A DNA stretch of 64,000 bases from Bacteroidota bacterium (GTDB lineage Bacteria; Bacteroidota; Bacteroidia; SXHM01): assembly GCA_947479755.1 (NCBI GenBank), contig CANKAM010000018.1:1-64000 (forward strand), given 5' to 3'. How positions within the stretch are numbered: the first letter of the stretch is position 1; every line of letters begins with the position of its first letter. A program made the translations under genes and the position numbers. The notes beneath the pieces are model-generated. The model was not told the DNA's origin and did not search any database. It saw only the letters and a program-made list of their open reading frames with translations. This document shows, piece after piece, positions 1 to 64,000 of the stretch.

Positions 1-19
1 CAATCTTTTAAAGAACGAG

Positions 20-93
20 AGCCGATGGAGGGATTCGAACCCCCGACCAGCTGATTACAAATCAGCTGCTCTGGCCAACTGAGCTACATCGGC
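20..93 (-). tRNA. tRNA-Thr (anticodon UGU)
   Basis: On the minus strand this folds as a full cloverleaf. The acceptor stem is GCCGATG/CATCGGC, the D-arm contains AGCTCAGTTGG, and the T-arm contains GGTTCGAATCC. The anticodon stem GCTGA/TCAGC holds a seven-base loop TTTGTAA, so the anticodon is TGT and the tRNA reads ACA (threonine). No CCA is encoded after the discriminator base. The acceptor, D, anticodon and T elements are all intact, so it should be functional. Confidence 0.95.
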
Positions 94-244
94 ATTTTTT
101 CCTCTTTTTCAAGCCGTCAACCATTGTTTTGCCGTTTTTCAGTCCGGTTAATCTCCAACGTTTTGGTGATTTTCCGTTTGGCTTTAATCTTCTGCAACGC
201 CTGTCAATCCTACATTTTCAGCAATTTATTTTATTGATAAAAAC

Positions 245-270
245 GCAGTCCTCCGTAAAAAAAGGACTGC
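245..270. other. intergenic hairpin in the 94-481 gap
   Basis: An 8-bp perfect stem GCAGTCCT/AGGACTGC encloses a ten-base A-rich loop. It lies in the gap between the tRNA and a pseudogene (94-481). I see no gene and no convincing promoter there. There is no T-run on either side, so a classical terminator is unlikely. Confidence 0.4.
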
Positions 271-481
271 AAATGTAGAAAACATTTGTTTGCTGCCAAA
301 AATTATTTCATAAATTTTTTCTGCACCGGTTGTATTTATGCAGTAAGGCAAAGATTATCAGCCTGTTTGAAAGCAATTTATTTTTAGTTCCTCAGATACA
401 TATTCAACCACACCAAAGAATACCTTTTCACCTCAGCACATAAATTATGCGGAAATGCAGATGGGATGGGAGCATTACAGT

Positions 482-1103
482 TTATAACAAGACATTAACA
501 CCTACTACAAGGTTTCTGAAACTTTTTTTGCGTGATTTATTTACATCAATAATAATGTTAAGGTCGACCAAAGAATAATTGGCGGTGTTAATAGGCAGCT
601 GTCCCTATTCAGGTAAATAAAAACCGGCTGGTAGCGGTTTGTCTGCCAACAAAATAGCGCCATAAAACTCTGCATCTTTTACCACCTCACATTCCGAAAT
701 AAGTTCGCGACTTATGCCCCTTTCAAGCGTTACTTCTTTAGCATGTTCGGACCCCTTTATTCTTCGTTCGCTTACCTTAGTAGGTTCAAAGCCCAAAATA
801 CCTATGTTAATGGCATCGTTATTAGCTTTTTCATCTACATAAGCAGATAATTTAAAGCTCCTGCATAAGTTCTTCTTTTGCTGTAAGATAATTAGCGCGG
901 GTATTAATATGGTTTTTATAGCCGTTATGTTTTTCTGATTACTCTTTAATGACTGCCTTAAACTCAGCGTTTGATAAAGGATGCGTTGGGAAATAGCCGA
1001 CATTATCATAAAACCCTTTTAATACACGCAAAGGAAACTGGCATACTTCAACAACACTTAAATTATGATAATCAACTTTGCAATGGACTTTATAGTTTGC
1101 CAT
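482..1103 (-). pseudogene. decayed Bacteroidota hypothetical protein (about 207 codons)
   Basis: Reading from the ATG at 1103 gives MANYKVHCKVDY and then an in-frame TAA after about 54 codons. The same frame continues to about position 855. Similarity-like sequence then moves to another frame (KLSAYVDEKANNDAINIGIL), which reaches a TAG at 605-607. Beyond it the frame stays readable to a TAA at 482-484, ending in a stretch resembling the last strand of an Fn3-like domain. Two stops and one frameshift across 622 bp mark a decayed gene. The intact layout (helical N-half with AYV, then a beta domain, about 210 residues) resembles a Bacteroidota family of unknown function. This assignment is from recall of family style. 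Annotating 605-1009 alone as a gene would be misleading. Confidence 0.6.
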
Positions 1104-1130
1104 AGTATATGATTTTAGTGTGTTAGCGTA

Positions 1131-1475
1131 TTAAAAGGTGTTGTAATAAGATATTAAGGTGTTAAAAAAATGTTTTAAGGAGTTAAAGTTTTTAATTACG
1201 CTTTTGAAGATATTAACTAAGGTTTCATAAAATTATTTTAAGGATTACATTAATTATTTTAAGCCTTAAGAACTGTATTTTAAGGCCTAAGAAAAATATT
1301 TTATACCCTGATGAAATTATTTTAAGGACTTAAAATATTATTCAGAAGTTTTATAAATTTATTTTAAGACCTTCTGCTTCTTTCTTAAGACTTGATGAAT
1401 CAATAGTAAGATTTTAGAAAACTAATTTTAGAGTTTAGAACTGTTTGTTAAGACCTTAAAAAACTAATTTAAGAC
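1131..1475. repeat. degenerate 21-bp periodic array with TTTTAAG core
   Basis: The trinucleotide AAG, or a one-base variant, recurs in exact 21-bp register at 1135, 1156, 1177, 1219, 1240, 1261, 1282, 1324, 1366, 1387, 1408, 1429 (TAG), 1450 and 1471. Weaker matches fall at 1198, 1303 and 1345. The usual unit is ATTATTTTAAG followed by nCCTTA, so many units hold a near-palindrome TTTTAAGnCCTTAAAA. Unit sequences have diverged strongly, yet no net insertion or deletion has broken the phase over about 340 bp. Twenty-one bp equals two helical turns, or seven codons. Stop codons occur in the frames I read through the array, so it is not an open gene now. The array lies directly upstream of the start of the pseudogene at 482-1103. 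Confidence 0.7.
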
Positions 1476-1956
1476 CTTATTGTCTCACCACTTGATTGAT
1501 TGCTCTGTTAACTTTGTTTCAATGAACGTTTTATAACAATTTGTTCTGTACAGCAAGCCATAAGCCTGCATGCAGAAATTAATTGATTTACTTACAACTA
1601 AATAAAGAACCGGAACTGATACTTGTGATTACGAACTACACCTGGCCGGCAGGGGTTTAGTATTAATTGGTAAAACGTGGTGCTAATTTAGGAAGATTTT
1701 TGCGAATTGCAAATGGGTAAATATCTCAAACAGTATTCTGTTGATATTTTGTAAACATATTCAAAAAAAGTATTAATAAGTTATGTAATATTGCACTGCA
1801 TAAATGAAGAAAGGGCTCAATCATGTTATGCACATTCTTGAAACCCCTTTCCGCCAGATTATACTGAAATACTAATTGGCTTATGAGACCATTTTCTCTC
1901 AGTCGCTGATATGTTGCAGTGTTCATCTGACTAGCGACCAGTCATCGCATTATTTT
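1476..1956. other. intergenic stretch without a supported gene
   Basis: I see no convincing gene here. The only local signal is a dyad TTTGC-GAATT-GCAAA at 1699-1713. A 66-codon minus-strand frame (1726-1926) has no recognisable domain or promoter. Confidence 0.3.
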
Positions 1957-1980
1957 AAAAAGCCCCGGCAAGGGCTTTTT
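1957..1980. terminator. bidirectional rho-independent terminator
   Basis: The stem AAAAAGCCC/GGGCTTTTT has 9 bp around a six-base loop and carries an A-run on one side and a T-run on the other. It could terminate transcripts from either strand. No clear gene ends next to it, so it may close a short unrecognised transcript or insulate the 2172 gene. Confidence 0.6.
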
Positions 1981-2020
1981 TTATTGGCAGTAAATTTCGA
2001 CATTTAATGACCTTAGATTT

Positions 2021-2056
2021 GGTTCAGTTTTGAACAATCAGGAATAGTTTTGAACC
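2021..2056. promoter_or_regulatory. nested direct/inverted repeat, candidate operator
   Basis: Two copies of AGTTTTGAAC lie exactly 20 bp apart (2026-2035 and 2046-2055). They are nested in an inverted pair GGTTCA (2021-2026) and TGAACC (2051-2056). The element is about 115 bp upstream of the membrane-protein gene at 2172. It could be a regulator binding site or a remnant element end. Confidence 0.35.
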
Positions 2057-2120
2057 AGACATAGGATAGTAATTTATTCACTAAATTACCTTTACGATAC
2101 CGTTTGAAATACCGCAGAAA

Positions 2121-2148
2121 TTGCTTTCCACATTTTGTTTTATTTTAG
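2121..2148 (+). promoter_or_regulatory. candidate promoter of the 2172 gene
   Basis: TTG (2121-2123), a 17-bp spacer and TATTTTAG (2141-2148) approximate the Bacteroidota pair TTTG / TAnnTTTG. The start codon lies 23 bp downstream. Confidence 0.4.
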
Positions 2149-2171
2149 CAAAAAAATAAAACCTTAGAACC

Positions 2172-2585
2172 ATGACAGCAACACTAATTTTTGCAACCTC
2201 CATTTTCACCTGCTTTGCAGGCATAGGATTATTTGCAAGCATGGCCTGGACCTTAAACAATATCAAAGCATTTGAAATGCTGAGCCAGGCAGCCGGCTTT
2301 GATTTAAACCAAACAGCAGCATCAAATGAACAAACCGGCAAAGCCATGAAATTTCTGCTGATTGATTTTACCAGCCAGATGTCGGGTCTTAATCTGTTTG
2401 CATTACTTATTATTTGGATTCCTTTTCAAAATGGTGAATTATGGGCATGGGCAGCACTGTGGTTTTATCCGCTGATGTTTGCATGGCATTATCTGCATTA
2501 TGCAAAAGGCACCAAATTCTCGATTGTGCAGATTGTGTATTGTGTGCTTAGTTCTGCAGCCTTGATACTCTCATACCCGGGCTGA
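2172..2585 (+). CDS. hypothetical four-helix membrane protein
   Basis: This is a 137-residue protein that I cannot assign to a named family. Hydrophobic segments at about 4-26, 72-85, 91-108 and 116-134 predict four transmembrane helices with a polar loop (about 45-60) between the first and second. There is no signal peptide beyond the first helix, and no catalytic motif is visible. The ATG follows a plausible -7 element. Downstream is a small secreted-protein gene on the same strand, 59 bp away. It is likely an inner-membrane protein of unknown role. Confidence 0.7.
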   Translation: MTATLIFATSIFTCFAGIGLFASMAWTLNNIKAFEMLSQAAGFDLNQTAASNEQTGKAMKFLLIDFTSQMSGLNLFALLIIWIPFQNGELWAWAALWFYPLMFAWHYLHYAKGTKFSIVQIVYCVLSSAALILSYPG

Positions 2586-2644
2586 AGCATTCCCAATAGC
2601 TATCTGGATTACATTTCCGAAATACTAATTTTGGCATCTCTGAA

Positions 2645-2821
2645 ATGAAACGCTTAGCTCTGCTCATTATTGTATGTATTCTTTCGCTGGGTATGACACA
2701 GCGCAGCGAAGTCATTGTTAATGCGCAGTATTATTTAAACCAGAGCTATGGTGCGCAAAATGTAAATATTCCGCAACTGAGCAGTGAGATTAATCAGTGG
2801 ATGAAAACTTATTTGCAGTAA
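2645..2821 (+). CDS. small secreted hypothetical protein (58 aa)
   Basis: The ATG at 2645 opens a 58-codon frame that begins MKRLALLIIVCILSLGMTQ, a typical signal peptide. About 40 mostly polar residues follow (VNAQYYLNQSYGAQNVNIPQ). The stop TAA is at 2819-2821. The mature part has no known domain and ends abruptly, so this could be the 5' remnant of a longer secreted protein or a genuine small exported peptide. It ends 40 bp before the convergent desaturase gene. Its reality rests on the signal peptide alone. Confidence 0.45.
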   Translation: MKRLALLIIVCILSLGMTQRSEVIVNAQYYLNQSYGAQNVNIPQLSSEINQWMKTYLQ

Positions 2822-2860
2822 CACAGTGCAGGTATGATGCCCCGCTCATTGCTTATACGC

Positions 2861-3901
2861 TTAAAGAATTTTCTGTGTGCGGATTTTTAAAAACGCAACT
2901 ACTTCATCATCGTTTTTAAAAGTATGATTAATATTAACAAAGTGTTTTGCGAGCACCTTGTATTGCTTCAGCATCAGCAGCAGCCAGATAAAAAAGAAAT
3001 CAATTCCTTCAAACACAATGGCGCGTTGCCTGCCATACTCAGGGCTGTTAGCTATAAAATCAGCAGGCATATCGGTCCAGTGCATCTTGGGTGATAAATG
3101 ATGGCCAATGTGGTAACCGTCATTAAAGCACTTTCTGTTATAACCCGAATTGATGCAGGTAATGCTGTTGAGATAACTGTTGCCACTGTCGCTTGCATCA
3201 ATAAAAGCGTGTTGTCCCCAATTGCCTGCCATCATTGCAAAGCGGGTAAGTATAAACGGCATAATAAAAACAACAAGCGTTGCTTGCCAGTTTACAAAGC
3301 TGAGCGCAATACATAAAACAAAAAAAGAAGCTTCGCCCCGTATTACTTTTTTCATCAGCTTCTTTCGCTTTTTTCTGTGGAAATAATTGGCGAGTTCAAT
3401 TAATCCGATGAAAAAGAATTCAAGATAATAGCGCAAAAAACCACGCAAGCTGTCGCGCTGATAGTGCATGGTGCTGCTGCAATCATCTTTAAGATTATTT
3501 TCGGCATGGTGCATGCCCACATGGTGGCTGAAATATGTTTCAGGTGATTGCCCGAAAAAAGGACCTATAACCCAGGGAATAATATTGTTTGCCCAATCAT
3601 TTGTTCTGCGAAAAAGTGCGTTGTGACTGGTATTGTGAAGCATAAGGGTAAAAGGACCCATAAAATAAAGCAACACAGAAAGTATATAAACCAAGGCTCC
3701 TGCATTCCATGCCCATCCTTGCAGTAGGGGAGTATAAAGAATAACAGCAAGTGAAATTACAAAACAAAAAATCTGCAGACACAAATAAACAAAAGGAAGA
3801 TCACGCTCATCATTTATCAGCGAACTAAAAAATCTATCCAAAGCACCCGGGTGCTCATTTTTAACAAACCCCGGATCAGTGATGGAAGAAAGCGTTTTCA
3901 T
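2861..3901 (-). CDS. fatty acid desaturase family protein
   Basis: This 346-residue membrane protein carries the three histidine boxes of the di-iron desaturase family: HNTSH at 89-93, HHVGMHH at 126-132 and HIGHH at 264-268, with another His in GNWGQH (231). Hydrophobic pairs at about 38-58, 68-86, 190-215 and 298-312 fit the usual four-helix arrangement with the di-iron site on the cytoplasmic side. Members introduce double bonds into acyl chains of membrane lipids or hydroxylate related lipids; the substrate cannot be told here. The ATG at 3901 precedes MKTLSSITDPGFVK, and there is no signal peptide. A lipid-hydroxylase gene diverges from it 107 bp away, which suggests a small lipid-modification locus. 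Confidence 0.85.
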   Translation of the reverse strand: MKTLSSITDPGFVKNEHPGALDRFFSSLINDERDLPFVYLCLQIFCFVISLAVILYTPLLQGWAWNAGALVYILSVLLYFMGPFTLMLHNTSHNALFRRTNDWANNIIPWVIGPFFGQSPETYFSHHVGMHHAENNLKDDCSSTMHYQRDSLRGFLRYYLEFFFIGLIELANYFHRKKRKKLMKKVIRGEASFFVLCIALSFVNWQATLVVFIMPFILTRFAMMAGNWGQHAFIDASDSGNSYLNSITCINSGYNRKCFNDGYHIGHHLSPKMHWTDMPADFIANSPEYGRQRAIVFEGIDFFFIWLLLMLKQYKVLAKHFVNINHTFKNDDEVVAFLKIRTQKIL

Positions 3902-3974
3902 GAAGTTTTCAAAAGTAGATAAATATTTATATCGGCTCTAATTTCAACAAACAGATTCCATAACTATTAATATC

Positions 3975-3982
3975 TATTTTTG
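3975..3982 (+). promoter_or_regulatory. -7 promoter element TATTTTTG
   Basis: This matches the Bacteroidota -7 consensus TAnnTTTG. A GTG at 3985 lies only 3 bp after it, within the expected transcription start. The real start of the hydroxylase is therefore more likely the ATG at 4009. Confidence 0.5.
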
Positions 3983-4008
3983 GCGTGCCTGTAAAAACCA
4001 ATAGCACT

Positions 4009-4643
4009 ATGCCGCGCCACTTCGTTCACAACAAAAATCTATCACCTCCCATGTTTGAAAATAAATTCTTCGATTATTTTTCAAGAGTTCATTTCAGCAT
4101 TGTGCTTATTGTTTATGTTCCGGTGGTATGTTGGTTTTTGTACCAGTCGGTTTATAATTATAATCTTGCATTTACAATCATTATTACGTTGTTATTATTC
4201 GGACTTTTTTGCTGGTCAATAATGGAATATACACTTCACCGTTTTGTCTTTCATTATCACCCTGTCAGCAAAGCAGGAAAACGAATTCATTTTATTCTGC
4301 ACGGTGTGCACCATGATTTTCCAAGCGATTCAAGGCGACTGGTAATGCCTCCCGGAGCAAGTATTCCTCTTGCAGTAGTTATCTGGTATGCCTGCTATGG
4401 CATTTTCGGAAGTGTGTATGCAGCACCGTTTTTTCAGGATTTGTTATTGGATACATTGTTTATGACATGAGCCATTATGCCGTTCATCATTTGAACTACA
4501 AAAACAAATTATTTCAAACAATTAAAAAACACCACATGCTTCATCATTACAAAGACCCTAACGCAGGTTTTGGTTTCACCTCCAAAATATGGGATCAGGC
4601 ATTTGGTACAGATTTTAAAAAGGATGGCAACAAAATTGTTTAA
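4009..4643 (+). pseudogene. fatty acid hydroxylase (sterol desaturase superfamily), frameshifted
   Basis: The first frame (ATG 4009) gives MPRHFVHNKN, two or three membrane helices, then HRFVFH (77-82) and H-x3-H-x2-HH (94-102). It stops at 4468-4470. The family's missing second half is intact in the next frame from about 4437 to the TAA at 4641-4643, with GFVIGYIVYDMSHYAVHH and HHMLHHYKDPNAGFGF. Adding one T to the run of six at 4429-4434 would join the halves into about 211 residues, the family's usual size. All His clusters of the di-iron site survive, which argues for a recent mutation or a sequencing error. Intact enzymes hydroxylate acyl chains of membrane lipids. The start at 4009 was chosen because of the upstream -7 box. 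Confidence 0.75.
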
Positions 4644-4782
4644 AAGCTATCGCCTCTGCGGGAGCGTTGTATTCTTAAAATAACGGTCTCTTCTTTAACA
4701 TTCCACATCAGGATAAAGGTAAGATAAATTATCAAGATGCCAAGAATTTGCAATCCGATAGTATACAACAGCCCAAATAATT

Positions 4783-4790
4783 ATATTTGA
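4783..4790 (+). promoter_or_regulatory. -7 promoter element TATATTTG
   Basis: A perfect TAnnTTTG lies 42 bp upstream of the ATG at 4833. No TTTG is found at the expected -33 distance. The rest of the gap 4644-4832 shows nothing else. Confidence 0.5.
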
Positions 4791-4832
4791 TGTGTGGTTG
4801 ACCTGCTTCATTCATCATAACACACTTAATAT

Positions 4833-5516
4833 ATGAATCGTCTTATAAAGAATATTTTTCTTGCAATGCTTGTGATTGCTCAGGTTTATACCTGTTCATC
4901 TCAAACATATATTAATACCCCGGGCGATACACTTTCACTTATAGGTATGATGGAAGACCTTCATGAACCTATGATCCGGCAAGAGAATATTTCAACCGAC
5001 ACCATACAACTTCAATGGAAGAAAGTGAGTGCTAGTGTTCCGGCTAATTGGGATGTGGCAACGTGCGATAATTATCTTTGCTACACTTCATTAGAAGACA
5101 GTGGCGCCATGAATCCGGTAAGCCCTGGAGCGTTTGGTTTTCTGATAATGAAGATTACGCCTCATGTAAATTACGGAACAGCAGTTATCCGCTATGCTGT
5201 ATGGGATGCTGCAACTCCTTCCGTAAAAGATACGCTCACCTATATACTTGCTGTTAACGACCCGCAAGCAATTAACGAAATTCAAAACCAAAGTTCGTTC
5301 AGCATTTTTCCTAACCCTGCTTCTGATTTCATAAACATCTGTTCAAAAAATAATTTCAGGTTTTATATTACCGATGTTTCAGGAAAAGAAATTATGAATA
5401 CAGGAAAAGAAACAAATCACATCTATGTATCAACTTCAGAGTTATCAAGGGGTGTTTACTTTGTAAAAGCTGTATCGGACAATTTTTCTGCCACTCAAAA
5501 ATTAATACTACAATGA
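4833..5516 (+). CDS. secreted protein with T9SS C-terminal sorting domain
   Basis: This is a 227-residue protein with a signal peptide at about 1-24. A beta-rich domain contains the pattern W73...CD(78-79)..LCY(82-84), which I have seen in other Bacteroidota cargo proteins of unknown function. From about residue 156 a type A T9SS sorting domain starts with FSIFPNP, continues through DVSGKEI and SRGVYFVK, and ends QKLILQ. It should be exported by Sec, moved across the outer membrane by T9SS and anchored or released at the surface. The stop overlaps the start of the next gene as ATGA, so the two are translationally coupled. No catalytic residues were recognised. Confidence 0.8.
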   Translation: MNRLIKNIFLAMLVIAQVYTCSSQTYINTPGDTLSLIGMMEDLHEPMIRQENISTDTIQLQWKKVSASVPANWDVATCDNYLCYTSLEDSGAMNPVSPGAFGFLIMKITPHVNYGTAVIRYAVWDAATPSVKDTLTYILAVNDPQAINEIQNQSSFSIFPNPASDFINICSKNNFRFYITDVSGKEIMNTGKETNHIYVSTSELSRGVYFVKAVSDNFSATQKLILQ

Positions 5517-6967
5517 AAAAAAGTTTACTCATTTTTTTATGTTGCATCAGTATAACTGCTTTTGCACAAAACGACATTACATGGAACATGGGTATGAACC
5601 TTGCCAATAATACTTATAGCAACATGCATCCGAGGATGAGCCTTGATGGTGATGGAAACCCGTTGGTGGTTTGGGGCAGGATGAGTGACCAGGCAGTATT
5701 TTTTTCGCGATGGAACGGAACTGCATTTACTACGCCTGTAAAATTGAATCCATCATGGCTTTCAGTTGCAACTGCTTCATGGATGGGTCCTGATATTGCA
5801 TCACATGGCGATACGGTTTATGTGGTGGTAAAGCGCACACCCGAAGCGTCAGACACTAATCACATTTTTATTTTTACTTCATTCAATGGCGGTGTTTCAT
5901 TCAATAATCCGGTGGAACTGGCCATAATTGGCGACAGCCTTTCTCGTTTTCATACTGTTACAACCGATGCAACAGGAAAACCCATTGTGGCCTATATGAA
6001 ATTCAATTCCTCATTTGGTGATTCAAGATGGGTAGTTACAAAGTCAACAGACTACGGAACTAATTTTTCAATTGATAAAAAAGCAAGCGGATGGGCTGGT
6101 TCTGCTGAAGTTTGTGACTGTTGCCCTGGGGCATTGGTGTCTGAAGGAAATACATGTGCCATGCTTTACCGAAACAACAATAATAATATTAGAGATACGT
6201 GGACAGGAATTTCTTCTAACAATGCTTCAACATTTACTACCGGCTTTGCACTGGAGAATCATAACTGGATGCAGATGTCATGCCCCTCAAGCGGACCTGA
6301 CGGTGTTATAATTGGAGATACGCTTTACAGTATTTTTATGAATGGAGCTATAGGAGGTTTCAGAGTTTATATCAGTAAATCATTAGTAAGCAACAATACA
6401 CTCGTTTCAACAATCGGAATAACAGGTTCTATACCTGGTTTGAGTCAGCAGAACTATCCACGCATAGCATCCGATGGTTATGCAATGGCTATCGTTTGGA
6501 AACAATCTGTGAGCGGTGTTGCACAGTTGCCGGTTCTTTTTACTAATGATATTACAACCGGTTTCCCGGCTGCCTATGATACCGTGGATTTAGGTGATAT
6601 AACAAATGCGGATGTAGCACTCGGCAACGGAAAAATTTTTGTGGTATGGCAAGATGACAATGCAGGAACCGTGAAATACAGAAGCGGAACATATACTTCT
6701 TCCACAACAGGATTAGCGCCTTTAGTTAGTGAAGAAAATTCTTTGTTTGAACTCTACCCAAATCCTGTTGTCGGGGAGTTGAATATCATTTCATCTGCAA
6801 AAGAAGTTTTTTCAGCAACTATTTTCAATTCTTACGGACAAAAAATAATTTCTGAAACCGCTACATCAAAGATTAAGCTAAATACATCTGGTTTAATTGA
6901 AGGAAGTTATTTTGTCCAGTTTATTTCAGGTGATAAAATGGCTACCCGTAAATTTATAAAGAAGTAA
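5513..6967 (+). CDS. sialidase-fold (BNR-like) T9SS cargo protein
   Basis: This is a 484-residue secreted protein. The signal peptide (1-19) ends AFAQ. Residues about 22-400 form a repeated beta-sheet pattern typical of BNR/sialidase-like propellers, with GGVSFNNPVEL and YGTNFSIDKKA blades. A compact cysteine cluster, CDCC at 201-204 followed by PG, sits in the middle and could bind metal or form disulfides. The last 75 or so residues are a T9SS sorting domain starting at FELYPNP and ending TRKFIKK. Sialidase activity cannot be claimed: I did not find the arginine triad in a convincing arrangement. The ATGA overlap with the upstream cargo gene indicates one operon, so the two surface proteins probably work together. 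Confidence 0.75.
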   Translation: MKKSLLIFLCCISITAFAQNDITWNMGMNLANNTYSNMHPRMSLDGDGNPLVVWGRMSDQAVFFSRWNGTAFTTPVKLNPSWLSVATASWMGPDIASHGDTVYVVVKRTPEASDTNHIFIFTSFNGGVSFNNPVELAIIGDSLSRFHTVTTDATGKPIVAYMKFNSSFGDSRWVVTKSTDYGTNFSIDKKASGWAGSAEVCDCCPGALVSEGNTCAMLYRNNNNNIRDTWTGISSNNASTFTTGFALENHNWMQMSCPSSGPDGVIIGDTLYSIFMNGAIGGFRVYISKSLVSNNTLVSTIGITGSIPGLSQQNYPRIASDGYAMAIVWKQSVSGVAQLPVLFTNDITTGFPAAYDTVDLGDITNADVALGNGKIFVVWQDDNAGTVKYRSGTYTSSTTGLAPLVSEENSLFELYPNPVVGELNIISSAKEVFSATIFNSYGQKIISETATSKIKLNTSGLIEGSYFVQFISGDKMATRKFIKK

Positions 6968-7074
6968 GACGGAATTATATATAGTCTGTTTTAAGCGTAA
7001 TCTTTCTCAGGAGCTATCTGAGGCGAGTTTTTTCATTCGCATTCTTTAACACCCTACCTCAAAATAATAATTCC

Positions 7075-7082
7075 TATTTTCG
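7075..7082 (+). promoter_or_regulatory. -7 element TATTTTCG of the DUF2723 gene
   Basis: TATTTTCG is followed by the GC-rich stretch CTCGCC, the same pattern as at many other starts in the window. The TTG start codon is 26 bp downstream. Confidence 0.45.
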
Positions 7083-7108
7083 CTCGCCTTCAAACAAAAC
7101 CTGAACAC

Positions 7109-10100
7109 TTGAAACAATATAACCTCATCAACAACATAGCCGGCTGGCTCATCTTTGCCGTTGCTGCCTTCGTTTACATTTCTACCATTGAACCTACCGC
7201 AAGCTGGTGGGATTGCGGTGAATACATTTCTGCCTCTTATAAACTCATGGTTGGTCACGAGCCGGGTGCTCCTATGTTTCAGATGATAGCGCGCCTCTTC
7301 TCACTCCTTGCCGGTGATGATGTAACGCAGGTGGCCAAATGGGTAAACATTATGTCGGCACTGGCAAGTGCGTTCACTATTTTGTTTTTGTTCTGGAGTA
7401 TTACCGCTTTTGCAAAGAAGATGATTTTCAAAAACGGAGAATTTACCATGCCCGGAATGATTGCCGTAATAGGCAGCGGTGTGGTGGGTGCACTGGCTTA
7501 CACCTTCTCCGATTCATTCTGGTTTTCTGCTGTGGAAGGTGAGGTATATGCTATGTCATCGTTTTTTACCGCTATTGTTTTCTGGGCAATATTGAAGTGG
7601 GAAAGCCTTGCCGATAACCCTCATGCCGACAGATGGATAATACTTATCGCGCTTTTAATGGGTATGTCAATCGGTGTTCACTTACTGAATTTGCTGGCCA
7701 TTCCTGCGTTGGTTATTGTTTACTATTTCAAGAAATACGATTTCAGTATTCAGGGTTTTATTGCTGCACTCGGAGTCTCCGTTTTAATTCTGGTGGGCGT
7801 GCAATACGGTGTTATACCGGGAGTGGTAAAGCTGGCTTCTCTGTTTGAACTGTTGTTTGTAAACAGTTTTGGTTTGCCATTCAACAGCGGAGTGGTGTTC
7901 TATTTTATCCTGTTGATTTCAACAATTGTGTTTGGTATCTTGTACACACAAAAACATCAGAAACACATTGCCAACACCATCATTTTGGCGCTTACCTTTT
8001 TGTTGATTGGCTACAGTGCCTACTTCTTTTCTGTCATTCGCTCCAACGCCAATCCACCGATGGACGAGAGTAACCCCGACAATGTGTTTGCACTCATCAG
8101 CTACCTCAACCGTGAGCAGTATGGCGACCGTCCGTTGTTTAAAGGGCATTACTTCACCGCTAAAATGACCAAGACAGAAAAAGGCGGAAAGGTTTGGCAC
8201 AAAGGAAAAGACAAGTACGAAGTGGTGGAAGAAAAAACAATTCCTGTTTATGATTCACGCAACAGCGGAATTTTTCCGCGTATGTACAGTAATCAGGCGC
8301 ATCATATAACAGAGTATAAAAACTGGAGTGGAACGGATGGCAAACGTAAACCCACCATGTCTGAGAACATTAATTTCTTTGTTGATTATCAGCTCGGTCA
8401 CATGTATTTCCGCTATTTCATGTGGAATTTTGCAGGACGCCAAAATGATGTGCAGGGCAATGGTGCCGATGGAACAGGAGCAAGTGATTTGCTCAACGGC
8501 AACTGGATTTCAGGTATTCCATTTATTGACGAAGGGCGTCTTGGTCCGCAGGATAATCTTCCTGTTTCCATTACTTCCAACAAAGCCAACAACAAATTTT
8601 ACATGATTCCTTTTCTGCTTGGAATCATTGGTTTAATCGGACATTTCATGAAAGACAGAAAAGATTTTTTCGTGGTGATGTTGTTATTCATACTCACCGG
8701 TGTTGCCATTGTAGTTTACCTGAATCAGTATCCCTATCAGCCACGCGAACGGGATTATGCCTACGTAGGTTCGTTCTATGCATTCGCTATCTGGATCGGA
8801 CTTTCGGTTGCTGCTATTTACGATTGGATTTCACAAAAAGGCCCAGCTATTGCAGCAGCCGGAATTGGTGTTGCATTAGGACTTTCCGGTCCATACCTGA
8901 TGGCAAAAGATGGCTGGAATGATCACAACAGAAGCAACAGAACAGCAGCACGCGACCTTGCAGCTAACTATTTAAAAACCTGTGCGCCCAATGCCATTAT
9001 TTTCACCAACGGTGATAACGATACATTCCCGCTCTGGTATGCACAGGAAGTGGAAGGTATACGCACCGATGTGCGCGTTGTTAACCTCAGTCTTTTCAAC
9101 ACCAGTTGGTACATTGATCAGTTGCGCAGAAAAGCATATGAATCAGATCCGCTGCCGTTTTCTCTTGGTGAAGAAAAATTATTAGGCGACAGAAGATTGC
9201 AGCTTCCATTGGTTGACCGCAACATTCCTGGATATGTTGACTTGAAAAAAGTACTTGATTTTGTTTCACGTGATGACAAAGAATACAAGATTGCAACCAA
9301 TGGCGGTGATTTTAATTACATACCAACACACAAATTCCGCATCCCTGTTGATTCTGCAAAAGTAATGAGCAACGGAACTGTTTCTCTTGCCGATACAGCA
9401 GGCTTGGTTAAAGCAATTGAATGGGAAGTGGAAGACAATTACATCACCCGCAATCACCTGATGATGCTGGATATTTTAGCCAACAATAACTGGGAGCGCC
9501 CCATTTATTTTGCAGTAACCGTAGGCGATGATTTATACCTGAACCTGCAGGATTATTTCCGTGTGGAAGGTTTTGCTTATCGTTTGGTTCCTGTTAAAAA
9601 TACACCAAGAGACGGACAAACAGGAACGGTTGCTTCCGACAAAATGTTCGACAACATGGTGAACAATTTTGCATGGGGTAACATGCTTGATTCAAATGTA
9701 TATCAGGGAACTGAAACGGTACGCATGAGCATGAACTACCGCAACATGTTTGCACGTCTTGCCTTTTCACTTTTTGACGAAGGAAAAAAAGAAGAGGCTA
9801 TAAAAACAATTGATAAATGTCTGGAACAAATTCCGGCTTCTTCCATTGAATTTAATTTTTCGGCACTGCCTTTAATGGAAGCTTACTACCGTTTTGGTGA
9901 AAATGAAAAGGCAAATAAAATAGCGGAGAAGATGGCAGATATCTACAGCCGTGAAATGGATTACTATAGTTCTCTTCCACTTGAATTTGCACAACGAACC
10001 GGCAAGCAGCCGCGTATTGCCTTTTCTGTATTGCAGCGTTTGGTGCAGATTACCGGCACCTACAAACAAGACGAACTAAATGCGCGTTTGAAAAAAATGT

Positions 10101-10156
10101 TTGAGGAGAAGAAGGATGCGTTTGTAAATTCTCCGGCAGCAAAGTCGATTAAGTAG
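7109..10156 (+). CDS. DUF2723 family membrane protein (putative GT-C glycosyltransferase)
   Basis: This 1015-residue protein begins at TTG (7109). The start fits because MKQYNLINNIAGW leads straight into the first helix and no earlier start is near. Residues 30-55 hold TASWWDCGEYI and HEPGAP, the signature region of DUF2723, with acidic residues D35 and E38 where GT-C enzymes carry catalytic acids. About ten transmembrane helices fill the first 340 residues, and more follow at about 495-610 before a large periplasmic part. The C-terminus (about 905-1000) has TPR-like helices, including RLAFSLFDEGKKEEAIKTID. DUF2723 proteins are thought to transfer sugars from lipid carriers to secreted proteins; the donor is unknown here. 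It is a single gene whose 3' end faces the sensor gene across a palindromic repeat. Confidence 0.8.
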   Translation: MKQYNLINNIAGWLIFAVAAFVYISTIEPTASWWDCGEYISASYKLMVGHEPGAPMFQMIARLFSLLAGDDVTQVAKWVNIMSALASAFTILFLFWSITAFAKKMIFKNGEFTMPGMIAVIGSGVVGALAYTFSDSFWFSAVEGEVYAMSSFFTAIVFWAILKWESLADNPHADRWIILIALLMGMSIGVHLLNLLAIPALVIVYYFKKYDFSIQGFIAALGVSVLILVGVQYGVIPGVVKLASLFELLFVNSFGLPFNSGVVFYFILLISTIVFGILYTQKHQKHIANTIILALTFLLIGYSAYFFSVIRSNANPPMDESNPDNVFALISYLNREQYGDRPLFKGHYFTAKMTKTEKGGKVWHKGKDKYEVVEEKTIPVYDSRNSGIFPRMYSNQAHHITEYKNWSGTDGKRKPTMSENINFFVDYQLGHMYFRYFMWNFAGRQNDVQGNGADGTGASDLLNGNWISGIPFIDEGRLGPQDNLPVSITSNKANNKFYMIPFLLGIIGLIGHFMKDRKDFFVVMLLFILTGVAIVVYLNQYPYQPRERDYAYVGSFYAFAIWIGLSVAAIYDWISQKGPAIAAAGIGVALGLSGPYLMAKDGWNDHNRSNRTAARDLAANYLKTCAPNAIIFTNGDNDTFPLWYAQEVEGIRTDVRVVNLSLFNTSWYIDQLRRKAYESDPLPFSLGEEKLLGDRRLQLPLVDRNIPGYVDLKKVLDFVSRDDKEYKIATNGGDFNYIPTHKFRIPVDSAKVMSNGTVSLADTAGLVKAIEWEVEDNYITRNHLMMLDILANNNWERPIYFAVTVGDDLYLNLQDYFRVEGFAYRLVPVKNTPRDGQTGTVASDKMFDNMVNNFAWGNMLDSNVYQGTETVRMSMNYRNMFARLAFSLFDEGKKEEAIKTIDKCLEQIPASSIEFNFSALPLMEAYYRFGENEKANKIAEKMADIYSREMDYYSSLPLEFAQRTGKQPRIAFSVLQRLVQITGTYKQDELNARLKKMFEEKKDAFVNSPAAKSIK

Positions 10157-10161
10157 TTTGC

Positions 10162-10222
10162 GTCATGCTGAACTTGTTTCAGCATCTCTATTAAAGACCC
10201 TGAAACAAGTTCAGGGTGACGT
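10162..10222. repeat. REP/BIME-like double hairpin, copy 1
   Basis: Two adjacent hairpins are present. ATGCTGAA/TTCAGCAT surrounds CTTGT, and CCCTGAA/TTCAGGG surrounds ACAAG. The whole element is nearly identical to the reverse complement of 48179-48238. Both copies sit between the 3' ends of converging genes, where they could act as bidirectional transcript ends. Confidence 0.8.
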
Positions 10223-10227
10223 GACGA

Positions 10228-13200
10228 CTACGCCTTCACTCCTATTATACACATATCATCCACTTGCTCGTGGTTGCCCATCCATTGTTTGTAGTGCGCA
10301 AGTATGCGGGTTTTCTGTTCTTCCATTGGAAGATGTCCGAGCGTTTGCAGCAACTCACGCAAAGCAGCCTTCTTGAATTTCTTTCCTTTCGCGCCACCAA
10401 ACTGGTCAACAATACCATCAGAGAACATATAAAAACTATCGCCCGGTTGCAGCTGATGGGTGTGATTAGAAAATGATTTTGGCTCATCCGTAAATTGTCC
10501 GATTGCCATGCGGTCGGCCTTAAGTTCAATCAGTTCGCCCTTGCTGATAATAAACAAAGGGTTGTGTGCACCTGCATATTCCAATTCCAGCGTTTTAGTG
10601 TTAAAGTTGCATAATGCCATGTCCATACCATCGCGCACTGTTGTGCCTTCGGTGGCTTTGTGCAGCGTTTCATTCACCGAAAGGTTGAGGTAATTGAGAA
10701 TAATAGAAGGCTTTAGCAAACGGTGTTCATTCACCGCCTGATTCAATCCGTTGTGACCGATAATACTCATAAAAGCACCCGGAACTCCGTGCCCTGTGCA
10801 GTCAACCACCGAAAGCAAAACATTGTCGCCACGTTTTTCAATCCAGTAAAAGTCACCGCTTACAATGGCTTTGGGCATGTAAATAATGAATGAATCTTTC
10901 AGAAATTTCTTGAAAATTTCTTGCGGTGGAAGCACAGCCTCCTGCAAAGTTTTTGCATAGTTGATACTGTCGGTGATGTCCCGGTTTTTGTGTTCAATAA
11001 TATCTTTCTGCGAAGAAATTTCTTCCTTCTGACGCGTAATCTGCCAGTTTGCCCTGCGTATGCTTACATAACTGTAAATAGCAGCAGCAACCACCAAAGC
11101 GATAATCAGAAAAAACCACCAGCGCTGCCAGAAAGGCGGCTCAATAATGAACTTAAACGAAACCGGTTTAGCGTTTGCAAGTTCCTCTTCTGTTCCTGAT
11201 TTTACAAAAAATTCATATTCCCCGGGTGGAAGGTTGGTAAAATCTCTCTTGTTCTGGTAAATCAATGGTTGCCACTCTTTATCAAAACCTTTGAGGTAAG
11301 TCTGATAAGCAATTTCATGAGGATTGGTAAGACTTATTCCAACAAAATCAAAGGTAAGGCGGTTGCGGTCATATGGCAAAACCAGATTGTAAGGAATATT
11401 TTTACTGTCAACACTATCAGCAAATAGTTTCCAGTCTGTATTTTCTTGCGATTCGAGGCGGATGCTTTTAATTATAGTGATTGGTTCGATATTTTTAGGA
11501 ACATCAAACTCGGGCTGATAAACCACCAAACCATTGGTAGTGCCTATCCATATCTTTCCTTTGTTGTCAATCATCATGGCGTTGTTACTGCAACCACCGG
11601 GAAAACCATCATCTTTTCCGTAATAGCGGTTACGGTTAATAACATCGTCTTTAGCAGTAATATGGCTGATACCTTTAGTCATACCCAACCACATGCTGTT
11701 GTTTTTATCAAACACCAGCGAGTAAACTGCACTGGATTTCAAACCTTCTTTTTCACCAAAATGAGTCAGGTATCTGCGGTTGTATTTATACAAACCGTCA
11801 TTTGTTCCGAACCAAAGATTCCAGTCTTCATCTTCATCAATACAACGGATACGGTCGCCAATAAAACCATTGTCTTTGTTCATGTGTTGCACGCTGGTAC
11901 CGTTGTAGCGCAATACCCCGTCTTCGTATCCGAACCACAAAACACCTTCGCTGTCTTTATAGATGCAATAGGTTTTATCCTGAAATTTTTCACCAAGTTT
12001 GAAAGGAACAATTTTATTGTTTTCCACATTGGCAATACCTCCCCATGTGGCAAGCCATATCGTTCCGTTTTCTTCCACCAGAATATCCTGAATATGATAT
12101 ATCCCTTTATCCTCTGCCGGTAGGGATGTAAATTTTTTACCATCATATTTTGTTAACCCGCGGTTTGTACCTATAAGAATTGTACCGTTTTTTTCCTGCT
12201 CAAAACAGGTAACTGTTTCACTGCTCAGTCCGTTTTTTTCTTTGAACGTTTTAAATTTTTTGCCATCAAATAATGTGGCTCCGCGCTTTGAACCTATCCA
12301 ATAAAGCCCTGAAGTATCCTGAAAAATCGCTTCAATATTATCATCAGGCAAGCTGTCGCGGATGTTGTAGCTGTAAAACATTTCACTGCTCAGCTTAGAA
12401 AGGCCGTTGGTTTTGGAAGCAAACCACATATTGCCTTCCCGATCCTGAATAATTTTCCAAATATTGTTGTCCACCAAACCGTTTGATTTCCTGAATTTTG
12501 TGAACTGGCCATTCCTGTATTTAAAGACACCTTCGCTGCTGCCAATCCAGAGGTTGTCAACATCGTCTTTACAAAAATCATAAAACGTAATATCGTTAAC
12601 CGTGCCGGGTACTTTTACCTGTGTTATGGTTTCGTTTTCTAAGTTAAATAAACCTTCGTGTGTAGCTATCCAGTAGTTCTGTGTTCCACGCTGAGTAATA
12701 GAATACACGTAGTTTGATTTCAATCCGTTTGCAATAGTGTAGTTCTTTACCTTACCTCCGCTGAAAAGGAACAAACCATTCTGAATGGTGCAGAACCAGG
12801 TGTTGCCTTTGCTGTCCTCTACAATGTTCAGGACTGTAGAATTATCCAGCACCGAGTCCAACTTGAAAGGAATAACGGTATCACCTTCCAATACACAAAC
12901 CCCTTTGCCTGTGCCCAACAGAATTTTTCCTTTTTTGTCTTTAAAAACTTTTACAACGCCATTGTGCGAAAGCCCTTTTTCGGTAGTATAGTTTGTAAAT
13001 TTTTTACCGTCATAAGCACTCAGACCTTTGTTGGTGCCGATATACAATAGGGCATCATCACCCTGCGTAATACTGTAAACAACATTATTTGCAAGCCCGT
13101 GGATTTCGGTGGTATAGTTTTCAAATGTATTCCCATCATAACGGGCAATACCGCCCTGGTTGGTTCCTATCCACAGCCTTCCGCTTGCATCCTGAAAAAT

Positions 13201-13335
13201 ACTGAGCACCTGCGATTGTGGCAAACCATTTTCTACCGTAAAATTTTCGAAGAAATAGGTTTGTGAAAACAACGGGAAAGACAAACAGAAAAGCGCAAAA
13301 AACAGAAGTACTCTGTTCAAATAGTTAAGGCGCAT
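10228..13335 (-). CDS. propeller sensor with SpoIIE-type phosphatase domain
   Basis: From the ATG at 13335 (the TTG at 13350 is an alternative) this is a 1035-residue membrane sensor. A signal peptide (1-25, FPLFSQ) is followed by two-component-regulator propeller repeats of the form LWIGTNQGG / KGLSAYDGKKF to about 630. A Y_Y_Y domain (YLKGFDKEWQPL, LPPGEYEFFVKSG) comes next, then one transmembrane helix (about 739-759) and a short coiled coil. The C-terminal domain is a PP2C-like SpoIIE phosphatase with DCTGHGVPGAFMS (845-857), D903, FSDG (D973) and DD1026-1027 as likely metal ligands. Such proteins sense a periplasmic cue and dephosphorylate an anti-sigma-factor antagonist or similar partner. 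No partner is encoded next door. Confidence 0.85.
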   Translation of the reverse strand: MRLNYLNRVLLFFALFCLSFPLFSQTYFFENFTVENGLPQSQVLSIFQDASGRLWIGTNQGGIARYDGNTFENYTTEIHGLANNVVYSITQGDDALLYIGTNKGLSAYDGKKFTNYTTEKGLSHNGVVKVFKDKKGKILLGTGKGVCVLEGDTVIPFKLDSVLDNSTVLNIVEDSKGNTWFCTIQNGLFLFSGGKVKNYTIANGLKSNYVYSITQRGTQNYWIATHEGLFNLENETITQVKVPGTVNDITFYDFCKDDVDNLWIGSSEGVFKYRNGQFTKFRKSNGLVDNNIWKIIQDREGNMWFASKTNGLSKLSSEMFYSYNIRDSLPDDNIEAIFQDTSGLYWIGSKRGATLFDGKKFKTFKEKNGLSSETVTCFEQEKNGTILIGTNRGLTKYDGKKFTSLPAEDKGIYHIQDILVEENGTIWLATWGGIANVENNKIVPFKLGEKFQDKTYCIYKDSEGVLWFGYEDGVLRYNGTSVQHMNKDNGFIGDRIRCIDEDEDWNLWFGTNDGLYKYNRRYLTHFGEKEGLKSSAVYSLVFDKNNSMWLGMTKGISHITAKDDVINRNRYYGKDDGFPGGCSNNAMMIDNKGKIWIGTTNGLVVYQPEFDVPKNIEPITIIKSIRLESQENTDWKLFADSVDSKNIPYNLVLPYDRNRLTFDFVGISLTNPHEIAYQTYLKGFDKEWQPLIYQNKRDFTNLPPGEYEFFVKSGTEEELANAKPVSFKFIIEPPFWQRWWFFLIIALVVAAAIYSYVSIRRANWQITRQKEEISSQKDIIEHKNRDITDSINYAKTLQEAVLPPQEIFKKFLKDSFIIYMPKAIVSGDFYWIEKRGDNVLLSVVDCTGHGVPGAFMSIIGHNGLNQAVNEHRLLKPSIILNYLNLSVNETLHKATEGTTVRDGMDMALCNFNTKTLELEYAGAHNPLFIISKGELIELKADRMAIGQFTDEPKSFSNHTHQLQPGDSFYMFSDGIVDQFGGAKGKKFKKAALRELLQTLGHLPMEEQKTRILAHYKQWMGNHEQVDDMCIIGVKA

Positions 13336-13375
13336 GTTATTTCTGTTCAAAGCAAAAGGGATATTAAGCAGAGGA

Positions 13376-13383
13376 CAAACTTA
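13376..13383 (-). promoter_or_regulatory. -7 element TAAGTTTG of the sensor gene
   Basis: On the minus strand TAAGTTTG fits TAnnTTTG. It lies 40 bp upstream of the ATG at 13335 and only 26 bp upstream of the TTG at 13350. Confidence 0.45.
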
Positions 13384-13411
13384 CACGAATTAATAAAAAC
13401 TTAAACTACAC

Positions 13412-13445
13412 TTTGTTCTGCTTAATCACAAATCCACTACTTTCG
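13412..13445 (+). promoter_or_regulatory. promoter of the PHP phosphatase gene
   Basis: TTTG (13412-13415), a 22-bp spacer and TACTTTCG (13438-13445) form a near-canonical Bacteroidota promoter. The ATG at 13462 is 16 bp further on, giving a very short leader. Confidence 0.55.
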
Positions 13446-13461
13446 TCAATTATCATTAAAA

Positions 13462-14337
13462 ATGTCCTGGACCAATTACCACAGCCACTGCAATTTTTGC
13501 GATGGCAGCGATGAAGCAAAAGTATATGCCGAAGCAGCGGCTGAGCAGGGAATGCATGCTTACGGTTTTTCTTCGCACGTGCCCATGCCCTTCTTTTGTG
13601 CATGGAGCATGAAAGCCGAAAATCTTGCTGTTTATACCGAACAAATTGAAAAACTGAAACTTGAATATCATGGGCGGTTGCAAATTTACCGCAGCCTTGA
13701 GATTGATTACATCCCCGGATTGATTGGGCCCGAAACATCGTTTATAAAAGACGCGAACTTAGATTATACCATCGGCTCTATTCATTTTGTTGACCAGTAT
13801 GAAGACGGAACGCATTGGGAAATTGATGGCACTTCTGCCATTTTTGAAGATGGCTTACAAAAGATTTTTGGAGGCGATATCCAGAATGCGGTAACACGTT
13901 ATTACGACCTTACCCGCATGATGGTGCGCGAAGAATGTCCCGATGTTATCGGGCACATTGACAAAATAAAAATGCAAAATCCTGACAATAAATATTTCAG
14001 TGAAGATGCAGAATGGTATAAAGAGGAAGTGTTAAGAACCCTTGGTGTTATTGCCGGAACAAAAGCCATTATTGAAGTAAACACGCGCGGCCTTTACAAG
14101 AAAAAAACTACAGAACCTTATCCCGGAAAATGGATGCTGACCGAAATCTTGAAGCGAAAAATTCCGGTGATGATTAATTCCGATTCGCATCATCCGAAAG
14201 AGATAACTGCAGAATTTGAAACTGCTGCTGCCTTGCTAAAAGAAGTTGGTTTTGAAACGGTAAAATCTTTTATTGACAACAAATGGCAGGATTTTAAGTT
14301 TGACAAAAACGGTTTAATCCTGCCTGTCAATGCCTGA
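13462..14337 (+). CDS. PHP-domain histidinol-phosphatase-like protein
   Basis: This is a 291-residue cytoplasmic protein of the PHP phosphoesterase family, close in layout to HisJ/HisK-type histidinol-phosphatases, which remove phosphate from L-histidinol phosphate in histidine synthesis. Metal-binding motifs appear in order: H7-S-H9, SSH39, E80 (LEID), GSIH108, GHID (164-167), NTRG (207-210) and SDSHH (240-244). The length matches the family. No other his gene is nearby, so a different small phosphate ester is possible. The final codons overlap the start of the DUF5690 transporter by 8 bp, which suggests coupled translation. Confidence 0.8.
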   Translation: MSWTNYHSHCNFCDGSDEAKVYAEAAAEQGMHAYGFSSHVPMPFFCAWSMKAENLAVYTEQIEKLKLEYHGRLQIYRSLEIDYIPGLIGPETSFIKDANLDYTIGSIHFVDQYEDGTHWEIDGTSAIFEDGLQKIFGGDIQNAVTRYYDLTRMMVREECPDVIGHIDKIKMQNPDNKYFSEDAEWYKEEVLRTLGVIAGTKAIIEVNTRGLYKKKTTEPYPGKWMLTEILKRKIPVMINSDSHHPKEITAEFETAAALLKEVGFETVKSFIDNKWQDFKFDKNGLILPVNA

Positions 14338-15604
14338 AAATTTGATTAAGCGCTGGCTTTCCAACTCTAACGGTTTTGTGTTGTCATTGTATGCAACGTT
14401 GGCAGCCTTCTGCACTTACTCCTGCATGTATGCTTTTCGTAAACCTTTTTCAGCGGCCGGCTTCAGCGATGTAGATGATATGTGGGGATTGAAATTCAAA
14501 TCCATCCTTGTCATCTCTCAGGCAGTAGGTTATATGCTTTCCAAATTTATCGGAATAAAGGTTGTTTCCGAGATGGGGAAAAATAACCGTGCGCTAGGAA
14601 TCATTCTGTTGGTTGGCATTGCAGAGCTTGCTTTACTGGGTTTTGCAGTTGTTCCCAACAACTTTAAACTGACATTTCTCTTCCTGAACGGACTTCCGCT
14701 GGGCATGGTATGGGGTTTGGTTTTTTCTTTTCTGGAAGGCAGAAGATGGACAGAGGCAATGGGCGCTGGCTTATGCGCCAGTTTTGCTTTTGCTTCAGGT
14801 TTTGTAAAAACCGTAGCGGCAAATCTCATGCTCATGGGTGTTTCAGAATTCTGGATGCCGGTGGCAACAGGCGGGGTTTTTCTTCTGCCGCTTATGTTTT
14901 TTGTATGGATGCTCAGCAATGTTCCCGAGCCTACAAAGGAAGATGAAGCCCTGCGCACCAAACGCGAACCCATGAATGCAGAACAGCGTTGGAGTTTTTT
15001 CAAAACCTTTGCGCCCGGTTTGGTTTTACTGGTTATCACCTACATGTTTCTTACCGCCTTCCGTGATTTCCGCGATAATTTTATGGTTGAGATTTTAAAC
15101 TCTCTCGGCTTTGAAAAGAAACCGGCAATTTTTACCCAAACCGAAATTCCTGTAACGTTGGGAGTTTTGGTATTGCTTGGTTTTATAATGTTCATCAAAG
15201 ACAATAAAAAAGCACTGATGATTAACCATATAGTGATTACTGTTGGCTGCCTGATTACTGGTCTTAGCGCCTTTGCTTATCACAGTGGGTGGTTAAGCCC
15301 CATTGCATGGATTATGCTCAGTGGTTTTGGGGCTTATACCGCTTATATTCCCTTCAACTGCATTCTGTTTGAGCGACTGATAGCAGCTTTTAAATATGTA
15401 AGCAATGCAGGTTTCCTGATTTACGTTGCCGATTCATTTGGTTACCTTTGCAGTGTTGGTGTGCTGTTTTACAAAGACTTTTTTCTTGCAGAAGTCAGCT
15501 GGCTGAGCCTTTTTACTAATGCCTGTTACCTGATTGCTGTATTCGGAACGTTGTTTACCTTACTTGCGCTTGGGTATTTTTACCAGAAAAAAACTGTGGT
15601 ATAG
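14330..15604 (+). CDS. DUF5690 / MFS-like transporter
   Basis: This is a 424-residue integral membrane protein with about 12 predicted helices and no signal peptide. It starts MPENLIKRWLSNSNGFV. Charged loops such as EGRRWTEAMGAG (about 136-147), a central cytoplasmic loop (about 200-225, PEPTKEDEALRTKREP) and AFRDFRDNF resemble major facilitator transporters. The sequence fits the DUF5690 family found in Bacteroidota. The substrate is unknown. It overlaps the PHP phosphatase gene by 8 bp, so one operon is likely, and phosphatase plus transporter may act on the same compound. That link is inference only. Confidence 0.7.
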   Translation: MPENLIKRWLSNSNGFVLSLYATLAAFCTYSCMYAFRKPFSAAGFSDVDDMWGLKFKSILVISQAVGYMLSKFIGIKVVSEMGKNNRALGIILLVGIAELALLGFAVVPNNFKLTFLFLNGLPLGMVWGLVFSFLEGRRWTEAMGAGLCASFAFASGFVKTVAANLMLMGVSEFWMPVATGGVFLLPLMFFVWMLSNVPEPTKEDEALRTKREPMNAEQRWSFFKTFAPGLVLLVITYMFLTAFRDFRDNFMVEILNSLGFEKKPAIFTQTEIPVTLGVLVLLGFIMFIKDNKKALMINHIVITVGCLITGLSAFAYHSGWLSPIAWIMLSGFGAYTAYIPFNCILFERLIAAFKYVSNAGFLIYVADSFGYLCSVGVLFYKDFFLAEVSWLSLFTNACYLIAVFGTLFTLLALGYFYQKKTVV

Positions 15605-15605
15605 T

Positions 15606-15636
15606 TTTGCGATTTAATCTAAATGCTGTAGGTTTG
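15606..15636 (+). promoter_or_regulatory. canonical promoter of the 57-aa gene
   Basis: TTTG (15606-15609), a 19-bp spacer and TAGGTTTG (15629-15636) match the Bacteroidota consensus exactly. It begins right after the DUF5690 stop codon and supports the reality of the small gene at 15658. Confidence 0.7.
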
Positions 15637-15657
15637 CGGTGCAAAAAATAAAAAACT

Positions 15658-15831
15658 ATGGGCTACCTTTTTAATCCTACCGCTAAACTTATAGAAGCAT
15701 CCTTTCCAATTGTTTACGGATTGGAGAATAATATGAATTATGCTATAATGGCAATTGGCGGGGTTGCCTGCATTATTTGGATAGGCTTAATGCTGAAATA
15801 CGAAAAGCTGGAAGTTCCTAACAGACAGTAA
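15658..15831 (+). CDS. small membrane protein (57 aa)
   Basis: The ATG at 15658 opens 57 codons: MGYLFNPTAKLIEASFPIVY, one hydrophobic helix (about 30-48, NYAIMAIGGVACIIWIGLML), then a charged tail KYEKLEVPNRQ. It has its own exact consensus promoter and an A-rich leader. The stop abuts the convergent purD stop with no gap (15831/15832). I recall similar short proteins in other Bacteroidota genomes but no function. It is probably an inner-membrane peptide with the tail in the cytoplasm. Confidence 0.7.
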   Translation: MGYLFNPTAKLIEASFPIVYGLENNMNYAIMAIGGVACIIWIGLMLKYEKLEVPNRQ

Positions 15832-17142
15832 TCAGTCTCTTTCTTCTACCACATCTTCCCGCAGGTCAAATCCAATGTCCTTGCGGTAATATTTTCCTTC
15901 ATAATCTATCACACGAATAGCGCGGTATGATTTACCCAAGGCATTATTCATGTTTGCGCCAACCGAAGTAACTGCCATCACCCTTCCACCGTTTGTAACA
16001 GGCTGTCCGTTTTGTAGTTTTGTACCTGCATGAAAAACAAGGCTGTCCTCCACTTCATCCAAGCCGCTGATTATTTTTCCTTTTTCGTAGTTGCCGGGAT
16101 AACCGTCTGCCACCAGCATTACAGTAACCGCAGTATTCTCTTCTATTTCTAAGTGTACCTCATCCAGTGTTTGGTTAGCAACACCTTCAAATAGTTCCAG
16201 CAAATCGGTTTTTATGCGCGGAATAACCACTTCGGTTTCGGGATCGCCCATGCGGCAGTTATATTCTATCACAAAGGGTTCGCCATCTACATTCATCAAC
16301 CCGATGAAAATAAAACCGGTGTAAGGAATATTATCTTTCTTCAATCCGTTCACAGTTGGAATAACAACACGCTCTTCTACTTTTTTTAGAAAATCTTCGG
16401 TTGCAAACGGGACAGGTGAAATGGCGCCCATGCCGCCTGTATTCAATCCGGTATCGCCCTCTCCTACTCTTTTGTAATCTTTAGCAGCAGGAAGGATTTT
16501 GTAATTCAAACCATCGGAAAGCACAAAAACTGAAAGCTCAATGCCATGCAAAAATTCTTCAATCACCACTTTACGGCTTGCTTCACCAAATTTTTCTTCC
16601 ATAAGCATTTCGGTGAGCTCCAGTTTGGCTTCCACCACATCTTCACAAATAATCACACCTTTTCCGGCAGCCAATCCGTCTGCTTTTAAGACATAAGGCG
16701 ATTCCAGTGTATCTAAAAATTGCAATCCTTCGCTCAATGTTTCGGCAGTAAAACTATTGTAAGCAGCAGTAGGAATATTGTGGCGCTGCATAAAGGCTTT
16801 TGAAAAATCTTTGCTGCCTTCTAATTGCGCTCCTTCTTTTTGCGGACCAATTACGGGAATGTATTTCAGCACCGAATCATTAAGAAAAAAATCATGTATG
16901 CCTGCAACCAATGGTGCTTCGGGACCAACCACCACCATGTGAATTCCGTTTTCGCGCACAAAAACTTTCACTGCTTCAAAATCAAGCGGGTCAATGTTTA
17001 CATTGGTTCCGTATGCCGGTGTGCCTGCATTTCCGGGAGCGATGTATAGTTTTCCGAGGTGTTTGCTCTGACTCATTTTCCAGGCAAAAGCATGTTCGCG
17101 ACCACCGGAACCGAGGAGAAGAATGTTGAATGTTTGTTTCAA
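15832..17142 (-). CDS. purD: phosphoribosylamine-glycine ligase
   Basis: This is a 436-residue ATP-grasp enzyme that joins 5-phosphoribosylamine to glycine in the second step of de novo purine synthesis. Hallmarks are the N-terminal GSGGREHAFAWK (11-22) and PGNAGT, the ATP-grasp loop KADGLAAGKGV, the middle segment DYKRVGEGDTGLNTGGMG and the C-terminal EYNCRMGDPETEVV. The length is normal for PurD. The start is TTG at 17142 (TTG AAA CAA), since GSGG would otherwise lack its usual N-terminal strand; a -7-like CAATTTTG lies at 17164-17171. No other pur gene is nearby, so it is a lone housekeeping gene beside a surface-protein cluster. Confidence 0.95.
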   Translation of the reverse strand: MKQTFNILLLGSGGREHAFAWKMSQSKHLGKLYIAPGNAGTPAYGTNVNIDPLDFEAVKVFVRENGIHMVVVGPEAPLVAGIHDFFLNDSVLKYIPVIGPQKEGAQLEGSKDFSKAFMQRHNIPTAAYNSFTAETLSEGLQFLDTLESPYVLKADGLAAGKGVIICEDVVEAKLELTEMLMEEKFGEASRKVVIEEFLHGIELSVFVLSDGLNYKILPAAKDYKRVGEGDTGLNTGGMGAISPVPFATEDFLKKVEERVVIPTVNGLKKDNIPYTGFIFIGLMNVDGEPFVIEYNCRMGDPETEVVIPRIKTDLLELFEGVANQTLDEVHLEIEENTAVTVMLVADGYPGNYEKGKIISGLDEVEDSLVFHAGTKLQNGQPVTNGGRVMAVTSVGANMNNALGKSYRAIRVIDYEGKYYRKDIGFDLREDVVEERD

Positions 17143-17185
17143 GAGGCGATATTTTTAGAAGTGCAAAATTGAAAAAAGAAATTTA

Positions 17186-18805
17186 TCAGTAGTCATAATA
17201 ATTGTTCATCAGCGAAGTTCTGATTCCTACAAAAATGTAAACACCGTTATTGGGAACATCTGCAACACTATGTCTTCTTATTGTTATCCCACCTTCCAAA
17301 CGAAGATTCATTGCAGGGTTGAGCAAGTAAGACATTTTAAGTTCGGTGTAAATCATAGTGTTTCTTACTCCTTGCAAGGTTGTGTGTCCGTATTCTGAAG
17401 GGCGCAGTAAATAAGATTTAAAAACATCCTGCCCATAGCTGATGCTGTCGTTTCCATCACTTCCATAAACAGAATAAACCATTTTGCCTTCCACAAAAAA
17501 TTTGTTGAAACGGTAACGGATAATTCCAATTCCTTCCATCAGGTTTGCTCCACCGGGATGTGCGAGTGGCTCGTTAAAATGTCCGTAATTGGTTTCCAGT
17601 GTAACGTGCGTATACGTGTAGGGTCTTATAAAATTAAATTCCCCTTGGTAATACAAATCCTTTATCCCGAATAAATCAAAGCCTTTTAACCCCACCTGAA
17701 AAGCTTGCTTGTTTCCCCACCAACCTGCTTTTGCACGGATTTCGGAAAGCAGAAATTCATCCAGCATTAACTGGCCATAGAGAAAATTTTTTCCAAAGTG
17801 GCGAACTTTTAAATTAAAACCTAATAACACGTTGTCGGGTGAACCAATGGAAAACTCAACAGGGCGAAAAAAGATAATCGGATTGAGGTAGCTTACATCA
17901 AACCCACGGTCGCTGGTTGAGTCTTTGCTGTTCCAAATAATGCTTTCAAATAAACCGATGGAAACACGTTTCAGCAAAGGAATATCGAGGTAGTGAAACG
18001 TGCCGAATTTTACATGATACTTATTGCGGTCACCAGCAGAGGTTCCCACTTCTCGGAACTTGGTGTAGAGATTTATGTATTTAATTTTCCAGACGGTGGT
18101 GGTAATTTTCAGGAAGTCATAATTATTGGCAGTGTTGCCTAATAACAAGGTACGATAACCATCTCCTATAAATTGTTTATCGTGACCTAACTGAACATTG
18201 AAATGTTTGGAAGGTGTGTAGGAAATATAACCGGAACCTGTGAAGTAACGGTAGCCGCCATTGCTCATGGCATGAGCATAGCCCTGACCGGGAACAACGT
18301 TGGTTTGCTGAATTTTTTGGTTGATATAGTCTGGAAATTTGGAATTGGAAAACAGGATATTTATTTCACCTCCGATTTTCTTTACAATGCTGAAACCTAC
18401 ACGCACACCAATAGATGCTTCATACCCGTTTGTTTTACTTTTTAGTTTGGTGTAGTTGGTGTAATTAAAAAGTGGGTCGAGAAAAAATAGTGATTTGGGT
18501 GTTGCAAAATGAGCAGCGTGTGTTGTAAGAAATCTGTTTTTTTTGAAGACTATATTTTTCTCCAATGACTGTTTTATTGAGTCAATAAGTTGCTCGTTGA
18601 AATCGTTATAGCGGAAAGGTTTTATGGAAGAGTGTGCGTTGGTGTTTTGGTTGTAAACTGCATTGTCGTAAATGGTTTGTGTTTGCAAGTCGGTATTGAT
18701 ATTTAACTCCTGTGCATTAGCAAAACAGCCAAGTAGCCAAGTAGCCAAGTAGCCAAGTAGTAAGGATAATAACCTCTTAGAACAACTGTTTGACAATGTT
18801 AGCAT
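17186..18805 (-). CDS. outer-membrane barrel protein, RemB/Wzi-like (paralog B)
   Basis: This is a 539-residue protein from the ATG at 18805 (an upstream TTG at 18811 would overlap the previous stop). The signal peptide (about 1-32, ending CFANAQ) contains an 8-bp tandem repeat described separately. The mature part is a series of amphipathic beta strands, with YISYTPSKHFNVQLGHDKQF, GTFHYLDIPLLKRVSIGLFE and EPLAHPGGANLMEGIGIIRYR, and ends TSLMNNYYDY with an aromatic terminal residue like an outer-membrane barrel. It is about colinear with the gene just upstream (18808-20409). The pattern resembles proteins annotated as gliding motility protein RemB or capsule-assembly Wzi-like. The location at the end of a polysaccharide region fits either idea, and I cannot choose. 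Confidence 0.65.
   Translation of the reverse strand: MLTLSNSCSKRLLSLLLGYLATWLLGCFANAQELNINTDLQTQTIYDNAVYNQNTNAHSSIKPFRYNDFNEQLIDSIKQSLEKNIVFKKNRFLTTHAAHFATPKSLFFLDPLFNYTNYTKLKSKTNGYEASIGVRVGFSIVKKIGGEINILFSNSKFPDYINQKIQQTNVVPGQGYAHAMSNGGYRYFTGSGYISYTPSKHFNVQLGHDKQFIGDGYRTLLLGNTANNYDFLKITTTVWKIKYINLYTKFREVGTSAGDRNKYHVKFGTFHYLDIPLLKRVSIGLFESIIWNSKDSTSDRGFDVSYLNPIIFFRPVEFSIGSPDNVLLGFNLKVRHFGKNFLYGQLMLDEFLLSEIRAKAGWWGNKQAFQVGLKGFDLFGIKDLYYQGEFNFIRPYTYTHVTLETNYGHFNEPLAHPGGANLMEGIGIIRYRFNKFFVEGKMVYSVYGSDGNDSISYGQDVFKSYLLRPSEYGHTTLQGVRNTMIYTELKMSYLLNPAMNLRLEGGITIRRHSVADVPNNGVYIFVGIRTSLMNNYYDY
18727..18758. repeat. 4 x 8-bp tandem repeat (AGCCAAGT) in a signal peptide
   Basis: Four perfect AGCCAAGT units lie inside the coding region for the signal peptide of the 17186-18805 protein. 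Eight is not a multiple of three, so gain or loss of one unit shifts the frame of everything downstream. All three frames of the repeat itself encode the same hydrophobic octapeptide in rotation. Confidence 0.9.
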
Positions 18806-18807
18806 TA

Positions 18808-20409
18808 TCAAAAATCGTAATAAAGATTTCTTAAACTGGTTCGCATTCCGATATTGAAAAGACTGTTACTGCGCTCAGCAAATTCTGTTGATTGTTTGCG
18901 GCTGGTGTATTCAATAAAAATATTCCAGTTGGTTTTTGGATTTACGAGATAGGATAGTCTGAACTGTGCATAAACCAAAGTTGTTTTTACACCTTGTCCG
19001 ATTGAATTGCCGAAAGAATAAATTCCGCCAACGGCTTTGTGGTCGGAGTTAAAAATGTTTTGTCCGTAGCTGTACATACCTGTATCAGCGCCATACACAG
19101 CATAATTGAATTTCAACTCTGCAGATAAATCTTTCCAGCGGTAACCAATAATTCCAACCATCTCTCGGAAGTTGGCTCCAAGCGGGTGAGCAAGGGCTTC
19201 GTTGTAGTGTGCATAATTCTGCAACGGATTTTTATGTGCATAGGTGTAGGGACGCACCTGATTGTATTCTGCTTGCACATAAAGGTTTTTTACACCAAAT
19301 ACGTTGAAGCTTTTTAAGCCAATCTGGTAACCATACTTCTGACTGAAATATCCTTTTGCTTCTTTTGCTTTCGAGAGATTTATGTCATCAATAACAAACT
19401 GCCCGTAAACCTGAGTTTGTTTTAAAACTTTGATTTTAAGGTTAGCGCCAATAACAGCATTATTTGTTGCATTAAGAGAAGAAGCAATGGGGCGATAGAA
19501 GATTATAGGATTAATGTAATTAATTCCTACACCATGTTTTCCAGTGTTGTCGCTGCTTTGCCATATTATTCCTTCAAATAAGCCCAACTGAATTCTTTTC
19601 AGGATTGTAATATCAAGATAATGAAAGCTACCATATTTTCGTGGGTAGCTGGCAAGATTATCTACCAATGAAACATCACTTTGAAAAGAAGTGAACAAAT
19701 TCATGTACCTGATTTTCCAAACGGTAGTTGTGATTTTCAGGAAAGGATAGCTATACGCAAAATCTGACAATAGTAATGAGCGGTAGCCGTCACCGATGAA
19801 ATTTTTGCCGTGTCCAAGCTGGAAGTTAACGTGCTTGATTGGCGTGTACGAGATATATCCGAAGGCTTGCGAAAAGTCGAATGATGAGCCTTTGAATGTT
19901 TTGATTCTTCCCTGACCGGGAACCACTTCTTTTTCTTTTACATACTCGCTGATGTAGTTGGGAAACTTTGCCTGATTTTCGTAAAAAGAAGAATAGAATG
20001 AGAATTTTTTTCCGATGCTTCCGCTTACCTGCACACCACGTGTGTTGACAGAAAGTGAGCTGTCGTTAGAAAAATCTTTGCCATACTGCAAATCAAAAAG
20101 CGGGCTGAGTTCAAGGAAATAATCTTCGCCTTGGGTTTGGAAAAAATATTGTTTCAGAAATTTGCGACCGATTTTACTGTTGGCGAATTTTTTATCGTTG
20201 TAACCAAAACGTGAAAGTGAATCATAATTGGTAATGGCCCGCACTTCGCTTTCAAGAAAGGGGCGAATAGATGTGTGGAAATCATTTTCCGGTTTATTCA
20301 GTTCTGCTTCGAAACCATAGTAGTATACGTGGTTGTGAGGGATAGTTGTTTGCTGGGCAAACACAAAAAGAGGAAAACAAAATAGAAAAAGCGTAGAAAA
20401 TTTTTTCAT
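18808..20409 (-). CDS. outer-membrane barrel protein, RemB/Wzi-like (paralog A)
   Basis: This 533-residue protein starts at ATG 20409 with the signal peptide MKKFSTLFLFCFPLFVFAQ. The mature region is a beta barrel sharing many landmarks with the downstream paralog: SGSIGKKFSFYSSFYENQAKFPNY, GYISYTPIKHVNFQLGHGKNFIGDGYRSLLLSD (as separate strands), FHYLDITILKRIQLGLFEGIIW and EALAHPLGANFREMVGIIGYRW. It ends MRTSLRNLYYDF with a terminal Phe. Its stop overlaps the TTG option of the downstream gene, so the two are co-transcribed tandem duplicates. A near-leaderless promoter precedes the ATG. RemB-like gliding or adhesion function and Wzi-like capsule anchoring are both possible. Confidence 0.7.
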   Translation of the reverse strand: MKKFSTLFLFCFPLFVFAQQTTIPHNHVYYYGFEAELNKPENDFHTSIRPFLESEVRAITNYDSLSRFGYNDKKFANSKIGRKFLKQYFFQTQGEDYFLELSPLFDLQYGKDFSNDSSLSVNTRGVQVSGSIGKKFSFYSSFYENQAKFPNYISEYVKEKEVVPGQGRIKTFKGSSFDFSQAFGYISYTPIKHVNFQLGHGKNFIGDGYRSLLLSDFAYSYPFLKITTTVWKIRYMNLFTSFQSDVSLVDNLASYPRKYGSFHYLDITILKRIQLGLFEGIIWQSSDNTGKHGVGINYINPIIFYRPIASSLNATNNAVIGANLKIKVLKQTQVYGQFVIDDINLSKAKEAKGYFSQKYGYQIGLKSFNVFGVKNLYVQAEYNQVRPYTYAHKNPLQNYAHYNEALAHPLGANFREMVGIIGYRWKDLSAELKFNYAVYGADTGMYSYGQNIFNSDHKAVGGIYSFGNSIGQGVKTTLVYAQFRLSYLVNPKTNWNIFIEYTSRKQSTEFAERSNSLFNIGMRTSLRNLYYDF

Positions 20410-20415
20410 GCCGCG

Positions 20416-20423
20416 TAAAGGTA
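20416..20423 (-). promoter_or_regulatory. -7 element TACCTTTA abutting the start codon
   Basis: On the minus strand TACCTTTA is followed by CGCGGC and then the ATG at 20409. Transcription would start at or next to the start codon, so the message is probably leaderless. Confidence 0.45.
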
Positions 20424-20430
20424 GAAAAAG

Positions 20431-21546
20431 CTATTTGTAAAATGCTTTGATGGTTTCAACAAGCAATTGTATTTGTTCTTTTGTAAGTTCAGGAAACATT
20501 GGCAATGATAAAATAGAGTCCTGATAAGAAGAAGCAATAGGGAAATCCTCTGCTTTGTGATTTAAGTAATTGTAAGCGGGGAGTAGCGGAAGAATAGTCG
20601 GGTAATGGATTTGTGTTTGAATTCCTTTCTTCGTTAAATAGTCCATCAACTCGTTTCTTTTCTCTGCACGAATTACATATAGGTGAAAAATGTGTTTTGC
20701 TGCAGGGTTGATTTTAGGCGTTGTTATTTCAGAAACATCGGCAAGCAGGTGGTTGTAGAGTAGTGCATTTTTCAAACGTTGCTCATTCCATTTTTGCAAG
20801 TGAGGAAGTTTTACATTCAGTATTGCTGCCTGAATTGTATCGAGGCGGCTGTTGATACCTTCCATCTGGTGTTGGTGTTTTACCATTGCGCCATGATTAG
20901 CGAACATGCGCATTTTAGTTGCAAGCGAATCATCATTGGTTGTGATTACTCCTGCATCACCATAAGCTCCAAGGTTTTTCCCGGGATAAAAACTGAAGGC
21001 TGATGCAATGCCTGTAGTTCCTGCTTCTATTTCTTTATACTCTGATAAATGGCTTTGCGCGCAATCTTCAACCAAAAACAAATTATGCTTTTTGCAGAGA
21101 GTTGAAACTTTATCAATCTCTGCCATTTGTCCGAATAGATGAACCGGGATTATTGCTTTGGTTTTGTTGGTGATTTTTTCCTCAATCTTGTTTACATCAA
21201 TTGAATAATAGTCGGGGTCAATGTCAATAAAAACAGGCTTTGCACCGCATTGCGAAATTGTTTCGGAAGTTGAAATCCAGGAGTTAGCAACCGTGATTAC
21301 CTCATCGCCTGCTGTGATGCCGAGTGATTTGAGGATGATGTAAAGGGCATCTGTTCCGTTGCCGACACCGATGGAGTGTTTTGTCCCACAGGCTTGAGCA
21401 AAATTGTTTTCAAAAGAGGTTACAGGTTCACCGCCAATAAAGGTTGTGTTCTCCATTACTGAAAGAACGGCTGAGTCAATTTCCTTTTTAAGAGAAAGGT
21501 ATTGGAGCTTTAAATCAACAAAAGGGACAATGATTTTTTCCTGCAT
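20431..21546 (-). CDS. DegT/DnrJ/EryC1-type sugar aminotransferase
   Basis: This is a 371-residue PLP enzyme that aminates a keto-sugar nucleotide for surface polysaccharide. Family marks are the N-terminal VPFVDLKLQY, the loop GNGTDALYIILKSLG (63-77), TVANSWIST, the PLP-stacking EDCAQSH (160-166) and the Schiff-base lysine K190 in SFYPGKNLGAYGDAG. The C-terminal part holds HIFHLYVIRA and QIHYPTILPLLP. Length and motif order match the FdtB/WecE group, but the exact sugar cannot be assigned. It lies between the sugar transferase gene and the two barrel proteins and belongs with the capsule genes upstream. Confidence 0.9.
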   Translation of the reverse strand: MQEKIIVPFVDLKLQYLSLKKEIDSAVLSVMENTTFIGGEPVTSFENNFAQACGTKHSIGVGNGTDALYIILKSLGITAGDEVITVANSWISTSETISQCGAKPVFIDIDPDYYSIDVNKIEEKITNKTKAIIPVHLFGQMAEIDKVSTLCKKHNLFLVEDCAQSHLSEYKEIEAGTTGIASAFSFYPGKNLGAYGDAGVITTNDDSLATKMRMFANHGAMVKHQHQMEGINSRLDTIQAAILNVKLPHLQKWNEQRLKNALLYNHLLADVSEITTPKINPAAKHIFHLYVIRAEKRNELMDYLTKKGIQTQIHYPTILPLLPAYNYLNHKAEDFPIASSYQDSILSLPMFPELTKEQIQLLVETIKAFYK

Positions 21547-21560
21547 AACAGATATGCGGG

Positions 21561-21568
21561 TAAAGATA
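21561..21568 (-). promoter_or_regulatory. -7 element TATCTTTA of the aminotransferase gene
   Basis: On the minus strand TATCTTTA is followed by CCCGC. The ATG at 21546 is 14 bp downstream. Confidence 0.4.
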
Positions 21569-21576
21569 GGAAAGAG

Positions 21577-22638
21577 CTATTTGCTGCGGGCTTTTTTGAC
21601 GATGATATTGTAAAATGCTTTGAAGAAGTATTTTACATCTGTAAGAATAGGGCTCTTATCGTAAGCATCGAAGTATTTTTTTTCTGATGCAAGAATTTCT
21701 TCAAATGTTTTTGGCATGTCGGCATAAAAAGGTGGAACCAATCCAGGTTTGTAATTTAGTCTTCGTGCACGGATTTCAAGTGTATACAGACTTAGATAAT
21801 GCTGACTTAGAGGTCTAACTCCAACTAGCTTTAAATCTCCTTTGAGCAAATTATAAATCATCGGAAGCTCGTCAATCCAGAATTTGCGCATGAATTTACC
21901 CATGGTGGTTACACGAAAATCGTCTTTTATTTTACCGCCCTCGGCTAAGTTGTTGAGTTTGTAAACATATTCCTGAGCGTATTCGGAATAAGCTGACATG
22001 GTGCGGAACTTATATACATTGATAATTTTTCCGTTTTTGCCAATTCTGCGCATTTTAAACAACGGGCCATAGGAAGCGTGTTTATCAAAAGATGGTTTGC
22101 CGCTTTTTTTGACAAAGAAGTAGAGATTGTTTGCTATTGTTTTTTCGAGGAGAAACTCAAATCCGCAGGAATAAAGGCGCCCGATAATTTCGGCACGGGA
22201 CATTACGCGGTTGCGGCCTCCTGTTAAGAGAAAGTATAGTTTTTTAGTTACGGGTAATTTTGGGAATACCCTTTTTAAGAGATAGTCGAGGAAATAATAG
22301 ATATGACCAATTCCCCATGGGAATTTTTTGAATATGCGCTGTTTACGTAAACGAGTGGGCTCAACGCAGCCAATAAAAATTCCGTCAAGGGTAAGTTTTT
22401 CGTTTACGGCTTCAAAAAATTTATTGATGTGCTGAATGTCATTTATGCGCTCAAGGTTAATATAGGTATCAACATATGGCTCATCTATTGACTTAACCTC
22501 GAAGCGCGAGCGTGTCTGATGAACAACAGTATGTTTGCTCCTAAGGTCGGTATAGTTACGGATGAGTTCACAAACGTTTGACCCAAACTCTTCTATAATG
22601 AGTTGTTCGCGTTGATTATGAAGTGCTTCCGGTAACAC
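21577..22638 (-). CDS. sugar transferase with atypical N-terminal domain
   Basis: This 353-residue protein starts at GTG 22638. The C-terminal half (about 188-348) is the catalytic core of the bacterial sugar-transferase family, which moves a sugar phosphate from a nucleotide sugar to undecaprenyl phosphate: KMRRIGKNGKIINVYKFRTM (196-214), RKFWIDELPMIYNLLKGD (251-268), LVGVRPL (271-277) and KPGL. The usual leading transmembrane helix and KR...D segment are missing. The N-terminal 180 residues instead resemble the second half of a SAM methyltransferase fold (LDGIFIGCVEP, SRAEIIGRLYSCGFEFL) without a visible GxGxG motif. It may be a fusion of two partial domains or a distinct subfamily. It is encoded within the capsule region. 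Confidence 0.75.
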   Translation of the reverse strand: MLPEALHNQREQLIIEEFGSNVCELIRNYTDLRSKHTVVHQTRSRFEVKSIDEPYVDTYINLERINDIQHINKFFEAVNEKLTLDGIFIGCVEPTRLRKQRIFKKFPWGIGHIYYFLDYLLKRVFPKLPVTKKLYFLLTGGRNRVMSRAEIIGRLYSCGFEFLLEKTIANNLYFFVKKSGKPSFDKHASYGPLFKMRRIGKNGKIINVYKFRTMSAYSEYAQEYVYKLNNLAEGGKIKDDFRVTTMGKFMRKFWIDELPMIYNLLKGDLKLVGVRPLSQHYLSLYTLEIRARRLNYKPGLVPPFYADMPKTFEEILASEKKYFDAYDKSPILTDVKYFFKAFYNIIVKKARSK

Positions 22639-22664
22639 GTTTCTGTAAGTGGCTTAGTTGGTGG

Positions 22665-22672
22665 CAAATGTA
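22665..22672 (-). promoter_or_regulatory. -7 element TACATTTG of the sugar transferase gene
   Basis: A perfect TAnnTTTG on the minus strand is followed by CCACC. It lies 26 bp upstream of the GTG start at 22638. It also lies in the gap after the barrel protein gene, so this gene can be transcribed separately. Confidence 0.5.
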
Positions 22673-22724
22673 GGGAATATTTGATATTAAAAATGTCTTA
22701 AAATGCGAATTGAATGGTATTTAC

Positions 22725-24431
22725 CTAAAAGCCAAAATTCAATCCGAGGCTGATGGTATTTTTGCGGCCGGTGAGGAAGGCGGGGGAATAGCGGGCTAAG
22801 TAATAGTCTGAGGTTTGGTTGTTGGTGTTTTTTGCGGTGATATTGGAGTTTGAAAATCCTAAATTGATGCGGCAGTTGTAGGCAAATTCCCAGCTGGCAG
22901 TGAGTGCGATGGTTTGGTTTTGCCAAGATATAGTATCAAGGAATGGGTATTCATCTACGGGTGTGCCTCCGGGTATAAAGGCGTATGGGTTTTCTTTGCC
23001 TTTTAGTGCAAGCGAATATGCAAAATTAAAAATGAGTGCTCGTATTGGTTTATAGCTTATGCCTGCTGCAAATTCGCGGGCATTGTCGCCAAGGTAGTGG
23101 CCCATGTTAAATCTGTTGCTTTGATAGGTGAGCGATGGGACACGGTGGGTGAAGGTGAGGGGTGTGGATTCTGTGAACTCGAAAAAGTATGCTATGTTTT
23201 TAAGGGGGAAGTTGTTGACTTTAAAGCCGGCTTTGATGCTGTAGAAATTTCTACGGTCTTTGTCTTTTATACGGGTGAACGAAAATTCGTCAATGAAGAT
23301 GGAGCTGTAGACGTGGAGGTGTTTGATGGAACGAATGCTCAGGTCGAAGAATACTTGTGAGTTTTGGTTGTCGATATTATTATTGAGGGTATGGTCAACA
23401 GATTTATAGAAGAGGAAGGGGATGAAGTAGGCGGGCTGGACATTTACATCGCTGTAAATAATTGAATTACCAAGTGAGAGGGCTACGCCTTTGATGGGGC
23501 CGATTGTGATGAAATTTGCGGCAATGTATTTATCGCGGTAAACGGTGCGGGGAACGCCCGATCCGGGATAATATGTTCTTGCGGAATCGATTTCTTGTGA
23601 TATGAGCCAGCCGTGGAAATAGTTTAATTCGAACCATTTGGTTGGTTTGACTTGCATTTTGAGCATGGCGAATGAGGGGGTGCGGCCGCTGAAGATGTTG
23701 GAGCCGTTGTAGTTGTTTCCCCACTGGATGTGGTCTTTTACTATTCCTATGTTGAACCATTTATAGGTGTAGGTGATACCTCCGCGCATTTCGGAGTAGT
23801 CGCCTCCGGTTCTTTTGCCTTCGTTGAATTTATAGTTGGCGCCTTGTGATTGGGTTAGGTAGGTTGGCAGGGCGAGGACTTCTTTTGCCTGGTAGGCATC
23901 GCGGTAGTTGGCGTAGATGCCGATGTTTTTGAAGCCGTAGAGGTAGATGTTGCCTCCGAAGTAGCTGTTGTATATATTGCCTGAGCTGTTTGCATAGCCT
24001 GTGCCGCCACCGATGGGGCGGAAGTTGAGGCTGAATTGTTTGCTGCTGAAGGCGTAGACGGGTGGCAGGAGGCTGAGGGTGTGGTTATTTTTTTGACGGA
24101 AGGGTTTTAGGGGTTGTGCTTGAAGATTTGCAATTGAGTCGGATTGGAGTTCGATGTAGAATTCGCGGAGGTAGAATTTTAAATCGGCTTGCTGGCGTTT
24201 GTTTAGTTTTTCGTTTTTGGTTGTTAGTTCTTTTAGTTTTTCGGCTATGAGGATTCTTGAATATGGTTTTACGGCTGTGTTGAGGAGTATTAGTTTTTCG
24301 TTTGCCATTTCATCGAGGAAGTGGTAGATGGCGGTGGATGTGGTGTGTTCGTAGACGGTTTGTGAAAAGATGTAATAAGTAATATGTAAGAGGTAAAGCG
24401 TAAGGAGGCTTCGTAGTGCTATTTTTTTCAC
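22725..24431 (-). CDS. large outer-membrane protein, Wzi-like
   Basis: I chose the GTG at 24431, which gives a good signal peptide (MKKIALRSLLTLYLLHITYY, ending IFSQ) and sits 4 bp after a -7 element. The protein is then 568 residues. The N-terminal 80 residues are charged and helical (KLKELTTKNEKLNKRQQ). The rest is a long series of beta strands with many Tyr, Phe and Asn, and motifs such as GGDYSEMRGGITYTYKWFN and YRDKYIAANFITIGP. It ends GLNFGF with a terminal Phe, typical of an outer-membrane barrel. The plan resembles capsule-assembly Wzi proteins, which hold polysaccharide at the surface, and the capsule locus context agrees. The gene lies in a region where the coding strand is rich in A and C. 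Confidence 0.65.
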   Translation of the reverse strand: MKKIALRSLLTLYLLHITYYIFSQTVYEHTTSTAIYHFLDEMANEKLILLNTAVKPYSRILIAEKLKELTTKNEKLNKRQQADLKFYLREFYIELQSDSIANLQAQPLKPFRQKNNHTLSLLPPVYAFSSKQFSLNFRPIGGGTGYANSSGNIYNSYFGGNIYLYGFKNIGIYANYRDAYQAKEVLALPTYLTQSQGANYKFNEGKRTGGDYSEMRGGITYTYKWFNIGIVKDHIQWGNNYNGSNIFSGRTPSFAMLKMQVKPTKWFELNYFHGWLISQEIDSARTYYPGSGVPRTVYRDKYIAANFITIGPIKGVALSLGNSIIYSDVNVQPAYFIPFLFYKSVDHTLNNNIDNQNSQVFFDLSIRSIKHLHVYSSIFIDEFSFTRIKDKDRRNFYSIKAGFKVNNFPLKNIAYFFEFTESTPLTFTHRVPSLTYQSNRFNMGHYLGDNAREFAAGISYKPIRALIFNFAYSLALKGKENPYAFIPGGTPVDEYPFLDTISWQNQTIALTASWEFAYNCRINLGFSNSNITAKNTNNQTSDYYLARYSPAFLTGRKNTISLGLNFGF

Positions 24432-24435
24432 GGGG

Positions 24436-24443
24436 TAAAAGTA
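24436..24443 (-). promoter_or_regulatory. -7 element TACTTTTA abutting a GTG start
   Basis: On the minus strand TACTTTTA is followed by CCCC and the GTG at 24431. This supports the GTG start and implies a nearly leaderless message. Confidence 0.4.
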
Positions 24444-24467
24444 GGTTTTTAACCGCAAAGGCGACCA

Positions 24468-24534
24468 CCCCCCTCATCATCACAAGCCGGCTCGATGTCC
24501 ACAGGACATCTCCCACCTTGAAAAAAGGAGGGGG
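24468..24534. repeat. intergenic palindromic repeat
   Basis: An outer pair CCCCCCTC (24468-24475) and GGAGGGGG (24527-24534) encloses an inner perfect hairpin GATGTCC-ACA-GGACATC (24494-24510). It fills most of the gap between two minus-strand genes and resembles the dispersed intergenic repeats common in Bacteroidota. It may also end the transcript of the 24560-25489 gene. Confidence 0.55.
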
Positions 24535-24559
24535 TTAAGGCAATCTGGTTATTTATAGG

Positions 24560-25489
24560 TTAAAGTGGGAGCAGGGTTATTTTGCGTTTGTGTTCTTTGC
24601 CGGGACGGATATGGACGCCTGTTTCGGTTTTGGGTTGATAGTTGGGATGTTGCCACTGAAAGGTGTATTCACCGGGTGGGAATTTTGGGATGGAGTAGCG
24701 GCCTTGGTGATTGGTTTTGATTTGGGCAACCACGAGGGTTGCCCCTGCAGGTTCACCGGTTTTGTGTGCGGTAAAGGTTGCATTTTGAATGGGGGTTCCG
24801 TTTTTATTTGTGATGTTTCCTGCTACGCGGGTGTGGGTGGTGCCGATGTCTATTATTTGGCGGGCCTGAAAATAGGCGCTTACGAAGTTGGGGTTGGTGA
24901 TGATGAGGGTGTGAACCATGCTGTCCATTTGTTGTTTGATTATTGTGCTGAGTATTTCGCGGATTTGGGTTCTTATGGTTTCAAGTGCTACTGTGCGGGT
25001 TATAATTGCCTGGCGTGGGTTTGCCATTGAATCGCGGTAGAGGTTGATGGCGGTCTGGAGGTCGGTTACATCGGTGTTGGTGTAGCCGAAGCCTGTTGCT
25101 GCTGGGAAGTTTAGGTTTGCTTCATCGTGGATGGTTTGGCAGATGTCGTCTATTTCTTCTTTCTTTTTTGCGCTCATTTGGTTGAGGGTGTAGTTTACTT
25201 TGGCGCGGAGGGTGTTGCTTTTTATGGTGGCTGCATAGGCGGTGAGCGCACAGGCGCATTTGAATGCGATTTTTTGCATGTTGAGGCGGCTGATGTTGGT
25301 GTCTATGGTTATGCCTTTTGTGCCTGTGGTTGCTTTTTGGTTGAGTTGGTCGATGATGCTGAGTTTGGTTTCGACAGTGGCTTTGACTGCGGCAAAGGCG
25401 GGGATGGTTGCTGTTGCGGAGGCATTGTTGGTGCACCAGAGGATGGTGGTGCGGATCATGTTGAGGCGGTTGGTGTCGCGGTTTTGCAT
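24560..25489 (-). CDS. hypothetical protein with carboxypeptidase-regulatory-like C-terminus
   Basis: This is a 309-residue protein with no signal peptide. Residues 1-215 are helical and rich in Ala, Thr, Asn and Ile, without a known motif. Residues about 220-309 form a small beta-sandwich of the carboxypeptidase regulatory type: RVAGNITNKNGTPIQNATF, NHQGRYSIPKFPPGEYTF and KRKITLLPL. I do not recognise the helical part. The gene sits between glycosyltransferase and barrel-protein genes but may not belong to capsule synthesis. The coding strand is strongly A+C rich, so the other strand is also open over long stretches. Those opposite frames look like shadows. Confidence 0.6.
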   Translation of the reverse strand: MQNRDTNRLNMIRTTILWCTNNASATATIPAFAAVKATVETKLSIIDQLNQKATTGTKGITIDTNISRLNMQKIAFKCACALTAYAATIKSNTLRAKVNYTLNQMSAKKKEEIDDICQTIHDEANLNFPAATGFGYTNTDVTDLQTAINLYRDSMANPRQAIITRTVALETIRTQIREILSTIIKQQMDSMVHTLIITNPNFVSAYFQARQIIDIGTTHTRVAGNITNKNGTPIQNATFTAHKTGEPAGATLVVAQIKTNHQGRYSIPKFPPGEYTFQWQHPNYQPKTETGVHIRPGKEHKRKITLLPL

Positions 25490-25506
25490 GGTTGATTAGG
25501 TTTTTA

Positions 25507-25535
25507 CCACAGATTACACAGATTTGCACAGATTA
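25507..25535. repeat. CACAGATT short tandem repeat
   Basis: CACAGATT occurs three times in succession with a period of about 10 bp (CCACAGATTA, CACAGATTTG, CACAGATTA). It lies just upstream of the minus-strand gene starting at 25489. Similar strings are scattered in many Bacteroidota intergenic regions. Confidence 0.6.
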
Positions 25536-26038
25536 AATGTGGTTGTGGTTGGTTTTGTTGCGAAGGTAGGGAGTTTTTTGGTTCTGTTAATAGTATTTTT
25601 GGTACGGGTGATATTGTTTTTAATATAGTAAATATTATTTTTAATTATGTTGATTATAATTATAGTGATGTTTTTATTATTTTTATTATAGTTGATTAGG
25701 ACTTTGATACTGTAATTTATTATTTTTATTCTGTGAGTATTATTTTTATTATTGTTTATATTATTATTTATTAGGTTGTTATTAGTTTTGATTATGTTAT
25801 TTATATTTTTGTTTCTGTAAATTTTGATTTTGTTTCTGTAAATTTTTTGTTTTGGTTGATTAGTAGAGACTTATATGAGGAGTATGCTCCTCTATTTAGT
25901 AGAGAGGAAGGACTAAAAGGATTTTAGGGACAGGAGTGGGATATTTTGATTGTTGCTTAACTCCTGAACTTGACTAAAGCGAACTTGATGGTGTTTTTAA
26001 GGTTTTGGATGAGGTGTTCTTTTGTCCAATCAATGGTG
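25536..26038. other. T-rich low-complexity intergenic region
   Basis: About 500 bp contain no gene. From about 25,600 to 25,860 the plus strand is dominated by runs such as TTTTATTATTTTTATTA, with two copies of GTTTCTGTAAATTTTG. A hairpin GAGGAG-TATG-CTCCTC follows at 25877-25892. The region separates the glycosyltransferases from the 24560-25489 gene and may be that gene's leader or a recombination scar. Confidence 0.6.
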
Positions 26039-27181
26039 TTATAGTTCAAGTGGTTTGGGCGGTGTGGTTTGTGGCGAGGGTTGATTTAAATTTTCATTAA
26101 AAATATTTTTGTAGGTATTTGCTATTAACTGCCAGGTATAGCTTTTTACTAGATGGGTGTATGCATTTTCGGCACGTTGTTCCATGAGAGATGGGTTATT
26201 TAGTGCGAACATTATTTTGTCTGCTAAATCATCTGCGTTTTTGCTTTCAAAAAACAGGATTTGGGAATTGTCTAAAATGGCTTTATTAGATGGGATATCG
26301 GAAGCGATAACGGGGGTTTTTTGTGAGACTACTTCAAGCAGCATCATTGACATGGCTTCTGTGAGCGATGGAAAAATGAAAAGTTTTGCCTCGCGGACAT
26401 AGTTGAATAGTTTGTTTTTTTCTTTAATGAGGCCGATGTATTGGATATTGAGTCCGATTGAGAGTTGTAGTATTTTCTGTTTATAGGAGGGTACCTGGTC
26501 GATATCACCTACTACGGTTAATTTGCCTTGAAATTTTATTTTGTGGAGGGCTTGTAATAAAATGTGTAGTCCTTTTATTTCGAAAACGCGGGCGGCAGCG
26601 AACAGGATATATTCGTCTTTTCCGGTTTTAACATTTTTGGGGTGGTTGGTGATGGTTATGCCATTGGGGATGTGGGTGATATTTTTGTTGTATTTTTTGA
26701 GTATAAATTCTGTATCGGGTTTTGAAACGGAAATGACCTGATTGGCCCACCTGATGTTTTGTTTTTCGGACCAGGAGAAAAATTTATTCTGAAGGGAGTT
26801 GAACTTGGGGCTTTTTTCTTTGTGAACGCCATGAAAGGTTACGATGACGGGATTTTTCAGGCGAAGAAATGGGGTGATGAAGCCGCTTTCGGCATGATGA
26901 AGGTGGATTAAATGAAACCGTTCTTTGAAAAGGCAATAGAGAAGGGATTTGATATAATAGAGAAGGGTGTTTAATCCTCCTGTTCCGTGATTTTTAAATA
27001 CAATTTGAGACACTCCGTTTATTTCGCCCGATTTTTGAGTTGTATGTGACGATATGCTTAAAACAGTAAAATCAAAATCTGCTCGGAGGCAATTCATAAT
27101 ACTTTCACCAACCGCAGCAGCGCCTCCAAAAGCAGGAAGGCCTTTGAGACCGATAACAGCAATTTTGGGTTTAGTTTGCAT
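26039..27181 (-). CDS. family 4 glycosyltransferase (GT-B)
   Basis: This is a 380-residue cytoplasmic or membrane-associated enzyme that adds a sugar to the growing polysaccharide repeat unit. The N-terminal Rossmann half starts KPKIAVIGLKGLPAFGGAAAVGE and includes HLIHLHHAESGF and VTFHGVHKEKSP. The C-terminal half has the donor-binding signature FPSLTEAMSMMLLEV with an E-x7-E pair, then PVIASDIPSNKAIL. The protein ends with a Pro/Gln-rich tail. The donor and acceptor cannot be predicted. It starts 3 bp after the stop of the next glycosyltransferase upstream (27184), so it is in the capsule operon and is the last gene before the AT-rich gap. Confidence 0.88.
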   Translation of the reverse strand: MQTKPKIAVIGLKGLPAFGGAAAVGESIMNCLRADFDFTVLSISSHTTQKSGEINGVSQIVFKNHGTGGLNTLLYYIKSLLYCLFKERFHLIHLHHAESGFITPFLRLKNPVIVTFHGVHKEKSPKFNSLQNKFFSWSEKQNIRWANQVISVSKPDTEFILKKYNKNITHIPNGITITNHPKNVKTGKDEYILFAAARVFEIKGLHILLQALHKIKFQGKLTVVGDIDQVPSYKQKILQLSIGLNIQYIGLIKEKNKLFNYVREAKLFIFPSLTEAMSMMLLEVVSQKTPVIASDIPSNKAILDNSQILFFESKNADDLADKIMFALNNPSLMEQRAENAYTHLVKSYTWQLIANTYKNIFNENLNQPSPQTTPPKPLEL

Positions 27182-27183
27182 AC

Positions 27184-28338
27184 TTATGAGTTACTTTGCA
27201 GAACTTTATTATAAAAATCAAGTGTTTTTTTTGCTATCAATTTGGAGTTAAACTTTTCTGAAGCTTCTAAAGCTGCATTGGAGGAAATTTCCTGCGCCTT
27301 AGTTTTGTTTGCATATAAATATTCTAATTTATCGGCTAAAAGTTTTGGATTGCCCGGATCAATTAATAAACCAGAAACGCCATCCTGGAACATTTCGGAG
27401 ATGCCTCCCACATCGGAAGCGATAACAACCTTACCCATTGCCATTGATTCGGCAATACTTACTGGCACATTTTCCTGTTTAGACGGCAAGACAAAATATG
27501 TGCATTCAAATAAAACAGGTTTTAATTGTGATTGGTTCAACCACCCATAGAATTTGATTTGTTTTGATAAATCATACTTTGAAATCAGCGCCATAACATG
27601 TGTTTTATATTTTTTCTCAACAAAATCACCCACAACGTGAACATTAAAAATTATGGATTTAGCTTTCAAGATATTTAAGGCTTCAATGAGAATTTTTATA
27701 TTTTTCAACTTACTGATTTTAGCAACATAGGCGATTGAATTATTAAGATCAGAACGGGGTTTTGTATTGAGAAAAATAGCGTTAACGGGGTTTTGTATAA
27801 TAACTTCGTTTTGGGGTTTACGGGGAAATAATTTTTTATTGTAGTCTGAAATAAAGATAATGTTTTTGAAACGAGGGAAATAAAATTTCTCTATTACGGT
27901 TTTAAATAAAAATTTCAGTCTGTTTTTTAACCCTATTACATGTTTGTATTCAACAGCCATTATTCCATGTTGAGTAACAATTACATTTTGTTTGTCAAAA
28001 AAAACAAACCGAAGTAAATGAGGGGCAGCTCCCTGGATATGAATAATATCAGGTTTAAATTCGTTTATTATTTTGTTAAGTTTATACTTGTTAAAGAAGA
28101 AATCGAGCAACTCGCTTTTGGGGTATATAAATGGAATGAAGTGAAATTTGATGTGCTCGGAGAAATTGATCATTCTATATTCTTTTATCTCTTTACTGAA
28201 AGAGACAAGCATAATTTCAATGTTTTTTTGTTTACTAAATCCCTCTATCAAATTTATAATGGCCGCCTCTACCCCGCCTTTAATATGAGTATATTCAATA
28301 GGAATAGCACCCACAAGGAGCGTTTTTATTTTACTCAT
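27184..28338 (-). CDS. family 4 glycosyltransferase (GT-B)
   Basis: This is a 384-residue enzyme. The N-terminus is SKIKTLLVGAIPIEYTHIKGGVEAAI, with a GGVE acceptor-site loop, followed by DIIHIQGAAPHLLRF and VTQHGIMAVEY. The C-terminal donor half has the E-x7-E motif in LPSKQENVPVSIAESMAMGK and VVIASDVGGISEMFQDGVSG. It should transfer one sugar from a nucleotide donor during repeat-unit assembly. Two bases separate its stop from the start of the next glycosyltransferase, and it follows the polymerase gene by 2 bp. Confidence 0.88.
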   Translation of the reverse strand: MSKIKTLLVGAIPIEYTHIKGGVEAAIINLIEGFSKQKNIEIMLVSFSKEIKEYRMINFSEHIKFHFIPFIYPKSELLDFFFNKYKLNKIINEFKPDIIHIQGAAPHLLRFVFFDKQNVIVTQHGIMAVEYKHVIGLKNRLKFLFKTVIEKFYFPRFKNIIFISDYNKKLFPRKPQNEVIIQNPVNAIFLNTKPRSDLNNSIAYVAKISKLKNIKILIEALNILKAKSIIFNVHVVGDFVEKKYKTHVMALISKYDLSKQIKFYGWLNQSQLKPVLFECTYFVLPSKQENVPVSIAESMAMGKVVIASDVGGISEMFQDGVSGLLIDPGNPKLLADKLEYLYANKTKAQEISSNAALEASEKFNSKLIAKKTLDFYNKVLQSNS

Positions 28339-28340
28339 TG

Positions 28341-29624
28341 CTAATATGATAATTGCTGTTTTTTAACAATATTTTGCTGCCGGATGATGAGAGCAGCAAC
28401 AAAAAAATATATGCCTTTGATGACTTCATATCTTACAAATGAATTTGAATAGGTAATGGTGTCTATAAGCATAAAAATACCTGCCAGAAAAAAGCCCAAA
28501 ACTAAAGGATTTTGTTTGTTGAAAGTCTGTTTTTTGAAGGTGGTGTTAATGTGGGTGTTAATCTTGTAAATGAGGCCAAAAAAGAAAAATACTCCCAACA
28601 GCCCTGTTTGAAGTATAAGCCAGATAAAACCCATACGGCCACCATATCTGACCCCGTATTGATCAAGCATGGTTCCTTTTTCTTCTTTAAATTTAGATTC
28701 AACCAATTTGCCAGCCCCATCACCAAGCAACATATTGGAGAGTTCGCTGGTGATTATGTATTGGGTATAAAGAACGAATGCATCTTGCCTGCTTACTTCA
28801 GCCTGGTGGATATTGCTGGTTTCGTTGTAATGCATAGAGTAATCAATAACAAACTCGGGATCAAAACTTCCCCAGTTTGAATTTTCGGGATTTAATGTCG
28901 GGTTTGTTTTAACTACGAAATAAAATGCAAAAAAAGCCATAACCGGAATTAGAATAAAATTCTTTATTATTGATGGGGTAAACTTCTTTTTTTCAATTTT
29001 CAGATACAGCAGATACCCAAGAATCATTTCTAATGGGATGTAAAAAACTATAGCCCTCTTACCTCCAATTAAACCAAATAGAAGATAACAAAAAATAAGG
29101 AACAAGTATATTTTTTTATTGGTGTAGAAATAATAGCTTATTAAAAAAGCAATAATAAGGAGAGGAAATACAGTGGAAAGACTTCCAGCTCCAGTGCTTA
29201 AAGTACCTATACCCCCTTTCTCTCCTTGTCCCAAAACTATAAATTTTATTAGTACCGCAGGGATTTGAATGAGAACAAGAATTCTTATGAATTTAAAAAC
29301 TCGCGTTATTTTTTTTTCGCTCTTTTCATTAAGAATAACAAGAAAATAAAAATAAGAAAGCATGGTGTAGGAGAGAAAATAAACCAGTGAAAAGACATCG
29401 ATCTGGTTTAAAACCATGCTACATAATGAAACAAATAAAAACAGGAGGACCCAGAGAAAATAAGGTGCCGTAATTTTTAGTTTTCCTTTAAGCAACTGGG
29501 AGAGGAACAGTATTAAACCGATAACAGGTATGCCGGCTTTGTAGATACCGGAAGGAACCTGAAGAATCTCAAAAATTCCAATCAGAAAGATTAATGACCA
29601 ATAAATATAATGAAGGCTAATCAT
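28341..29624 (-). CDS. O-antigen/capsule polymerase-like membrane protein (Wzy-like)
   Basis: This is a 427-residue protein with about ten to twelve transmembrane segments and one large outside loop (about 240-320, TNPTLNPENSNWGSFDPE to RQDAFVLYTQYI). The layout is that of Wzy polymerases and O-antigen ligases. These families share little sequence, so the call rests on topology and place: it lies between glycosyltransferase genes and downstream of a flippase in a wza/wzc locus. The role would be joining lipid-linked repeat units on the periplasmic face. It overlaps the upstream glycosyltransferase gene by 8 bp. Confidence 0.75.
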   Translation of the reverse strand: MISLHYIYWSLIFLIGIFEILQVPSGIYKAGIPVIGLILFLSQLLKGKLKITAPYFLWVLLFLFVSLCSMVLNQIDVFSLVYFLSYTMLSYFYFLVILNEKSEKKITRVFKFIRILVLIQIPAVLIKFIVLGQGEKGGIGTLSTGAGSLSTVFPLLIIAFLISYYFYTNKKIYLFLIFCYLLFGLIGGKRAIVFYIPLEMILGYLLYLKIEKKKFTPSIIKNFILIPVMAFFAFYFVVKTNPTLNPENSNWGSFDPEFVIDYSMHYNETSNIHQAEVSRQDAFVLYTQYIITSELSNMLLGDGAGKLVESKFKEEKGTMLDQYGVRYGGRMGFIWLILQTGLLGVFFFFGLIYKINTHINTTFKKQTFNKQNPLVLGFFLAGIFMLIDTITYSNSFVRYEVIKGIYFFVAALIIRQQNIVKKQQLSY

Positions 29625-30687
29625 TAATTACTTTGTTAAGATATGGGCTTAAGATGTTATTTGAAATATTAAACCACGTAAAGCTTTTTAATGAGTTATG
29701 TATTGTGGTTGAATTGTATTGGCTTCTTGTTTGATACACCAGGCCAAGTGCCTTGGCAAATGAGGCAGAATTACTTTCACATAATACACCGTTATCATTG
29801 TTAATCAGTTTGGCGTTTTCGAAAGTGTTTGTTGCAATACAAACCAGACCGGAATGAATATATTCAAATGTTTTTGTAGGGGGTTGAAAATTGTAATATG
29901 CTTTAACGGGGACATAACACACGCCAATATTTGAGTAGTTAAGAAATTGGGGTAGTTCATTAATATTTTTTCTTCCATGAAACCTGACCACTCGTTCGAG
30001 TTTGGCCTTTTTAATTGTGTTTTCTATGCTGTTTACGTCATCCGGAGAACCAAACCCAACAATATCATAGATAATTTCGCTTTGATCAACACCTTGCTCA
30101 TCTATAAATAACCTAAGCCCTTCAATGGTTTGATAGATATTTCGGTTTACAAAAGTTCCTACGTATAACAGTTTTAATTTTGAGTAGGATTTTGGTTCCA
30201 TTACCATATAATCTGATCCTAATGGCAATACTTTAAAATTTTGTATTTTGTATTTTCTGGCCAATCCTTCAGATATAATTGTAATGTTCTTAAAAAAAAG
30301 TGTATTTATTTTTGTTTTGAAGTTTTTAAAAAAACGTTTGCGTTTTGAGGGAGTAACAGAGCCGGTTCGGATATCAAGGATGTATTTCGTTTTGCGCGAA
30401 AAGAAGGTGGGGATAAAGCAAAAATCAAAATTAACGATAAAAACAGCGCTGAAATTTGTGCGAGCCATGAGAGGATATAAAGACCTGAAGAAACGAACAG
30501 CTTTTGTCAGATAATTGCCATGGGAGGCGATGTAGATAATATTAACTCCCGTTAATTCAATTTTTTGATGACCACTATCAAAGCAATAGTAAGTAATCTG
30601 ATAATCATTTCTTAAATATTGACAATATTTATAAGTATCTGTCTCATAACCAAATTGACTTTTGTTAATAATTAATAATTTCTTCAT
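29617..30687 (-). CDS. glycosyltransferase of the capsule locus
   Basis: This is a 356-residue GT-B-like enzyme. The start MKKLLIINKSQFGYETDTYK resembles the nucleotide-fold N-terminus of family 4 enzymes. The middle has KYILDIRTGS and KLLYVGTFVNRNIYQTIEGL. The C-terminal half has VVRFHGRKNINELPQFL and PPTKTFEYIHSGLVCIATNT, where E in FEYI takes the place of the donor-binding glutamate. It begins 31 bp after the flippase stop and overlaps the polymerase gene by 8 bp. Sugar specificity is unknown. Confidence 0.8.
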   Translation of the reverse strand: MKKLLIINKSQFGYETDTYKYCQYLRNDYQITYYCFDSGHQKIELTGVNIIYIASHGNYLTKAVRFFRSLYPLMARTNFSAVFIVNFDFCFIPTFFSRKTKYILDIRTGSVTPSKRKRFFKNFKTKINTLFFKNITIISEGLARKYKIQNFKVLPLGSDYMVMEPKSYSKLKLLYVGTFVNRNIYQTIEGLRLFIDEQGVDQSEIIYDIVGFGSPDDVNSIENTIKKAKLERVVRFHGRKNINELPQFLNYSNIGVCYVPVKAYYNFQPPTKTFEYIHSGLVCIATNTFENAKLINNDNGVLCESNSASFAKALGLVYQTRSQYNSTTIHNSLKSFTWFNISNNILSPYLNKVIND

Positions 30688-30718
30688 TGGAAAGTTTCTA
30701 AAATTTTAAAGAACTAGT

Positions 30719-32116
30719 TTATTCTTTTTTACCTATTAGACCCTTTGAAAATAAATATTTTTTCATGATGTGTGCAGCTACAATAAAAACCAAAAAGTAT
30801 CTTACGATAATAGATGAATTCCAGTATACCAATGCGATTGAAATAATTAAAATAATTGAGTATAAAATTTCTATATTTTCCTGTAAATTGATTTTAATCT
30901 TATATTGAGTATAGAAAGATAAAAAAAGATATTTTAAAAAAGAAGGAATAAGAAATAACAGTCCAATACCAAATAATCCTAAACTATCAGAAAATAAATA
31001 AATGATAATTAATGCTGAACATATACCCCCTATTTCACCTAAGGTTAACAAGTAGGTTTTCTTCAGAATCAGGGGGCCGAAACCCCTTATAGTTTTCAGG
31101 ATTTCAAAGACACTTGTAAACGCTAAGAAGGCAATTAAAATAGTACTCTTTTCATATTCCGGTGTGCCAACATACCTGCATATTTCCGGAGAAATTAATG
31201 TTAAAATAATTGCGCTGCTAAAAGATAAATGGCCTACAATCTTTGATATTTTCAGTAAGTCTGTTTTAAAGTTTTCTTTTTCATGATTCTCAAACAAAAG
31301 AGGGGTCCAAGCAAAACGAATACCGTAATTTATTATTTCTAATACTGAGGCGATTCGAACTGCAAAAGATAAAAGGCCTATATATTTTATTGAATAATAT
31401 TTTGAAATCAAATCTCTGGAGAAAGGCTGCCATAATCCAATCAATAAAACACCAGGAACAAGCGGAAATGAAAAAGAAGCGATATTTTTAATCTCTGACC
31501 ACCTGATATTTAAACCAATATACTTTTTTGTAACATAAATATTAGTTAATAACGAGATGATTGACCCAACAATATGCCCATACAACACCCCTGCAATACC
31601 ATAATGTAAAACTAAAATAAAAAAAACAGTACTGCCGACCCTGAAGAACAAAGAAACAGTTGAAATGACAACAAATATTTTTTGTTGATTGTTGTATCTT
31701 GGAATTACACCTACATATGTCCCAATTGCTGCAAGAAAAAGCCAGATTAAACTTACGTAATACTCATATGTGTAAACAGTATCATTAAAAAAATAACGTA
31801 GTACAACATTTTTATTCAATATTAATAAGACCACTACAATAATTGAAAAAATTATAGTCAAAAAAAGGCCTGAAGAAATCAGAATTTTTTTTTCTAACAG
31901 ACTCTTTTTTTCATAAAAGAACTTACCAATTGCTGTGTAGAACTCAAGATTACAGGTATACATCAGGAAACTTATGATGACAAAAAAGAGTTCAATAATT
32001 CCAAATTGAAATGAAGAAAATATCCGAGCGTAAATCGGAACAAGAAAAAAGCCTGAGAATTTTCCTATAATAGGTAAAATTCCATAAACAGAAATGTGTT
32101 TAAAAAAATCTTTCAA
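30719..32116 (-). CDS. oligosaccharide flippase (Wzx-like)
   Basis: This is a 465-residue integral membrane protein with about 14 helices, of the polysaccharide-transport MATE-like superfamily. The N-terminus KHISVYGILPIIGKFSGFFLVPIYAR is typical of Wzx flippases, which turn lipid-linked repeat units from the inner to the outer face of the cytoplasmic membrane. The start is TTG at 32116, because it lies directly before the first helix and no ATG is nearby. The gene is clearly more A+T rich than the flanking chromosome, as often seen in exchanged capsule genes. It lies 103 bp downstream of the kinase gene. Confidence 0.88.
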   Translation of the reverse strand: MKDFFKHISVYGILPIIGKFSGFFLVPIYARIFSSFQFGIIELFFVIISFLMYTCNLEFYTAIGKFFYEKKSLLEKKILISSGLFLTIIFSIIVVVLLILNKNVVLRYFFNDTVYTYEYYVSLIWLFLAAIGTYVGVIPRYNNQQKIFVVISTVSLFFRVGSTVFFILVLHYGIAGVLYGHIVGSIISLLTNIYVTKKYIGLNIRWSEIKNIASFSFPLVPGVLLIGLWQPFSRDLISKYYSIKYIGLLSFAVRIASVLEIINYGIRFAWTPLLFENHEKENFKTDLLKISKIVGHLSFSSAIILTLISPEICRYVGTPEYEKSTILIAFLAFTSVFEILKTIRGFGPLILKKTYLLTLGEIGGICSALIIIYLFSDSLGLFGIGLLFLIPSFLKYLFLSFYTQYKIKINLQENIEILYSIILIISIALVYWNSSIIVRYFLVFIVAAHIMKKYLFSKGLIGKKE

Positions 32117-32219
32117 TTAACGAATATGCGGTAGGAATTTTAACATTAAGCAAGGTGACGTGATTATCACATCCATTATTTAAACGCAATAAGAGAGAGC
32201 CTATTAACACTAATTAATG

Positions 32220-34610
32220 TCAGCTTTTTCTAAAAAAAATTATTATCCTCTTCATTAATGAGGGCTTTTCTTGCTTTTCGTCAATATAATATCCATACCC
32301 ATACCCATAGCCATAGCCACCATATCCGTAGTTTCCTAATTTCCTGTCTATACCATTAAAAACAATCGAAAGATTTTTCATTCTTTTGTTTTTATATAAT
32401 TCTGCTATTGATGATAAATAAGACTTTGGGGTTCTGCTTTGTCTTATAATGTATAAACTGGCATCTACAAATTCAGCAATTATTAAACTATCAGTTACCA
32501 GACCAATCGGAGGAGTATCAATTATTACAATATCAAATCTTTCTTTCAGATCAGAAACTAATAAATTTAGATTCTCCGACATAAGCAATTCAGCTGGATT
32601 TGGGGGAATTGGCCCTGATGAAATTGTGTATAAATTTTCATTTGAAGGAGAATGCGACACAATCTCTTCTAAAGAGGCCAAACCACTCAGATAATTACTG
32701 ATACCAACCGGGTTTTGACTATCAAGGCTTTTAGTAAGTTTAGGTTTTCTCAGATCCATTTCAAGAACAACGGTTCTCTTGCCGGAAATAGCAAATGTTA
32801 AAGCAAGGTTTAATGAAATAAATGTTTTCCCTTCACCACTAATAGAGGATGTAATTAATAATACTTTTTCCTTAACACCAATTCCCATGAACTGAAGGTT
32901 AGTTCTGATAGAACGGAATTCTTCGGAAATTGCTGATTTTGCATTTGAATATACTGCAATACTTGAACTAAGGTCGATGCTTTGACCCACCAAACCAATT
33001 ATGGAAACGTTTGTATTCTTCTCAATAACTGATTTGGAAATTACAGTATCATTAATAATTTCTTTAATATAGATGATGATAAAAGGAACACTCAGGCCAA
33101 ATAGCAAAGCTAATAAGTAGCTTAAATATTTAATTGGTTTAATCGGCTTTTCAGAATAATATGCGGGTTCAATAATGTCATTATCAGATACAGTTGAAGC
33201 AAGTGCAATTGATGATTCTTCTTGTTTTTCCAATAAATATAAATAAAGATTTTCTTTTATAGACTTTTGTCTTTCAATACTAATTAGATCTCTTTCAATT
33301 GTTGGTACTTTTCTAATACTCTTTTCGGTTTCGGATAACTTATTTTTTACAACGCCTTGTTTGAGTAAAAGAGATTGCTTTAGCCCTTCAATGTTATTTG
33401 TAATATTATTTTTAGAGGTTAGAATCTGTTCTTTTAAAATAGTGTTAAAAGGATTATCTTTTTTTAGCGTATTTTCATATTGAATTTTCAGCGATTCAAG
33501 CTTGTTTAACTCTACTATCAATACTGACAATGATTGATTATCAGGGCCGATATAAGAAGGTATTTTGAAGTCTTTTTGCGCTAATTCCTTTTGTATTTCA
33601 TTTATGTATGTTAATTCAATATTTATAGCAGATAATTCTTTATCATATTCTTTTACAGCTTCCAAAAAGTATTTTGCCTCTTCGCTAACATTCGCAATAC
33701 CTTTTGATTTTTTATATTGTTCTGCCTGAGATTCAATTTCTGTTAAATCTGTAGATACAAATTTTAGTCTTCCTTTAATAAACTCTAAGGTATTTGCGGC
33801 CATCTCACTTTTCTGATTGATACCATTTTGTATATAAACTTTAGCAACTTCATTTAGAAAGTCTTTACTTTTTTCAGGCACTGAAGTTTTCATTGACAAC
33901 TCTATAACTGTTGCCATTTTATTCACAGTCTCAACTTTAAAGTCTTCATAGAATTTCTCTATTAATGTTCGTTTACTATTAAATTGAATTAAGTAATCTC
34001 TATTTATATCATTACTCTTTAAAAACTGGTTAATGTCAAAACCATCGCCCGGCAAGAGGGTTATCTCGGCCGATTCAATTTTAAAGGGCTCATTAAATCT
34101 GACAAAGTAAGTTTTGTCCAAAACAGTGAGCTTGAGTACGCCTGATTTATCTAAATAAACCTTATGAGGAGTATCGTAATAATCAGGTGGCAGTGTATCA
34201 AAAACTACTTTAAAAGGAACATTTTCCTTATATAATTCAGAGGTTTTAATGTCTCCAACACCAAAGCAACTAACTGAAAAATTTAAATTTTCTATTGCTT
34301 TTGAAATTACAGGTCTGGAATGTATTATTTCTATTTCATTTTCAACTATACCAGCATCTTTGAAAATATCAAGTTCTTTTAAAATTTCTGTCCCTGGAGG
34401 AGATTTTTTCGAATCCTGAACAAGAATTTTACTTGATACAAGATATATACGGGCAGAATACCTGTTATAAACGTATGCTCCTGTGAATGCAATTATACTT
34501 GCAATAACAAATAAATACCAATAACGAATATAACGAAAGAGTAATTCGCGTATATCCAACTCATTATCTTCCTGATTAGTAAAATTAGCTTCGTTATGTT
34601 GGTCGCTCAT
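32220..34610 (-). CDS. wzc: polysaccharide co-polymerase with BY-kinase domain (Wzc-like)
   Basis: This is a 796-residue inner-membrane protein that controls chain length and export of capsule with Wza. The order is a cytoplasmic N-tail, TM1 (about 34-53), a long periplasmic Wzz-type coiled-coil domain, TM2 (about 500-520), then a tyrosine kinase domain. Walker A is SSISGEGKT (588-596), Walker A' is VVLEMDLRKPK (D619), and Walker B is IVIIDTPP (694-701). The C-terminus carries a Tyr/Gly tail (760-775) with eight tyrosines, the expected autophosphorylation cluster. Its start overlaps the end of the wza gene by 4 bp. Confidence 0.93.
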   Translation of the reverse strand: MSDQHNEANFTNQEDNELDIRELLFRYIRYWYLFVIASIIAFTGAYVYNRYSARIYLVSSKILVQDSKKSPPGTEILKELDIFKDAGIVENEIEIIHSRPVISKAIENLNFSVSCFGVGDIKTSELYKENVPFKVVFDTLPPDYYDTPHKVYLDKSGVLKLTVLDKTYFVRFNEPFKIESAEITLLPGDGFDINQFLKSNDINRDYLIQFNSKRTLIEKFYEDFKVETVNKMATVIELSMKTSVPEKSKDFLNEVAKVYIQNGINQKSEMAANTLEFIKGRLKFVSTDLTEIESQAEQYKKSKGIANVSEEAKYFLEAVKEYDKELSAINIELTYINEIQKELAQKDFKIPSYIGPDNQSLSVLIVELNKLESLKIQYENTLKKDNPFNTILKEQILTSKNNITNNIEGLKQSLLLKQGVVKNKLSETEKSIRKVPTIERDLISIERQKSIKENLYLYLLEKQEESSIALASTVSDNDIIEPAYYSEKPIKPIKYLSYLLALLFGLSVPFIIIYIKEIINDTVISKSVIEKNTNVSIIGLVGQSIDLSSSIAVYSNAKSAISEEFRSIRTNLQFMGIGVKEKVLLITSSISGEGKTFISLNLALTFAISGKRTVVLEMDLRKPKLTKSLDSQNPVGISNYLSGLASLEEIVSHSPSNENLYTISSGPIPPNPAELLMSENLNLLVSDLKERFDIVIIDTPPIGLVTDSLIIAEFVDASLYIIRQSRTPKSYLSSIAELYKNKRMKNLSIVFNGIDRKLGNYGYGGYGYGYGYGYYIDEKQEKPSLMKRIIIFFRKS

Positions 34611-35401
34611 CTCTTAAAATAAAGCAATAAAACAGTTAGTGCACTTACAGAACTAATAAAAATCGGTAATATTCTGTAAATATTATCAGCATTTGCAGCT
34701 TTACCGGATCCAGGATCAACATAAATTAAATCATTAGGTTGCAAATACATATATGGAGAATTAAGCACATCTTTTGATGTTAAATCAATTTTATATATAT
34801 GATTTTTCCCATTTACTTCTCTAATTAATTTTACTCCTTTTCTCAATCCGAAAACAGAAAGATCGCCTGATAATCCCAATGCTTCCATCAAAGTAATACG
34901 TTCATTAGGAACTGGGTAAACTCCTGGTCGTGTAACATCTCCTAAAATGGTAATTTTAAAATTTGAAAAACGCACACTTACTGTCGGTGATTGAATATAT
35001 TTATCTAGTTTTTCAGTAAGTAAAAGCCTGATTTGATTTGTTGTTAATCCATCTACTTTTAATTCTCCAACCAAAGGAACCTGAATACTGCCTCTTGAGT
35101 CTACTAAAAATCCAGGCGTAGCCTGAGTTAGGGTTTTTTCTGGTGCAGAAAAATTTTGGTTTATTAAAGGGAAATTTATGAGTGTGTTCGTTTCAGCACT
35201 CAAACTCATTACAGTTATATTTAAAATATCACCAGACTTTATTATTGTCTCATAAATTGCTGTCCTCAATCCAGAATTTGACGAAACTTGCGCGGAATCT
35301 GAAGCGGGAATATCCTGAAAATAGGTAATGTGTTTCCGTGTAATGCAGGAAGTAAAAAACACCGCAAATAGCAACACCCAAAGTTTATTATTCAATCTCA
35401 T
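34607..35401 (-). CDS. wza: polysaccharide export lipoprotein (Wza-like)
   Basis: This is a 264-residue outer-membrane export lipoprotein. The signal ends in the lipobox FFTSC with Cys19. The polysaccharide-export domain spans about 50-135 (IIKSGDILNITVMSL, SRGSIQVPLVGELKVDG), and a SLBB domain spans about 145-215 (KITILGDVTRPGVYPVPN). A C-terminal hydrophobic helix (about 243-262) is followed by KR. Wza-type proteins form the periplasmic and outer-membrane channel for capsule. As the first gene of the minus-strand polysaccharide cluster, with a consensus -7 box upstream, it probably heads the operon. The stop overlaps the kinase start. Confidence 0.93.
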   Translation of the reverse strand: MRLNNKLWVLLFAVFFTSCITRKHITYFQDIPASDSAQVSSNSGLRTAIYETIIKSGDILNITVMSLSAETNTLINFPLINQNFSAPEKTLTQATPGFLVDSRGSIQVPLVGELKVDGLTTNQIRLLLTEKLDKYIQSPTVSVRFSNFKITILGDVTRPGVYPVPNERITLMEALGLSGDLSVFGLRKGVKLIREVNGKNHIYKIDLTSKDVLNSPYMYLQPNDLIYVDPGSGKAANADNIYRILPIFISSVSALTVLLLYFKR

Positions 35402-35431
35402 TTTTTCTCAAAAGGCATTTTTAAAGCCGCG

Positions 35432-35439
35432 CAAAGGTA
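35432..35439 (-). promoter_or_regulatory. -7 element TACCTTTG of the capsule operon
   Basis: A perfect TAnnTTTG is followed by CGCGGC on the minus strand, 30 bp upstream of the wza start. No TTTG is seen at -33. Confidence 0.55.
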
Positions 35440-35515
35440 AAAAAGTTATTTAATGAAGATTTTACTTGTATGATGTGGCTAAATAATTGAAAATTATTCA
35501 ACCCCTCAATATTCT

Positions 35516-35523
35516 TACTTTTG
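35516..35523 (+). promoter_or_regulatory. -7 element TACTTTTG of yicC
   Basis: TACTTTTG is followed by CCGCC and then the ATG at 35529. The five-base distance puts transcription start at the start codon, so yicC is probably leaderless. This rules out the earlier in-frame start at 35487. Confidence 0.5.
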
Positions 35524-35528
35524 CCGCC

Positions 35529-36398
35529 ATGATAAAATCAATGACCGGCTTCGGCAAAGCAATAAAAGAAGTTGCAGGCAAAAAGATAACTGTTGAAATC
35601 CGCAGCATTAACAGCAAACAGTTTGATCTGAATTTACGAATGCCTTCAAGTTTTCGCGAAAAAGAATCCGATATCCGTAAAGAAATTCTTTCCACCCTTG
35701 AGCGCGGAAAAATTGATTTCCTGCTTTTTACAGAGGCCGCAGCTGCACTGAAAAAAGTTTCGCTGGATAAAGAAGTGGCAAAAGCTTATTACCACGAAAT
35801 AAAATCGCTTTCGGATGAACTAAATCTTGACCAAAAAGATATTCTTTCTGCTTTGTTGAAATTACCAAATGTTATTGCAGCCGAGCGAGAAGATCCCGAT
35901 GAAAATGAATGGGAAGTGGTGAAAGAAGCTTTTGTTGAAGCACTTGCATCAGCAAACAAGTTCAGACTTTCTGAAGGAATGGGATTGGAAAAAGATTTCA
36001 GTCTGCGCATAGGTAAAATTCTGGAACTGCTTGAAAAGATTGCTGCCTGCGAAGGCGAACGAATGCAAACTATAAAAGCACGGATTTCAAGCAACCTTGC
36101 AGAAATAGTTCCGCCTGAGAAAACCGATAAAAACCGATTTGAACAGGAAATGATTTATTTCTTAGAAAAGATTGACATTACCGAAGAAAAGTTGCGCCTG
36201 AAAACACATTGCGATTATTTTATTTCCACGATGAAAGAAGATTCTGCCGGGCGAAAACTTGGTTTTATTACCCAGGAAATAGGACGTGAAATCAACACGA
36301 TTGGATCAAAAGCCAATCATGCTGAAATCCAGCGATTGGTAGTTCAGATGAAGGATGAATTGGAAAAAATAAAAGAACAACTGCTCAACATCCTTTAA
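35529..36398 (+). CDS. yicC: YicC-family endoribonuclease
   Basis: This is a 289-residue protein beginning MIKSMTGFGKA, the invariant start of the YicC family, so the ATG at 35529 is taken rather than an upstream frame extension. The N-terminal domain has VEIRSINSKQFDLNLRMP. The C-terminal DUF1732 part has DITEEKLRLKTHCDYF and GRKLGFITQEIGREINTIGS (about 235-265). YicC proteins are conserved endoribonucleases with a role in RNA turnover; the cellular targets here are unknown. It diverges from the capsule operon and is followed, after 123 bp with a strong promoter, by the suf operon. Confidence 0.92.
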   Translation: MIKSMTGFGKAIKEVAGKKITVEIRSINSKQFDLNLRMPSSFREKESDIRKEILSTLERGKIDFLLFTEAAAALKKVSLDKEVAKAYYHEIKSLSDELNLDQKDILSALLKLPNVIAAEREDPDENEWEVVKEAFVEALASANKFRLSEGMGLEKDFSLRIGKILELLEKIAACEGERMQTIKARISSNLAEIVPPEKTDKNRFEQEMIYFLEKIDITEEKLRLKTHCDYFISTMKEDSAGRKLGFITQEIGREINTIGSKANHAEIQRLVVQMKDELEKIKEQLLNIL

Positions 36399-36422
36399 AA
36401 CCTAAGTTTTTCTAAATAATTA

Positions 36423-36454
36423 TTTGTCAGAATGCCTTTAATGCACTATATTTG
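36423..36454 (+). promoter_or_regulatory. canonical promoter of the suf operon
   Basis: TTTG (36423-36426), a 20-bp spacer and TATATTTG (36447-36454) match the Bacteroidota consensus in both boxes and in spacing. Transcription should start at about 36458-36461, giving a leader of about 60 nt. A TTCTAAATAA half-site lies just upstream at 36410-36419. Confidence 0.75.
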
Positions 36455-36465
36455 TGCGGAAAATT

Positions 36466-36490
36466 CTTATTTAGAACAATTCTAAGTAAG
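36466..36490. promoter_or_regulatory. candidate operator in the suf leader
   Basis: An inverted repeat has arms CTTATTTAGAA (36466-36476) and TTCTAAGTAAG (36480-36490), 11 bp with one mismatch and a 3-bp centre. It lies a few bases after the predicted transcription start, the classic place for a repressor. An additional TTCTAAATAA half-site lies 70 bp upstream. The regulator is unknown; an Fe-S or iron sensor would make sense. Confidence 0.55.
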
Positions 36491-36521
36491 ATTTGTTTTA
36501 TAGATAAAATATTTAAAGTCA

Positions 36522-36848
36522 ATGATTACCGTTTCAGAAAATGCAAAACAAAAAGCCATCAATTTGATGCGCGAAGATAATAAACCCGAAGACTCTTTCA
36601 TCCGTGTTGGTGTGGAAGGTGGTGGGTGTTCAGGGCTATCATATAAGCTCGAATTTGATAATCAGATAAAAGAAGGAGACCAGGTTTTTGAAGACAAAGG
36701 CATGAAGATAGTGGTTGACAAAAAAAGCTTTCTCTATCTCATTGGAACTGAGCTTGATTACTCAGGCGGACTGAACGGAAAAGGGTTTGTTTTCAATAAT
36801 CCGAATGCTTCGCGTACCTGCGGTTGTGGTGAAAGTTTTGCCGTCTAA
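36522..36848 (+). CDS. sufA: A-type Fe-S cluster carrier
   Basis: This is a 108-residue HesB/IscA/SufA-family protein. It has the three conserved cysteines C36 (GGGCSGLSY) and C100/C102 (TCGCGESF) that bind an Fe-S cluster or iron for transfer to apoproteins. The length matches the family. It is the first gene of the suf operon, 67 bp after the promoter, and is followed 6 bp later by sufB. The product acts in the cytoplasm as a carrier between the SufBCD scaffold and target enzymes. Confidence 0.95.
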   Translation: MITVSENAKQKAINLMREDNKPEDSFIRVGVEGGGCSGLSYKLEFDNQIKEGDQVFEDKGMKIVVDKKSFLYLIGTELDYSGGLNGKGFVFNNPNASRTCGCGESFAV

Positions 36849-36854
36849 AACACA

Positions 36855-38315
36855 ATGGCAGAACAAAACGACATATTAGAAGAGCATATCTCTTCCGAAT
36901 ACAAATACGGTTTCAGTTCCGATATTGAAACCGAAACAGCCCCACCCGGGCTAAGCGAAGATATTGTGCGCTTTATTTCTGCGAAGAAAAATGAGCCGAA
37001 ATGGATGCTGGACTATCGCCTGAAAGCATACCGTCATTGGCAAACAATGGAAGAGCCACGCCACTGGCCACTTCTGAAATACCCTGAAATCAATTTTCAG
37101 AATATTATTTATTATGCCGCCCCAAAACAAAAACCTGAGCTGAAAGATTTAAGCGAAGTTGACCCTGAGTTGTTGGCTACGTTTGAAAAGCTGGGCATTT
37201 CTCTTGAAGAACAAAAGCGTTTGACCGGTGTGCAATCCAATATTGCCATTGATGCGGTAATTGACAGTGTTTCAGTAAAAACAACTTTTAAAGAAGTGCT
37301 TGCTGAAAAAGGAATTATTTTTTGCTCGTTCAGCGAAGCGGTGCAGGAGCATCCTGAGTTGATAAAAAAATACATGGGCTCAGTTGTCCCTTACACTGAT
37401 AATTTTTACGCGGCATTGAATGCTGCGGTTTTCAGCGATGGCTCTTTTTGCTATATACCCAAAGGTGTTCGTTGCCCGATGGAGTTGAGCACGTATTTCC
37501 GTATCAACACTTCAGGAACAGGACAGTTTGAAAGGACTTTAATTGTTGCCGATGAGGGTTCTTACGTTAGTTATCTTGAAGGATGCACCGCACCAATGCG
37601 CGATGAAAATCAATTGCACGCAGCTGTTGTAGAGATCGTTTCGCACAAAAATGCGGAAGTAAAATATTCAACGGTTCAGAACTGGTATCCCGGTGATAAA
37701 AACGGGAAAGGCGGTATTTATAATTTCGTTACCAAGCGCGGAATTTGTTTGGAAGAAAATTCAAAAATTTCGTGGACGCAGGTGGAGACAGGTTCATCCA
37801 TTACCTGGAAATATCCGAGCGTAATTTTGAAAGGCGATAATTCGGTGGGCGAGTTTTATTCCGTTGCTGTTACCAACAATTATCAGCAAGCCGATACAGG
37901 AACCAAAATGACACACATCGGCAAAAACACACGTAGCACCATTATCTCAAAAGGTATTTCAGCGGGACATAGTAATAACAGTTATCGTGGATTGGTGCGT
38001 ATTAATAAAGGAGCAAAAAACGCCCGTAACTTTTCACAATGCGATTCATTGCTCATGAGTGATAAATGCGGAGCACATACCTTTCCATATATTGAAATAA
38101 AAGATAAAACTGCTATTGTAGAACACGAAGCAACCACTTCAAAAATTGGCGAAGACCAGATTTTTTATTGCAAGCAACGAGGCATTGATACTGAAAAGGC
38201 AATCGGACTTATTGTGAATGGTTATTGCAAAGAGGTATTCAATCAGCTGCCAATGGAGTTTGCTGTAGAAGCACAGAAATTATTGGCTGTAAGTTTAGAA
38301 GGAAGTGTAGGATAA
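36855..38315 (+). CDS. sufB: Fe-S cluster scaffold SufB
   Basis: This 486-residue protein has the usual length for SufB and starts [20 protein letters not shown]. Landmarks are [27 protein letters not shown] (about 193-210), [22 protein letters not shown] (as two strands), [11 protein letters not shown] and [15 protein letters not shown] near the C-terminus. SufB is the beta-helix scaffold on which a new Fe-S cluster is built with SufC and SufD, using sulfur delivered by SufS and SufE. It lies in the suf operon directly between sufA and sufC. Confidence 0.96.
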
Positions 38316-38331
38316 AATCAAATAGAACAAA

Positions 38332-39087
38332 ATGCTAACAATTAAAAACCTGCGTGCAGGAATAGAAGGGAAAGAAATTATCAAAGGATTTAATCTGGAA
38401 GTAAAAGCCGGAGAAGTCCATGCCATCATGGGTCCTAACGGCTCTGGCAAAAGCACACTGTCAAATGTTTTGGCTGGAAGAGAAGATTACATAGTTTCAG
38501 GGGGTGAAGTATCTTTCAACGGAAAAAATCTGCTGGACATGTCACCCGAAGTGAGAGCCCGTGAAGGTTTATTTCTTGCATTTCAATATCCGATTGAAAT
38601 TCCGGGGGTGAGCAATATAAATTTTCTAAAAACTGCTATCAATGAAATCCGCGCTTACAAAGGAATTGGTCCCATGGAAGCAAAAGATTTTTTAAAACTT
38701 ATTAAAGAAAAGCAAGCATTGGTTGAACTGCAAGGTTCATTGGCAGGTCGTTCAGTAAATGAAGGTTTTTCGGGCGGAGAGAAAAAACGTAACGAAATTT
38801 TTCAAATGGCTGTGTTGGAGCCAACACTTGCTATTTTGGATGAAACCGATAGTGGGCTTGACATCGATGCCCTTCGTATTGTTGCCAACGGAGTAAATAA
38901 ACTGCGTTCAGAAAACCGTTCGTTCATTGTTATTACACACTACCAAAGGCTTTTAGATTATATCGTTCCTGATTTTGTTCACGTGTTGTATGACGGAGTA
39001 ATTGTGAAATCAGGGGGCAAGGAACTCGCGCTGGAACTGGAAGAGAAAGGCTACGACTGGATTAAAAAAGAAGTGGTAGAAGCATGA
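38332..39087 (+). CDS. sufC: Fe-S assembly ATPase SufC
   Basis: This is a 251-residue ABC-type ATPase of the SufBCD complex. Walker A is GPNGSGKST (about 35-43), the signature is FSGGEKKRNE, Walker B is LAILDETDSG, and the H-loop is FIVITHY. The protein has no membrane domain, as expected for SufC. ATP hydrolysis drives structural change in SufB and SufD during cluster assembly. The last four bases overlap the start of sufD (ATGA), so the two are translationally coupled. Confidence 0.96.
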   Translation: MLTIKNLRAGIEGKEIIKGFNLEVKAGEVHAIMGPNGSGKSTLSNVLAGREDYIVSGGEVSFNGKNLLDMSPEVRAREGLFLAFQYPIEIPGVSNINFLKTAINEIRAYKGIGPMEAKDFLKLIKEKQALVELQGSLAGRSVNEGFSGGEKKRNEIFQMAVLEPTLAILDETDSGLDIDALRIVANGVNKLRSENRSFIVITHYQRLLDYIVPDFVHVLYDGVIVKSGGKELALELEEKGYDWIKKEVVEA

Positions 39088-40400
39088 TTACTGCTGAAAA
39101 AATATCATCAACGGATAAACTAGTTTCGGATTTTGAAGCAGTAAAAAAAACGCTTCCAGGAAATTCTTTTGTTCAGAGCATTCGTCAGAAAGCAATTGAA
39201 TCTTTCTCTGCTCTTGGTATTCCTGCAAGGGAAAACGAAGAATATAAATATTCAAATGTTCAGAAATTATTTTCCGAGGCTGTCACGCTGAGCGTAGTCG
39301 AAATGACATTATCCAAGATTTCCATTGATAAATATTTGATCCCAAACCTTGATGCACATATTATAGTTCTGATAAATGGTTTTTTATCTGAAGAATTATC
39401 ATTGTTAAAAAATCTGGAGAAATCAGTTGTTGTTTCCTCACTGCAAAAAGCATTTGAAAAACATTCTGAATTTATTGAAAGGCATTTTTCAACCTGTGCT
39501 GATATTAATTCTGATGCGTTCATTGCGTTGAACACTGCTTATGCTTCTGATGGCGTTTTCATTAATGTTCCCGACAATACCGTGGTTGAAAAACCAATTC
39601 ATATTATCAATATAATTGCTGCGAAAGAGAGCACGTTTTTCTTTCCAAGAAATCTTTTTGTTGTTGGAAAAAGCGCACAGGTGCAATTGGTTGAAACATT
39701 CGAAACACATGACCTTCCTGTGAAAGCAATTTCAACTTCTGTAACAGAAATTGCAATTAATGAGAACGCAAAAGTGCAGTATTACCGCCTGCAAAACGAT
39801 TGTGGGAACGGGCAGCAAATTAATACAGTTTCTGCCTCACAGCAAAAAAACTCACACTTCGATACTAATACAGTAACGCTGAGCGGAGGTTGGGTCCGGA
39901 ATAATCTGAACATTGCATTGAACGGAGAGAATTGCGAATCGCATTTGAACGGATTGTTCATCACATCAGATACTCAGCATGTGGATAACCACACGTTGGT
40001 TGACCATCGTAAGCCGCATTGCGAAAGCAACCAAACCTATAAAGGAATTCTGGATGGAAAATCAACAGGCATTTTTAACGGGAAAATTTTCGTGCAGCGC
40101 GATGCGCAAAAAACAAATGCTTATCAGAGCTCAAAAAATATTTTACTGAGTGATGATGCCACTATCAATGCAAAACCTCAACTGGAGATTTATGCGGATG
40201 ATGTGAAATGTTCACACGGTTCTTCCACCGGAAAGATTGATGAGGATGCTTTGTTTTATCTGCGTGCCCGCGGATTGGGAATAGAAAGTGCACGAAAACT
40301 TTTATTGCACGCATTTGTTAATGATGTGATGCAAACCATACGTATCAATGCGTTGAGAGATTATCTCGAAACGCTGATCCATAAAAAATTAGGAGAATAA
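39084..40400 (+). CDS. sufD: Fe-S scaffold partner SufD
   Basis: This is a 438-residue SufD, partner of SufB in the scaffold. The C-terminal third is the recognisable core: GLFITSDTQHVDNHTLVDH, SNQTYKGILDGKSTGIFNG, VQRDAQKTNAYQSSKNILLS, DVKCSHGSSTGKIDEDALFY and ARKLLLHAF. The N-terminal part is variable. At about residues 66-75 its codons include a 26-29 bp dispersed repeat (39279-39307), read in frame as VTLSVVEMT, which may be an insertion tolerated by the variable region. The sufD stop overlaps the sufS start by one base (TAATG). Confidence 0.93.
   Translation: MITAEKISSTDKLVSDFEAVKKTLPGNSFVQSIRQKAIESFSALGIPARENEEYKYSNVQKLFSEAVTLSVVEMTLSKISIDKYLIPNLDAHIIVLINGFLSEELSLLKNLEKSVVVSSLQKAFEKHSEFIERHFSTCADINSDAFIALNTAYASDGVFINVPDNTVVEKPIHIINIIAAKESTFFFPRNLFVVGKSAQVQLVETFETHDLPVKAISTSVTEIAINENAKVQYYRLQNDCGNGQQINTVSASQQKNSHFDTNTVTLSGGWVRNNLNIALNGENCESHLNGLFITSDTQHVDNHTLVDHRKPHCESNQTYKGILDGKSTGIFNGKIFVQRDAQKTNAYQSSKNILLSDDATINAKPQLEIYADDVKCSHGSSTGKIDEDALFYLRARGLGIESARKLLLHAFVNDVMQTIRINALRDYLETLIHKKLGE
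39279..39307. repeat. REP-like palindromic repeat inside sufD
   Basis: The segment begins GGCTGTCACGCTGAGCG and ends TAGTCGAAATGAC. It has outer inverted ends GTCA and TGAC and an inner CGCTGAGCG. This string type is common as an intergenic repeat in Bacteroidota genomes. Here it is read in frame as part of SufD. Confidence 0.6.
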
Positions 40401-41644
40401 TGACTGCTGTCGCACAACATAAAACTGTTTTAGATGTAGAGAAAGTCCGCAAGGATTTTCCTATTCTTTCACGCAAGGTGAACGGGAAACCGCTGGTATA
40501 TTTTGATAATGCTGCTTCTTCACAAAAGCCGCAAAGTGTTATTGATGCAACCAATAAATACTACTCGTTTGAAAATGCAAACATCCATCGTGGTGTTCAC
40601 ACATTAAGTCAGGAAGCAACTTCGGCTTATGAAGTAGTGAGAGAAAAAGTCCGTGCTTTTATCAACGCAGATAAATCGCACGAGATTATTTTCACCAAGG
40701 GAACTACCGACAGCATCAACCTTGTTGCATTTTCAATTGGCAGAACAAATGTTAATGAAGGCGATGAGGTATTGATCTCTGCGATGGAACATCATTCCAA
40801 CATTGTTCCGTGGCAAATGGTGTGTGAGGAGAAGAAGGCAACACTGAAAGTTATTCCCATCAATGATGACGGTGAATTAATGATGGATGAGTTCAGAAAA
40901 CTTCTTTCCAAAAAAACTAAAATAGTTGCAGTTACTCATATCTCTAATTCATTAGGGACAGTAAATCCCGTGAAAGAAATTATTGCAGCAGCACATGAAA
41001 AAGGCATTCCTGTTTTGATTGATGGCGCACAGGCAATTCATCACACAACAGTAGATGTGAAAGAGCTGGATTGTGATTTCTATGCGTTCTCTGCTCATAA
41101 AATGTATGGACCAACAGGTGTTGGAGTGCTTTACGGAAAAGAAGAATTATTGAATGCTATTCCACCTTATCAGGGCGGTGGCGATATGATTAAAACAGTA
41201 ACGTTTGAAAAAACAACGTACAACGAATTGCCTCATAAATTTGAAGCCGGGACACCAAACATAGCAGGCGGAATTGCGTTTGGTGCCGCTATCGATTACA
41301 TCAATTCTCTCGGATTTGAAAACATTTCAGCGTATGAGCACGAACTTACAGAATATGCACTGCAAGAACTTAAGACTGTGCCGGGAATAAAATTTATCGG
41401 CAATGCAAAAGAACGTGCTTCTGTAATTTCTTTTCTGTTAGACAACATTCATCCATATGATGCGGGAGTTATTTTAGACAAGATGGGCATTGCCGTTCGC
41501 ACCGGGCATCATTGCACACAACCGCTTATGGACAGGTTCAGAATTCCGGGGACAGTAAGAGCTTCTTTTGCATTTTATAATACAAAAGAAGAAGTGGATG
41601 TGCTCGTGAAAGGATTGCACAAAGTAATTGACATGTTCAAATAA
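40400..41644 (+). CDS. sufS: cysteine desulfurase SufS
   Basis: This is a 414-residue PLP-dependent enzyme that converts L-cysteine to alanine and passes the sulfur as a persulfide to SufE. Landmarks are YFDNAASSQKP (34-44), NIHRGVHTLS, MEHHSN (129-134), DGAQAIHH, the PLP lysine K234 in SAHKMYGPTG, and the catalytic C372 in RTGHHCTQPLM. The short active-site loop is typical of the SufS (type II) group. It is translationally coupled to sufD by a one-base overlap and followed by sufE one base after its stop. Confidence 0.96.
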   Translation: MTAVAQHKTVLDVEKVRKDFPILSRKVNGKPLVYFDNAASSQKPQSVIDATNKYYSFENANIHRGVHTLSQEATSAYEVVREKVRAFINADKSHEIIFTKGTTDSINLVAFSIGRTNVNEGDEVLISAMEHHSNIVPWQMVCEEKKATLKVIPINDDGELMMDEFRKLLSKKTKIVAVTHISNSLGTVNPVKEIIAAAHEKGIPVLIDGAQAIHHTTVDVKELDCDFYAFSAHKMYGPTGVGVLYGKEELLNAIPPYQGGGDMIKTVTFEKTTYNELPHKFEAGTPNIAGGIAFGAAIDYINSLGFENISAYEHELTEYALQELKTVPGIKFIGNAKERASVISFLLDNIHPYDAGVILDKMGIAVRTGHHCTQPLMDRFRIPGTVRASFAFYNTKEEVDVLVKGLHKVIDMFK

Positions 41645-41645
41645 A

Positions 41646-42071
41646 ATGGCAACGATAAAAGAAATAGAAGAGACTATTGTTGAAGAGTTCGGTTATTATG
41701 ATGACTGGATGGGGAAATACGAATACATTATTGAATTAGGAAAGTCATTGCCACTGGTTGATGAAAAATACAAGACTGAAGAAAATTTAATTAAAGGCTG
41801 TCAGAGCCGTGTTTGGTTGTATGCCGAGCTCGAAGGTGATAAAATTATTTATACCGCAGACAGCGATGCAATCATAACCAAAGGAATTATCGGTTTACTT
41901 ATTCGTGTGCTTTCGCACCAAACACCTGATGATATTATTAATACAAATCTCAGTTTTATTGACCGCATAGGATTAAAGGAACATCTTTCGCCAACCCGCT
42001 CCAATGGTTTGGTGTCAATGATTAAACAAATGAAACTCTATGCTCTTGCTTTAAAAACAAAAATGCTTTAA
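41646..42071 (+). CDS. sufE: sulfur acceptor SufE
   Basis: The ATG at 41646 gives MATIKEIEETIVEEFGYYDD and a 141-residue protein. An earlier frame start at 41628 would overlap sufS and add non-homologous residues. The active cysteine is C52 in LIKGCQSRVWLYAE. SufE takes persulfide sulfur from SufS and hands it to the SufBCD scaffold in the cytoplasm. The rest of the protein (ITKGIIGLLIRVL, IGLKEHLSPTRSNGL) follows the family. It lies one base after sufS and four bases before sufT. Confidence 0.95.
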   Translation: MATIKEIEETIVEEFGYYDDWMGKYEYIIELGKSLPLVDEKYKTEENLIKGCQSRVWLYAELEGDKIIYTADSDAIITKGIIGLLIRVLSHQTPDDIINTNLSFIDRIGLKEHLSPTRSNGLVSMIKQMKLYALALKTKML

Positions 42072-42075
42072 CAAC

Positions 42076-42429
42076 ATGGAAGCAACAGAAAAAGAAAATT
42101 CAACTCCTCCTTCTCACACTGATAAAAAAGAACTAGAAGGGCTCATCATCGATATTCTGCGCACGGTTTATGACCCAGAGATTCCTGTGGATATTTATGA
42201 GTTGGGATTGATTTACGAAATCAAGATTGATGATGAATTTGGTGTGGAAGTAGTGATGACATTGACTTCGCCCTCCTGCCCTGTTGCAGAATCATTGCCG
42301 ATTGAAGTGGAACAAAAAACAAATTCTGTGCAAGGCGTGCGCTCAGCAAAAGTAACACTGACATTTGAACCGCCCTGGGAAAAAGAGATGATGAGTGAAG
42401 CAGCTCAGTTGGAGTTGGGGTTTATGTAA
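42076..42429 (+). CDS. sufT: MIP18/DUF59-family Fe-S maturation protein (SufT-like)
   Basis: This is a 117-residue protein of the MIP18 (DUF59) family. The motifs are TVYDPEIPVDIYELGLIYEI (50-69) and TLTSPSCPVAESLP with the conserved cysteine. The C-terminus is TFEPPWEKEMMSEAAQLELG. SufT proteins help put Fe-S clusters into client enzymes. The place in the suf operon, four bases after sufE, supports the assignment. Confidence 0.92.
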   Translation: MEATEKENSTPPSHTDKKELEGLIIDILRTVYDPEIPVDIYELGLIYEIKIDDEFGVEVVMTLTSPSCPVAESLPIEVEQKTNSVQGVRSAKVTLTFEPPWEKEMMSEAAQLELGFM

Positions 42430-42452
42430 AGGTGTCCCACTAAGCCACTAAG

Positions 42453-42484
42453 GACACAAAGAAAAACTTTGTGAACTTTGTGTC
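42453..42484. repeat. stem-loop between sufT and the DUF2480 gene
   Basis: GACACAAAG (42453-42461) pairs with CTTTGTGTC (42476-42484) around a 14-base loop. It is preceded by the short repeat CCACTAAG. It lies inside the operon, so it may stabilise or attenuate the message before the DUF2480 gene, or be a dispersed repeat. Confidence 0.55.
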
Positions 42485-42500
42485 TTTGGGGAAATATCAA

Positions 42501-43010
42501 ATGGAAAACGAAATCATAAATAAAGTTCAGCAAAGCGGGTTGACCGAATTTAACCTCGAGGATTTTTATCCGAAAGGTGAGCGTGCTGCTTTTGATTTGA
42601 AAAATTTTCTTTTTCAGGGATTGATACTGAAAGAAAAAGATTTCCGTGAGGCACTAAAAACTTTTGACTGGGGCAAGTATCAAGACAAATACATTGCGGT
42701 GCTTTGCTCGGCTGATGCCATTGTGCCTTCGTGGGCATTTATGCTGGCTGCCGTTCACCTGGAGCCTTATGCAAAACGAGTAGTATTCGGTAATCCTGAA
42801 ACATTAGAAACTGTTTTGTATAATGATGCACTTTCAAAACTGGATATTGAAAAATTCCGTGGCGAAAAAATTATCATCAAAGGTTGCAGCAAATATCCTG
42901 TTCCTGAATCTGCTTATGTAGAGATTACCCGCCTGCTGCGCCCATTAGCTAAGAGCATTATGTATGGTGAGGCCTGCTCTACGGTTCCGCTTTACAAAGC
43001 GAAAGATTAA
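42501..43010 (+). CDS. DUF2480 family protein
   Basis: The ATG at 42501 gives a 169-residue cytoplasmic protein, MENEIINKVQQSGLTEFNLE. The longer upstream frame runs through the stem-loop and is rejected. The sequence (FYPKGERAAFDLKNFLFQGLILKEKDFRE, split around one loop; DAIVPSWAFMLAA; GCSKYPVPESAYVEITRLL) fits DUF2480, a Bacteroidota family that commonly closes suf operons. Its role is unknown. The position suggests a helper for Fe-S proteins. Conserved Cys residues (C68 region and KGCSKYP) may matter. Confidence 0.85.
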   Translation: MENEIINKVQQSGLTEFNLEDFYPKGERAAFDLKNFLFQGLILKEKDFREALKTFDWGKYQDKYIAVLCSADAIVPSWAFMLAAVHLEPYAKRVVFGNPETLETVLYNDALSKLDIEKFRGEKIIIKGCSKYPVPESAYVEITRLLRPLAKSIMYGEACSTVPLYKAKD

Positions 43011-43016
43011 TTTCTC

Positions 43017-43925
43017 TTACTTAAATCTTACAATTGCTTCCACTGCAAAGTGGTCGCTCAAATCGCAAAAGTTTTTGAAACACGGTTCAGGAGTTGCAAA
43101 ACGTCTTACGTTGCGGATTAGTTTTGTCGGTTGTGTTCCGTTAGGTCGGTAAAAGATAAAATCAATCAGGCGGTCATCATCACCTCCGCGAATATCATTC
43201 AGTATAGATGCAGTAAACTTGAGTTCTCCATCAGGTACATATTCTTCTACATCTAACGTCTTCAACATTTGGTAATAATGCTCTCCTCTATCTATTCCCA
43301 TATTAAAATCCCCTGCCAAAAGTTGCGGAACTCCCTCTTGTTTATAGGTATCAATCAGATTTCTTATTTCTTCATATTGCGATTGTCTCACCGGATATGG
43401 CCCGCCAGCCTGAATATGTGTTCCAAGTAATTGAAACTTTTGTCCTCCAAATTCACCTTCTACCAGCAACGCACCTTTATGTGCAAAGCAATCGGTAAAG
43501 CCATCGCAGTCTTTGTATTTTATTTGTTTCAGTTTTGTGAGTGGTGTTTTACTCAGCATCCAAACACCGCTGTTTGTTTTTATCCAAAACACTCTGCGGT
43601 TAGCAGGGCCAATACGGTAGGGATATAGCTTCTTTAACCCACGCTTGAGAATCCGTCTTGCATCACCATGAAATGCTTCCTGAAAAACAATAATGTCGTA
43701 ATTTTCTTTGGGTAACATTTTTACTATTTCACGTGCACGCTTACGTTTTCCGGTGTGCAGTGCAAAGCGCGGAAGCATATAAATATTCCAGCTGAGAATT
43801 TTTAATTCCTTCTCTGTTTCAGCAGCGGGCTGTGCAATTGCAGGTGTTTCTGGAATTAGAAAAAGTGTGCAAAGAATTAATGCTAAAGATTTCATGCAAA
43901 GACGAAATGACAGAAATCTGTTCAT
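43017..43925 (-). CDS. secreted EEP-fold phosphodiesterase (sphingomyelinase-like)
   Basis: This is a 302-residue member of the endonuclease/exonuclease/phosphatase superfamily. N47 in LSWNIYMLPRF, E83 in IIVFQEAF, GDFNMG and the final SDH (290-292) are the metal and catalytic residues. Overall it resembles bacterial neutral sphingomyelinases, but a nuclease or other phosphodiesterase role is possible. A signal peptide lies within the first 32 residues. The ATG 30 bp downstream (MKSLALILCTLFLIP) gives a cleaner one. Its ATG shares one base with the stop of the TonB receptor gene (TGATG), so the two are coupled. Confidence 0.8.
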   Translation of the reverse strand: MNRFLSFRLCMKSLALILCTLFLIPETPAIAQPAAETEKELKILSWNIYMLPRFALHTGKRKRAREIVKMLPKENYDIIVFQEAFHGDARRILKRGLKKLYPYRIGPANRRVFWIKTNSGVWMLSKTPLTKLKQIKYKDCDGFTDCFAHKGALLVEGEFGGQKFQLLGTHIQAGGPYPVRQSQYEEIRNLIDTYKQEGVPQLLAGDFNMGIDRGEHYYQMLKTLDVEEYVPDGELKFTASILNDIRGGDDDRLIDFIFYRPNGTQPTKLIRNVRRFATPEPCFKNFCDLSDHFAVEAIVRFK

Positions 43926-46204
43926 CAGAATGTATAACGCAACTGAAGCGTATAATTTCTTGGTGGCTCAAGTACTCCCGGTCGATTGGCATACTCAAGG
44001 TTGGTAAGATTTTTTGCAATAACCGAAACCTGTAAATGCTTTTTTATTTTTACAGAAGCGCGCGCATCCATAACCCAATCGCCATCCTGACGCCTCTCAA
44101 CAAATTCATAAAGACCGGCAAATACTACATAATATAGTCCGTCAATTTTATCAGCGAAACTGTTGTAATACAGACTTGTTCCAACTGAGAAAGCTTTATA
44201 ATCTAGCTGCAAATCAAAGCGAACGATGTGTTTATTGCGCAACTGCATTACTTTAGAAGTATCTGCGATTCCCATTTTTCCATAGTATTTAAACATATTG
44301 GAAATGTAGGTGCCCACGTTTTTCTGAGAAGGATCGCCATTAAGATTACCCGGATAAGAATAAGTATATCCTCCAAAAGCAGTTACTCCGATTGGCCCCA
44401 TTTTACCTTTTCCGATTAATGAAAGTTCGTAACCTGCCACCCTGCTGTTTTGAATGTTTCTTGGGCTAAGGCTGGCAACTCCGCTTGTAATCTTCAACTT
44501 GTACTCCACCTGATTGGTGTATTCCATCCAAAAAAGCGAAGCATCAAAAAAGCCCATCCAGTTACCCACTTTCAAACCTTGTTTAAGTCCCACCTCAGCA
44601 CTCCACCCTTTTTCGGCCACTAACCCCGGGTTAGGAAGTATTTTTATACCACCTCCAAATTCAGCAGTTATAAAACGTTCGCCAACGCTGGGCAGGCGAT
44701 AAGCTTGTCCCCACGATGCACGTATGTTGGTTGTATTGCTCGCTTCCCAGTTTAATCCGGTTCGAAAAACCGGCTTTGCAGCTTCCACCAGGCTATCCAC
44801 TGCTGTAACTTCATAACGTGCCCCTCCAACAAGGGTAAGCTTTTGCCAGGGCTTATATTCTAACTGACTGTAAATAGCAGCCCCCCAAGTGGTGCGTAAA
44901 TCAGGAAATAAATTACTTCTGTTAAAACCATACGAACCCATCACTCCGCTGGTTATAAAAACCTTGCTTTTTACATTACTCTGAAACTGATATTCACCCG
45001 ATAACAAATTTGAATTTGCGTCAGGATCTGTACCACCACCTTTACGAAAAACATTGAACCAACGCCCGCGAACAATGTGGCGATTATTTCTTTTGTCAAA
45101 GTGAGTATAATGCGGGTCCACCATGGTAAGAGTGTACTTGTCATTGGAACCATCTCTCTTATATAAGGCACTATCTAAAAGATCTATTGGCAGAAAGAAT
45201 CGGGTGCTATTTTCATTCATCAGATTTACGTTAACCCCAAAACTGGTTCGTTTGGTTTTGGGGTCAGTATATTTAGTTTTAAAACTTATTCTTCCCCGTC
45301 TTTCATCAGCATTTTGCAGGTAGTTGAAGTTGTAATTAACATTTCCACCAACTACTAAATCCAAATTCCCAAATCGATGACGATGATTAAATGAACTACC
45401 CCAAAACCATGGAGTTCTGTTCTTGTTCCACCAGATTAATTCTTTGCGTTTTGGATTATCATAGATACCCGAAAAAACAGTAATCTCTGTTTCGGGTGTT
45501 TCTTTTGCCCATCCGGTTTGTACATTAATAACACCATTCAATGCAGATGACCCATAAAGTACAGATGATGCTCCTTTAATAACCTCTACCTGTTGGGCAT
45601 TTTCAATGGGAACAAACTTCCATTTCCCATCGCCAAGGTCTCCACTCATGGCTCCCTGATTGTCTATTAAAATTGCTACACGACTTCCTACACCGTACGA
45701 AAAACCACTTCCTCCGCGAATGCTCACTTGCCCGTCTTGTATCTGCACGCCCGGTGTTTTATAAACAATCTCACTCAATTCACGGGCATTTGTGTTTTTA
45801 ATAAGCGCAGGCGAAATAACATCCATTGTTACCGTTTCCTGACTCAGATTTTTCTCGTACTGACTTCCTGTTACAGTAGAAATCTGCAACACCTTTGCAT
45901 CCGTTTTCAGTTGAATATCCAGAACAAGCTCTTTGCCTTTTTCAAGTGTTATTTCTTTGGTTTTTATTTTATAACCCATAAAACTGAACGTAAGAGTATG
46001 CTTGCCTTCAGTAGCTTGCAGGGTATATTTTCCTTTAATATCGGTAACGGTTCCTTTCTTATCTTCAAGAACAACATTTACTCCCGGAAGTGTTTCATCA
46101 TTGGAGGCATCACTTACTTTTCCTTTGATAGTTATCTCTTGAGCAAAAGATGAAACAGCAGACAGCGAAAATGTAAGAATAAAAAAAAGTAAACGCTTTT
46201 TCAT
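43925..46204 (-). CDS. TonB-dependent outer-membrane receptor
   Basis: From the ATG at 46204 (a TTG lies 6 bp upstream) this is a 759-residue receptor. The signal peptide (MKKRLLFFILTFSLSAVSSF) is followed by a carboxypeptidase-regulatory-like domain (about 22-105, ITIKGKVSDASNDETLPGVN). The plug domain spans about 115-225 (GVQIQDGQVSIRGGSGFSYG, VEVIKGASSVLYGSSALNGV), and a 22-strand barrel ends NYTLQLRYTF with terminal Phe. Such receptors take up iron complexes, vitamins or other large ligands. No SusD partner is present, so this is not a glycan-uptake pair. The ligand is unknown. It is co-transcribed with the downstream phosphodiesterase. Confidence 0.92.
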   Translation of the reverse strand: MKKRLLFFILTFSLSAVSSFAQEITIKGKVSDASNDETLPGVNVVLEDKKGTVTDIKGKYTLQATEGKHTLTFSFMGYKIKTKEITLEKGKELVLDIQLKTDAKVLQISTVTGSQYEKNLSQETVTMDVISPALIKNTNARELSEIVYKTPGVQIQDGQVSIRGGSGFSYGVGSRVAILIDNQGAMSGDLGDGKWKFVPIENAQQVEVIKGASSVLYGSSALNGVINVQTGWAKETPETEITVFSGIYDNPKRKELIWWNKNRTPWFWGSSFNHRHRFGNLDLVVGGNVNYNFNYLQNADERRGRISFKTKYTDPKTKRTSFGVNVNLMNENSTRFFLPIDLLDSALYKRDGSNDKYTLTMVDPHYTHFDKRNNRHIVRGRWFNVFRKGGGTDPDANSNLLSGEYQFQSNVKSKVFITSGVMGSYGFNRSNLFPDLRTTWGAAIYSQLEYKPWQKLTLVGGARYEVTAVDSLVEAAKPVFRTGLNWEASNTTNIRASWGQAYRLPSVGERFITAEFGGGIKILPNPGLVAEKGWSAEVGLKQGLKVGNWMGFFDASLFWMEYTNQVEYKLKITSGVASLSPRNIQNSRVAGYELSLIGKGKMGPIGVTAFGGYTYSYPGNLNGDPSQKNVGTYISNMFKYYGKMGIADTSKVMQLRNKHIVRFDLQLDYKAFSVGTSLYYNSFADKIDGLYYVVFAGLYEFVERRQDGDWVMDARASVKIKKHLQVSVIAKNLTNLEYANRPGVLEPPRNYTLQLRYTF

Positions 46205-46230
46205 AAGCAATGGATTGGGTTTGGAATTGC

Positions 46231-46238
46231 CGAATATA
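46231..46238 (-). promoter_or_regulatory. -7 element TATATTCG of the receptor gene
   Basis: On the minus strand TATATTCG is followed by GC and lies 26 bp upstream of the ATG at 46204. Confidence 0.4.
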
Positions 46239-46294
46239 GAATTTTAAAATAAAAGAGATTGCAGCTGAAATAATATTTATTGCATTGATAACGG

Positions 46295-47026
46295 TCAGGA
46301 CTGAACAAAAAGTTTTGTCAGTGTAGCCAATCCCACCAGCAAAATCAGAACCAACACAATGTTTTTAAACTGTGTTTCCGAAATTTTTTCAAGTAATCGT
46401 TTGCCAATGTAACTTCCAACAAAACCGATTACAAACAATGCCGCTATTAGATATAGGTCGTGTGCATGCACATACCCGTTGAAAATATAAACCACACTGC
46501 GACTGGCATCAATAGCCAAATCAATAATTGCAGATGTAGCAATAAACGCATCTTTCGGCAAACTGAAAGCGGCAAGTGCAAGTCCGCGAATAGCTCCGCC
46601 CGTGCCCAGTAACCCTGCTACAATCCCGGACAATGCTCCGCTTCCTAATGATGTTATAAGCGTTGGTTTAAAGGCAAGGTTTTTAAAAATAAGCAGAACC
46701 GAACTAAGAAGAACCAAAAAAATTCCGAGGGAAAGTTCAAGGATTTTACCATCAATAAATTTGCTCAGATAAGCTCCCGCAACAACAAAAATAACTGCAG
46801 GTATTCCCATATATAAAACCAGTTTTTTGTCAACTCCTTTTCTGAACAAAACTATTTTTGAAAGGTTGCTTGAAAGATGAAACAGCGCTGTAATGCCTAA
46901 CACCGAATGAAAATCAAGAAAAAAACCGGCAATTGGAACAAAGAATAAGGAGGAACCAAAACCTCCTACCGTGCCTAATATTTCAGCAAGTAAAGAGAGA
47001 AAAAGAAAAAGAGCTAAGCCTTTCAA
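46295..47026 (-). CDS. TauE/SafE family sulfite-exporter-like permease
   Basis: This is a 243-residue inner-membrane protein with seven or eight predicted helices. The start LALFLFLSLLAEILGTVGGFGSS and the repeat-like second half (GSGALSGIVAGLLGTGGAI) show the two inverted glycine-rich repeats of the TauE/SafE (DUF81) family, which move sulfite, sulfoacetate or other organic anions. The start is TTG at 47026, placed just before the first helix. It diverges from the T9SS propeller gene. The substrate cannot be inferred from the neighbours. Confidence 0.85.
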   Translation of the reverse strand: MKGLALFLFLSLLAEILGTVGGFGSSLFFVPIAGFFLDFHSVLGITALFHLSSNLSKIVLFRKGVDKKLVLYMGIPAVIFVVAGAYLSKFIDGKILELSLGIFLVLLSSVLLIFKNLAFKPTLITSLGSGALSGIVAGLLGTGGAIRGLALAAFSLPKDAFIATSAIIDLAIDASRSVVYIFNGYVHAHDLYLIAALFVIGFVGSYIGKRLLEKISETQFKNIVLVLILLVGLATLTKLFVQS

Positions 47027-47097
47027 GTATTATAAATTTGGGTTTCAAAGATGGTGTTTTGTTTTTTAATTATGTTTGTTGCTTCAAAACCAAAATC

Positions 47098-48171
47098 ATG
47101 CAAAAACTTTTTACTCTTTTTATCGCTATCACTCTAACAAATTTTCTTTTCGCACAAAGCTATAGTGCACCCGAAAGTGTTGAATACGATGCCGCCAACA
47201 ACCGTTATCTGGTTGCCTGCAACGGAAGCACCAACAGCATTCAGCAGGTTGTTCCCGGAGAAGCACCAACTCTTTTTACTTCCAATGTAAGCGGACCTTA
47301 CGGTATAGAAATCCTTGGCAGCAAATTATGGGTTTGCGATGGAGGAAGAATAAAAAGTTATAACCTGAGCAACGCTGCATTGGTTGACAATATTAATCTG
47401 AGTGGCACTTTTCTTAATGGAATCACCAGCGATGGCGGGCATTTTTTGTTTGTAAGTGATTACAGCGCAAAAAAGATTTACCATGTAAACACCAACACCG
47501 GTGCTTTTTATACGATGGTTGCAAACACCGTTACCTCGCCCAACGGAATGTGGTATGATGGAGCCAACAACCGCGTGCTCTTTGTTAACTGGGGCAGCAA
47601 TGCGCCTGTAAAAGCAATAAGCCTTGCCGATTCTGCCGTTACAACAGTAGTAACTACCACACAAACAAACTGCGATGGAATTGGTCGCGATGCTGCAGGC
47701 AATTATTATATCTCATCATGGACTCCGCAGGCAGTGTATAAATACAACAGCAGTTTTGGTTCACCAACATCTGTTGTTTCGTCAGGCATCTCCAACCCTG
47801 CTGATATTTATTACAACACAGCTAACGATACTATTGCAGTCCCTAATTCAAACAACAATACCGTTACCTTTCATTATGTGGGAACAACGGTTTCACTTGA
47901 AGAGGGAGATATTCGGGAGGTAAAAATTTTTCCAAATCCAACAAACGAGAGTACCGTTATTCAATATTCACTTTCATCGCCCTCAAAAGTGCATCTGATG
48001 GTTTATAGCCTGAATAGTGATATGAGTAAAGTTTTAGTGAATGAAATGCAGTCAGCGGGAGATCATTTAATTCCTTTCAATACTTCCGGTCTTGCCGTAG
48101 GACAGTATTATTATTTACTGCAAAAAGAGAATAAAATTTACAGAGGCAATCTTATAATTACCGGGCGATAG
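47098..48171 (+). CDS. SMP-30/NHL-like beta-propeller T9SS cargo protein
   Basis: The ATG at 47098 gives a 357-residue secreted protein with the signal peptide MQKLFTLFIAITLTNFLFAQ. The earlier in-frame start is rejected because it overlaps the divergent gene and lacks a signal. Blades such as SAPESVEYDAANNRYLVACNG, LNGITSDGGHFLFVSDYSAK and SPNGMWYDGANNRVLFVNWG show an NHL/SMP-30 type propeller. A T9SS sorting domain begins at about 280 with VKIFPNPTNES and ends GNLIITGR. No clear metal-binding enzyme site is seen, so binding or scaffold roles are as likely as lactonase activity. Confidence 0.78.
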   Translation: MQKLFTLFIAITLTNFLFAQSYSAPESVEYDAANNRYLVACNGSTNSIQQVVPGEAPTLFTSNVSGPYGIEILGSKLWVCDGGRIKSYNLSNAALVDNINLSGTFLNGITSDGGHFLFVSDYSAKKIYHVNTNTGAFYTMVANTVTSPNGMWYDGANNRVLFVNWGSNAPVKAISLADSAVTTVVTTTQTNCDGIGRDAAGNYYISSWTPQAVYKYNSSFGSPTSVVSSGISNPADIYYNTANDTIAVPNSNNNTVTFHYVGTTVSLEEGDIREVKIFPNPTNESTVIQYSLSSPSKVHLMVYSLNSDMSKVLVNEMQSAGDHLIPFNTSGLAVGQYYYLLQKENKIYRGNLIITGR

Positions 48172-48178
48172 TATTTGC

Positions 48179-48238
48179 GTCACCCTGAACTTGTTTCAGG
48201 GTCTTATAATTCAGATGCTGAAGCAAGTTCAGCATGAC
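48179..48238. repeat. REP/BIME-like double hairpin, copy 2
   Basis: This copy is nearly the exact reverse complement of 10162-10222. It starts GTCACCCTGAACTTG and ends CAAGTTCAGCATGAC. Like copy 1, it lies between the ends of two converging genes. Confidence 0.8.
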
Positions 48239-48243
48239 ATGAA

Positions 48244-48825
48244 TTATTCCAGCAATTTATCCAGCGGTCTGCGGTCGTTGATGCCTTTGGTCTTGTATTC
48301 CGAAACTGTGTAACCCGTAATCTGTCTGAATTGATTACTCAGGTATTGCACACTGCTGTAGCCCATCATGTAGGCAATTTCGCTCAACGTATATTCATTA
48401 TAACTCAGTAATTCTTTTGCTTTTTCAATCTTCAGCAGAATGATGTATTTCTCTAAAGTATGTCCTGTCTTCTCTGAAAAAAGTTTGCTCAGTGAGTTGT
48501 AAGTCATCCCCACTTTTTCACTCAGGTAATCCGAATTGCGGATAAGTGAATTGGCATTATTGGCATGATACACCAATTCAATTGCCGCCACTTTTATTTG
48601 TTCAACAGCTTGCTCCTCTTTGCTTTCAATCACTTCAAAACCCTCATCACGCAAGGCTCTTACAAATTCTTCTTTTTTAAATTTTCCGGGGTCATAAGAA
48701 ATGACTGCTTTGCCTAAAGTGGTTTTTTCTTCTTCCTGGGCACCGGCAAGTTTTATCGCATCACCCACCGAGCGGATGCAGCGCGAACTTACCATGTTGC
48801 GTATATAAAAAGTTTGAACAGGCAT
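48244..48825 (-). CDS. AraC-type regulator with degenerate HMA-like N-terminus
   Basis: This is a 193-residue protein. Residues 1-68 have the fold pattern of a heavy-metal-associated domain (beta-alpha-beta-beta-alpha-beta, KAVISYDPGKFKKEEFVRAL, RDEGFEVIE). The usual MxCxxC metal loop is MVSSRC here, with the first Cys replaced by Ser13 and only C16 left. Residues about 95-185 form an AraC/XylS DNA-binding domain (TLSEIAYMMGYSSVQYLSNQ, FRQITGYTVSEYKT). Such short HMA-AraC proteins occur in Bacteroidota. Loss of one Cys suggests altered or lost metal sensing. It diverges from asnS. Confidence 0.78.
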   Translation of the reverse strand: MPVQTFYIRNMVSSRCIRSVGDAIKLAGAQEEEKTTLGKAVISYDPGKFKKEEFVRALRDEGFEVIESKEEQAVEQIKVAAIELVYHANNANSLIRNSDYLSEKVGMTYNSLSKLFSEKTGHTLEKYIILLKIEKAKELLSYNEYTLSEIAYMMGYSSVQYLSNQFRQITGYTVSEYKTKGINDRRPLDKLLE

Positions 48826-48840
48826 ATATGCAGAAGCGCA

Positions 48841-48848
48841 CGAAATTA
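48841..48848 (-). promoter_or_regulatory. -7 element TAATTTCG of the AraC-type gene
   Basis: On the minus strand TAATTTCG is followed by TGCGC and lies 15 bp upstream of the ATG at 48825. Confidence 0.4.
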
Positions 48849-48861
48849 GGTGAATTTTGAT

Positions 48862-48869
48862 TTACTTTG
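48862..48869 (+). promoter_or_regulatory. -7-like element of asnS
   Basis: TTACTTTG followed by CGCC approximates the -7 consensus with GC-rich trailer. The GTG start is 27 bp downstream. Confidence 0.3.
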
Positions 48870-48896
48870 CGCCAGAAATAAAACAAAGCAGAGAAC

Positions 48897-50348
48897 GTGC
48901 AAGACAGAAAACATACACCCGTAAAAGAATTATTAACCTCAACCGAAGTTGACCGTGAAGTAACCGTTAAAGGTTGGGTACGCACCAAACGCGGAAACTC
49001 TTTTGTGCAATTTATTGCGCTCAACGATGGCTCTACCATCAACAATATCCAAGTAGTTGCCGACATGACAAAATTCTCGGAAGAAGAGTTGAAACAGGTT
49101 ACCACAGGTGCTGCTGTTGGCGTTACCGGAACATTGGTAAAATCAACGGGCGCAGGACAAACAGTAGAAATTCAGGCAACTCAGGTTTTTGTTTACGGTG
49201 TTGCCGACCCTGAAAAATTTCCGCTGCAACCAAAAAAACATTCGCTTGAATTTTTGCGGGAGATTGCTCACCTGCGTTTCCGAACCAGCACCTTTAGTGC
49301 GGTGTTCCGCATCCGTCATGCACTCACGTTTGCCATCCACAAATTTTTTAATGATCGCGGATTTTACAACATCCACTCGCCCATCATTACCGGGTCTGAT
49401 GCCGAAGGCGCTGGCGAAATATTTCGTGTTACGTTGTTGAATGCAAAAAATCCTCCGCTTAAAGAAGACGGCACAGTTGATTACAGTCAGGATTTCTTTG
49501 GCAAAGAAACCAACCTTACTGTTTCCGGACAATTGGAAGCTGAATTGGGTGCATTGGCACTTTCAAAAGTGTACACCTTCGGACCAACCTTCCGTGCCGA
49601 GAACTCAAATACCTCGCGCCACCTTGCCGAGTTCTGGATGATAGAACCCGAAGTTGCTTTTGCCGACATCAATGATAACATGACGCTGGCGCAAGACATG
49701 CTTGTGTCAGTGGTAAAATACATTCTCGAAAATTGCGAAGACGATTTAAAATTCCTGAGCGGAAGATTGCTGGACGAAGAAAAATCAAAACCCGAGGCAG
49801 AGCGCAGTCCGCTTGAGTTAATTGAAAAACTGAAGTTTGTTACAGAAAATGATTTTGTGCGTTTGACCTACACCGAAGCAATTGAAATTCTTCGCGAATC
49901 AAAACCGAATAAAAAGAAACAGTTCAACTACCTTATCAACGAGTGGGGTGCAGATTTACAAAGTGAGCATGAGCGGTTTTTAGTTGAAAAACATTTCAAA
50001 AAACCGGTTATACTTTACAACTACCCTGCTGCCATCAAAGCGTTTTATATGAAGCAAAACGATGATGGAAAAACTGTTGCCGCCATGGATATTTTATTCC
50101 CCGGCATTGGCGAAATTGTTGGCGGATCGCAGCGTGAAGAAGTGTATGAAAAACTTCACCGCAGAATAACAGAAGTAGGAATTGAAGAAAAAAGTTTGTG
50201 GTGGTATCTGGAAACACGCCAGTTCGGAACCGTACCGCACGCAGGGTTTGGTTTGGGCTTCGAGCGTTTGATGATGTTCGTTACCGGCATGACCAACATC
50301 CGCGATGTTATTCCATTTCCGCGTTTCCCTAAAAATGCCGAATTTTGA
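48897..50348 (+). CDS. asnS: asparaginyl-tRNA synthetase
   Basis: This is a 483-residue class II synthetase that charges tRNA-Asn. The start is GTG at 48897 ([12 protein letters not shown] follows). The N-terminal OB-fold is [25 protein letters not shown] (as two strands). Motif 1 lies near [23 protein letters not shown], motif 2 is [21 protein letters not shown] (read around the loop), and motif 3 is [16 protein letters not shown] followed by [12 protein letters not shown]. The active-site layout is AsnRS-like rather than AspRS-like. The stop lies 3 bp before rpoN, so the two are probably transcribed together. Confidence 0.96.
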
Positions 50349-50351
50349 GGT

Positions 50352-51866
50352 ATGCTTAACCAACGGCTACAACTAAAACTTCAGCAAAAACTTAGTCCGC
50401 AGCAGATTCAATTGATGAAGCTGCTGCAAATTCCTACTATGGAATTAGAGCAGCGCATCAAAGAAGAGATGGAAATAAATCCGGCATTAGAAGAAGGTGA
50501 AGAAACCGATGAGGAACTGGAAGAAACGCCTGAAGACATTGACGAAGAAATAAAAGACGAGGAAGAAACTCCCGAAAACGAAGAAGAACTGGAAGAAGAA
50601 AAACAAGAAGAAATAAAAGACAATGAAGATCATGACATTGACGATTATTTTGATGAAGACGATGACGGTATTCCCGACTACAAACTCTCAGCAAACAATA
50701 CCAGCCCTGATGACGAGCGCAAAGATGTTCCCATAGTAGGCACAGCCGGTTTTCAAGAGGCACTGACCGAACAATTAGGCATGCGCAGATTAGATGAACG
50801 GCAGCATAATATTGCCGTACACATTCTCGGAAACATTGATGACGATGGTTACCTGCGCAGAGAGCTTCCCGCAATGGTAGATGATTTAGCATTCGGACAA
50901 AACATCTCCACCACCGAGAAAGAGTTGGACGAGTTGCTGCATATCATTCAGCAATTTGACCCACCGGGTGTGGGTGCTCGCGATTTGCGCGAGTGCTTAT
51001 TACTGCAACTCAAACGCAGAGAACACAGCATCACCAACCATACCGCCATCGTAATCATTGACAAAATGATGGACGAGTTCATAAAAAAGCATTACGATAA
51101 AATCTCCAAGGATCTGGAATTAGAACCGGAAGATTTAAAAGATGCTATCGGTGAAATTCTGAAACTGAATCCACGCCCGGGAAATACCATGGCCGATAAC
51201 GTGAAAAGCGTTTCCAATGTGGTGCCCGATTTTATCATCACTAACAACGAGGGCGTGCTTGAACTTTCGCTCAACCAACGCAACGCACCTGCTCTGAAAG
51301 TAAGCAAGGAATACAAAGAGATGCTGAAAGAATATGGCGGCAATAAAAAAAATCATCCCAAAGAAATGAAGGATGCCACCGTGTTCATCAAACAAAAAAT
51401 AGATTCGGCAAAATGGTTTATTGATGCCATTCTTCAGCGCCAGCAAACGCTGTTGGTTACTATGGATTCCATCATGACTTTCCAGACCGAGTATTTTCTC
51501 ACAGGCGATGAAACCAAACTCAAGCCTATGATTCTGAAAGACATTTCAGAAATTGTGGGTCTGGATATTTCCACCATTTCACGCGTATCGAACAGCAAAT
51601 ATGTGCAAACCCAGTTCGGCACGTTTTTAATAAAATCCTTCTTCTCCGAGTCGCTTTCCAATGATGAAGGCGAAGAGGTCTCTTCACGCGAGGTAAAGAA
51701 AATACTTTCCGAAACTATTGCTGCCGAAGACAAACGCAAGCCGGTAGCCGATGACAAGCTCGCCCAAATCCTGAAAGAAAAAGGCTACAACATTGCCCGC
51801 AGAACCGTTGCCAAATACCGCGAAATGCTGAATATTCCCGTGGCAAGGCTTAGAAAAGAACTCTAA
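50352..51866 (+). CDS. rpoN: RNA polymerase sigma-54 factor
   Basis: This is a 504-residue sigma-54. Region I is Gln/Leu-rich (LNQRLQLKLQQKLSPQQIQL, about 2-40) and contacts AAA+ activators. Region II is unusually acidic, with about 50 Glu/Asp between residues 48 and 107. Region III has the core-binding part and a helix-turn-helix, and the RpoN box ARRTVAKYR lies at 482-490. Sigma-54 directs RNA polymerase to -24/-12 promoters and needs ATP-driven activators. It follows asnS by 3 bp. No activator gene is present in the window. Confidence 0.95.
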   Translation: MLNQRLQLKLQQKLSPQQIQLMKLLQIPTMELEQRIKEEMEINPALEEGEETDEELEETPEDIDEEIKDEEETPENEEELEEEKQEEIKDNEDHDIDDYFDEDDDGIPDYKLSANNTSPDDERKDVPIVGTAGFQEALTEQLGMRRLDERQHNIAVHILGNIDDDGYLRRELPAMVDDLAFGQNISTTEKELDELLHIIQQFDPPGVGARDLRECLLLQLKRREHSITNHTAIVIIDKMMDEFIKKHYDKISKDLELEPEDLKDAIGEILKLNPRPGNTMADNVKSVSNVVPDFIITNNEGVLELSLNQRNAPALKVSKEYKEMLKEYGGNKKNHPKEMKDATVFIKQKIDSAKWFIDAILQRQQTLLVTMDSIMTFQTEYFLTGDETKLKPMILKDISEIVGLDISTISRVSNSKYVQTQFGTFLIKSFFSESLSNDEGEEVSSREVKKILSETIAAEDKRKPVADDKLAQILKEKGYNIARRTVAKYREMLNIPVARLRKEL

Positions 51867-51887
51867 GCAATAAATTACTAATTTTTC

Positions 51888-51895
51888 TACCTTCG
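51888..51895 (+). promoter_or_regulatory. -7 element TACCTTCG of secA
   Basis: TACCTTCG is followed by CACGCC, the GC-rich trailer seen at other starts. A perfect hairpin CTGACA-CCC-TGTCAG (51907-51921) lies near the beginning of the roughly 105-nt leader, and CTGAACAC-type direct repeats follow at 51970-52000. The leader may affect secA expression. Confidence 0.45.
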
Positions 51896-52007
51896 CACGC
51901 CTTTTGCTGACACCCTGTCAGAGTTTCAGCATTGGTTTAATAATTGACAAACGCGTTCAACTTCAAAACCTGAACACATTAACACCTGAACACCCGAACA
52001 CACTAAG

Positions 52008-55000
52008 ATGATAAACTTTATTAGCGGCATAGCCGGAAAAATATTCGGAAGCAAAGCCGACCGCGACATCAAAGAAGTGATGCCCCTGGTTGAAAAAATT
52101 AAAATCGAATTTCCGAAACTTGCTTCGCTTTCTCACGACCAGCTTCGCGCTAAATCAGATGATTTCCGTAAGCGTATTCAGGATTTTCTGAAAACTGAAA
52201 ACGATGAAATTGCTTCCATCCGCGAGAAGATAGAGACCAACAACGAAATAGACGCGCATGAAAAAGAAACGCTGTACGAGCGCATCGATAAACTGGAAGA
52301 AACCATAAAAGAAAAAACAAAAGAGGTTCTGCTCGAAATTCTTCCCGAAGCTTTTGCGGTGGTGAAGGAAACAGCAAAACGTTTTACCGAAAATGATACA
52401 CTGCGTGTTAATGCAAGCCAAATGGACCGCGACCTTTCGGTGCACAAACCACATGTGGTAATTGAAGGCAACAGTGCCGTTTGGCACAGCCGCTGGATTG
52501 CAGGTGGCACCGAAATAAAATGGGACATGGTACACTACGATGTGCAGCTCATTGGTGGTATTGCTCTGCACTCGGGTAAAATTGCCGAGATGGGAACAGG
52601 TGAAGGAAAAACGCTGGTAGGTACACTTCCCGTTTACCTGAATGCACTTACCGGAAAAGGCGTACACCTTGTTACAGTAAACAATTACCTCAGCCGCAGG
52701 GACAGCGAGTGGATGGGCCCTTTGTTTGAATTTCATGGAATAACCGTTGATTGTATCGACAACCACCAACCCAATTCCGAAGCCCGCAGAAAAGCTTATT
52801 TAGCCGACATCACTTATGGAACTAACAACGAGTTTGGTTTCGACTACCTGCGCGACAACATGGCGCGCAGCCCCGAAGATTTAGTGCAGCGCAAACACAA
52901 TTACGCGATTGTCGATGAGGTCGATTCAGTTTTGATTGACGATGCACGTACACCGCTCATTATTTCAGGACCAACTCCAAAAGGCGACAAACAGGAGTTT
53001 ACAGAAATGAAACCCAAAATTGAACGACTGATTCAGGCGCAACGCAATTATGTTAACAATGCACTTTCAGAATCAAAACGTTTAATCAAAGAAGGAAAAG
53101 AAGAAGAAGGAGGTTTGTTGTTATTCCGCTCGCAGCGCGGGTTACCGAAAAACAAGGCACACATCAAATACCTGAGTGAGCCGGGCGTAAAAACCATCAT
53201 GCAGAAAACCGAGAACTACTACATGCAAGACCAGAACAAGGAAATGCACAAGGTAGATGCCGAACTGTTTTTTGTGATTGACGAGAAAAATAACTCCATA
53301 GAATTAACCGAAAAAGGTATTGACCTTATCACCGGAAACTCTGATGATACGGAGTTCTTTGTGCTACCCGACATGGGAACAAAAGTGGCAGAAATTGAAC
53401 ACCTCCCCGTTGATGACCACGAAAAAGCAAAGAAAAAAGAAGACCTGATGCGCGATTTTGCCATCAAGTCAGAACGCATTCACACCATCAACCAATTGCT
53501 GAAAGCTTACACGCTTTTTGAGTTGGACGTAGAGTATGTGGTGATTGAAAACAAAGTAAAAATTGTGGACGAGCAAACAGGGCGTATCATGGAAGGCCGC
53601 AGGTATTCCGATGGTTTGCACCAGGCGATTGAAGCAAAGGAAAATGTAAAGGTAGAGGCTGCAACGCAAACGTATGCCACCATCACCTTGCAAAATTATT
53701 TCCGCATGTATAATAAGCTGGCGGGTATGACCGGAACTGCAGAAACAGAAGCAGGCGAGTTTTGGGATATTTACAAACTGGATGTAATGGTAATCCCTAC
53801 CAACCGTCCGATTGCACGTAACGACCGCGAAGATTTGGTTTATAAAACTGCCCGCGAAAAATATGGAGCAGTGATTGAAGAGATTGTAAAATTGACCGAA
53901 CAGGGACGACCTGTTCTGGTGGGAACAACTTCGGTTGAGATTTCGGAATTGCTTTCGCGCATGTTGAAAATGAAAAACATTAAACACAATGTTTTGAATG
54001 CGAAGTTGCACCAACGTGAGGCAGAAATTGTTGCAGGCGCAGGACAAAAAGGCGCTGTTACCATCGCCACCAACATGGCAGGTCGCGGAACGGATATCAA
54101 ATTGGGTGCGGGAGTAAAAGAAGTGGGTGGTTTAGCCATTGTTGGAACAGAGCGCCACGAGAGCAGACGTGTTGACCGCCAGTTACGCGGTCGTGCGGGA
54201 AGACAGGGTGACCCCGGTTCTTCGCAGTTCTTTGTTTCTCTGGAAGATAACCTGATGCGTTTATTCGGTGGCGACAGAATGACCAAATGGATGGACCGCC
54301 TCGGACACAAAGAAGGTGAGGTTATCCAGCATTCGGTGATGACAAAATCCATTGAACGTGCGCAGAAAAAAGTAGAGGAAAACAATTTCGGAACACGTAA
54401 GCGTTTACTGGAATACGATGACGTAATGAACTCGCAACGCGAGGTAATTTACAAACGCAGACGCCATGCCCTGTATGGCGACCGCCTGTCGGTTGACATA
54501 TCCAACATGATTTACGACACCTGCGAAAGTGTTGTAGAACAATACCGCGAGACCAAAGATTTTGAAGGATTTAAAATTGAACTCATCCGTACCTTCTCTG
54601 TTGAATCGCCTGTAACGGCTGAGGAATTTGCAGCAACCAACACAAACGTTCTGAGCGAAAAAGTATTCCAATACTTAGAAGAAAAATACAAACAGAAAAA
54701 AGAGTTCAGTGCCGAACGTGCCTTCCCTGTTATCAAACAAGTGTATGAAAACGAAGGACAAAGTTTTGAGAACATCGTAATTCCTTTCAGTGACGGAATA
54801 AAAACCCTGAACGTTGTTACAAATCTTAAAAAAGCATACGAAACCCGCGGAAAAGTTTTGGCAACATCGTTCGAAAAAAACATTGTGCTCGCCATTATTG
54901 ACGACATCTGGAAAGAGCACCTCCGCGAAATGGATGAGTTGAAATCATCCGTACAAAATGCGGCCTACGAGCAAAAAGATCCTTTGCTGATCTACAAGTT

Positions 55001-55298
55001 CGAGTCGTTTGAATTATTCAAAACCTTGTTGGGAAAAATCAATCGCGAGATTGTTCCCTTCCTGTTCAAAGGTACTTTGCCCGAACAGGCTCCAACAAGT
55101 TTTAAACGCAACCTTGCACCGCCAAAACCCGAAACTAACCTTAAAACAGGAAGAGATGAAATTGGCGCGCCCCGCCAACCCGGAGTGCCCAACACCGAGC
55201 AGGAAAAACCAATGCCTGTAAAAGTGGAAGATAAAATAGGCCGCAACGACCCTTGTCCTTGCGGAAGTGGAAAAAAGTATAAGAACTGCCACGGGTAG
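52008..55298 (+). CDS. secA: preprotein translocase ATPase SecA
   Basis: This is a 1096-residue motor that drives unfolded preproteins through SecYEG. Walker A is EMGTGEGKT (about 197-205), the DEAD-type Walker B is [20 protein letters not shown] (as a run around the D), and the second motor domain has [13 protein letters not shown] and [15 protein letters not shown]. The C-terminal zinc-binding SEC-C motif is [17 protein letters not shown]. It is about 195 residues longer than the E. coli protein. The extra length is mainly an insert at about 325-445, a common feature of Bacteroidota SecA. It is the only Sec gene in the window and supplies all signal-peptide cargo listed here. Confidence 0.96.
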
Positions 55299-55338
55299 TA
55301 AAAAAAATCCCCTCACCATTAGGCGAAGGGACTTTTTA
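55299..55338. terminator. terminator between secA and a convergent gene
   Basis: An A-run, CCCCTCACC, a four-base loop, GGCGAAGGG and a T-run form an imperfect hairpin that can work in both directions. It lies directly after the secA stop and before the convergent 55357-56265 gene. Confidence 0.6.
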
Positions 55339-55356
55339 ATTAACGCTTTGTTTAGT

Positions 55357-56265
55357 TTACATAATCTCTACCTCATAACTCTGCTGATTAGGACCTTGGT
55401 TCTGCACATTAAAGTATGCACGAAACTCAGCAGCAGTAAGAATTATGGTAGCTTCCTGACCGGGATTAAGGTTTTGACCTATTCCGCTCCATCCATCAGT
55501 TGGGCTCATGGCGGTGTAGAAATACAAACCGCCAATTGCAGGACCGGTAGTAGTGTTTTTAATCCTTAATGTTACTCCCGCAACATACTGTGTTACGGTT
55601 GGATTAAGCACATTTACTATCTGTCCGCTACCGATAAAACCATCAAAAATCAAATCTGCTGTATCGGAAATGCTTCCGCGCAAGGTTTCCAAATCATAGA
55701 AGTTAGCTATCTGTATGCTGTTGGCACTGAAAATCTGCATCAGTCCGCCCAGCGTGTAATACATAGCCTGCGCAATGGTTACCCGCGCCAGTTCCACTTC
55801 TTCACTAAGGGTTTGTTTCAATCCTTCCAGGCCCTGCTGCTGATCGCGGGCGGTGGTGAGCTGAAGCAGAAAAGCATCTACATCGGTTTTTACCGCAGCC
55901 AATACAACTATACCCGTTAAACTCTCGCTCAGCGTACCCAAGGCAGTTATGCGCTCGTCATACTCACCGCTTTGAAACGGTATTCTGAAATTAGGAAGCA
56001 ATGCAGCATATTGTGCTGTTCCCCTTTTAAAAAGCACCTGAATGCGGATGTCAAAATCCTCAATCATGGTACTGCTTAGTTGTGCAATAAGCTGTTCAAA
56101 GTTCACGGTAGCTCCGTGGTAAGCCGCAACGGTGCTTTTCCATTGCGTGTATTTTGCCAGATACATCAGCCTTATCGCATGAAAGAAACTGAATAATACA
56201 GCTATAAGCGGATTGCCTATCTGCGCATGCAGTTTGCTGTCGTGGTCAGAAGAAATGATGTTCAT
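55357..56265 (-). CDS. hypothetical protein (helical N-half, beta C-half)
   Basis: This is a 302-residue protein with no signal peptide, and I do not recognise the family. Residues about 1-190 are mainly helical (HAQIGNPLIAVLFSFFHAIR, VELARVTIAQAMYYTLGGLM). Residues about 205-302 are beta-rich with many Gly, Thr and Asn (GVTLRIKNTTTGPAIGGLYF, GQEATIILTAAEFRAYFNV). The two-part plan is similar in style to the 24560-25489 protein, but I see no clear homology. The region upstream of its start holds an inverted repeat (56364-56387) and the 41-bp palindromic array. Confidence 0.6.
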   Translation of the reverse strand: MNIISSDHDSKLHAQIGNPLIAVLFSFFHAIRLMYLAKYTQWKSTVAAYHGATVNFEQLIAQLSSTMIEDFDIRIQVLFKRGTAQYAALLPNFRIPFQSGEYDERITALGTLSESLTGIVVLAAVKTDVDAFLLQLTTARDQQQGLEGLKQTLSEEVELARVTIAQAMYYTLGGLMQIFSANSIQIANFYDLETLRGSISDTADLIFDGFIGSGQIVNVLNPTVTQYVAGVTLRIKNTTTGPAIGGLYFYTAMSPTDGWSGIGQNLNPGQEATIILTAAEFRAYFNVQNQGPNQQSYEVEIM

Positions 56266-56363
56266 CTTCTTTTTGCTGTTTTTGGTGCCGTTATCGAATT
56301 GATTTTCGGTAGGCGACCATGTTTGTGTACTCCTTTTGTTTTTGTTTTTTTAGTTAATAATGA

Positions 56364-56387
56364 AGCGTTAATTAATCTGATAACGCT
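56364..56387. promoter_or_regulatory. inverted repeat upstream of the 55357-56265 gene
   Basis: AGCGTTA (56364-56370) and TAACGCT (56381-56387) form perfect 7-bp arms with a 10-bp spacer. It lies about 100 bp upstream of the ATG at 56265 and could be an operator. Confidence 0.35.
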
Positions 56388-56456
56388 ATTTTGATGCTGC
56401 ATATTGTGCTACTCCATAAATTTTAACAGATTTTAACAATTGCTATTGAAAAAGGG

Positions 56457-56763
56457 CCTCCGTAACCGTTACGGCAGCACTTTGCATTGTCCGATTGCCT
56501 CCGTAACTGTTACGGCACGACTTTGCATTGTCCGATTACCTCCGTAACCGTTACGGTATGACTTTGTATTGTCCGATTGCCTCCGTAACCGTTACGGTAA
56601 GACTTCGGATTAAAGGATTAGCACCGTAACCGTTACGGCATGACTTCGGATTAAGACATTACCTCCGTAACCGTTACGGTATGACTTTGCATTGTCCGAT
56701 TGCCTCCGTAACCGTTACGGTGAGACTTTGGATTAAGAGATTACCACTGTGGTCGCCACGGTA
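56457..56763. repeat. 41-bp tandem array of palindromic units (8 copies)
   Basis: The palindrome CCGTAAC-C-GTTACGG starts at 56460, 56501, 56542, 56583, 56624, 56665 and 56706, exactly 41 bp apart each time, with one base change in unit 2. Each is followed by a similar 26-bp spacer (TATGACTTTGCATTGTCCGA or a variant ending GGATTAA). An eighth unit at 56747-56761 reads CTGTGGTCGCCACGG. Both arms have changed together, so its stem is kept. Spacers are alike, so this is not a CRISPR array. It lies directly upstream of a REP-associated transposase gene. Confidence 0.9.
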
Positions 56764-56777
56764 AGGTTTGCGCAGCT

Positions 56778-56800
56778 GGCGCGAGCGTCCCGCTCGTGCC
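56778..56800. repeat. REP-like hairpin upstream of the RAYT
   Basis: The arms GGCGCGAGCG and CGCTCGTGCC pair over 10 positions (one G-T wobble) around the loop TCC. It immediately precedes the transposase promoter, as flanking REP hairpins do in RAYT units. Confidence 0.7.
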
Positions 56801-56809
56801 GTTTATTGC

Positions 56810-56842
56810 TTTGCCTCGGGCAAATTATATTTTTTAGCTTTG
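56810..56842 (+). promoter_or_regulatory. canonical promoter of the RAYT gene
   Basis: TTTG (56810-56813), a 21-bp spacer and TAGCTTTG (56835-56842) match the Bacteroidota consensus. The ATG at 56847 is only 4 bp further on, so the message is probably leaderless. Confidence 0.65.
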
Positions 56843-56846
56843 CTAC

Positions 56847-57383
56847 ATGTCAGAAAAATACAAAACCTACGAGGGCAGTGTATATTATGTAACACTAACG
56901 GTGGTTGGCTGGATTGATATTTTTACCCGAAAAGAGTATGTATATGAACTGATGAAAAACATACAATATTGTCAACAAAATAAAGGTCTTGAATTGTATG
57001 CATATGTAATTATGCCAAATCACCTTCATTGGATAGCAAGAGCTGAGGAAGGCAGATTGAGCGAAATATTACGCGATTTTAAAAGCTATACCGCTAAAGT
57101 ATTAATTGATATGGTTGACAAACATCAGGGCGAAAGCCGCAGAGAATGGCTGATGTATATGTTCCGCTATTTCGGGAAATACAATAACCAGAATAAGGAG
57201 TTTCAGTTTTGGCAGCAACACAACCATCCAATAGAGTTGTGGAGTGAGGATGTGATTAAACAGAAAATAGCCTACTTGCATAACAATCCGGTGAAAGCAG
57301 GATTTGTTGCTGAACCGCATCATTGGTTATACAGCAGTGGAAATGAGTTTAGTGAAATAAAAGTGTTGGATGCTAATGTATAG
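56847..57383 (+). CDS. REP-associated tyrosine transposase (Y1, RAYT)
   Basis: This is a 178-residue single-strand DNA transposase of the IS200/REP-associated type. The HUH metal motif is PNHLH (H59 and H61). The probable nucleophile is Y143 in IAYLHNNPVKAG, the typical YxHxNP box. The family start (YKTYEGSVYYVTLTVVGWI) and end (HHWLYSSGNEF) are present, so it looks complete. RAYTs cut and join REP hairpins and are thought to spread them through genomes while staying single-copy themselves. Strong hairpins flank it on both sides and a palindromic array lies upstream. Downstream it runs into a truncated T9SS gene, which suggests the element landed in that gene. Confidence 0.88.
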   Translation: MSEKYKTYEGSVYYVTLTVVGWIDIFTRKEYVYELMKNIQYCQQNKGLELYAYVIMPNHLHWIARAEEGRLSEILRDFKSYTAKVLIDMVDKHQGESRREWLMYMFRYFGKYNNQNKEFQFWQQHNHPIELWSEDVIKQKIAYLHNNPVKAGFVAEPHHWLYSSGNEFSEIKVLDANV

Positions 57384-57393
57384 AAACAGCGTG

Positions 57394-57442
57394 TTGTCGG
57401 GGACGACAAATAATAGACGACACGAGGCAAGAGCCTCGCGTC
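57394..57442. repeat. REP-like hairpins downstream of the RAYT
   Basis: Two hairpins are present. TTGTCG-GGGA-CGACAA lies at 57394-57409. A longer one (57419-57442) has outer GAC/GTC, one A-C mismatch, inner CGAGGC/GCCTCG and loop AAGA. The second resembles the upstream hairpin in its CGAG core and marks the other side of the probable RAYT unit. Confidence 0.7.
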
Positions 57443-57471
57443 TGCTATGCGCAATACGCTCGCGGGTGCGG

Positions 57472-58020
57472 GGTACAATTTTTGGCAGCGCCACATTTGG
57501 CGGCACATCTATTAATACCAGTGGTTATGAGCATGCCTTTCTTGCACGCTATGACTCTACCGGTGATTGTATTGGGTTTAACCAGATTGAAGAAGGAAGA
57601 TCGTACGCACAAGCTCTTACCATAAATAAGTCAACAGGCGAATGCATTATTGGTGGGTTTTCTACTGATACGCTTACTTTTTATCCTTTGATACAAAAGG
57701 ATGCTTTCATTGCAAAACACGATTTGATTACCGGTATGCCCAGCAACAAAACAGATGAAACAGGTAACGAGCTATTTATTTATGCTAACCCAAACAAGGG
57801 GGCGTTTAATGTAAAAGTACCGCAAGAACTAACTAACCTGAATAATGCAATGCTATATATATATGATAGCAACGGAAAAGAAACAGCACATTTTAAAATG
57901 GATGATTTCAACTCAGGGCAAACACCATTCTTTGATATTACTTATACTGCAAAAGGCATGTATACGGTAAAGCTTGTTAAAGAAGGGAAAGCTTACACAG
58001 GTAAAATTGTTATTGAATAA
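57472..58020 (+). pseudogene. 3' fragment of an SBBP-repeat T9SS protein
   Basis: Homologous-looking sequence begins abruptly at about 57472 with GTIFGSATFGGTSIN, a partial SBBP beta-propeller repeat. It continues through HAFLARYDSTGDC and IIGGFSTDTLTFYP, and ends in a T9SS sorting domain (LFIYANPNKGAF to YTGKIVIE). There is no signal peptide. The preceding codons back to 57370 are made of RAYT-flanking repeat sequence. The 5' part of the gene is not found upstream of the RAYT. Insertion or deletion at the RAYT side probably destroyed it, and the fragment should not be exported. Confidence 0.7.
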
Positions 58021-58053
58021 GCGGTAATCTTTTTACAGATAAGGTTGTAAGTA

Positions 58054-58094
58054 AATAAAAAGCTCCCTCGCCTAAGGCGAGGGAGCTTTTTATT
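58054..58094. terminator. strong bidirectional terminator
   Basis: A perfect 19-bp stem has AAAAAGCTCCCTCGCC on the left and its complement on the right around the loop TAA, with A and T runs at the base. It separates the convergent 57472-58020 fragment and the 58113-58487 gene. Confidence 0.9.
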
Positions 58095-58112
58095 TATAAT
58101 GATTTAAACGAT

Positions 58113-58487
58113 TTAATTCTGCTTCGCAGCCCCGCTCACCATACTGATTGATTTGGTAACCAAATCAGTTTCGGTTTGCAACTGATAAAAATACTGACCG
58201 GGAGCAAGTGTTGAAATATCATACGTTTCGTTGTACTCACCTGCTGTGCGGTTGCCGGCAAATAAAACTTTACCCACGCTGCCGTCAACACTGAAAATCA
58301 TCAGTTTCACAGGCGTATTTTGCGGAAGTTGGTAATTAATAGTTATAGAAGAAGAGGAAGGGTTAGGAAAAGCCGTTAATTTAAACTGGTCGTCACCATT
58401 GTTTTGCGACAAAGCAGGTCTGGCTGTTATTGCATTCATAAAAAATGCAGAGAACAGAATTAAGGTATAGGTTTTAATGTTGAACAT
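58113..58487 (-). CDS. small secreted protein consisting mainly of a T9SS sorting domain
   Basis: This is a 124-residue protein. The signal peptide covers about residues 1-28 (FNIKTYTLILFSAFFMNAIT). Little lies between it and a type A sorting domain starting at KLTAFPNPSSSSITI and running through APGQYFYQLQTE to KSISMVSGAAKQN. It is thus nearly a bare sorting domain with no cargo part. It could be a remnant of a larger cargo gene or a small surface protein. The start ATG at 58487 is clear, and a strong terminator follows the stop. Confidence 0.75.
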   Translation of the reverse strand: MFNIKTYTLILFSAFFMNAITARPALSQNNGDDQFKLTAFPNPSSSSITINYQLPQNTPVKLMIFSVDGSVGKVLFAGNRTAGEYNETYDISTLAPGQYFYQLQTETDLVTKSISMVSGAAKQN

Positions 58488-58521
58488 GTTGGTTTGGTTT
58501 TATGGTTGGTTATTGGTTGGT

Positions 58522-58926
58522 TTATACGGCAGTATCTTTCATTAATTCTTCTTCAACTGCTTCTACTTTAGTGTCTTGTTCGCCTTCTGTTGCTTTCTTT
58601 TCAATTTTCACCTCTACATGGGTTACTTTGTATTGTCCTTCGTTTAAAGCTGCAATGGCAGCAAGAATATCTTTTTCGTTAGTCTTTGTATCATCAAATT
58701 TAAAGGTAGCTGTCTTTTCTTCAAAATTTACGTTGCTGTAGGTAACGCCTTCCAGTTCAGCAACTGTCTTTTCAATGGTTTTGGCGCAACCTTCAGCACA
58801 GGTCATTCCGTCAAGCGTAATATTCATTTCGGCTGTAGAAACAACGTTATCATTTCCGCCCGAAGAACAGGAATAATATACCTGCATGCCAACAAAAGCG
58901 AGAACAAAAAACAGAACTTTTTTCAT
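58522..58926 (-). CDS. HMA-domain lipoprotein, putative copper-binding
   Basis: From the ATG at 58926 this is a 134-residue protein. It has a signal and a lipobox-like VYYSC (Cys20), so it is probably a periplasmic or outer-membrane lipoprotein. Residues about 33-108 form a heavy-metal-associated domain. The metal loop is GMTCAEGC with C43 and C47, a CxxxC spacing rather than the usual CxxC, a variant I recall from other Bacteroidota. The tail is acidic (EGEQDTKVEAVEEEL). The start is favoured over one 81 bp upstream because of the -7 box. It lies head-to-head with two predicted copper enzymes. Confidence 0.8.
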   Translation of the reverse strand: MKKVLFFVLAFVGMQVYYSCSSGGNDNVVSTAEMNITLDGMTCAEGCAKTIEKTVAELEGVTYSNVNFEEKTATFKFDDTKTNEKDILAAIAALNEGQYKVTHVEVKIEKKATEGEQDTKVEAVEEELMKDTAV

Positions 58927-58949
58927 GAGCTTATTCTTTAAATTTCGCG

Positions 58950-58957
58950 CAAATGTA
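58950..58957 (-). promoter_or_regulatory. -7 element TACATTTG of the HMA gene
   Basis: A perfect TAnnTTTG followed by CGCG on the minus strand lies 23 bp upstream of the ATG at 58926. Confidence 0.5.
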
Positions 58958-59033
58958 TAGGTAATCACATTAAAATTTGATTTAAAATCTAGCGTTTTTT
59001 CGCACACTCATTTATGACGAAACATTCTTCTTC

Positions 59034-59068
59034 TTTGTCGGTATAAATGCAGGTTTCGTCTATTTTTG
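59034..59068 (+). promoter_or_regulatory. candidate promoter of the copper-monooxygenase pair
   Basis: TTTG (59034-59037), a 23-bp spacer and TATTTTTG (59061-59068) give a plausible promoter with a leader of about 90 nt before the ATG at 59165. Confidence 0.4.
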
Positions 59069-59164
59069 GGGCATCTGGAAGATATTGCGCTGTGTGGCAT
59101 TATGGATTAATTACCTTTATCCGCCTTAAAAAAAGGCGATTACACCACTATCAATACACTTTCA

Positions 59165-60823
59165 ATGAAGCATTTTTACATTTTAACTGCGCTGGCTTTT
59201 TCTGCTTTCAACGCATCGGCACAATCAACTTACCAAAGTGTTTATGCAATTTTTCAGGCCAACTGCACAATAGGTTGCCATGGAAATGGCGGCAACTCAG
59301 GAAACCTTGACCTTTATGGCGGAGGAAGTGCAAGCACCGTTTACAACAACATAGTTAATGTTACACCCGTTAATCCTGCTGCTGCTGCAAAAGGACATAA
59401 ACGTATAGCACCCGGCTACCCTGAACGTAGTTTTTTACTGCGCAAATGCGCAACATCTTCATGGGATGCTGCCTACAGTCTTGATTTAACGGAAGGAGCA
59501 GCAATGCCGGATAATCAGCCAACATTAGAGAAAGAAGAAGTGGAATTAATTCGTCAATGGATTATGTATGGCGCACCGCAAAGCGGTCAGGTGGTTAGCA
59601 CTCAAACGCTTTACGATTACTACCATGTAAATGGAAGACCAAGAATTGCAGTTCCTCCTGCACCAGCACCCGGTGAAGGTTTTCAGCTGCATATAGGACC
59701 TGTATTCCTTGACCCCTTGCAGGAAATTGAGTACTACAAAAAAGCAGCTGTTTTCAATTCCACTCCGTTTGAAGCCAACAAACTTAGCTGCACAATAGAT
59801 GATGATTCGCACCACTTTCTGCTTTTTGGGTTTTTACCTGGTGCTGAAAGCGAGTTGGAAGAAGGGTTGCGCACCGTTGATGTTTCCAATGTGTTTCCCG
59901 ACCAGACAAAGTACATTGTGGGCTGGGTAGATTCAGAAACAACCGACCTGCCTGATAATACAGCATATTATTTCAACGACAGCGCAGTTATAGATTTGAA
60001 TTATCACATCATCAACTATGCTGAAGATTCCGTTTTGGCTGCCGAAGGATATGCCAATGTTTACACTCAACCAATTGGAACTGCTGAGCGTGAAATGAAA
60101 TCAGAACTGGTTATTTATAATCCTACAGCACTTCTTATTTTTAATAACGGAGAAGAACAAACCTTTACAGGTTCTAAATTTGAATCCGGTTCACAAGATG
60201 ACTGGAACATTTGGTTTCTTTCTACCCATACTCATAAGTACGGAACAGCCTACGACATTTATAAACGCAATGCCAACGGCAGTAAGGGTGATATTATCTA
60301 TGACGGAAATTACAATACCGACTACACCTTCAATCAGGGTTATTACGATTGGCAACACCCTGCTAATAAATATTTTGATCCTCTGGAAACCGTTGAGGCT
60401 TCAAAAGGAATTATTCATGAAGCAAAATATAAAATCAGTGACCCCAATGAACAGGCATTTCTTATCACCTTTGGTTTAACAACTGCTGATGAAATGATGC
60501 TTGTTTTTATGCAATACACCGTTAACGCTCCAATAGGAATTAACGAAGCAATCACAGCAGCTGATAATATTTCGGCATATCCAAATCCGGTTGCAGACAT
60601 TTTGAACTTCTCTTATAATCTGAAAGAAGAATCAACTGTGGCAATTGATATTTATGATATCAATGGAAAATTAGTTGCCAACCTGATGAACAAAACAGAA
60701 ACACCAGGCAAAAAATACGCACAAATCAATACCAACGCTCCCGGCTGGACAAGCGGAACCTATTATGTTCGCCTTAGTGTGAACGGTGAAAGTATTTCAA
60801 AACAAATTGTAAAAATTGATTAA
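59165..60823 (+). CDS. secreted heme-c / copper type II monooxygenase-like fusion, T9SS cargo (copy 1)
   Basis: This is a 552-residue secreted protein. A signal peptide (1-20) is followed by a cytochrome-c-like domain (about 22-138) with an unusual heme motif C34-TIG-C38-H39 (CXXXCH) and a probable axial Met in GAAMP (M114). Residues about 170-455 match the two-copper fold of peptidylglycine/dopamine monooxygenases: H216-H217 and H281 as CuH ligands, and H355-T-H357 and M444 (or M445) as CuM ligands. A T9SS sorting domain follows (about 470-552). Related enzymes hydroxylate C-H bonds with O2 and an electron donor. The heme domain could supply electrons. The substrate is unknown. The next gene is a tandem paralog. 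Confidence 0.75.
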   Translation: MKHFYILTALAFSAFNASAQSTYQSVYAIFQANCTIGCHGNGGNSGNLDLYGGGSASTVYNNIVNVTPVNPAAAAKGHKRIAPGYPERSFLLRKCATSSWDAAYSLDLTEGAAMPDNQPTLEKEEVELIRQWIMYGAPQSGQVVSTQTLYDYYHVNGRPRIAVPPAPAPGEGFQLHIGPVFLDPLQEIEYYKKAAVFNSTPFEANKLSCTIDDDSHHFLLFGFLPGAESELEEGLRTVDVSNVFPDQTKYIVGWVDSETTDLPDNTAYYFNDSAVIDLNYHIINYAEDSVLAAEGYANVYTQPIGTAEREMKSELVIYNPTALLIFNNGEEQTFTGSKFESGSQDDWNIWFLSTHTHKYGTAYDIYKRNANGSKGDIIYDGNYNTDYTFNQGYYDWQHPANKYFDPLETVEASKGIIHEAKYKISDPNEQAFLITFGLTTADEMMLVFMQYTVNAPIGINEAITAADNISAYPNPVADILNFSYNLKEESTVAIDIYDINGKLVANLMNKTETPGKKYAQINTNAPGWTSGTYYVRLSVNGESISKQIVKID

Positions 60824-60830
60824 TTCTTTT

Positions 60831-62531
60831 ATGAAAAAGTTAGTAGTTGGCGCTGTAGCGCTCATCAGCTTAAATGCAACAGCGCAAGACACCTATCAAC
60901 AGGTATATTCGCTTTTTCAGGCGAATTGCACGGCTTCGTGCCATAACACAGCAGGCAATGCCGACAGTCTTGATTTGTATGGCGGAGGTGATGCTTCTGT
61001 TGTATATGCCAATCTTGTAAATGCAGACCCCGCAAATGATGACGCTTTGGCAAATGGATACAAACGCATTTATCCGGGGCATCCTGAGAAAAGTTTTCTG
61101 CTGCGCAAATGTGCTTATGAGGCCTGGGATAACTACTATCCGCTTGGTATGAACGAAGGCGCTGCAATGCCTTTAGTTTATGGGCAACAACTGGAACTGG
61201 AAGAAGTAGAACTTATTCGCCAATGGATACTTTTCGGAGCCAAAGAAACGGGACAGGCTGTTGACCCGCAACTTTTGTTTGACTACTACCACGTGAACGG
61301 AAAACCACGTCAGGCAACACCACCTCCACCTGCTGAAGGCGAAGGTTTTCAGTTGCGCATGGGACCATTCTTTCTTGCACCACAGCAAGAGGTTGAATAT
61401 TTCAAAAAACAAGACATCTCCTTATTTGCCGACAGTGTTGATGTTGGAAAACTTGAAACATGGTTTAATGATGAATCGCACCACTTTATCATTTATAAAT
61501 TTGTTGATGGCACAGACGCAGATTACCCTGCAGGGATGAGAAATATTAATGACCCCGAAGGCAGCTCACTGGGCGTAAATGATATGGTTGCTACCTGGCA
61601 GGATGCCTTTGCATACAATCTTCCGGGAAACACTGCTTTCAGATGGAAGGGGGATCAAGTGCTGGACATGAATTATCACATTGTAAATTATGATGAAGAT
61701 TCAATTATAGCAGCAGAATCATTTACCAATGTTTATACTGCCGTACCTGATACAAATAAGATTGAAATGTTTTCTGTGCTTATTCCAATTAACGCAGTTG
61801 AATTTATTCTGGGAACCGGAAATATCGGTCAGGATTTGATTATTCCTAATGATGGGATTGACCATACTTTTACATACCGTTTTGGCTTCCCTTTTTATCC
61901 TCAGGCTCCAACATGGCATATCTGGTCGTTGCAGGGGCATACGCATGCACGCGGAAAAGATTTTGATCTCTATAAAAGCACTGCAAACGGTGGAAAAGGC
62001 GAGCAGTTTTATGAAGGATTTTATAACCGCGATTATTCTTTTAATCAAGGCTTTTATGATTGGGAGCACCCGGCAGTACGCATTTTTGATCCGCTCTATG
62101 AAGTTTCTATTCAATCTGGGATTATAATTGAAGCAACCTATCAGAATTTTACGGATGATACACTTTATTGGGGCAACACCACTCATGATGAAATGATGCT
62201 GTTTTATGTTCAGTATACACAAGAAGCGCTACCTGATACTGCTTCTTCTGTTAGTGAACATACAAATCCTGTTTCTTTCATCAGTTTCCCAAATCCATTG
62301 AGAGAAAGCACTCAGATTTTTGTTACTCTTCCTGCTTCTGACAGAATACAGTTAGATGTATTTAACATGGCGGGCGAAAAAATTACCACGCTTGCCAATG
62401 CGCAGTTTGGCGCAGGGCAACATCGGTTCGAGTTTTCGTCAAAGGAGCTGAACTTAGCACAGGGAATCTATCTTGCCCGTCTGAATACTTCGCAGGGAAC
62501 GCAGAGTATCAGGATGACGGTTGTTGATTAG
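60831..62531 (+). CDS. secreted heme-c / copper type II monooxygenase-like fusion, T9SS cargo (copy 2)
   Basis: The ATG at 60831 gives 566 residues with the signal peptide MKKLVVGAVALISLNATAQ; a start 15 bp upstream is unlikely. The domain order is the same as in copy 1: heme motif C33-TAS-C37-H38 (again CXXXCH), GAAMP (M113), then copper ligands H217-H218, H283, H370-T-H372 and M455 or M456, then a T9SS domain from about 480 (VSFISFPNPLRES) to IRMTVVD. The spacing of the CuH histidines (about 65) is like that of the animal enzyme. The two genes are 7 bp apart and clearly duplicates, so they are co-expressed. They may handle related substrates or form a pair. Confidence 0.75.
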   Translation: MKKLVVGAVALISLNATAQDTYQQVYSLFQANCTASCHNTAGNADSLDLYGGGDASVVYANLVNADPANDDALANGYKRIYPGHPEKSFLLRKCAYEAWDNYYPLGMNEGAAMPLVYGQQLELEEVELIRQWILFGAKETGQAVDPQLLFDYYHVNGKPRQATPPPPAEGEGFQLRMGPFFLAPQQEVEYFKKQDISLFADSVDVGKLETWFNDESHHFIIYKFVDGTDADYPAGMRNINDPEGSSLGVNDMVATWQDAFAYNLPGNTAFRWKGDQVLDMNYHIVNYDEDSIIAAESFTNVYTAVPDTNKIEMFSVLIPINAVEFILGTGNIGQDLIIPNDGIDHTFTYRFGFPFYPQAPTWHIWSLQGHTHARGKDFDLYKSTANGGKGEQFYEGFYNRDYSFNQGFYDWEHPAVRIFDPLYEVSIQSGIIIEATYQNFTDDTLYWGNTTHDEMMLFYVQYTQEALPDTASSVSEHTNPVSFISFPNPLRESTQIFVTLPASDRIQLDVFNMAGEKITTLANAQFGAGQHRFEFSSKELNLAQGIYLARLNTSQGTQSIRMTVVD

Positions 62532-62583
62532 TACCTCAACAAATAGTTGCAAAGATTGAGTGAAGCTCTTAAAGGGCTTGTTA

Positions 62584-62591
62584 TATCTTTG
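62584..62591 (+). promoter_or_regulatory. -7 element TATCTTTG of gltX
   Basis: A perfect TAnnTTTG followed by CGCC lies 18 bp upstream of the gltX ATG. The nearest TTG is 25 bp further upstream, longer than the usual spacing. Confidence 0.5.
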
Positions 62592-62609
62592 CGCCTTCAA
62601 TCAATAAAA

Positions 62610-64000
62610 ATGTCTGACAGAAAAGTTCGTGTGCGATTTGCGCCCAGTCCAACAGGGCCTTTACATATTGGCGGTGTGCGCACTGCTTTATACAATTACC
62701 TTTTTGCAAAAAAACTTGGCGGTGATTTTATTCTCCGCATTGAAGATACCGACCAGGGACGATATGTTGAAGGTGCAGAAGATTATATAATTCAATCATT
62801 GAAATGGGTAGGCATTGAACCTAATGAAGGAGTTGGTTTTGGGGATGGCCCTCATGCGCCTTACCGCCAGAGCGACCGGAAAGAAGGCTACAAACAGTTT
62901 GCCGAGCAATTGGTAAAAAGTGGTCATGCCTATTATGCATTTGATACTTCGGAAGAACTGGATGCGTTACGCAAAAAGCTGGAAGCTGATAAAGCACCTG
63001 TTACTGCTTATGGTTCAGCGGTGCGAATGGAAATGAAAAACTCGCTTACGCTTTCTGCTGATGAAGTTGCAGCAAAACTCAGCGCAGGTGAGCAGTATGT
63101 TATTCGTATTAAGATCACAGAAAACGAAGAGGTAAGAGTTCAGGATTTAATTCGCGGTGAAGTGGTGTTCAGCACTTCGCTTATGGACGATAAAGTTTTA
63201 TTCAAGAGTGATGGAATGCCAACGTATCACCTTGCCAATGTTGCAGATGATTATGCCATGCAGATTACACATGTAATACGTGGTGAGGAATGGTTGTCAT
63301 CTGCTCCTTTACATGTGCTATTGTATCGCTATTTAGGCTGGGAAAACAAGATGCCGCAATTCGCGCATCTGCCTTTATTATTAAAACCCGATGGCAACGG
63401 AAAGCTAAGCAAACGTGATGGAGATAAACTTGGATTTCCTGTTTTTCCATTGGAATTTAAAGACCCGAAGACAGGAGAAATTTCATCCGGCTATCGTGAA
63501 AAAGGATATTTGCCGGAGGCGGTGATAAACATTATTGCTTTCCTCGGCTGGAATCCGGGAACGGAGCAAGAGATTTATTCTCTGGAAGAATTGGAAGAGG
63601 CTTTCTCCATGGAGCATGTGCACAAAGCCGGAGCAAAATTCAATTTTGAAAAAGCGAAATGGTTTAACGAGCACTACATCAAAGCTACACCCGATGAAAA
63701 TTTAGCCGAGATGATTTTACCGCTTGCAAAAGAGAAGTTTGGCGTAACGGATATAAAATTTCTGAAGCATGTGTGTGCATTGTTGAAAGACCGTGTTTCG
63801 TTTATGAATGATATTGTTGCCGGCAACGAATACATTTACAAAGCACCTGAAAATTACAGTGCTGAAGCACTAAAGAAATTGGGAACTCCAAACCTGCAAG
63901 GATTACAAGACCTTGTAGGGTTTATCAATTCCATTTCAGATTTCTCTTCCGCAAACATTGAAACTTCATTGAAACAATTTGCAGAAAGCAACGAAGTGAA
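62610..64000 (+). CDS. gltX: glutamyl-tRNA synthetase (3' end outside window)
   Basis: The first 463 codons of a class I synthetase are present; the gene runs off the right edge. The ATG at 62610 gives SDRKVRVRFAPSPTGPLHIGG with the HIGH-type signature (PLHIGG). The glutamate-binding region RIEDTDQGRYVEGAEDYI follows. KMSKS is replaced by the common variant LSKRDGD (KLSKRDGDKLGF). It charges tRNA-Glu with glutamate. Whether it is the discriminating type or also charges tRNA-Gln cannot be decided here. The frame is intact throughout. Confidence 0.95.
   Translation, partial: MSDRKVRVRFAPSPTGPLHIGGVRTALYNYLFAKKLGGDFILRIEDTDQGRYVEGAEDYIIQSLKWVGIEPNEGVGFGDGPHAPYRQSDRKEGYKQFAEQLVKSGHAYYAFDTSEELDALRKKLEADKAPVTAYGSAVRMEMKNSLTLSADEVAAKLSAGEQYVIRIKITENEEVRVQDLIRGEVVFSTSLMDDKVLFKSDGMPTYHLANVADDYAMQITHVIRGEEWLSSAPLHVLLYRYLGWENKMPQFAHLPLLLKPDGNGKLSKRDGDKLGFPVFPLEFKDPKTGEISSGYREKGYLPEAVINIIAFLGWNPGTEQEIYSLEELEEAFSMEHVHKAGAKFNFEKAKWFNEHYIKATPDENLAEMILPLAKEKFGVTDIKFLKHVCALLKDRVSFMNDIVAGNEYIYKAPENYSAEALKKLGTPNLQGLQDLVGFINSISDFSSANIETSLKQFAESNEV

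Follow-up and report, generated by a model that had tools for sequence, protein, structure and literature searches.

A RAYT element and an apparently undescribed 41-bp palindromic array are independent neighbours in a Bacteroidota genome

The window, meaning the whole 64,000-nucleotide stretch of Bacteroidota DNA that was analysed, carries two independent features side by side, a RAYT (REP-associated tyrosine transposase) element on the + strand at about 56775-57473 and an array of 41-bp palindromic units at 56460-56761. As judged from its sequence, the former is an ordinary REP-type element with a subclass 2.6 RAYT, a Y1 HUH transposase. The array is the more unusual of the two, and belongs to a family, recognised by a 15-base palindrome every 41 bases and scattered in several Bacteroidota chromosomes, that is apparently undescribed. 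The reading that we consider probable is that this subclass 2.6 RAYT element lies next to, and independently of, a member of a family of helically phased minisatellites with palindromes, which would be maintained for an architectural role at the level of DNA.

The RAYT gene (56847-57383, + strand) encodes 178 amino acids and was assigned to the subclass 2.6 / group 5 type from profile matches and motifs. Its product scores 108 bits with the NCBIfam model for REP-associated tyrosine transposases (NF047646), for which the cut-off is 80, and 27.4 with Pfam Y1_Tnp (cut-off 23). The HUH histidines H59 and H61 lie within NHLH (N58-H61), the WQ motif is formed by W122-Q123, Y143 lies within YLHNNP at a distance of 82 from H61, and an SS motif is also present. 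The complete Y1 transposase with these catalytic residues that had been read earlier from the sequence is therefore borne out. Subclass 2.6 corresponds to RAYT group 5, is hosted mainly by Bacteroidota, and has atypical flanking hairpins that are copied elsewhere (PMC6006769). The window RAYT shares with it the NHLH, WQ and YLHNNP motifs and the SS after the core, and is close to it in length (178 versus 179 amino acids) and in the HUH-to-Y distance (82 versus a median of 82); the published motif NH[LIV]H, WQ, YIH[QN]NP is fitted with L for I in YLHNNP. The Bacteroidota host and the atypical hairpin flanks with few copies elsewhere are also alike (PMC6006769), and in the features compared the element differs from this subclass in nothing essential. 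A further mark of the subclass is a 21-aa insertion between helix C and strand 4. Given the fit of motifs, length and the spacing of 82, this RAYT belongs to an already known kind.

The extent of the element was defined by the boundaries of solo copies and by alignment with two related genomes, G001 and G003. The left end (56775-56833) includes a hairpin at 56778-56800 and a small hairpin at 56810-56824, and the right end (57392-57473) includes hairpins at 57394-57409 and 57419-57442 and terminates outwards in ...CGCTCGCGGGTGCGGGG, which confirms the preliminary description of a RAYT bracketed by hairpins. The left boundary at 56775 was set by solo copies on contig C19 of this genome (89%), C10 of G001 (95%) and C18 of G002, each of which begins with GCTGGCGCGAG. 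At the other side, G001 is 99.9% identical over 56006-57473 and diverges beyond, and the match with G003, which is of the same genus and carries the element at 81% over 56783-57472, ends at 57472. Copies of the right end were found on C31 of this genome, C12 of G001, C82 of G005 and C19 of G002. This genome has one strong full-length match to the element, with weaker family matches elsewhere. Its left end has a single further copy here and its right end a single partial one; more are present in relatives. The genome search for further copies of the flanking hairpins, which had been proposed as a check, thus returned a few for each end in this genome and its relatives. The hairpin ends would serve as the REP-like substrates of the RAYT, with solo copies being rare.

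The left-end copy on C10 of G001 sits in an insertion of ~190 bp relative to the window (7349-7562 of locus L144 versus 58113-58128 of the window). By eye, this insertion carries, besides the left end, an inverted right-end-like sequence, and copies of a 10-bp repeat, TTAATTCTGC, flank it; in this it resembles a miniature element of the REPIN type. Next to several of the right-end copies (L148, L149 and L150) and one array edge (L040) are hairpins of a second family, with the sequence GGTCGGGATTGCAAATCCCGACC or a similar one. Shortly before the left end of the G003 element, there is a tandem, non-coding-looking repeat with steps of about 21-22 bp (L145).

The RAYT had also been described as having its own consensus promoter. 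In a scan for promoters of the sigma-70 type, promoter-like sites were no more frequent than in shuffled sequences. A candidate promoter, TTTG-N21-TAGCTTTG (56810-56842, + strand), was read from the sequence inside the left end of the element, with TTTG at 56810 and TAGCTTTG at 56835; this pair would be of the Bacteroidota type.

The sequence following the element was found, as described before, to be a T9SS gene without its 5' part directly downstream of the RAYT. The 3' part of this sorting-domain gene (57474-58020, + strand; Por_Secre_tail / TIGR04183) is in frame with the right end, and the ORF that includes it, 57370-58020, carries a C-terminal T9SS sorting domain at residues 137-215. As this ORF begins inside the RAYT, its T9SS part is 5'-truncated. 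The right end of the element in G001 adjoins another 5'-truncated T9SS-type gene, the tail of which was recognised by eye, and that in G003 is in frame with a short T9SS-type C-terminal fragment (also by eye; L145). In all three elements looked at, those of this genome, G001 and G003, the right end thus runs in a single open frame into a 5'-truncated T9SS gene, and the gene differs each time; this recurrence may reflect no more than how abundant such genes are. Since the junctions of the window and G001 have the left flank in common and not the right, the right side has been remade at least once since the two diverged. The junction formed here would be prone to recombination. A solo right end in G002 (L152) likewise precedes a T9SS-like tail, as recognised by eye.

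The array itself agrees with the eight 41-bp palindromic units reported directly upstream of the RAYT. It comprises seven exact copies of CCGTAACNGTTACGG and a degenerate eighth, CTGTGGTCGCCACGG, at steps of exactly 41 bp, each unit consisting of a 15-nt palindrome (6-bp stem, 3-nt loop) and a 26-nt spacer, and TRF gives the same period of 41. A coding repeat was rejected, as every reading frame is interrupted across 56460-56761, and no Rfam family matches the array. The gene that has the array upstream of it (55357-56265, - strand) encodes 302 amino acids without a Pfam match, and its paralogue on C24 and its homologue in G006 likewise have an array upstream. Members of this 300-aa family without a Pfam match were thus seen with a 41-bp array upstream at three of three places (55357-56265, L017:6216-7193 and L040).

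The preliminary description had further suggested that the array beside the RAYT may show how REPs are generated or stored. The two adjoin both here and in the near-identical G001, as such a role would predict, but the proposal was not borne out. An exact search of this genome for CCGTAACNGTTACGG returned 29 sites, all within arrays (0 with reversed-pattern controls), and the contigs carrying its other arrays (C24, C35, C49 and C3) have no NF047646 match; C18, the contig of the window, is the only one with such a match that also carries an array. The RAYT element of G003 is on contig C4, apart from the arrays on C1 and C2. Arrays without a RAYT match, which had been named as evidence against the link, are found in Saprospira grandis Lewin, where at least five arrays of the family are accompanied by no NF047646 match. 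Furthermore, no sequence evidently common to the array palindrome and either of the RAYT hairpins was seen, and there are essentially no solitary palindromes, as REPs would show, in this genome or in S. grandis. The identification of the array as the REP family of this RAYT was rejected on these grounds, with neither dispersed solitary or paired copies nor, in S. grandis, a RAYT match alongside the repeat, and a store or factory of REPs for the neighbouring enzyme is scarcely credible. For REP research, this is a caution that a RAYT beside a palindromic array is no proof of a link.

At least five arrays, all intergenic, are present in this genome, and array counts per genome are lower bounds. 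Four of them (C18 in the window, C24, C35 and C49) contain CCGTAACNGTTACGG exactly, and the fifth, on C3, has the variant stem CCATAA/TTATGG. Of the palindrome sites, 38 here and 48 in S. grandis, those that were placed lie in arrays, barring one imperfect S. grandis site. Pattern scans built on the CCGT/ACGG stem, with true arrays judged among about 395 Bacteroidia genomes, identified the family in this genus, S. grandis, the MAGs RH-23may17-600 and LJ_bin-3609, one Ignavibacteria MAG and genome G243, and these scans gave no other clear case among the Bacteroidia genomes. Matches from a GTDB scan in Phycisphaerales, Salinicoccus, Planctomycetota, Clostridiales and Lentisphaeria (L038, L042, L050, L052 and L055) were rejected as being without the CCGTRR/YYACGG stem and the adjoining motif, and one in Thermoanaerobaculia (L046) was set aside as a dispersed REP with variable spacing. 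Phage or plasmid sequence was rejected as the identity of the window array, given that the family pattern is absent from 2.9 million viral contigs and that the sequence of this array has no match in phage or plasmid records.

Like the REP, BIME and REPIN sequences (PMC3733652, PMC3116915), the arrays consist of short intergenic palindromes. They differ in that the 41-bp palindromes are found only in rigid tandem arrays, in that the family has no RAYT partner in S. grandis, and in that the stem is replaceable. BrickBuilt, a minisatellite-MITE of Porphyromonas gingivalis, is also a tandem intergenic repeat with several copies per Bacteroidota genome (PMC4596501). However, BrickBuilt has a 23-nt unit without spacers and a leader and tail with inverted ends (PMC4596501), whereas the units of the present family are 41 bp long and include a palindrome, and its arrays share neither leader nor tail. 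A MITE of this kind was rejected, as the array edges listed for 21 loci revealed neither a common leader or tail nor common terminal inverted repeats. CRISPR arrays are similar in having regularly spaced palindromic repeats with spacers of constant length, but the spacers here are variants of one family sequence and not unique. This, and the finding that none of the adjacent genes scanned has a Pfam match to a cas family, led to the rejection of a CRISPR array; an apparent CRISPR array in S. grandis has periods of 69-74. In the open-licence literature, no published description of the family was found, an absence that is weak evidence of novelty, and the works nearest to palindromic or phased Bacteroidota arrays are REP surveys (PMC3733652) and that on BrickBuilt (PMC4596501).

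Several of the S. grandis arrays and the Ignavibacteria array have half palindromes at both ends. This would be expected if an array were a multimer of a miniature mobile element, a 26-nt core between 6-bp inverted repeats, whose copies are joined across target duplications of 3 nt. Such ends are not general among the arrays of this genus, and a target-site duplication at the array edges, suggested in S. grandis, was rejected as not general. Solitary insertions were not found, and neither the viral contigs nor the phage and plasmid records gave a match, which together make a mobile multimer highly unlikely.

The spacing of the family is nearly invariant. Among the 163 steps counted in 22 arrays from five lineages, 162 measure 41 bp and the remaining one 42. 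With gaps of 11-41 nt allowed, the palindrome pairs of this genus, among those listed, always have a gap of 26 nt, as do all but one of those listed for S. grandis, G101 and G102. By contrast, the spacers have accumulated at least 457 substitutions, as counted from minimum spanning trees. A period unbroken against this number of substitutions suggests a constraint on spacing, to which homogenisation could contribute.

Pairing within the stem is also retained. Stem positions 5 and 6 are paired in 92.4% of units, compared with 49.7% (maximum 61%) after shuffling, though units within one array are related, so that the shuffles overstate significance and give no clean probability. The same two positions alternate between A-T and G-C in step, a covariation. 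Positions 5-6 are mismatched or wobble-paired in some units of G101 and G102, and so is position 5 in the majority of G102 units. In most lineages, a one-sided motif was recognised by eye next to the palindrome, ATTRSCT before it or, on the other strand, ARSYAAT after it.

Covariation of this kind would also be expected if the arrays functioned as RNA within untranslated regions, 3' or 5', where serial hairpins would act in mRNA stability or termination, and several arrays do lie directly 3' of stop codons (C49 and C24 of this genome, C2 of G003). However, the neighbours of the arrays are diverse genes, mostly housekeeping or secretion-related, and relative to them some arrays are in sense, whereas others are antisense or separate two divergent genes, which argues against an RNA of fixed strand. 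The G-T wobbles, examined as a guide to the functional strand, have no consistent strand bias, and hairpins in RNA are not expected to need an exact spacing of 41 nt. An RNA function is therefore unlikely.

The C35 array lies between aminotransferase and ketopantoate reductase genes. At the orthologous locus, G003 has seven 41-bp units in which the stem, TTGGCA/TGCCAA, is wholly different and the spacer, CGTTAATCCC..., is similar to the local one. In G001 and G004 the array is absent, and there is almost no intergenic DNA. The replacement of the stem with the 41-bp layout kept indicates that the family is defined by its architecture and that scans built on CCGT/ACGG undercount it. The G003 array could also have arisen independently, at a site that favours new arrays. 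A REP-like 40-mer, CTCCCTCTCCCTCGGAGAGGGTTGGGGTGAGG, lies inside the ApbA reading frame (L018:6890-6929) and has many matches in most relatives of the genus.

The main rival to a DNA-level function is neutral satellite turnover with template-switch repair, in which slippage amplifies the units, template switching perfects the palindromes and the host gains nothing. Orthologous loci with 16, 6, 13 and 3 units, and the missing C35 array of G001 and G004, are as expected from such turnover. Template-switch correction of quasi-palindromes could keep the arms matched without selection, and recombinational homogenisation can remove indels. Against it stand the single length change among at least 457 spacer substitutions, the equal period and one-sided motif of distant lineages, and a bias of minisatellites towards in-phase periods (see below). 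We regard a neutral satellite as possible but doubtful.

In the DNA-level reading that we favour, the units would expand and be homogenised through slippage or unequal recombination, and the arrays would persist because dyads on one helix face, 41 bp being about four turns, act at the level of DNA, either by binding a dimeric protein or by extruding hairpins. The period of 41, the stem pairing and the one-sided motif have been kept, whereas the spacer has largely changed, as has the entire stem at one locus. It is only tentatively suggested that the arrays represent a class of Bacteroidota DNA-architecture elements, chromosomal and intergenic, with dyads exactly four turns apart and a swappable stem. 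Conserved spacing and self-complementarity with such a stem would imply that no fixed sequence is recognised, but the shape of a cruciform or hairpin, or dyads that co-evolve. If the phasing and the stem swaps are selected, it is by shape and geometry, not by sequence, that this chromosomal element would be recognised, and motif searches would miss such arrays. As the genus has orthologous loci with the array present, absent and stem-swapped, function could be tested by comparison and simple deletion.

The period bias was assessed in 864 kb of DNA from this genus and 400 kb from S. grandis, with 740 kb from other Bacteroidia as controls. Of the 28 non-coding-like tandem arrays in the first two sets, 24 have a period that deviates by no more than 1 bp from a multiple of 21, versus 4 of 10 in the controls (Fisher p = 0.01), in a small sample that includes the window array by selection and in which non-coding status was judged from reading frames only. 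With 162 of 163 steps at 41 bp, the arrays thus have the whole-turn period without indels of a phased minisatellite. Further intergenic-like minisatellites with periods of 21, 41 or 42, some with palindromes of their own, were observed in this genome and S. grandis (L193:365-577, L209:3126-3367, L236, L244, L248 and L251).
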